Source of the DNA: Spirogloea muscicola
Taxonomy: Eukaryota; Streptophyta; Zygnematophyceae; Spirogloeales; Spirogloeaceae
Direction: 5' to 3'
Length of the DNA: 24,473 bases
NCBI GenBank assembly: GCA_009602725.1
Contig: WELB01000080.1
Location: 404,840-429,312 of the forward strand
The notes beneath the pieces were generated by a model that did no database searches, was not told the DNA's origin, and worked only from the letters and a program-made list of their open reading frames with translations. Numbering within the stretch: the stretch's first letter is position 1; every line of letters starts with the position of its first letter. This document shows, in pieces, positions 1 to 24,473 of this stretch. The translations under genes and the position numbers were made by a program.

Positions 1-2382
1 CGTTGTCGCCGCCGGCGCCGCCGCCTGGGGCGCCGCCACCGCCGCCGGCGGCCTCGCGCGCTCCTTCGCCCAGGCAACCCCTCTCGACCCCCACCCTTTA
101 TCCAACAGTGTGATTAGAAGTAAAAGGAAGTCCACGATACTTGATCACCTTGCGGGACTCCCCTCCTTCAGCCTCCTCCACCCTCCCCCCCTTTCTCCCC
201 CCCACCCTCTTCACTCCAGCCTCCATGGACCCCGCCGTCGCCCCTCTGCCCGCTGCATGCAAGCTGGAGGCATTGCCAGTAAACAGCAGTGCTGTTGTCT
301 TGATGGTGACCCGAAACCAAATGATCTAGCCATAAATGTGAGATCGGCGGCCCCTGTGGCCTGGTGGGCAGCCCTCGTTCCACCCTCGTTTCTCGATCTC
401 AGTCCATTGCATCGTCTGAGGAGACGGCGGCTGTGGCTGGCAGCAGCTGGCGGTGGCGCGCGGCCTCAACGGCGTCGGCCTGGCGCTGGCCATCCCGGCC
501 ATCCAGTCGCTGGTGGCCGACACGGCGGACCCGGCGGGCCGCGGGCTGGCCTTCGGCTGGCTCCAGGTCGCCGGCAACGCCGGCAGCGTGCTCGGCGGCG
601 GCGCCGCCATCCTTCTCGCCGGCGGCGCGCCCGCCGGCATCCCCGGCTGGCGGGCAGCCTTCCTGCTCACTGCAGCCGTCAGCTTCGCGCTCGCCGTAGC
701 CGTCTATGCCTTTGTCGACGACCCCCGCTTCCCCGCCGGTCGGCCGAGGTGCCCGATTGCTGCCCTGTGCTCCGTGAGCTCAGTCCTGCTTGACATTGAT
801 ATGTAACGGAATGCGATGACAGCCCATGAAAGATAGCCACAAGAAGTGACGTGGCCCCACGCCAAGCGGCCGCGTACCTGAGTGGGGCCGCCCGCACCTG
901 ATGGACTCGGCAGACCGTTTGCAGCAAGGACGCGTCTGGCCGTGGGCATGGCGACCTGGATCCGGCACCGTCCGGCGGCGCAGCCTGGTGGCAGGTGTTG
1001 AGCGAGATGGTGGCGGATGCACGGGCAGTGGCGGGCGTGCCGACGTTCCAGATCATCGCTGCGCAGGGCGTGGTGGGGTCCTTCCCCTGGGCTGCGCTCT
1101 CCTTCTGCACCATGTGGCTCGAGCTCGTCGGCTTCACACACCCTGGTGAACACCGGCTGCAAAATCTTCATGTTCACCCCACCCTCATCCTTGACCCCCA
1201 TTGTTGTACTGTTATCCATTCAGACGTCCTTAATGTGCTGGAGATGCTCGCCACATGGTCATGATGTACTTTTTGCTGCCTACCAGCTCAAGGGCCCCCT
1301 TGTTAATGAGGTCATTTTGTGGACCCTGCATCGCAGGCACGGCTATGCTGCTGGGCTTCTTCGTGGTAGCCACATCGGCTGGCGGCCTTTTTGGGGGCTG
1401 GCTTGGCGATGCCGCTGCTCTCCGTCTGCCAAACACGGGCCGCATTGTGTGCGCCCAATTCAGCGCAGGCAGTGCCGTGCCCCTTGCCGCCCTCCTCCTG
1501 TACGGCCTGCCCAACAATGCGTCTGCGCCGCTCCTCTACGCTGCCACCTTCGTCATTGTGGGCTTCATTATTTCCTGGAATGCCTCCAGTACCAACAAGT
1601 AAGCGGCAGTACGCCCTGTGACCCTGCCCTGGGTGTATACAGGTTTTTGAGCAGGGCATTCAGCTCAAGTCAGTGATAGAAATAAAATCCTATCACTCAG
1701 TCATCAGTCACAAGCTGAGTCCCAACTAGGCACGCCCCTTTAGTGTCAGGCCGTAAGCGCAACTCTTGCTGCAAGGTTGTGAGGTCCAATGCAAAGCAAA
1801 TGCCCAGACGCTGTGTGTACCATTATTCTAGATTTGTAGGTGTATCTAAGCCATTGTCACAATTATCATCACATTGCTGCCATGCGGATATGGCTAATGA
1901 CCTGCTCGTCGTGACTGAACTGACAAGTTTCATTACAATGCCGGCAATACTGTGACGGTGCTCACAGTCCAATATTTGCGGAGATTGTACCGGAAAAGCT
2001 GCGAACGAATGTCTACGCGCTGGACCGTGCGGTGGAGGGCTTGCTGGCTTCGTTTGCACCATATATTGTTGCAACAATCGCTGAGCAATGGTACGGGTGG
2101 CGACCTGTGCAGCCGGGCATGAGAGCGCAGGACGCCCAGATTGCGGACCGTGGCAATGCGCGCGCTCTTGCTGGCGGCCTCTTCCTCTGCACGGCCCTGC
2201 CATGGGCTCTGTGCTGCGCCATTTATACGCTGCTCTACCACCACTACCCTCGTGACCGTGACAATGCCCGCTTCCTGAGCCTGGCCAATGGGGCCGAGCA
2301 CGAGCGCCTGGAAATGCAGCTGGAGACCATCCGCGAGGCTGACGAGGAAGATGCTGATAACGATGCAGACTCGCCCCAATAA
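1..2382 (+). CDS. Plant-type MFS transporter, last five exons (5' end outside window)
   Basis: A membrane carrier of the major facilitator superfamily; the substrate cannot be told from sequence. I place exons at 1-73 (frame from base 2), 447-748, 925-1145, 1337-1598 and 1968-2382. The visible 1272 nt are in frame and give 423 residues plus TAA. The strongest marker is exon 5, which opens with NNPIFAEIVPEKLRTNVYAL and continues to SFAPYIVATIAEQWYGW, the hallmark of a plant MFS subfamily known from Arabidopsis. Exon 2 carries ARGLNGVGLALAIPAIQSLV and GLAFGWLQVAGN, and exon 4 carries GGLFGGWLGDAAALRLPNTG. Hydrophobic segments run throughout, and the C-terminus is acidic (EADEEDADNDADSPQ). Intron 1 appears to use a GC donor after CAG at 71-73, while the others are GT-AG. 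Plant relatives are roughly 500 residues, so about 80-100 N-terminal residues lie to the left. No disabling mutation is seen, in contrast to the inverted copy at the right end. Family assignment is firm, exon edges are good, and substrate is unknown. Confidence 0.88.
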
Positions 2383-3427
2383 TCCTAAGTTTTGACATAC
2401 AGGGTTAGGGCTTCTTCCTAATTAGGAATGCAGGATTCAGATGAAGATGTTGATGAAAAGCTCACCTGTTTTGTCCCTCCCTCCCTCCCTCCCCTTAGTA
2501 TGGCTGCAGATTCGATGCAACTAAATCTCCTCACATTATTGCTGCCCATTCTTTCATTCAACTCATTTGCTACTTTACTCCTATTAGGTAGCTAGAAGAG
2601 GTAATCCGCAATGGTCAACATTATGTTATGGACCTGGCGTAGTGAATCCCATCTTACTTGTTTGGTTGCTCTGAGCAAGCTATGCAACAGGGCCAGTGTA
2701 CTTCATAAGCCTTGCCTGTGTGTGCAATTGGCTGCCTCAAGCACGATGACGGCCCCTTTGGGGGGTGGTCTGCTGCAGTAGGACTCGAGATGTTCATGCA
2801 ACAGCTATCCAATTCCAACTCATCTTCTTTGTCCATCAGCCTTCATTAGTGGAACACATCCTTCAGGGCATGCATGGCCGCAACCTGCAGCGAAGGCCAA
2901 AATTGAGTGCGAACACCTTTGGATTGCCCCGGTTCTTGCATGTATAATGCTTCTCCTGACGAAGTAAATCCTGGATGTGTCCTTTAATACGTCTCGAGTA
3001 GACTAGTCTGGCCTCATGGCACCTGTTTAACTCTCTGCTTTCAGATATGCTTGTAGAGAATTAGTGTTGAAGTCTAAGATCCAGCGACACTCCTGTCCAT
3101 CTTCTCTTGTCCGTGTCTTCAGCTGGGGATTGCCGCTCTCCTTAGTAACAGTAGACCGCTCATGGCGGCAGATGCAGATCAGGTTGGCACAGGCTCCGCC
3201 TGCACCCAGGGTGTATGGCAGATATGGCTAGGGCTCACCAAAGCGCGCGGTCTCAGATTCATATGAACCCTGGGGCACACTCCCTCTCACCGGGAGCACT
3301 TACACAAACCATCAGGCTAATGAAATGGTCACCAAGCCCAGTTGCTGTGTCACCATATCACCACCTTTGACGGGATGCTTCTCCAGCCCAAATTGCTGGT
3401 TCACCCATACCACGACAATCAGCAGTT
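2383..3427. other. Intergenic region downstream of the MFS gene
   Basis: No gene was recognised. It begins with the presumed 3' untranslated region of the MFS gene, contains a short CCCT-type tract (about 2475-2495), and otherwise holds only small unsupported frames. A roughly 33-residue minus-strand open stretch around 3310-3420, just beyond the copia remnant, looks protein-like (it contains LEKHPVKGGDMVTQQLG) but I cannot assign it. Confidence 0.5.
2475..2495. repeat. CCCT/CCTC simple-sequence tract
   Basis: A short run of four-base CCTC units downstream of the MFS stop codon. It is a simple sequence repeat with no evident function. Confidence 0.7.
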
Positions 3428-3800
3428 TTATCTAAGATGGGAAGCAGCCAAGACCAAGCAAAGGGATGAGGAATAGGAATCCCACGCTCTCATAAAAGCC
3501 TTCTCAGCCTGGTTGCCGCCTTCGCTGCTCCAGTAGTTGGCATGACTCTGTGTCAGCAACTGGCCATAGCACAGTCTGCTGCTTCCCACTTCTCTTCCAA
3601 ACTCAAGAACAGCCCGTGAACTTTTTGCCCAATCTGCTAAACAAACGAGATTTTTCGTGTATTCCACCATACATCGCGTTCAACTCCCACTTTCTCAGAT
3701 GTCGGCAAATGACATAGTCCCCTGCAAATACTTCAGTATCCTTCTCTTATTCCGCCAATGTTACCACACAAGGTCTTCGACCAATTGAGCTGTACTCCCA
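3428..3800 (-). mobile_element. Decayed Ty1/copia retrotransposon fragment (end of RT into RNase H)
   Basis: Reading the minus strand, one frame gives HWRNKRRILKYLQGT at about 3765-3720, which matches the conserved 'HW..AKRILRYLKGT' block at the end of copia reverse transcriptase. After in-frame stops it continues (ORF 3670-3428) with LVCLADWAKSSR, the position of the 'GYSDADWAGD' RNase H motif, and then NYWSSEGGNQAEKAF, resembling the 'ALSSTEAEY' block. A stop codon directly precedes HW and two more lie between the blocks, so the copy is dead. No LTRs, integrase or catalytic RT box were found nearby. The identification rests on motif order rather than overall similarity. Confidence 0.6.
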
Positions 3801-5938
3801 GTGCTGCTGCTTATGTAATCGTACTGCCAATGCTATGTATATGAAACATGCTACCGCCTCTCACTAAGGCACCTGTGCCATCTGTCGCCTGTCTTCATCT
3901 ATCTTGTTGTTCCTGCTCCTTCAACATTCTGGGTTTCTACTCTTGGACATCAACTGGCTGGAGCCCTCACTTAGCCTTCGACTTTCTGAAGGCTCTGCTC
4001 TCACTGCACTCGAATCACCTCAGGGAGTTTAGCTGCTTCTCTGCTGCTCTTCTGGTCAGCTCCTTCGCCTTGCTGCTCAAGTCGTGCTACTCTGCTGCAA
4101 AGCTCCTACAAGACTCATCCCACGGGTGATCCTCATATTTGGAAGCGCTGTTTTATATGCACACTTGTAAGTTCTAGTTCTGATTGCCGCTATCGAATAT
4201 TGTCAGTCAAAATTTCAATGAGATTGCAGGCCCATCACTATCAGCTCAAAGACAACCAGCCTGCATAGATGCCCCGGCTAGGGGGCTATCAAGGCCTGCC
4301 AGCTCTGCGCCAGTCGCTCTTGCTCTGTGGGCTGCCAGACACGTAGAGGCTTGCAGCCACCAGTTGCAACTGCGATTGCAACTGCCCTGCTCGCATCTTC
4401 CAGTGCACAACTTTCTTTGCTGCACATGTGCATGTAGCCATGCGCCTCCAAGATCGCCAGAGTGAATGTGTAGCTCGACGTCCCTGAATTGCACAAGTAC
4501 TATTGATCATGTGCTTGCACCTGATCCGGCTTTTGCGCCGGCGCATGTGTCTGCAACTGCGGCTCCAGAGTATCTTACCTCCTCGTGTTTCACAGGACAA
4601 TTGCTCAACGCAGACAGCCAGATATCTATTGACAAATGCCGACGCATGCTTGATCTCAGATACCGCAGATACCTCAGACACCTCAGAAGCTACTAGCTGC
4701 AGCCAGAGCTAAATACTAGCTAGATTTCACATCTCCACATGCCGCTAGAAACCTCAGATGCCTCACATGCTGCTAGCTGGAGCCAGATTTAGCTGAGCTG
4801 CCAGCTTCTGATCTCATGCCGCCTGATACCACGTACCTCAAATTCTGGTACTGCAGCTATATCATAGTACATGAACACCAGCAATTTGCAGAGCTCCAGA
4901 TGCTGCTAAGTAGTACAGCTGCTACCAGATCTCAGACTTGTCCTCCACATGCCGAGGTACACATTTCATGTTCAGGTCCAGTAAGGGAGGTCCTCGGTCA
5001 GCGAGCGGCGGCCTCAGAATAACCCTTCGCTTGGTTGTGATGTGAGCCTGAGCACCATGACTCAGAGAGAACACCCCATGTAGACGGCAATACAAGAACC
5101 TACTGCCTGTCTGTCTGCGGTACGTGATGCCACCCTCTTCCAGGCCCATCCCCTCCATATCAGCCACTGACTCATTCCCCTCAGATGCTTGAAGAGCCTT
5201 GACTCTTCGCCCTATCTGCAGTTTTATTCAGCCCTGCTGAGATACTGACATTATTCACAAAGTTGGCTCTTCCTTTCAGAAGTATGCTCTACATTACTGC
5301 AGATCTGCAAGAGATCTTGGCTGGTGTGTATGTGTATGAGGTTCGTTGCCTGGCCATCTCCTCTGCAGCTTCACACTTCATCCCTCACATTGTCAAAAGC
5401 CTCAGGCTGCTGGCGGCAGATAGAGAGCAGACAGCAGCAAGCCATGCTGCAGCCATGCTCAGACCAGTAGCCGATGCTTGCCACCAGGTGTCGCAGTTTG
5501 GCAGATACTCATTGAGTCACTCATCATAAGCTCGTCCTTGATGTGCTGAGGCTCTTGTGCTAACACAAGATGCCGAGATAAAGAAAGCGTGAAATTGACA
5601 CATCTCAATGAGCAGGACAAGGGCATCATATAAGAAGGACCGCTTATGTACATCCAGGGTGATCCAAGTAGCAGTATGGTTCTGAGTCCTGTATATATAC
5701 GCTTCTCTGTACACGTTGGTGATAGCAACACCCTATCTCCTCCTATTACTTGAGTGCCCCAACGGTACACTACCTTCTGGGTCTCTAACAAGCGCGAATT
5801 CTATGCTTGACTCCTCTATGTATATGGGTCATGCAATGACCCCCGAATAGGCATACCCGCATGGAGCTCACTTGTCATCTTAATGTATTCAGCACTGCAT
5901 GTAACTTCCGCCCAGGTGTCAGCAATTTGATAGGGGGC
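3801..5938. other. Gene-poor intergenic region between copia remnant and GLR 3' end
   Basis: No gene is supported. The minus strand at about 4108-4007 has a short charged, helix-prone open stretch (LCSRVARLEQQGEGADQ then SREAAKLPEV) that reads like a coiled-coil fragment but ends at a stop within 34 residues; it may be another piece of a decayed element. A 130-codon minus frame (4681-4289) has no recognisable motif or gene-like composition. The part next to 5939 should include the 3' untranslated region of the glutamate receptor gene on the minus strand. Confidence 0.5.
4660..4930. repeat. Degenerate AGCT/CCTCAGA-rich repeats
   Basis: Imperfect repetition of blocks such as ACCTCAGA, TGCTGCTAGCTG and GAGCCAGA, for example at about 4670-4715, 4748-4800 and 4890-4935. 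The copies diverge strongly, so it looks like an old tandem or satellite-like stretch. Unit length cannot be fixed by eye. Confidence 0.4.
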
Positions 5939-8900
5939 CTAGCTGAGTAGATCTTCTCTGCTGTTGGAGTCAGATGTTGGCCGAGTGTCAGGGCACAGGT
6001 CAGTCATCTGTAAACCACTTGGGACAAAGCCAGAGTCTTCCAGGCTAGGACCATTTTCTTTTCCCGCTTCTCTATCTGGGAGGACTCTCTTGCTTGGCCT
6101 GCAATAACTAACTCGAATCTCAGCATGAGTTATATGCGGCGGGTAGTAGATTTAGAATTATGCTACACTCCACCTGCTTGATATCCTGATTTTCAGATCA
6201 GGCTATAACCTCCTCAGTCCTATCACTATTTGTCTTTGAGCTCGCTTGCAACTATGCACCAGTGCTTCAGGTTAGCAGATTAACAGGGCCATGCCAATTA
6301 CAGTAAAATGTGTTACACTGAAGTTGAGCCAGCAAGCACCATAGTGAAGGATACCAATCACAGTACCTGTCACTTTTGCATTTCGCGGGACAAACGCGCG
6401 TGCATCCGTACCATACCACAGCTAGTAGGTAAATTGAGCCAGTGATGACAAACAGGCCCCAGTATGTATCCAGTCCAAGTGCTGCAGACTGCAGCTGGGT
6501 TGAATCCTGACCACACTGGCTGGACGACTGGAAGATGCGCAGCCTCAGTGTCAGCCCAACGTGCACTTCCAGCAGATAGGAATTAATATCGCCTCTAGAA
6601 GGAGGGCACAGTCCATGTTACATTCATGTCAAGCGGGGTGTTTGGGTACAAACAGGTCATCTCGACTTTGATAGTTCTGCTTACCGCCAGCCACCTGTCA
6701 TGAATGCGCTGCAGTTCACCACTTCCTGACATGGAAAGAATGGCGGAGCTGATATCTGCTGCCAGAAGAGAACCTTGCTGAAAGACCTGCATGGATGACC
6801 GCAGCAATTGCAAATGAGCAACCCATAGAGTAGCTTGAGCAAGATGCAAGCTTCTCTCTGCTGTGGAGGTGGCATCGTGGAGGACTCGCAAATGAGGTGC
6901 TCACGAAGCCCCATCCGCTTTTGGTGAATTGCTGCCCAACAATTGCATAGTTGCTGCAATATTTGCTGAGGAAGAGCTCCATGTATGGACTCTCGTCAAC
7001 AATGGCACCTACTGCACCACTTCTGAGAACGTTGTTGTAGTTCTCATAAGTCTGCTCCGGGACAAGGCGTGACTGGCACAAGGAGAAAACAAAATCTTAC
7101 TCAGCACCAGCAAGCAATAATCTGGTTAGTCAATAAAGAAGAGCATGAAAAGGAGCCACTTACAGCAGCGGACTTAGTAAGATGTACGACGTCCTGAGCA
7201 CAGATAACAACAGCTCCTCTGTTGACAGCAGAAGGCCAAAGCCAAGCATGGAAACTATACCTGAAGGACTCCTAGGCCGCGCAAGTAGGCATCAACAAAT
7301 GATCCTGCCTGATAGGCAATGGATTTGCCCGACAATATGAGCTCTGCTACGCTCTGCGAATGGCGAGCACAGTAGAGGGCCTTGATGTGAGCACTACTGG
7401 CAACATTTTTCACGAATTATGCTCATATGTTATGTACGCTTTCCATATTGACGGTAGCACACATGTAAGCTGCAGGCTCAACTGTCAGACTGAAGTAACT
7501 GCATGCCCTTCGGGTGTAATGTTTGTCTTCAGAAAGAAGTGCATGAAGAGGAGCTTCAGTAGCCCATGCAAATTGGAGTAAGTGCTAGATTCGGAGGAAC
7601 CTGAATTGAGGATGAGAGCTGTTGCACAGTCAGAAGTGATGTTAAGCTAGCCGTGTAGCTCGAAGTGAGGATCAGCACAACTACCAACCACACTATCACC
7701 ACAAGCCGGCCCGGTGTAGTCGTCACCGTTGTTGGCAGGTTGAAGAAAAGGGTGTTAAATGAGAACCTGCAAGAAGTATCTTATAAAAAATTTATCACAC
7801 ACCAGCCCGCTGTTGTTGCTTGAGAATTTGCAATCTGCCGTTACTTATTCCACTTTGACAGTGATGTGTTGCGGAGAAAGGCTTACCAGAGCATTGTCAC
7901 CAGCTGCTGCTTCAGGCCACCTTTGACTTCTTTTTCCTTTTGGCGCTCCTCCAAGAGCCACACCACAAATGCGTGTAGAACGAGGAGACCTCCAATGAAG
8001 AGCCACAATGACCATGCGAACGGCTTTGTGAAAGCCCAAGGGCTTGCACTCGTGCCCTTCTGAGGTACAACGACCACCAGTCCTGAACTCTGTGATGCCA
8101 TGAGATTGCTCTTGGTATCAATCGCTGATTATGTTAGCACACTCTGGGCAGAAAGCCGCAGTATGGGTAGAAAGCCGCAGCAATGATTGATATCCCCAAT
8201 ACAAATGTGCAGCCAGCATGCATATAATGGACAGTCATATGTCAACTATGAACATACCTCGTACGGTTGGGTGAACTCCACAATAAGTGAGCGCTCCGCT
8301 GTCACTGTGATGTCCCCCACTGCCGCATCAAAAGCCTGCAAAAGAGACTAAATAATACATGAGGACCTGGAGATTGTGGTCTTCAAGCCTCCACAGCGGC
8401 AGTGCCCAAGCAGCACACATGCAGCACCACGCTGCACTGACCTTGTTGGCCACAGCTTCGACCATCTGTGTGTAGTTGGGTGTTGTGGAGCCGTCCCCAA
8501 AGGAGACAAACATGTAAGGCACGCTGTAATCGAGCTGTTCCAGCGCAGCCCGGAAAACTTCTATGCAATACCCTTGGAATCGGTCATTGCCAGTCCCTTC
8601 TCCAACGGACACAAACTCCTTGTAACCCTGCAACAATATGCTTTTTCGTCATGACGCTTTTTTCGGATTCTCAGAGCAAATGGTGGAGGATATAAAAGTA
8701 TTCGCTGAAGAGGACAATAAAGCCTTCACTGAAGCGGGTTCAGAAGCAACGGGCAATCTGCAGGCAATGATGATATTAGATCCGCTGCTCACAATGCAGA
8801 GGCCTATTGCCCACCCGCATTGTTGACCATCTAGACTGCCAGACCTGCTTATATGGCACAGCAATGATGAGCGGCTTGACGCCCTTGAACAGCCACCCTC

Positions 8901-11900
8901 TTGGGATCTGCATGGCCACAGAATTCAGCAAATTGGAGGGTGAGCAGTGTTCTCAGGTCTGTCCTTGGCCGCACGACCCACTTTCTCGTAAGAGTGTGTG
9001 CTGTGCATCCAACTTCGCTTGGTCGTTGTATCGTTGGCAACAGGAAGCACCACCGGGGCGCTTGACTTATTTCGGCGGGGTGATGTAGAAAGAAGCATGA
9101 GGTTGTCAGGCTCGCTGGCAAACTTTACCAGAATGCCTCCTCCAGGCCAAATGACACCAAGCAATCTGTTGTCTCCTGTGGAGCTGTTGCTTGAGGTTGC
9201 ATTCCTGGTGGACGTTGCAGAGGCCTGCTCTGGAGCGGCTGTTGTGAACATGGACGCCGAACTCCAGTAACCAATGACACGGGCTGTGTTACCCACGAGG
9301 TTCACTATCTGGAAGGTTGGACTGGGCAGGTCCCCTTGCTTGTCAAATGCAATTCTGCATTCCACAGTGCATGCCATCGTGGTAAGCTCCCGGATTAGCA
9401 GGCGGGCCACATCTCAGCAGTGGACTCAGGTATGACGTTGGTCATATCATATGTTATGATGGAGACGTAGAGCCTCACCTCCCAGTCAAACCTTCAAAGC
9501 TTGTGTTATATATTGTACTCAAGAATTTTGCTCCACCTAGCAAGTGCGAGCACAGGCATAAGTATGAAGCTACCACTTAGTAAACAGCTATTGCAGGCGC
9601 AAAATTTGCACTCTGAAGGAGCAATTTATCTTCTCCTGCAAAGGACTTCTTGGGATTGCTGCCATCAGATATGCAAACCTGTGTTGACAAATATTTCTCC
9701 AAGCTGCGAGTCGCCGCCGCTTTGGGCATCCAGCGGGGTCGTGCTTGCTGCAAACTTGAAGCTGCCATCCTCTTTGAGAAATTGCTCGAGCGCATGGGCC
9801 ACTACCCACACAGTGTCGTATGCATAAAGAGTGTAGGCGTTTATGGCATTGGCACCAGCGCACGGATACAGGGTATGATTTAGCATCTTCCACTTTTCAG
9901 TAACGCGCCGGAAAACTTCCGTCGTTTGGATATAGCTCCGCGTGCCAATGATGCCCTGCCAGCAGTCAACAGCAACTCGCTTGCATCCACTCATCAAGCT
10001 CCAGTACTCTTGAAGGTGAGCGTTTGCACCCTACTGAAAAGGCGGCTGGATGTCCTCCACCAGAATGGATGAGAATGTCAACCAATTGAAGTCATGCTCG
10101 TGGTAGCAGCCATGTTGCAATACCTGTCCAAGTTGAAGTACCGAGGTGGGGAGGTCCCCCAGAATGCTCATGGTCGAGTCCGAGGCAATCCAGACATAAC
10201 CAGGGGTAAGCATGCCCAGCCTGTTGGCTGCACTCGCATGCAAGAGTTGAAAGTAGGAAGGCCGCCGTGTCAAGAGGTAGTAGCAGCTAAGGTCGCAATG
10301 CAGGCAGACAATGTCTGCAAGGATGACACAGCTGTACTCAAGGCTAGAGGTTCTTTTCAATGTGGGTGCCTATAAAATCTATGAAGAGCCATAAAGATCA
10401 CCGCACACGATGAGGCCTTGATAACTTGCCTGCGTCAATGACAAGCGGAACAAGCTGCGGCTGCAAATGTGCCAGGAACACAGTTGTCTCGTGCTGCCGC
10501 AGCTGGCCAAGCAGCTCTGTGACCAGCGTCAGGTTGGCATCGAGATCAACAGCTACTTGCGCATCGATTGTCACTTCCTGAAAGGCAGCAACACTCTCCT
10601 GAGATTCTCCTCGGTGGAAAGATGTGAGTGAAAGGACATCTGTTGTGGGAGTCGACAGGGTTCGGTATTACTTCCTACTGGGTAATTGCAGCCTAACAGC
10701 CTGAGACATCGAAGACCCAGGAGCAGCATGTCAGTAGACAGCAGATAGTGCCTTGCTTTACCCAGAACCTTTTGCAAGTACATTTTAATCAGCCATGCAG
10801 CAGGAGCAGGGCTGTGAGGTCATTTGGCAGCCCAGAATGCCCATCATTACCTGCGGTGCAAGTGCGGCCGAGAAGGCCAGCACGCCATTGCGTCCAAAGT
10901 CGTCATCGGCGTAGATGACTATGATGTGCTGCCACTGATAATGTTTTACCAGGTCTGGCCACCACTACACAAAGTAGACATCAACGGGCCTGCTGTTGTG
11001 CAACAGTCTGGTTGTTTCAATGCTACGGGATATATACTTCATCATAATAAACAGAGCACTGTCTTTCAATTCACCTGCCAGCGCTTCCATCTCGACCTTG
11101 TCATTGTGAGTGACGCGCACAAAGTATGGGTAGCGGGCCTTGATGGACAGCGTAGGATCAGTGGCTGCAAATGACAACACAGGCACCTGCAGAAGTCCAG
11201 ACACCTCTTGTTAAGCTCGCTTCCAGGCCCGAACATCGTCCAAGTACCACAGCTACCTGGCATAAAGTCGGCAGCAGGACTTGGTTCTGAAACTGAAATT
11301 CTTGGAGCAGCTCCACAAAAGGCCCTGTGGCAGAGCCGTTTCCAAAAATGTATAGTTGCAATACACTTTTGGCAGTTGGAGGCTGATTGTTGGACGAGCA
11401 TAAGAGCAATTCATCAATAACCTGCGCTGCAGCGCCCATGTTGGATACGAATCGCGCAACCGTTGAATATGTGGGTCCTACAAGGGCGACGACTGAGCGC
11501 CGGAGCTGGGCTAGAGCTGCGCAGCAGCCACAAGCTTGTTTACTTAGCCTGAGTGCAGGGCTCTCTTAAGAACAGTACCTCCCTCTCCCCCCACCTCGTT
11601 TGCATCCCTACCGACAGAGGTAACTCACAGCCACTAGCATACTTGGTGGAATTCATGACCAACTGCAGATGGCAATGAGCACGCAAAGCAGATTCAAGTG
11701 CGGTAACAGAGCGAGCAGCCGTAAGCGCTGGAGCTCCAGGAGGGCTAAGGTGAGGGGTGGTGAGGGCAGGTGACAACCTTCAGCAGCCCCTTGGAGGGGG
11801 TCCTGACCAGCATTGCCGACATCAAGCAGGAGCCTGGTGGTGGGAAGGATGCTGCTGTTTGCGTTCACGTCCGCCACGGCCAGCTTGATGCCGCACAGGG

Positions 11901-12057
11901 TGTCAGTGCCAATGGAGGAGGCGAAGTCAACAAGTGCACCGATTGGCACGTCCTTGGGGACTCGGGCAGCACTGAGGGTGGGCCCCAAAGCTGCAAGCAT
12001 TGGGAAAAGAAGTGCTGCTGTTGCCCGCAGCAACGCCGAGCTTGAAGGGCAGCCCAT
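5939..12057 (-). CDS. Plant-type ionotropic glutamate receptor (GLR), complete, 19 exons
   Basis: A ligand-gated cation channel subunit of the plant GLR family, expected in plasma or endomembranes. Exons (minus): 12057-11778, 11727-11629, 11492-11422, 11186-11075, 10954-10851, 10577-10430, 10227-10124, 9955-9679, 9412-9129, 8907-8845, 8627-8442, 8335-8258, 8089-7887, 7766-7601, 7353-7261, 7072-6905, 6786-6685, 6527-6367 and 6098-5939. They total 2859 nt, or 952 residues plus TAG, typical for plant GLRs. Residues 1-32 look like a signal peptide. The amino-terminal receptor domain spans about 35-425 ([24 protein letters not shown] at 202-211). RVIGYW is at 443-448. S1 has [20 protein letters not shown], with the presumed ligand-binding Arg at 591. 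M1 is about 626-647, the pore loop 671-689, and M3 690-712 with [17 protein letters not shown]2 includes [15 protein letters not shown] (Asp782), KSGWGF and [10 protein letters not shown]4 is about 868-889, followed by a 60-residue hydrophilic tail. Intron 6 has a GC donor. The start is the first Met giving a signal peptide in frame. Confidence 0.92.
8149..8186. repeat. Short tandem duplication in GLR intron 12
   Basis: Two copies of a 19-base unit beginning AGAAAGCCGCAG lie back to back inside the intron between the exons ending at 8258 and starting at 8089. It is a small duplication, probably without function. Confidence 0.6.
10228..10429 (-). other. GC-AG intron in the GLR gene (intron 6)
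   Basis: On the minus strand the exon ends ATTGACGCAG and the intron opens GCAAGT, the usual context of the minor GC donor class, and closes GTGCAG. With this choice the carried G joins CC to give Ala and the protein runs [18 protein letters not shown], matching the GLR family. No GT donor nearby keeps both frame and family alignment. Confidence 0.75.
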
Positions 12058-13220
12058 TCCTGCCCTGCAATCAGCGGAGCAGCAGCGACGCCTGTCAGTC
12101 AGCCCTCCAGCTGCCAGCCATCTCCTCCGAGCAATTCCGTTATGCACTCCGGATATCATTATAGCTGCAGCTCCCAGCAGAAATATCTCGTCTGCAGACT
12201 GTGTGCAAACCTGGGTACGGAGTCGTGCAATGCAGTCCTTCGGTGCACAAGCAAGGGCTGGCAAGGCCAAGCACAGTTGCCAAACGAGAATGTGCAGAGC
12301 TGCCAAGGGGACGAGGGCTGCGGAAATGCAGCAAGAGCAGGTTCGGGAGCTAAGTGTATTAGCAGAGTCGAGCGCGCCGGTGTGGCGACATCATTGCCGC
12401 CGCAATGCTGCGGGCCCCGCGTCCAGGCGCGAGGTCGAGGAGGCTGGGGGCTGTGGGTGGAGGTGGGGAGGAGCAGATGGGGGATACATAAGTGGCGGGT
12501 AGGCGAGATGACCCACCTCAGGAGGGCTGGGGGGGAGGCCCCCGCCACGGGCCCGCTGCGTGCGAGGCAAGCCGGGAGGCCGGGTAGCGTCGCGGGGCTC
12601 ACGGGCTCTGGTCACTGCAGCTCTCTCAAATGCTTGCTCTCTTTGTTCATTCCTCCTTTGGCCAGTCCACCTTCACTTGCGCTGGCCTCTCACAGCCATT
12701 CCTTTGTAAAGCAATGCAACGCAAGCGCTGTCCGTCTTTTTGTGGCTCGCCTCACCGCCATTGTTGCCTCACTGTGAACGAGCGATTGCCTTCTCCCTTC
12801 CGGTCGTTTCGGTTGTCCTCTCTCGCAGCCGCTGCCGTGCATTGGAAGAGCAGTTTATTCTCATTGCAGGAAGAAGAAAGTGCTCGCCCATGGAGGATTG
12901 GTGCTGGAAAAGCCAGCCCAAAAAAGAAGGCCCTGCGATGGAGGAGCCAGCAGCGAGGAAGGGGGGGCGCCCGCCTGGGAGGCGACCAGGAAGGTGGGCG
13001 GAAGGCGGGGGGTGGGGAGGGGGGAAGGCATCCTCGGGACAGCGGGAATCCGCGCATGGAGCGCGAGGGAGGCCAAATCCCGCCAACAATTCGGTAGTAG
13101 TGTGTATACCGGTGAGAAAAATGGGGGGCCTCCAAAAGCGTAGCCCTATGCTTGGGGAGGAGGGAGGGATGAGGGGCCGGCGGCTTCCGCGCAGCTTCCG
13201 GGCTCCCCCCGAGCTCCCCG
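12058..13220. other. Upstream region of GLR; no supported gene
   Basis: The sequence immediately upstream of the GLR start at 12057 should hold its promoter and leader on the minus strand. It is GC-rich between about 12380 and 12620 and again from 12940 to 13290. Long frames on both strands here follow from the GC bias and show no family resemblance. Copies of the short dispersed repeat start at 12681. Confidence 0.5.
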
Positions 13221-14567
13221 ATGCCCTCCACGTGGCGGGCGCTCGCGGGCCCGCCGGCCGCACGCCCCCCGCCGCCCGGACTTTGCGGGCGCTCTTCCGT
13301 GTCGGCTGCTTGCGTACTTGTGTGCTTTCCCAGCTGTGGCTCCGTCACGAACACCTGTCTGCATCTGGCTGGCCTCTTACAGCCGCTCTGGTACATCTCA
13401 GCAGCCGCATGCTTTCCCAGCTGCGACCTACTCGGACTTGCTGCTGCTCTTTTGTTGGTACTGAGCTTCCATCTGCGACGTCGTTCTGGAGCTTTGTTCT
13501 CCTCTATAGCGGGTGTTGCAACAGGGACCAGGCCCTTCCAGCTTTCCCTAACCGCAGCACTGCATGACCTCTCGTGCTCCCTACCAACACTTGCCGAGGG
13601 TCATGCAGATTTTGCGGCATGGGCACGCTGTTCCGATAGGAAAGCGCAGGCTCACTACACACACGCTGCGGACGTGCAGGCCGCCTCCGACTTGAAGGGA
13701 CTGCTCAAGGACGATAGACGTGGCCTTACCCGGCTCCTTTCAATCGGCTCCCCGGGCGCGTCGGAGTGGCTAAACGCTCTGCCGATCTACGAGTCCCTTC
13801 GGCTTTCTGACAACCTTTTCCGCACGGCGCTCCACCACGACCTTGGCCTCCCCCCCCCTTGCTTGGCTGGCATCCGCCAGTGCGAGTGTGGCCACATTGC
13901 CGACGACAAGCTCGCCTTAGCTTCGCACATGCTGAGGTGTGTTGAGGGGGGTGAGCGCATTGCCTCCCACGACCTACTAAGGGATACCATGTTTGGCATT
14001 GTGCGAGAGGCGGGATATCATCCGGCGATGGAGGTGTCTGGGATCATGCCAATCTCCTCAAGGCGCGGCAAGCCATACGTGCGGCGTCTGGACGTGGTCG
14101 CTACCCCGCGGGGCGGTGGGCCTCGTCTGCTCTTGGACGTGGTACTGATCGACGCATACAAGGCTGGCGCACCAACGTCAACCGTGTCTGGCTGGGCCAC
14201 GTCCAGCGCGGAGCGCAAGAAGGAGCGGCACTACCATGATCATCCTCGAGGGGACCATCTTTACCCGTGTGCCATGGATATCTATGGAGGCTACGGCGTG
14301 AAATGGTCCTCCCTGATCCAGCATCTGGCCCGGCTGGTTGATGCGCGTCGTCGAAGTCGGGGGGGCAGCTTGGGCCACTCCAGCATTCCGCAGGCCTTAG
14401 TTGCATATTATAGAATGCGGCTCTCGCTTAGTTTGCAGCGCTCGCAAGCATTGGCTCTTCATCAACGTGCAGGGCGCGCTCTAAGTCAGGCCTCCGGCTT
14501 TCGTGGCGGCGCTCCAGCTCCCCAAGTTAGCTTGTCAGATTTGTTTGTGCTCACCCGTGGGTACTAA
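13221..14567 (+). CDS. Retroelement-type C-terminal protein: zinc knuckle plus restriction-like endonuclease region, no reverse transcriptase
   Basis: The ORF is 448 codons ending in TAA, but only the part from about residue 110 (13550) on looks like protein; the first Met at 13221 is arbitrary. The recognisable part contains SEWLNALPIYESLRLSDNLF, a C-x-C-x12-H-x3-C cluster (CECGH to HMLRC, about residues 219-238), then RRLDVVATPRG followed by LLLDVVLIDAYKAG, and an alkaline segment with SSAERKKERHYHDH. Zinc cluster then D-x(about 14)-D is the order seen in the restriction-enzyme-like endonuclease that follows the reverse transcriptase in R2-like and other non-LTR elements. It also resembles a widespread C-terminal module of RT-like proteins in algae and fungi (from memory). 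No RT motif lies upstream, so it is probably a 5'-truncated insertion, although this stretch has no stop. Nearby short repeats and inverted fragments support a mobile origin. Family membership is an inference. Confidence 0.55.
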   Translation: MPSTWRALAGPPAARPPPPGLCGRSSVSAACVLVCFPSCGSVTNTCLHLAGLLQPLWYISAAACFPSCDLLGLAAALLLVLSFHLRRRSGALFSSIAGVATGTRPFQLSLTAALHDLSCSLPTLAEGHADFAAWARCSDRKAQAHYTHAADVQAASDLKGLLKDDRRGLTRLLSIGSPGASEWLNALPIYESLRLSDNLFRTALHHDLGLPPPCLAGIRQCECGHIADDKLALASHMLRCVEGGERIASHDLLRDTMFGIVREAGYHPAMEVSGIMPISSRRGKPYVRRLDVVATPRGGGPRLLLDVVLIDAYKAGAPTSTVSGWATSSAERKKERHYHDHPRGDHLYPCAMDIYGGYGVKWSSLIQHLARLVDARRRSRGGSLGHSSIPQALVAYYRMRLSLSLQRSQALALHQRAGRALSQASGFRGGAPAPQVSLSDLFVLTRGY

Positions 14568-15506
14568 TGTCATCTTAGGTACCTTAGATTAGGTCTCCGT
14601 ATTATGTAGCATTGTTTAGTCTGCACTCGACTCTGCCTGAACAATGTATTGGCTTGAATTGGCCTCCCTTTCAATTCATGCGCCCCGCGCGCCTTCTCTC
14701 TCTTTCTCCTTCCTTAATATGGCCTCTCAAAGCCCCCTGTGCCCCAATGGGAGATCCACACAGCCATTGCCTTCTCACAGCCATTGCCTTACATGAAGAG
14801 CGCTGTTCTCTCTTTCTGCGCTTTCTAGGTCTTGTCCTTTCCCTTTGGGCTGGGGCTCCCCAGAGTAAGCTCATCCAAAAGAGCGGGAAGGCGAGCGATG
14901 TGCATGAGGTGAAAGGGAAGCCAATTCAAGCCAATACTTCGTCCGAGCAAAAGGGGCCGAGGGCTGCGAAAAGCCAGCCTGACAAGAGTGGGGAAGGTCC
15001 GAAGTAGCCGAGAAGCGCTGGTAACGCAGTTCTCATCGAGTATCACGAAGGATGGTCACTTCGTACAACTTAGTGAGCAGCATTGAAGCCATTGCCTTCC
15101 TTTGGAAAAGAACTATTCCTGTCCGGCCACTTTGAACCTTGTCCTCTAATCTTGGGCTGGCCTTCCACAACCCTCGGTACCTTATGAACAGCTTCCTTCA
15201 TCCACGAAAAGGGAAACGTTCTATCAAAGTGAGGCAGTGGCTGTGAGAGGCCAGCCCGAATTAAGTGTACAAGGGCCTATTACAGCAATGAATGGAAGCT
15301 TGTCCCAGCAGGGATGCTATGGCTGTGAAGTCCAGCCCAAAAGAGGCTGGACAAGGTCCGAAAGGGCCTGAAAGCATCAAACGTCACGACTTCAATGGTG
15401 GCCACAAGAATGGATCTTCAATCATGCCTTGTCAGCAGCCGCAAGTCGAGTAGCTTGCAGCGTTATTGTGTCGCCACGGCGAGACTCAGAAGCAGCAGCC
15501 AAAGCG
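14568..15506. other. Repeat-rich region without a supported gene
   Basis: It contains six or more copies or half-copies of the dispersed repeat in both orientations. Short plus frames, such as 14612-15007, translate repeat sequence (the recurring peptide KSQP-K is a by-product). Nothing else was recognised. Confidence 0.5.
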
Positions 15507-15590
15507 CAGTTTCCCTGCTCGCAAGCGCACTGCAAGAGCCTGGCAACGCTGGAGCAGCATATTCAATAGGCGCATGCGGAACACCTGAGC
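15507..15590 (-). pseudogene. Inverted fragment related to the retroelement protein C-terminus
   Basis: On the minus strand this reads FRMRLLNMLLQRCQALAVRL followed by RAGKL, which aligns with YRMRLSLSLQRSQALALHQR plus AGRAL near residues 400-425 of the ORF at 13221-14567. Similarity stops at both ends and the orientation is opposite, so it is a displaced fragment of a related copy. Confidence 0.55.
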
Positions 15591-15947
15591 GAGCGGCGGG
15601 TGATCACTCACTGTGGAAGCTGCTGAAGAAGGCCTAGCCAGCGACTCCGTAAAGAGAAGAGCGCCCATAGAGAAGAGGGGCTGGCAAAGCCAACCCAAAA
15701 AGAATGGACAATGTCCAAAGCCAAAAAAAAAAGTGCCGGAAAAGGACTACACTACAAAGCACGAGACGATGCCGAGGGAGATGCAGAAAGCCCATCAAGG
15801 GCCAGCGTGCTGTATCGTCACCGGCAATGTGGCAGCGTAGATGCGTTCCTTCACGCAGCAGCCTCGCCAACTACGTGCCCCGCCTGCTCCGCCGGGTTGG
15901 ATGGGCTGATCCACAGCCGTCGCCCCCTCTCGCTCCTAACCTGTGAT

Positions 15948-15983
15948 AGCCTGTCTGACTACTACGCGCTCACTCGTGGAATA
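15948..15983 (+). pseudogene. Second fragment matching the retroelement protein C-terminal end
   Basis: The plus strand reads SLSDYYALTRGI, matching SLSDLFVLTRGY at the extreme C-terminus of the ORF ending at 14567. It is short, but both sequences are terminal in type and the neighbourhood holds another fragment. It suggests the end of a related element, just before the hairpin at 15998. Confidence 0.4.
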
Positions 15984-15997
15984 CGAGAGCCCGCTTC

Positions 15998-16033
15998 AGC
16001 CTTGCCCTGCTTCATCAGAAGCAGGGCAAGGCT
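15998..16033. repeat. Perfect inverted repeat (16-bp stem, 4-base loop)
   Basis: AGCCTTGCCCTGCTTC is followed by ATCA and then its exact reverse complement. The stem has no mismatch and would fold strongly in RNA or single-stranded DNA. It lies 15 bases after the SLSDYYALTRGI fragment, so it may be the terminal hairpin of the element or a recent foldback duplication. Confidence 0.85.
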
Positions 16034-16829
16034 CTGCCCTCTGCCAAACGCATTGGCTTTGTGTGGTCCCCAATTATTGCACTTCACTTTGCTTTCAGAA
16101 TGATCAGCTTAAATTCGATTCCATATGAAGCGCACCGCGCGCGTTCTCTGCTGTGACGCTGTCATCGAATGACTTGCAACTGTTGATGGGCTGGAAAAGG
16201 TTGGTCTTGCGGTGCCCTTGCGGTGCTCCAGCTCATTCTTGCGACCGACAGTCATCATCTCGGCCCTCATCTTGGTGGCCGCGTTTCAGGCTCCTTTGGA
16301 GTGTCACACGGCCCGAGCAAGTTCCTGCCGTAACGGTGCCGAAGCTAACTACTTCCTTAGAGACCTGCTGAATTCCACTCGCCCCTACAGTAAAGCGGCG
16401 CAACGTCCCCTGACTCCCACTTGCCAGGCTCCTTAGGAGAGCGAGCCCCTTCCTCATAGCCGGCGCGCTGCTGCAAGATAGCACCTGCTGTTGTGCACCC
16501 TGGTCAATCACTTAAAAATAGAGTTGTGACCGTCTTCGTCAAGAAGGGTCTTGCTGTGTTTAACTGTCAATGCCATCATGCCAACGGAGCACTTGCAGAC
16601 ACGACTAGTGCCACTCGCGTCGTGCGGTGGTGATAAGCTGGCACATCACTGTCTGGCACATCTAAGCGTAGTTACTATGCGTGGTAAATGATGGCATGAC
16701 TACCTAAAGAGCACTGCTCATGAATTTGCCACCTCAATCAACTCCAGATCCCAGTTCTCGATTGACTTCCCCAGCTATGAGCTATTAATCTTCTTGGGTC
16801 ATAGCTTTTACAGCACGACTTCTCAGTTG
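16034..16829. other. No recognisable content
   Basis: Both strands hold only short frames (for example 16511-16233 minus, 92 codons) without a motif, and no repeat copies were seen. Confidence 0.5.
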
Positions 16830-17420
16830 TTTAAGCAGAGCTCTCTCCCTTGAGCAGCCTTGACCTCCCACATTGTCTTGAGGTATTTATCAACAGCATA
16901 GTAATGGTTGTCTGCTTGGCTTTGACAGGGCATCAATCGTGTCGATCAAGTTCCTGAGCGGATGACCTCGGTCCAATCCTGGTGGAGTCTTACCCACAAC
17001 ATTGTGCACCACAACGGCAGCAGACTTTGGAGGTAAGCCGTGCATCTCACGTGCTTGATTAATGATCTATGACTTCGTTTTGACGTGCACTATGTCTAAT
17101 TGCCTCAACCTTACATTAGTCCTAAGAGCTCCTTATACATTAGCATGAAGATGTGCAATCAATTGCACAATCGCCTGTTGTGGATCTTGGTGCTGGTTGA
17201 GGACCTTCAACAGCCTGTGACTTTGACGAAGCACGAACCTGAAGCTTCATCGACCTGCCTGCCTGGTATAACAACTTGATATAGAGGCTTTCAATTGAGC
17301 TTCTAACCGCGTGGGCTCGTCAACATGAGAAGTCAATGTGCTTCTGGAGATGGAAGTAGTGTACACGACTGCTATTTGCCAACCTGCAAACTCATACTTG
17401 ACAAATCAAGCTGCTGATAT
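16830..17420 (-). pseudogene. Decayed unidentified coding sequence, one frame with several stops
   Basis: Starting near 17390 (AGWQIAVVYTTS) and reading to about 16895, the minus strand keeps one frame interrupted by TGA, TAA and TAG. The open blocks look like true protein: RLEAQLKASISSCYTRQAGR, HRLLKVLNQHQDPQQAIVQL, MHGLPPKSAAVVVHNVVGKT and LDRGHPLRNLIDTIDALSK. Next to the last block the frame shifts by one base and continues NHYYAVDKYLKTMWEVKAAQ before a stop near 16835. Consistent frame across about 500 nt, amphipathic composition and a single shift point to a once-functional protein or element ORF. I do not recognise the family. It could be a transposase or another element protein, given the repeat-rich setting. 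Confidence 0.45.
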
Positions 17421-17649
17421 ACTGGAGCGTCTCAATAAGACCAGCCTGGGTAGGGGAAGCTGGTATGCATGGAAGCATCAGATGTGTCCTCATCATGCCC
17501 CCACTGCGGTTTCCACTACTTCAACTCGTCGACTCCAATTTAAAAAGACGCCTTGTCACCCTACCATGTTGATCATTTTCGTCAGCTACCAAGAGTGATG
17601 TTATTGATCATTGGTGTCTTGTTGGCGACCATACAGCGGCAAGTTCTCT

Positions 17650-17960
17650 TACCTACCTGTGCAGAGCCTCAAGGTACCAATGAATCCACTTGAATTTTCT
17701 GTACGAAGAATGATCATAGGCAGCATCACTGATTGCTGATAATTCTCAAGGAGGTCGTCAACCTGTCGACCCAATTTTCCATGTACCTTGCTTGACATAT
17801 AGGGTAAATTGTTCTTTCGTTAAGATAGTGCTTTCGTGGTCGTAGATTTCTGGTCATCGTATTCGAGTTTCTCAATGGACCACAGGTTTGGCCATTGCAT
17901 TCATTATGTCATTCCACCATCGTGGGGGCCGAGCTTTAGGCATGATGTGTGTCAGGAGGC
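17650..17960 (-). pseudogene. Second block of decayed coding sequence
   Basis: The minus strand reads ARPPRWWNDIMNAMAKPVVH, then after stops TKEQFTLYVKQGTWKIGSTG and AYDHSSYRKFKWIHWYLEAL, all in one frame with at least four stop codons. The aromatic-rich blocks look genuinely protein-derived. It lies upstream of, and in the same direction as, the remnant at 16830-17420, so both may be parts of one dead ORF of more than 300 residues. Family not recognised. Confidence 0.4.
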
Positions 17961-18330
17961 ATTAGGTCAAGGCAGAAAAGATGTTATTTCTCACATATAG
18001 ACGGCATATGCTCACCTTCCCTGCATTGTAACAAAGAGGAATCTTCATTCGCATAGTAGTTGTTGTTGTATGCACATACATTAGCTCCTATGAGTCAATT
18101 CATGTTGAAGGGCTAGCTCATGTCCAGCCTCAAATGCAGCCAAAGCATACAGGATCGTTTAAGGGCTTCTGCCCTTATAGTCCATTCCTTTTTAGACTAG
18201 CCTTCTCACAGCCATCGCTTACTGTGAAGGAGCTGTTTCTCATCTTACAAATGTATCCAGACGCAACATGTGACCGATCACTGGTTCGAGGCAAGTGTTC
18301 AAGAGCTCAAATACGGCTAGGGTTGGGGGT
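17961..18330. other. No gene seen; one dispersed-repeat copy
   Basis: Apart from the short repeat at 18194-18228 nothing is recognisable. A GGTTCGA string near 18282 is not part of a tRNA. Confidence 0.5.
18194..18228. repeat. Isolated copy of the 12.7-15.7 kb dispersed repeat
   Basis: CTAGCCTTCTCACAGCCATC followed by GCTTACTGTGAAGG matches the repeat family described at 12681-15720, here about 2.5 kb from the main cluster and only about 730 bases before the BPC start codon. Confidence 0.6.
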
Positions 18331-18374
18331 GTGGGGTAAAGTGGGGGCCGATGTGGGGTAAAGTGGGGGCCGAA
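18331..18374. repeat. 22-bp tandem duplication
   Basis: Two identical adjacent copies of a 22-base unit that starts GTGGGGTAAAGTGGGGGCC, in the upstream region of the BPC gene. Confidence 0.85.
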
Positions 18375-18569
18375 TAAGCCCACCGGTCTGATTCTGGCTT
18401 TGGAAGCTCCGCCCACCGTGTGGCACTGACACGTAAGGCGGTTGACGGGGGGGGTGAGGGGAGCCGTCAAAAGCCGGCGATCTTGGGGGCGCCGGTCGTC
18501 CGGGTCGCTGAGGTCGTCCAGCCAATCTACATCGCCAGATATGCGTCGTCGAAAGAGGCAGCCAGTCTA

Positions 18570-18961
18570 CGGCGTCGCAGGGAGGGGGGGGACGGGGCAT
18601 GCGACGGAGGGAGAGGAGGGGGGGTGCCACGGCACCCCGGCGCCGATTTGACGGGATGATGACGTTCTCACCCCGGTGGAAATGCTCCTGGGAGAAACGC
18701 CCACGCATTTGAGAGGAGGGAGGTGAGGGGGAGGGAGGCGCCGGGAAACCGCTCCCCGCGGAGCCCTTCCTCCCCCTTCCCCCCTCGCCCCTCCCTCCCT
18801 CCTCGCCATGGCGGCGGCGGCCATGGCGCGGAGCCCGGCGAGGGCTTGACTTCCTCGCGGCGGACGCGGCCCGCGGCGGCGGCGGCGGCGGAGGCGGCGC
18901 CGGCGGCGGGCGCGGCGGCGGCGGCGGGCGCGGCGGCGGCGGCGGGCGCGGCGGCCGGGGC
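18570..18961 (+). promoter_or_regulatory. GC- and GA-rich upstream region of the BPC gene, with a short upstream ORF
   Basis: This stretch precedes the BPC start. It contains purine-rich GA tracts (about 18572-18622 and 18712-18745), then a GGC-repeat stretch (about 18866-18960). BBR/BPC proteins bind GA-rich DNA, so autoregulation is conceivable but unproven. An upstream ORF of 13 codons starts at ATG 18808 and ends with TGA at 18849, ahead of the main start. No TATA box is evident. Confidence 0.4.
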
Positions 18962-20850
18962 ATGGCAGCGCTCCTTTTCCCGCCTCCATCGTACGNCATC
19001 ATCCCGGGCGTCGGCGGCCACGGCGGCGGCGGCGGCGGCGGCGTCGGCGGCGGGGGCGGCGGCGATGCCCCGGGCAGCGTAGACACCGAGAGCGCCATCA
19101 AGACGGCGCTGGACCAGATGCTGGACGAGGAGGCCAACCAGGCGGAGCAGGCGGAGCAGCACGCGCTGGCGCGGCCAAAGCCGCGCGCCTGGCTGCATGG
19201 CGAGGAGTTCGCCAAGTGGCAGCACGACCAGGCGTACCTCAAGCTGCAGCAGGACCAGGCGCCCGGCGTGGAGGACAACGACCCGGGGTCCATGGAGACG
19301 CTCAATGTTGCGGAGATCATCGCGGAGCGCGACCAGGCGCGCGCGGACCACCGCAAGGAGATGGCCTCCCGGAAGCACAAGGCGTTCGAGAGCCGCCAGT
19401 ACCACGCCCAGCGCGACGTTGCCCGCCAGGAGCGCGACGCCGCGCAGCGCGAGCGCGACTTTGCGCGCAAGGAGCGGGATGCTGCCAGGTGAAGCTCTGC
19501 AGCAGCCCTGGGGAAGCTCTGCTTGCCTTCTGTGTTGAACTTTGATGCTGCAACATATATCGAGCAGGAGGTGTTGCTTGTAATGGCCACGAGTGGTGAC
19601 TGAACGAAGGTGCAGCTAGGTCCCTCTGCAGAGCATTGAGCAGGGTGAAATCTTTTTGAGATCATATGTGTTGGTCAGTTTGGCATGAAAGGCAACGAGA
19701 ATCTCAATCAGTAGGCAGCAAGGGTGACATGTCAAAATTCCTGTACACACGCAGCAATTCAGAAAGGGCTGCAGACAGTCATGGGCGGAAATGGTCGTCA
19801 GAAATGGCAGCCTAGGTCGTCAGATGGCAGCCTTCACTATGGCATGAAAAGGCAACGAGAAACTCAATCAGTAGGCAGCAAGGGTGACATGTCAAAATCT
19901 CTGCTCACATGCAGCAATTCAGGAAGGGCTGCAGATAGTCATGGGCGGTAGAAGTCATCAGATGGCAGCCCTGATAAAGCGCGTCCTGAAATGTCATGAG
20001 CATCTTCTATCCAGGGCAACGCTGGCCGCAGCTCTGGCGGCCTGTCGGTGTGGCAAGGTCGCAGAGCTGGGCCCTGTGAGGAAGATGGGAGCAGCCCTGG
20101 CCGGGGTTGGAGAGAAGAAGAAGAGCCACAAGAGGAAGGCCCCGGTCGACCAGCATCAGCACCAGCATCAGCAGCAGCAGCAGCAGCAGCAGATGTCGTT
20201 TGACAGTTATCGGCATGGAGAGGAGGACATGAGAGGCTACCAGGTCTCCAGCAACGGGAGCTGGAAGGCTGCCGCAGTGACGGAGCTGAGGAAACGGTAT
20301 CACGAGGACCCAAACGAGGAGCCGAGGATGGACACACCTGTCCCCCACTGCACCTGCACAGGGGCGAAGGTGAAGGCGTACAAGGGTGGGCAGAGCTGGC
20401 AGGTGCAACCCTTGGCGTTTCTCAAAAAATTGAAGAATATAGGGTCTTTAGTAATCATCAAAGGAGTACTAGTACTTACTACAAACTGCTATGTATATGA
20501 GTAAGCTCATCCAAGCCAGGCATGCGACACCTGGCTAATTGCGTGCCTATTTGTTGCCGAGATTTTAGCAGCATACTGTTGGACACTATTGTTGACTATC
20601 CTGTGTTCTCGCCGTGCAGTCCGCTTGCTGCACAGTGACATTGTCCCAGCACCCCCTGCCAGCCAAGCCTAGCGCACCAGGGAAGCGCATCGCAGGCAGG
20701 AAGATGAGCTTTGGCGTTTTCAACAGACTGCTGGAGCATCTGAAGGTGCAGGGCGTGGACGTCGAGTCGTCAATAGACCTCAAGGATCACTGGGCTCTCC
20801 ATGGGACGAACAAATACAGGATCATACCTGCTGCAGAGGACGAATTGTGA
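18962..20850 (+). CDS. BBR/BPC (Basic Pentacysteine) GAGA-motif-binding transcription factor, three exons
   Basis: A nuclear DNA-binding regulator of the plant BBR/BPC family. Exons 18962-19488, 20015-20402 and 20620-20850 give 381 residues plus TGA with consistent phases. Residues 1-40 are Ala/Gly-rich. About 110-176 is a charged coiled coil with AEIIAERDQAR and RQERDAAQRERDFARKERDA, the repeat that in plant group I BPCs mediates dimerisation. Next come a basic nuclear-localisation-like KKKSHKRK and a Gln/His tract with eight CAG codons (20169-20192). The C-terminal DNA-binding domain starts with PVPHCTCTG (Cys288, Cys290), continues across the exon 2/3 junction with GGQSWQSACCT (Cys308, Cys309), and ends with RIAGRKMSFGVFNRLLEHL and DLKDHWALHGTNKY, close to the plant RIAGRKMS and WAKHGTNKF blocks. 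The third signature Cys is Ala297, and the following YxWGxGGW is shortened to YKGGQSW. The first in-frame Met is used; base 18996 is N, leaving codon 12 undetermined. Confidence 0.92.
19681..19976. repeat. Tandem duplication (~159-bp unit) inside BPC intron 1
   Basis: Two diverged copies start at 19681 and 19840, each opening TGGCATGAAA and sharing AATCAGTAGGCAGCAAGG, GACATGTCAAAAT and GCAGCAATTCA. The second copy is shorter, ending near GATGGCAGCC at 19969. It lies wholly within the 526-nt intron (19489-20014), nearly doubling it. Confidence 0.8.
20169..20192 (+). repeat. (CAG)8 microsatellite coding for polyglutamine
   Basis: Eight CAG codons in frame in BPC exon 2, preceded by alternating CAG/CAT codons (Gln-His). 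It is likely length-polymorphic and forms a flexible linker between the coiled coil and the DNA-binding domain. Confidence 0.9.
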
Positions 20851-21002
20851 GTGAGGAGTTCCTGTGGCCCCTTGAGTCTCTGCAGCAGCGGTCTTGTGTT
20901 GCCAGTTAGTCCGTGAGAAGTACTCTACTATTGACTGTGACCCCAGTTAATTTAAGGAGTAGCCTGTGTCCTGTGATGTGCGGAGCTGGAATTTGTTCAG
21001 GT

Positions 21003-21026
21003 TAACATCCACCCAAGTGGATGTTA
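21003..21026. repeat. Perfect 10-bp inverted repeat with 4-base loop
   Basis: TAACATCCAC, loop CCAA, GTGGATGTTA. It lies about 150 bases after the BPC stop codon and would form a hairpin in the 3' untranslated region if the transcript extends to the TGTAA at 21220. Confidence 0.7.
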
Positions 21027-21363
21027 GAGAGTATGTCAAAATTGATCCACTAGTATGTGTGGCTGTCTCCAAGTCAGTTGTGGGCGTCACCCTGTGGCCT
21101 TGTAGCTGCATGGCTTGGATGTATACGTCTCTGCTCAGGAAGGTCCACAATTGCTCAGGGATGTCTGAGTAAAAGTTTCCCTAGGCCCGAGCGGAACTTT
21201 TCAAAAGCACGGGTTCAAGTGTAAGGGCTCACAAATTGTAGCAAGCAATGGCTATCTGAAGGGCAGGCAGGCGTCTGCTGCTTCATACAAGTGGCCTGGA
21301 GTTGGCATGCTTAGGAGACTAACTACCAACTGGTGCCTGTGCAGGGTGCCCAAGGGTGACGAA

Positions 21364-21408
21364 GCGCATACTCACGCGCATACGCACGCGCACGTGCACC
21401 AGCACGCA
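21364..21408. repeat. Alternating CA/CG simple-sequence stretch
   Basis: A degenerate run of CACGCG, CATACG and CACGTG units of alternating purine and pyrimidine, the type of sequence that can adopt Z-DNA. It is probably a decayed microsatellite. Confidence 0.5.
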
Positions 21409-23632
21409 GGCCAGTATTGAGGTTCTCCACTCTTCCGGCCTGCTCATGGACTGCTGCCTCCTCCTTCACACGAGCACGTCTATCGCGGCTCCCCTTTGCT
21501 ATGTACTGTGGCAATGACCGCTGTCATTCTAGGTGGAGTCTCACTCAGGATACTTGTTGATGTCTGGGCGCCAACAATGCTCTTTTGGTAGCGTCGGCAG
21601 AGTGGGCGGCTCAATGTCATGCATGCGTCAACATCTTGCCCCCCCCTGCTGTTGCTTACGAGGCCTGGTCAGAGTAGGGCTCGTTGACATTCTATGGGCA
21701 CAGCATATAAGAGGTGTGTGAGAGGATGCCTTTCCAGAAATCACTACGTGACCCTTGAGCTCACCATTGTACATCTATTTGCAGACTTGCATAATACATA
21801 CTAAAGAGCAAGGCCACAGCTTAGGTAGCTGAGTACGTGTCTGCTACTGTGGCCAACATATTAGAGAGTCTCGCATGTGCGTGGGCTGTCAACCATTACA
21901 AGGTGGAGTCTGCAGCCCGACTCTTGACTGTGGACTCCTGACGACATCATCTTGATCTTGGCGACCAAATGCCGCAGTCATATGTCCAGGCACTGCTGAT
22001 TGTCTAGCATTGTTGTCCTACTTGTTTGCCACAATGTGCTCAAAATATGACTGAGAGAAATTTACGATCAAGCTCCATGTATTGCGTTTGTCACCGTTGA
22101 CAATTTAGTGTCTGTGGACAGGAGGTCGCTGCAGACAGTGTCTGAGAAAGAGTTTGAGCTTCTCAACAGTACCATATGCGAGCTTAGCCGCCTGCATAAA
22201 TCTGCCTCTTACTCTCTGTTACTGGCAGCGCAGTACTGGTTTTGACTGGTCTTGGCGTTGTTCGAACAAGCCATTAATGCTTCGAGTTGGCCCAATGCCC
22301 TTGCTATGGATACTGTTCCATACGCAGCTCCGTCACTCTTCAATAAGCAACCTCAAGTGCCACCTGCAAGTTGGGCCATGAGTAATTGAGATATTAATAG
22401 CTGCAGATGACTGCAGGTGGCAGTCTTGTACGATGGAGAATGTAGAGGATCTGGGCAGGCAAGCACAAGGATTGAACCACTTTTGTGCACTCTGCAGCAG
22501 TGGGCCACATGCAAATTGAGCAGCATGCTGTCAGAGACTTAAGGACTTCGGAAGAACAAGAAAACTTACTCTCAGTTGTTCATCATCTCCAGCAGCATCT
22601 CCGGGGGCTTGTGCTCCTTTTTAATTGCCAGTCTTATATAGTCTGCTCTGTCAGGTCTTTCGGATAGTGGTGGTACAGCAACCCGTCTATGGCGGAGCAC
22701 ACAATCCATGGCATGGTCATGCATGCGAGGAGGCCATGAGAAAGTGCACGGGTATTGCTGCGGTTGGGGAGTGCACTGCCTTGCGCTTACAGGCCCTTCC
22801 CCACTGGGTGATAGCCGTACCATCGCTCGGCAATTGTAGCCACAACCAACGGCGCAAATGATGCTGGCAGGGACTCCAATGCATTGTCCAGTGCATACAC
22901 GCTCGATCGCAAGTTCTGCGGTACTATCTCAGCTTTGATGGGGCTGCCAAAAAATCATAAGCACCGCAGTCAGAGTGCATTTAGGGCATGACTGCAGCTC
23001 GCTGAGCTGCTCATGCAGGGCACCGTATGCATTATCTACATGGACATCTGTGGTGTCCTTCACATCCTGGACACGAGCAGCTAGGTGGCATATGATGCTC
23101 CAACATTTGCTAGCTACTCAGGCCATGGGCTTGGTGGCGTCTTTGACTTAATATTGCTATAATTTACTAGTTGATGTTGATTTAGCTTCTCTGGTAGTCA
23201 ACAACAGGGCGTTGTGCTGCTCACTTGTTGGTGGCAGAGCCATTCCAGGAGTTGAGGAGGCCCATGGGGATCAGCGTCGCAGCGTGTAGGAGTGGCCTCG
23301 GTGCATCAGTGGGCAGGCCATAGAGTAGGACGATGTAGATGATGGCGGCGCAGCTAGAGCAGAACTGGGCACACGTAATGCGGCCAGCATTAGGGAGCCG
23401 GCGGGCAGCAATGTCGCCGAGCAAGCCCCCGAAAAGGGCGTCGACCGACGTTGCTACGTGGTATGAAATCTGCAGCTTAGCCGTGCCTGTGGCACAGGAA
23501 ACCATGACCTCCAGGCGCAATCAGCACCTCATGAAGGCGGCCAGGATCAGGCACACCACAACAGGTCTGGGGCTTGTGATCAATTTGTGTCAGGGCTCCA
23601 CCAGTAAGTTGAGGTTTGTTTGAGTATAATAG

Positions 23633-23655
23633 GACTTAGGGTTTAGGTTTTTGGG
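23633..23655 (+). repeat. Short degenerate telomere-like repeat
   Basis: About three degenerate units (CTTAGGG, TTTAGG, TTTTTGGG) in an intron of the MFS pseudogene (23675-23487), in the same orientation as the larger tract at 23955. Confidence 0.6.
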
Positions 23656-23954
23656 ATGATAGGGCCGTTGCTCACCGGCCTGCGTGAATTCAATAAGCTC
23701 AAGCTACATGGTGCAGAAGGATAATGCGGCACCAGGGAAGGAGCCCACCATGCCCTGGGCGACGATGACTTGGACCGTCAGGACGCCCATCACAGTCCGC
23801 GTGTCCGCCAGCATCTCGTCAAGCACCTGCCGCCACCCGCCGCCTGGCAGATGCTGGTGGTCCTCATGGTCCAGGCTCCCCAGCTCACTACCAGACATGT
23901 CCTTGCAATACTGGAGTGGCAGTGCTCAGTGAAACGTGTGTATGAATCACTGTG

Positions 23955-24003
23955 GCTTAGGGCTTAGGTTTAGGGTTTCGGGTTCAGGGTTTAGGGTTTA
24001 GGG
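23955..24003 (+). repeat. Interstitial telomere-like repeat, TTTAGGG type
   Basis: Seven consecutive units, three exact TTTAGGG and the rest one-step variants (CTTAGGG, TTTCGGG, TTCAGGG), lie within the pseudogene intron 24059-23906. TTTAGGG is the telomere repeat of land plants and many trebouxiophyte algae, whereas Chlamydomonas uses TTTTAGGG. Confidence 0.85.
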
Positions 24004-24361
24004 ACGACGTTGGTTGCGAAGCAAGAGGATGCTTACTGGGAAAGGGTGGAAGGAGGCACCTCGGCTGGCCTGCAGTAGAATGGGGATCCTCGACAAAACC
24101 GTACATGGCCGCAGCGAGCACGAAGCAGACGGCAGCAGTGAGCAAGAAGGCGACACGCCAGCCGGGAATGCCGGCGGGTGCTGTCTCCACGAGCATGATG
24201 GCGGCGCCGCTGCCAATGATGCCACCACTGTTGCCAGCGACCCTGAGCCAGCTGAAGGCCAGCCCTTGGTCTGCCGCGTCAGCTGTGTCGGCAACCATAG
24301 AGTGAATGGCTGGGTTTGTCCACGCTAGGGCGATGCCACTAAGGCTGCGAGCCAGTGCCAG

Positions 24362-24473
24362 CTGCCGCCACCGCCAGCCACCACCGATGCCGTCGCCACC
24401 GCCCCCCCCACCACCCCTCCAGCTATCAGATCTGGAAGGGTAGAGGGAGAGAGCGGGGGGGGTGGGGGGGGGG
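24362..24473. other. Intron sequence of the MFS pseudogene, with poly-C/G simple sequence
   Basis: On the minus strand this is the 3' part of the intron before exon 24361-24060, ending in GCAG. It is rich in homopurine/homopyrimidine runs (G tract at 24456-24473). The preceding exon, homologous to bases 1-73, would lie beyond the window edge. Confidence 0.6.

Follow-up and report, generated by a model that had tools for sequence, protein, structure and literature searches.

The DNA analysed here (the window) is a stretch of 24,473 nucleotides from the zygnematophyte alga Spirogloea muscicola and holds, at about 18.96-20.85 kb on the forward (+) strand, a BBR/BPC-type gene formed by three exons and two coding introns. 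All the features of the gene given below lie on this strand. The gene is present in three copies in the assembly (153.1 Mb, 471 contigs), one on the contig of the window (C80) and the others on contigs C48 and C49. Exon 1 (18962..19488) comprises a Gly-rich lead, with conservation between the copies starting at about 19060, and a coiled-coil (alanine-zipper-like) stretch (GSMETLNVAEIIAERD...RDAAR, 19286..19488), which runs on into the start of exon 2; its GT donor at 19489 is present in all three copies. Intron 1 (19489..20014), also with GT-AG borders in every copy, shows an identity of 76-84% from copy to copy, lower than that of exons 1 and 2 (95-97%). Exon 2 (20015..20402) contains the end of the coiled coil, the short motif ACRCG, a basic stretch, a Q/H-rich stretch and the first part of the DNA-binding domain. 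The basic stretch (EKKKSHKRK, 20112..20138), identical in the three copies, is a candidate nuclear localisation signal by reading only, and the Q/H-rich stretch is coded by a CAG repeat (14 copies, window 20151-20192), whose length differs among the three copies.

The cysteine block starts in exon 2 with the first and second signature cysteines, C288 and C290 (CTC, 20349..20357), followed by Ala297 (codon GCG, 20376..20378) at the third signature position and by a shortened aromatic-Gly loop (YKGGQSWQ, 20379..20402). It is then interrupted by intron 2 (20403..20619), whose GT-AG borders and position are constant in the three copies. Exon 3 (20620..20847, with the stop at 20848-20850) codes for the remaining DNA-binding domain and the C-terminus, including the fourth and fifth signature cysteines (C308 and C309, 20626..20631), the sequence WALHGTN (20791..20811), which is the WAR/KHGTN motif with Leu365 for the basic residue, and a C-terminus (RIIPAAEDEL, 20818..20847) in place of the terminal TIR/K. 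Exons 2 and 3 join in phase 0 between GT-AG borders, with ...PVPHCTCTGAKVKAYKGGQSWQ from exon 2 followed by SACCTVTL... from exon 3.

The start of the protein is less certain than its end. Taking the ATG at 18962 as the start, the predicted protein has 381 residues; nevertheless, this ATG precedes a lone N (18996) and has no aligned ATG in C48 or C49, which also carry one N each, so that the residue number 297, counted from it, is provisional. The single Ns, one in the GC-rich 5' part of every copy (window 18996, position 2316 of stretch L004 and position 2231 of stretch L005), are probably collapsed gaps, which leaves the true start codon uncertain. Farther upstream, at window 18808-18849, C80 has a short frame (ATGGCGGCGGCGGCCATGGCGCGGAG..., ending in TGA), of which C48 has an almost identical version; it is possibly a uORF or a relic of the true start.

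Two transporter-like stretches (recognised by eye, window 800-2400 and 23000-24400) flank the gene on opposite strands; pieces of the two match at 68-77%, and additional copies occur outside the window on each of the three contigs. Four neighbouring open reading frames, among them the one at 1924-2379 in the left stretch, match no Pfam family at E up to 0.01. At window 23957-24003 there is an interstitial telomere repeat of the plant type (TTAGGGT, 6.9 copies), with matches on many contigs. Both flanks of the gene are collinear on C48 and C49, with order and orientation kept (the right flank being 83% and the left 90% identical, and the left one lying farther from the gene in the other copies, at about 31 and 34 kb, compared with 19 kb on C80), which indicates that the copies are block copies and not single transposed genes. 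A genome triplication has been reported for the zygnematophyte S. muscicola (PMC7994812; PMC11712027), and blocks, as well as several of the GRAS, NAC and BBR-BPC-type genes, occur in threes. GRAS genes are plentiful in the genome (92 exon matches) and NAC genes are present (38 matches), whilst the lack of a match to GeBP, a land-plant marker, is uninformative, as no control gave a match either. The E(z) CXC family (PF18264) gave one match only in this otherwise triplicated genome (C40:172052-172147), with a short model that may miss others.

By homology, as judged from its match to the Pfam profile, the gene belongs to the GAGA_bind family (PF06217). Taken from GGDAPG on (349 residues), the spliced protein scores 148.9 bits, above the curated cut-off of 26.6, and the match is one collinear stretch covering profile positions 28-283 of 284. 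The last 101 residues, which correspond to the domain alone, score 137.1 bits, and exon 3 by itself 103.2 bits (E 3.9e-29). Additionally, the matches of the two exons abut, exon 2 ending at profile position 214 and exon 3 starting at 215, which supports the splice between them, and the RxxGRKMS core is intact (RIAGRKMS in the three copies). A preliminary description of this DNA had read the gene as a BPC-type factor with a coiled coil, a basic stretch and a C-terminal domain, and had named a search with this very profile as a check; the score bears out the assignment to the family. Under the strict five-cysteine definition, the gene is outside BBR/BPC (BASIC PENTACYSTEINE): four of the five cysteines are present, the third being Ala in all copies, and the spacing to the CC pair is one residue shorter. 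The WAR/KHGTN motif appears as WALHGTN, with six of its seven letters, in all three copies, and the protein ends in RIIPAAEDEL in C80 and in RIIPAAEDEM in C48 and C49 where TIR/K would stand, the last residue being the only difference between these termini.

The family owes its name to the five cysteines, which have been proposed to pair the domain by disulfides. In the algal protein, the block reads C-T-C-T-G-A-K-V-K-A-Y-K-G-G-Q-S-W-Q-S-A-C-C. Replacing Ala297 with Cys raises the score of the domain against the GAGA_bind profile from 137.1 to 141.6 bits (+4.5), whereas replacing it with Ser brings no gain (137.0 against the native 137.1 bits), and changing any of the other four cysteines to Ala lowers it from 137.1 to 131.4 bits (-5.7). 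The profile itself thus prefers a Cys at the third position. The addition of one Trp to the loop raises the score to 148.2 bits (+11.1 against the native 137.1), so the loop is indeed short. An alignment with AtBPC1 and AtBPC6 agrees on the missing Cys and on the short loop. Both features had been pointed out in the preliminary description and stand, the codon at 20376-20378 being confirmed as GCG in the three copies. The two cysteines of the ACRCG linker were considered as counterparts of the cysteine pair of group II; the profile gives no support to this (with one or the other replaced by Ala, the score is 150.4 or 148.3 bits, the native value being 148.9) and, as it does not favour them, they are not counted as replacement cysteines.

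It could be argued that an error in sequencing, in assembly or in the splice model masks a normal five-cysteine domain, given that in the assembly the 5' part of each copy carries one N. This is highly improbable: the third position is far from the N, the three copies agree on GCG, on the splice borders, on the introns and on the loop, and GCG shares no base, position by position, with either Cys codon (TGC or TGT). Reading the cysteine block in the two remaining frames yields no Cys at the third position, and the same is true for every in-frame, stop-free splice product, native one included (16 in C80, 19 in C48 and 19 in C49), obtained with GT or GC donors up to 60 bases from the donor and with AG acceptors from 100 bases before to 30 after the acceptor. 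A sequencing or assembly error and alternative splicing can therefore be set aside as causes of the missing Cys, and the two escape routes foreseen in the preliminary description, a junction restoring the Cys and a sequencing error, fail on these computed splice products and on the shared GCG, respectively. The gene is a four-cysteine variant of the known GAGA_bind family, real and conserved, rather than an error.

The comparison of the copies also shows how the protein has been maintained. Identity between copies is 95-98% in the exons, 76-93% in the introns and 76-82% in the 3' flank. In 97 codons of the domain there are no nonsynonymous changes, against 7, 9 and 7 synonymous ones in the three copy pairs, and over 347-348 codons dN is 0.0025-0.0062 and dS 0.113-0.160, the dN/dS values of the pairs being about 0.02, 0.02 and 0.055. 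The Gly-rich lead, which is unalignable, and the last codon, L in C80 and M elsewhere, are excluded from these counts. The three copies are under purifying selection. The suggestion in the preliminary description of a relaxed form finds no support in these ratios or in the unchanged domain, and relaxed selection or a dying gene is ruled out for the three copies.

No fourth paralogue with five cysteines was found among the genome matches to exons 2 and 3, although a missing match does not amount to absence. Exon 3 gave three full matches plus two weak ones (E 0.0015 and 0.003), both of them from a broken copy, and for exon 2 there were, besides three full matches, a weak one in this broken copy and three others with E between 0.11 and 3.5. 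This broken copy is located in an inverted duplicate outside the window, about 10 kb downstream on C80 (about C80:435627-436070, minus strand, within stretch L006, C80:434900-437600), and consists of pieces of exon 2, with a stop inside, and of exon 3, at 74-77% DNA identity. It is devoid of the stretch from about residue 231 of the aligned protein to intron 2, and has thus no cysteine block.

Besides the cysteine and the loop, the domain departs from the family in two further places, both absent from the preliminary description: WALHGTN, and RIIP plus an acidic tail. Changing Leu365 to Lys or to Arg adds 4.2 and 3.4 bits, respectively, to the GAGA_bind score, and ending the domain in VTIK instead of the native C-terminus adds 8.4 bits. 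According to PMC6477699, the domain has three conserved regions (the cysteines, RxxGRKMS and WAR/KHGTN) and TIR/K at the end, and AtBPC1 binds about 30% less without TIR and not at all without its last 13 residues. In view of these truncations, which reduce or abolish binding, the WAL and RIIP changes would have a more direct effect on DNA binding than the cysteine change, and binding to GA repeats may be weaker or different, as two changed places lie in the part reported as needed for it. A more radical possibility is that GA-repeat binding was lost or redirected, the protein being a coiled-coil chromatin adaptor which keeps the fold and not the GAGA recognition. The loss of both the basic residue of WAR/KHGTN and TIR/K is in line with this, as is the abolished binding of AtBPC1 lacking its last 13 residues (PMC6477699); nevertheless, we regard it as unlikely, considering that GRKMS and HGTN are intact and that not one amino-acid change separates the three copies in the 97 domain codons.

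The explanation that we consider probable is that the protein is a functional BBR/BPC homologue of a zygnematophyte alga, under purifying selection and in a four-cysteine form (CxC ... CC). In this explanation, the protein would pair via its N-terminal alanine-zipper coiled coil and enter the nucleus by means of the basic stretch, and its C-terminal domain would bind GA/TC-rich DNA and bring regulatory partners, as in plants. The DNA target, the pairing, the partners and the role of each cysteine are all inferred. In the 1-kb stretch upstream of the three copies, GAGAGA/TCTCTC does not occur, which is uninformative, given that only 0.3-0.5 occurrences are expected by shuffling.

The N-terminal similarity on which the proposed pairing draws is modest, with only about 12 of the 148.9 bits lying outside the domain. 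The profile match has its start within the coiled coil, at profile position 28. With three residues of IIAERD altered, the score falls to 140.3 from 148.9 bits (-8.6), and the score of the N-terminus against that of AtBPC6 is reached by 4 of 1000 heptad-preserving shuffles. Coiled coils resemble one another by composition. The layout shared with groups II and IV, coiled-coil N-terminus included, has modest sequence support.

As for the cysteines, the four that are left would form two pairs holding the domain, by disulfide or, less likely, by metal. The fifth, a possible inter-domain link in land plants, is absent, so that pairing would rely on the coiled coil and be less sensitive to the redox state; oxidation abolished the binding of AtBPC1 (PMC6477699). 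The metal alternative can be worded more specifically, as a four-cysteine zinc site in which CxC-x17-CC holds one zinc and the fold is metal-dependent rather than disulfide-dependent. The domain retains exactly four cysteines, in two pairs, and a zinc-finger-like role was an early proposal for the family (PMC6477699; PMC6829308). Yet the binding of AtBPC1 in vitro was unaffected by zinc excess or depletion (PMC6477699, citing Theune 2017), and the fold model, built for exon 3 alone from one sequence, is poor (mean pLDDT 53.6), which makes this site improbable in our view. With exon 3 as the query, no homologue was found among the PDB sequences.

The presence of the family in this alga has to be considered in the light of what is reported about its distribution. 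In PMC6477699 (2019), the BPC domain is described as present in no green alga. More recently, PMC12866927 (2026) assigns the emergence of BBR-BPC and GRAS to Anydrophyta, the clade of zygnematophytes and land plants, and that of NAC to the next deeper step, from which a zygnematophyte member of BBR-BPC is to be expected; the gene described here belongs to the same family as that in its Table 1 and, by inference, to the same clade of origin. The preliminary description had considered a green-algal member notable in itself: the member is indeed there, but with an Anydrophyta origin of the family its occurrence is the expected one. The accessible text of PMC12866927 names no algal BPC sequence and does not mention the cysteines of algal members, and a search of one open-access library retrieved neither an algal BPC alignment nor a paper on algal BPC cysteines. 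In their main text, TAPscan v4 (PMC11712027) and the Prasinoderma genome paper (PMC7455551) contain no BBR, BPC or GAGA, the accessible part of PMC8788455 has nothing on algal BPC, and only membrane-bound BBR-BPC is listed in PMC5694209.

Compared with the land-plant proteins, the algal one shares with group II (AtBPC6-type) and group IV, besides a putative alanine-zipper-like coiled coil with an IIAERD-type start, the basic stretch, the H/Q-rich stretch and a GAGA_bind domain with CxC, CC, RxxGRKMS and HGTN. It differs from them in the Ala for the third Cys, in the loop shorter by one residue, in WAL for WAR/K and in RIIP with an acidic tail for TIR/K; these same places (third Cys, loop, WAR/K residue and C-terminus) are where it departs from the Pfam GAGA_bind profile (PF06217). 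The gene structure is also different: the algal gene has two coding introns, one of them splitting the cysteine block, unlike the land-plant BBR/BPC groups, for which PMC6477699, in the genes selected there, describes a single short coding intron, in the 5' part, for group II only.

Two opposite histories can account for these differences. The one towards which we lean, at little better than even confidence, is a lineage-specific loss, in which an ancestor with five cysteines and WAR/KHGTN gave rise to an alga (or to zygnematophytes at large) that lost the third Cys and altered the contact motif. Our leaning is based on the fact that several family-wide positions depart together: the third Cys, the loop length, WAR/K and TIR/K are all conserved across land plants, according to PMC6477699, and all differ in the alga, which fits divergence on one branch. 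Nevertheless, when only two lineages are compared, a loss in the alga is as parsimonious as a gain in land plants, and the broken inverted copy, which holds no third-Cys position, is uninformative about the direction of change and no help to the loss. Such a loss is compatible with the protein being a functional homologue, as it concerns the direction of change only.

The reverse history, that the four-cysteine CxC...CC form is ancestral and that the land-plant stem gained the third Cys, the loop Trp and the basic residue of WAR/K, appears to us a more doubtful option. Purifying selection maintains an intact four-cysteine form in all three copies, and the alga presumably belongs to the sister group of land plants; on the other side, the comparison rests on one algal sequence, without an outgroup. 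A pattern scan of viral_contigs gave 16 matches and no relatives among them, in a collection from which records close to the alga's genome may be absent. Carried further, and still more tentatively, the ancestral history would imply that a coiled-coil four-cysteine factor existed before land plants and that the addition of the third Cys, the loop Trp and the basic residue turned it into a redox-linked reader of GA repeats.

The putative coiled-coil N-terminus of the algal protein suggests that the layout of groups II and IV is the older one and that the coiled coil was lost in group I. A conserved natural homologue with four cysteines outside land plants, in which WAR/KHGTN is changed and TIR/K is absent, provides a test of the role of each cysteine and bears on how the recognition of GA repeats arose.
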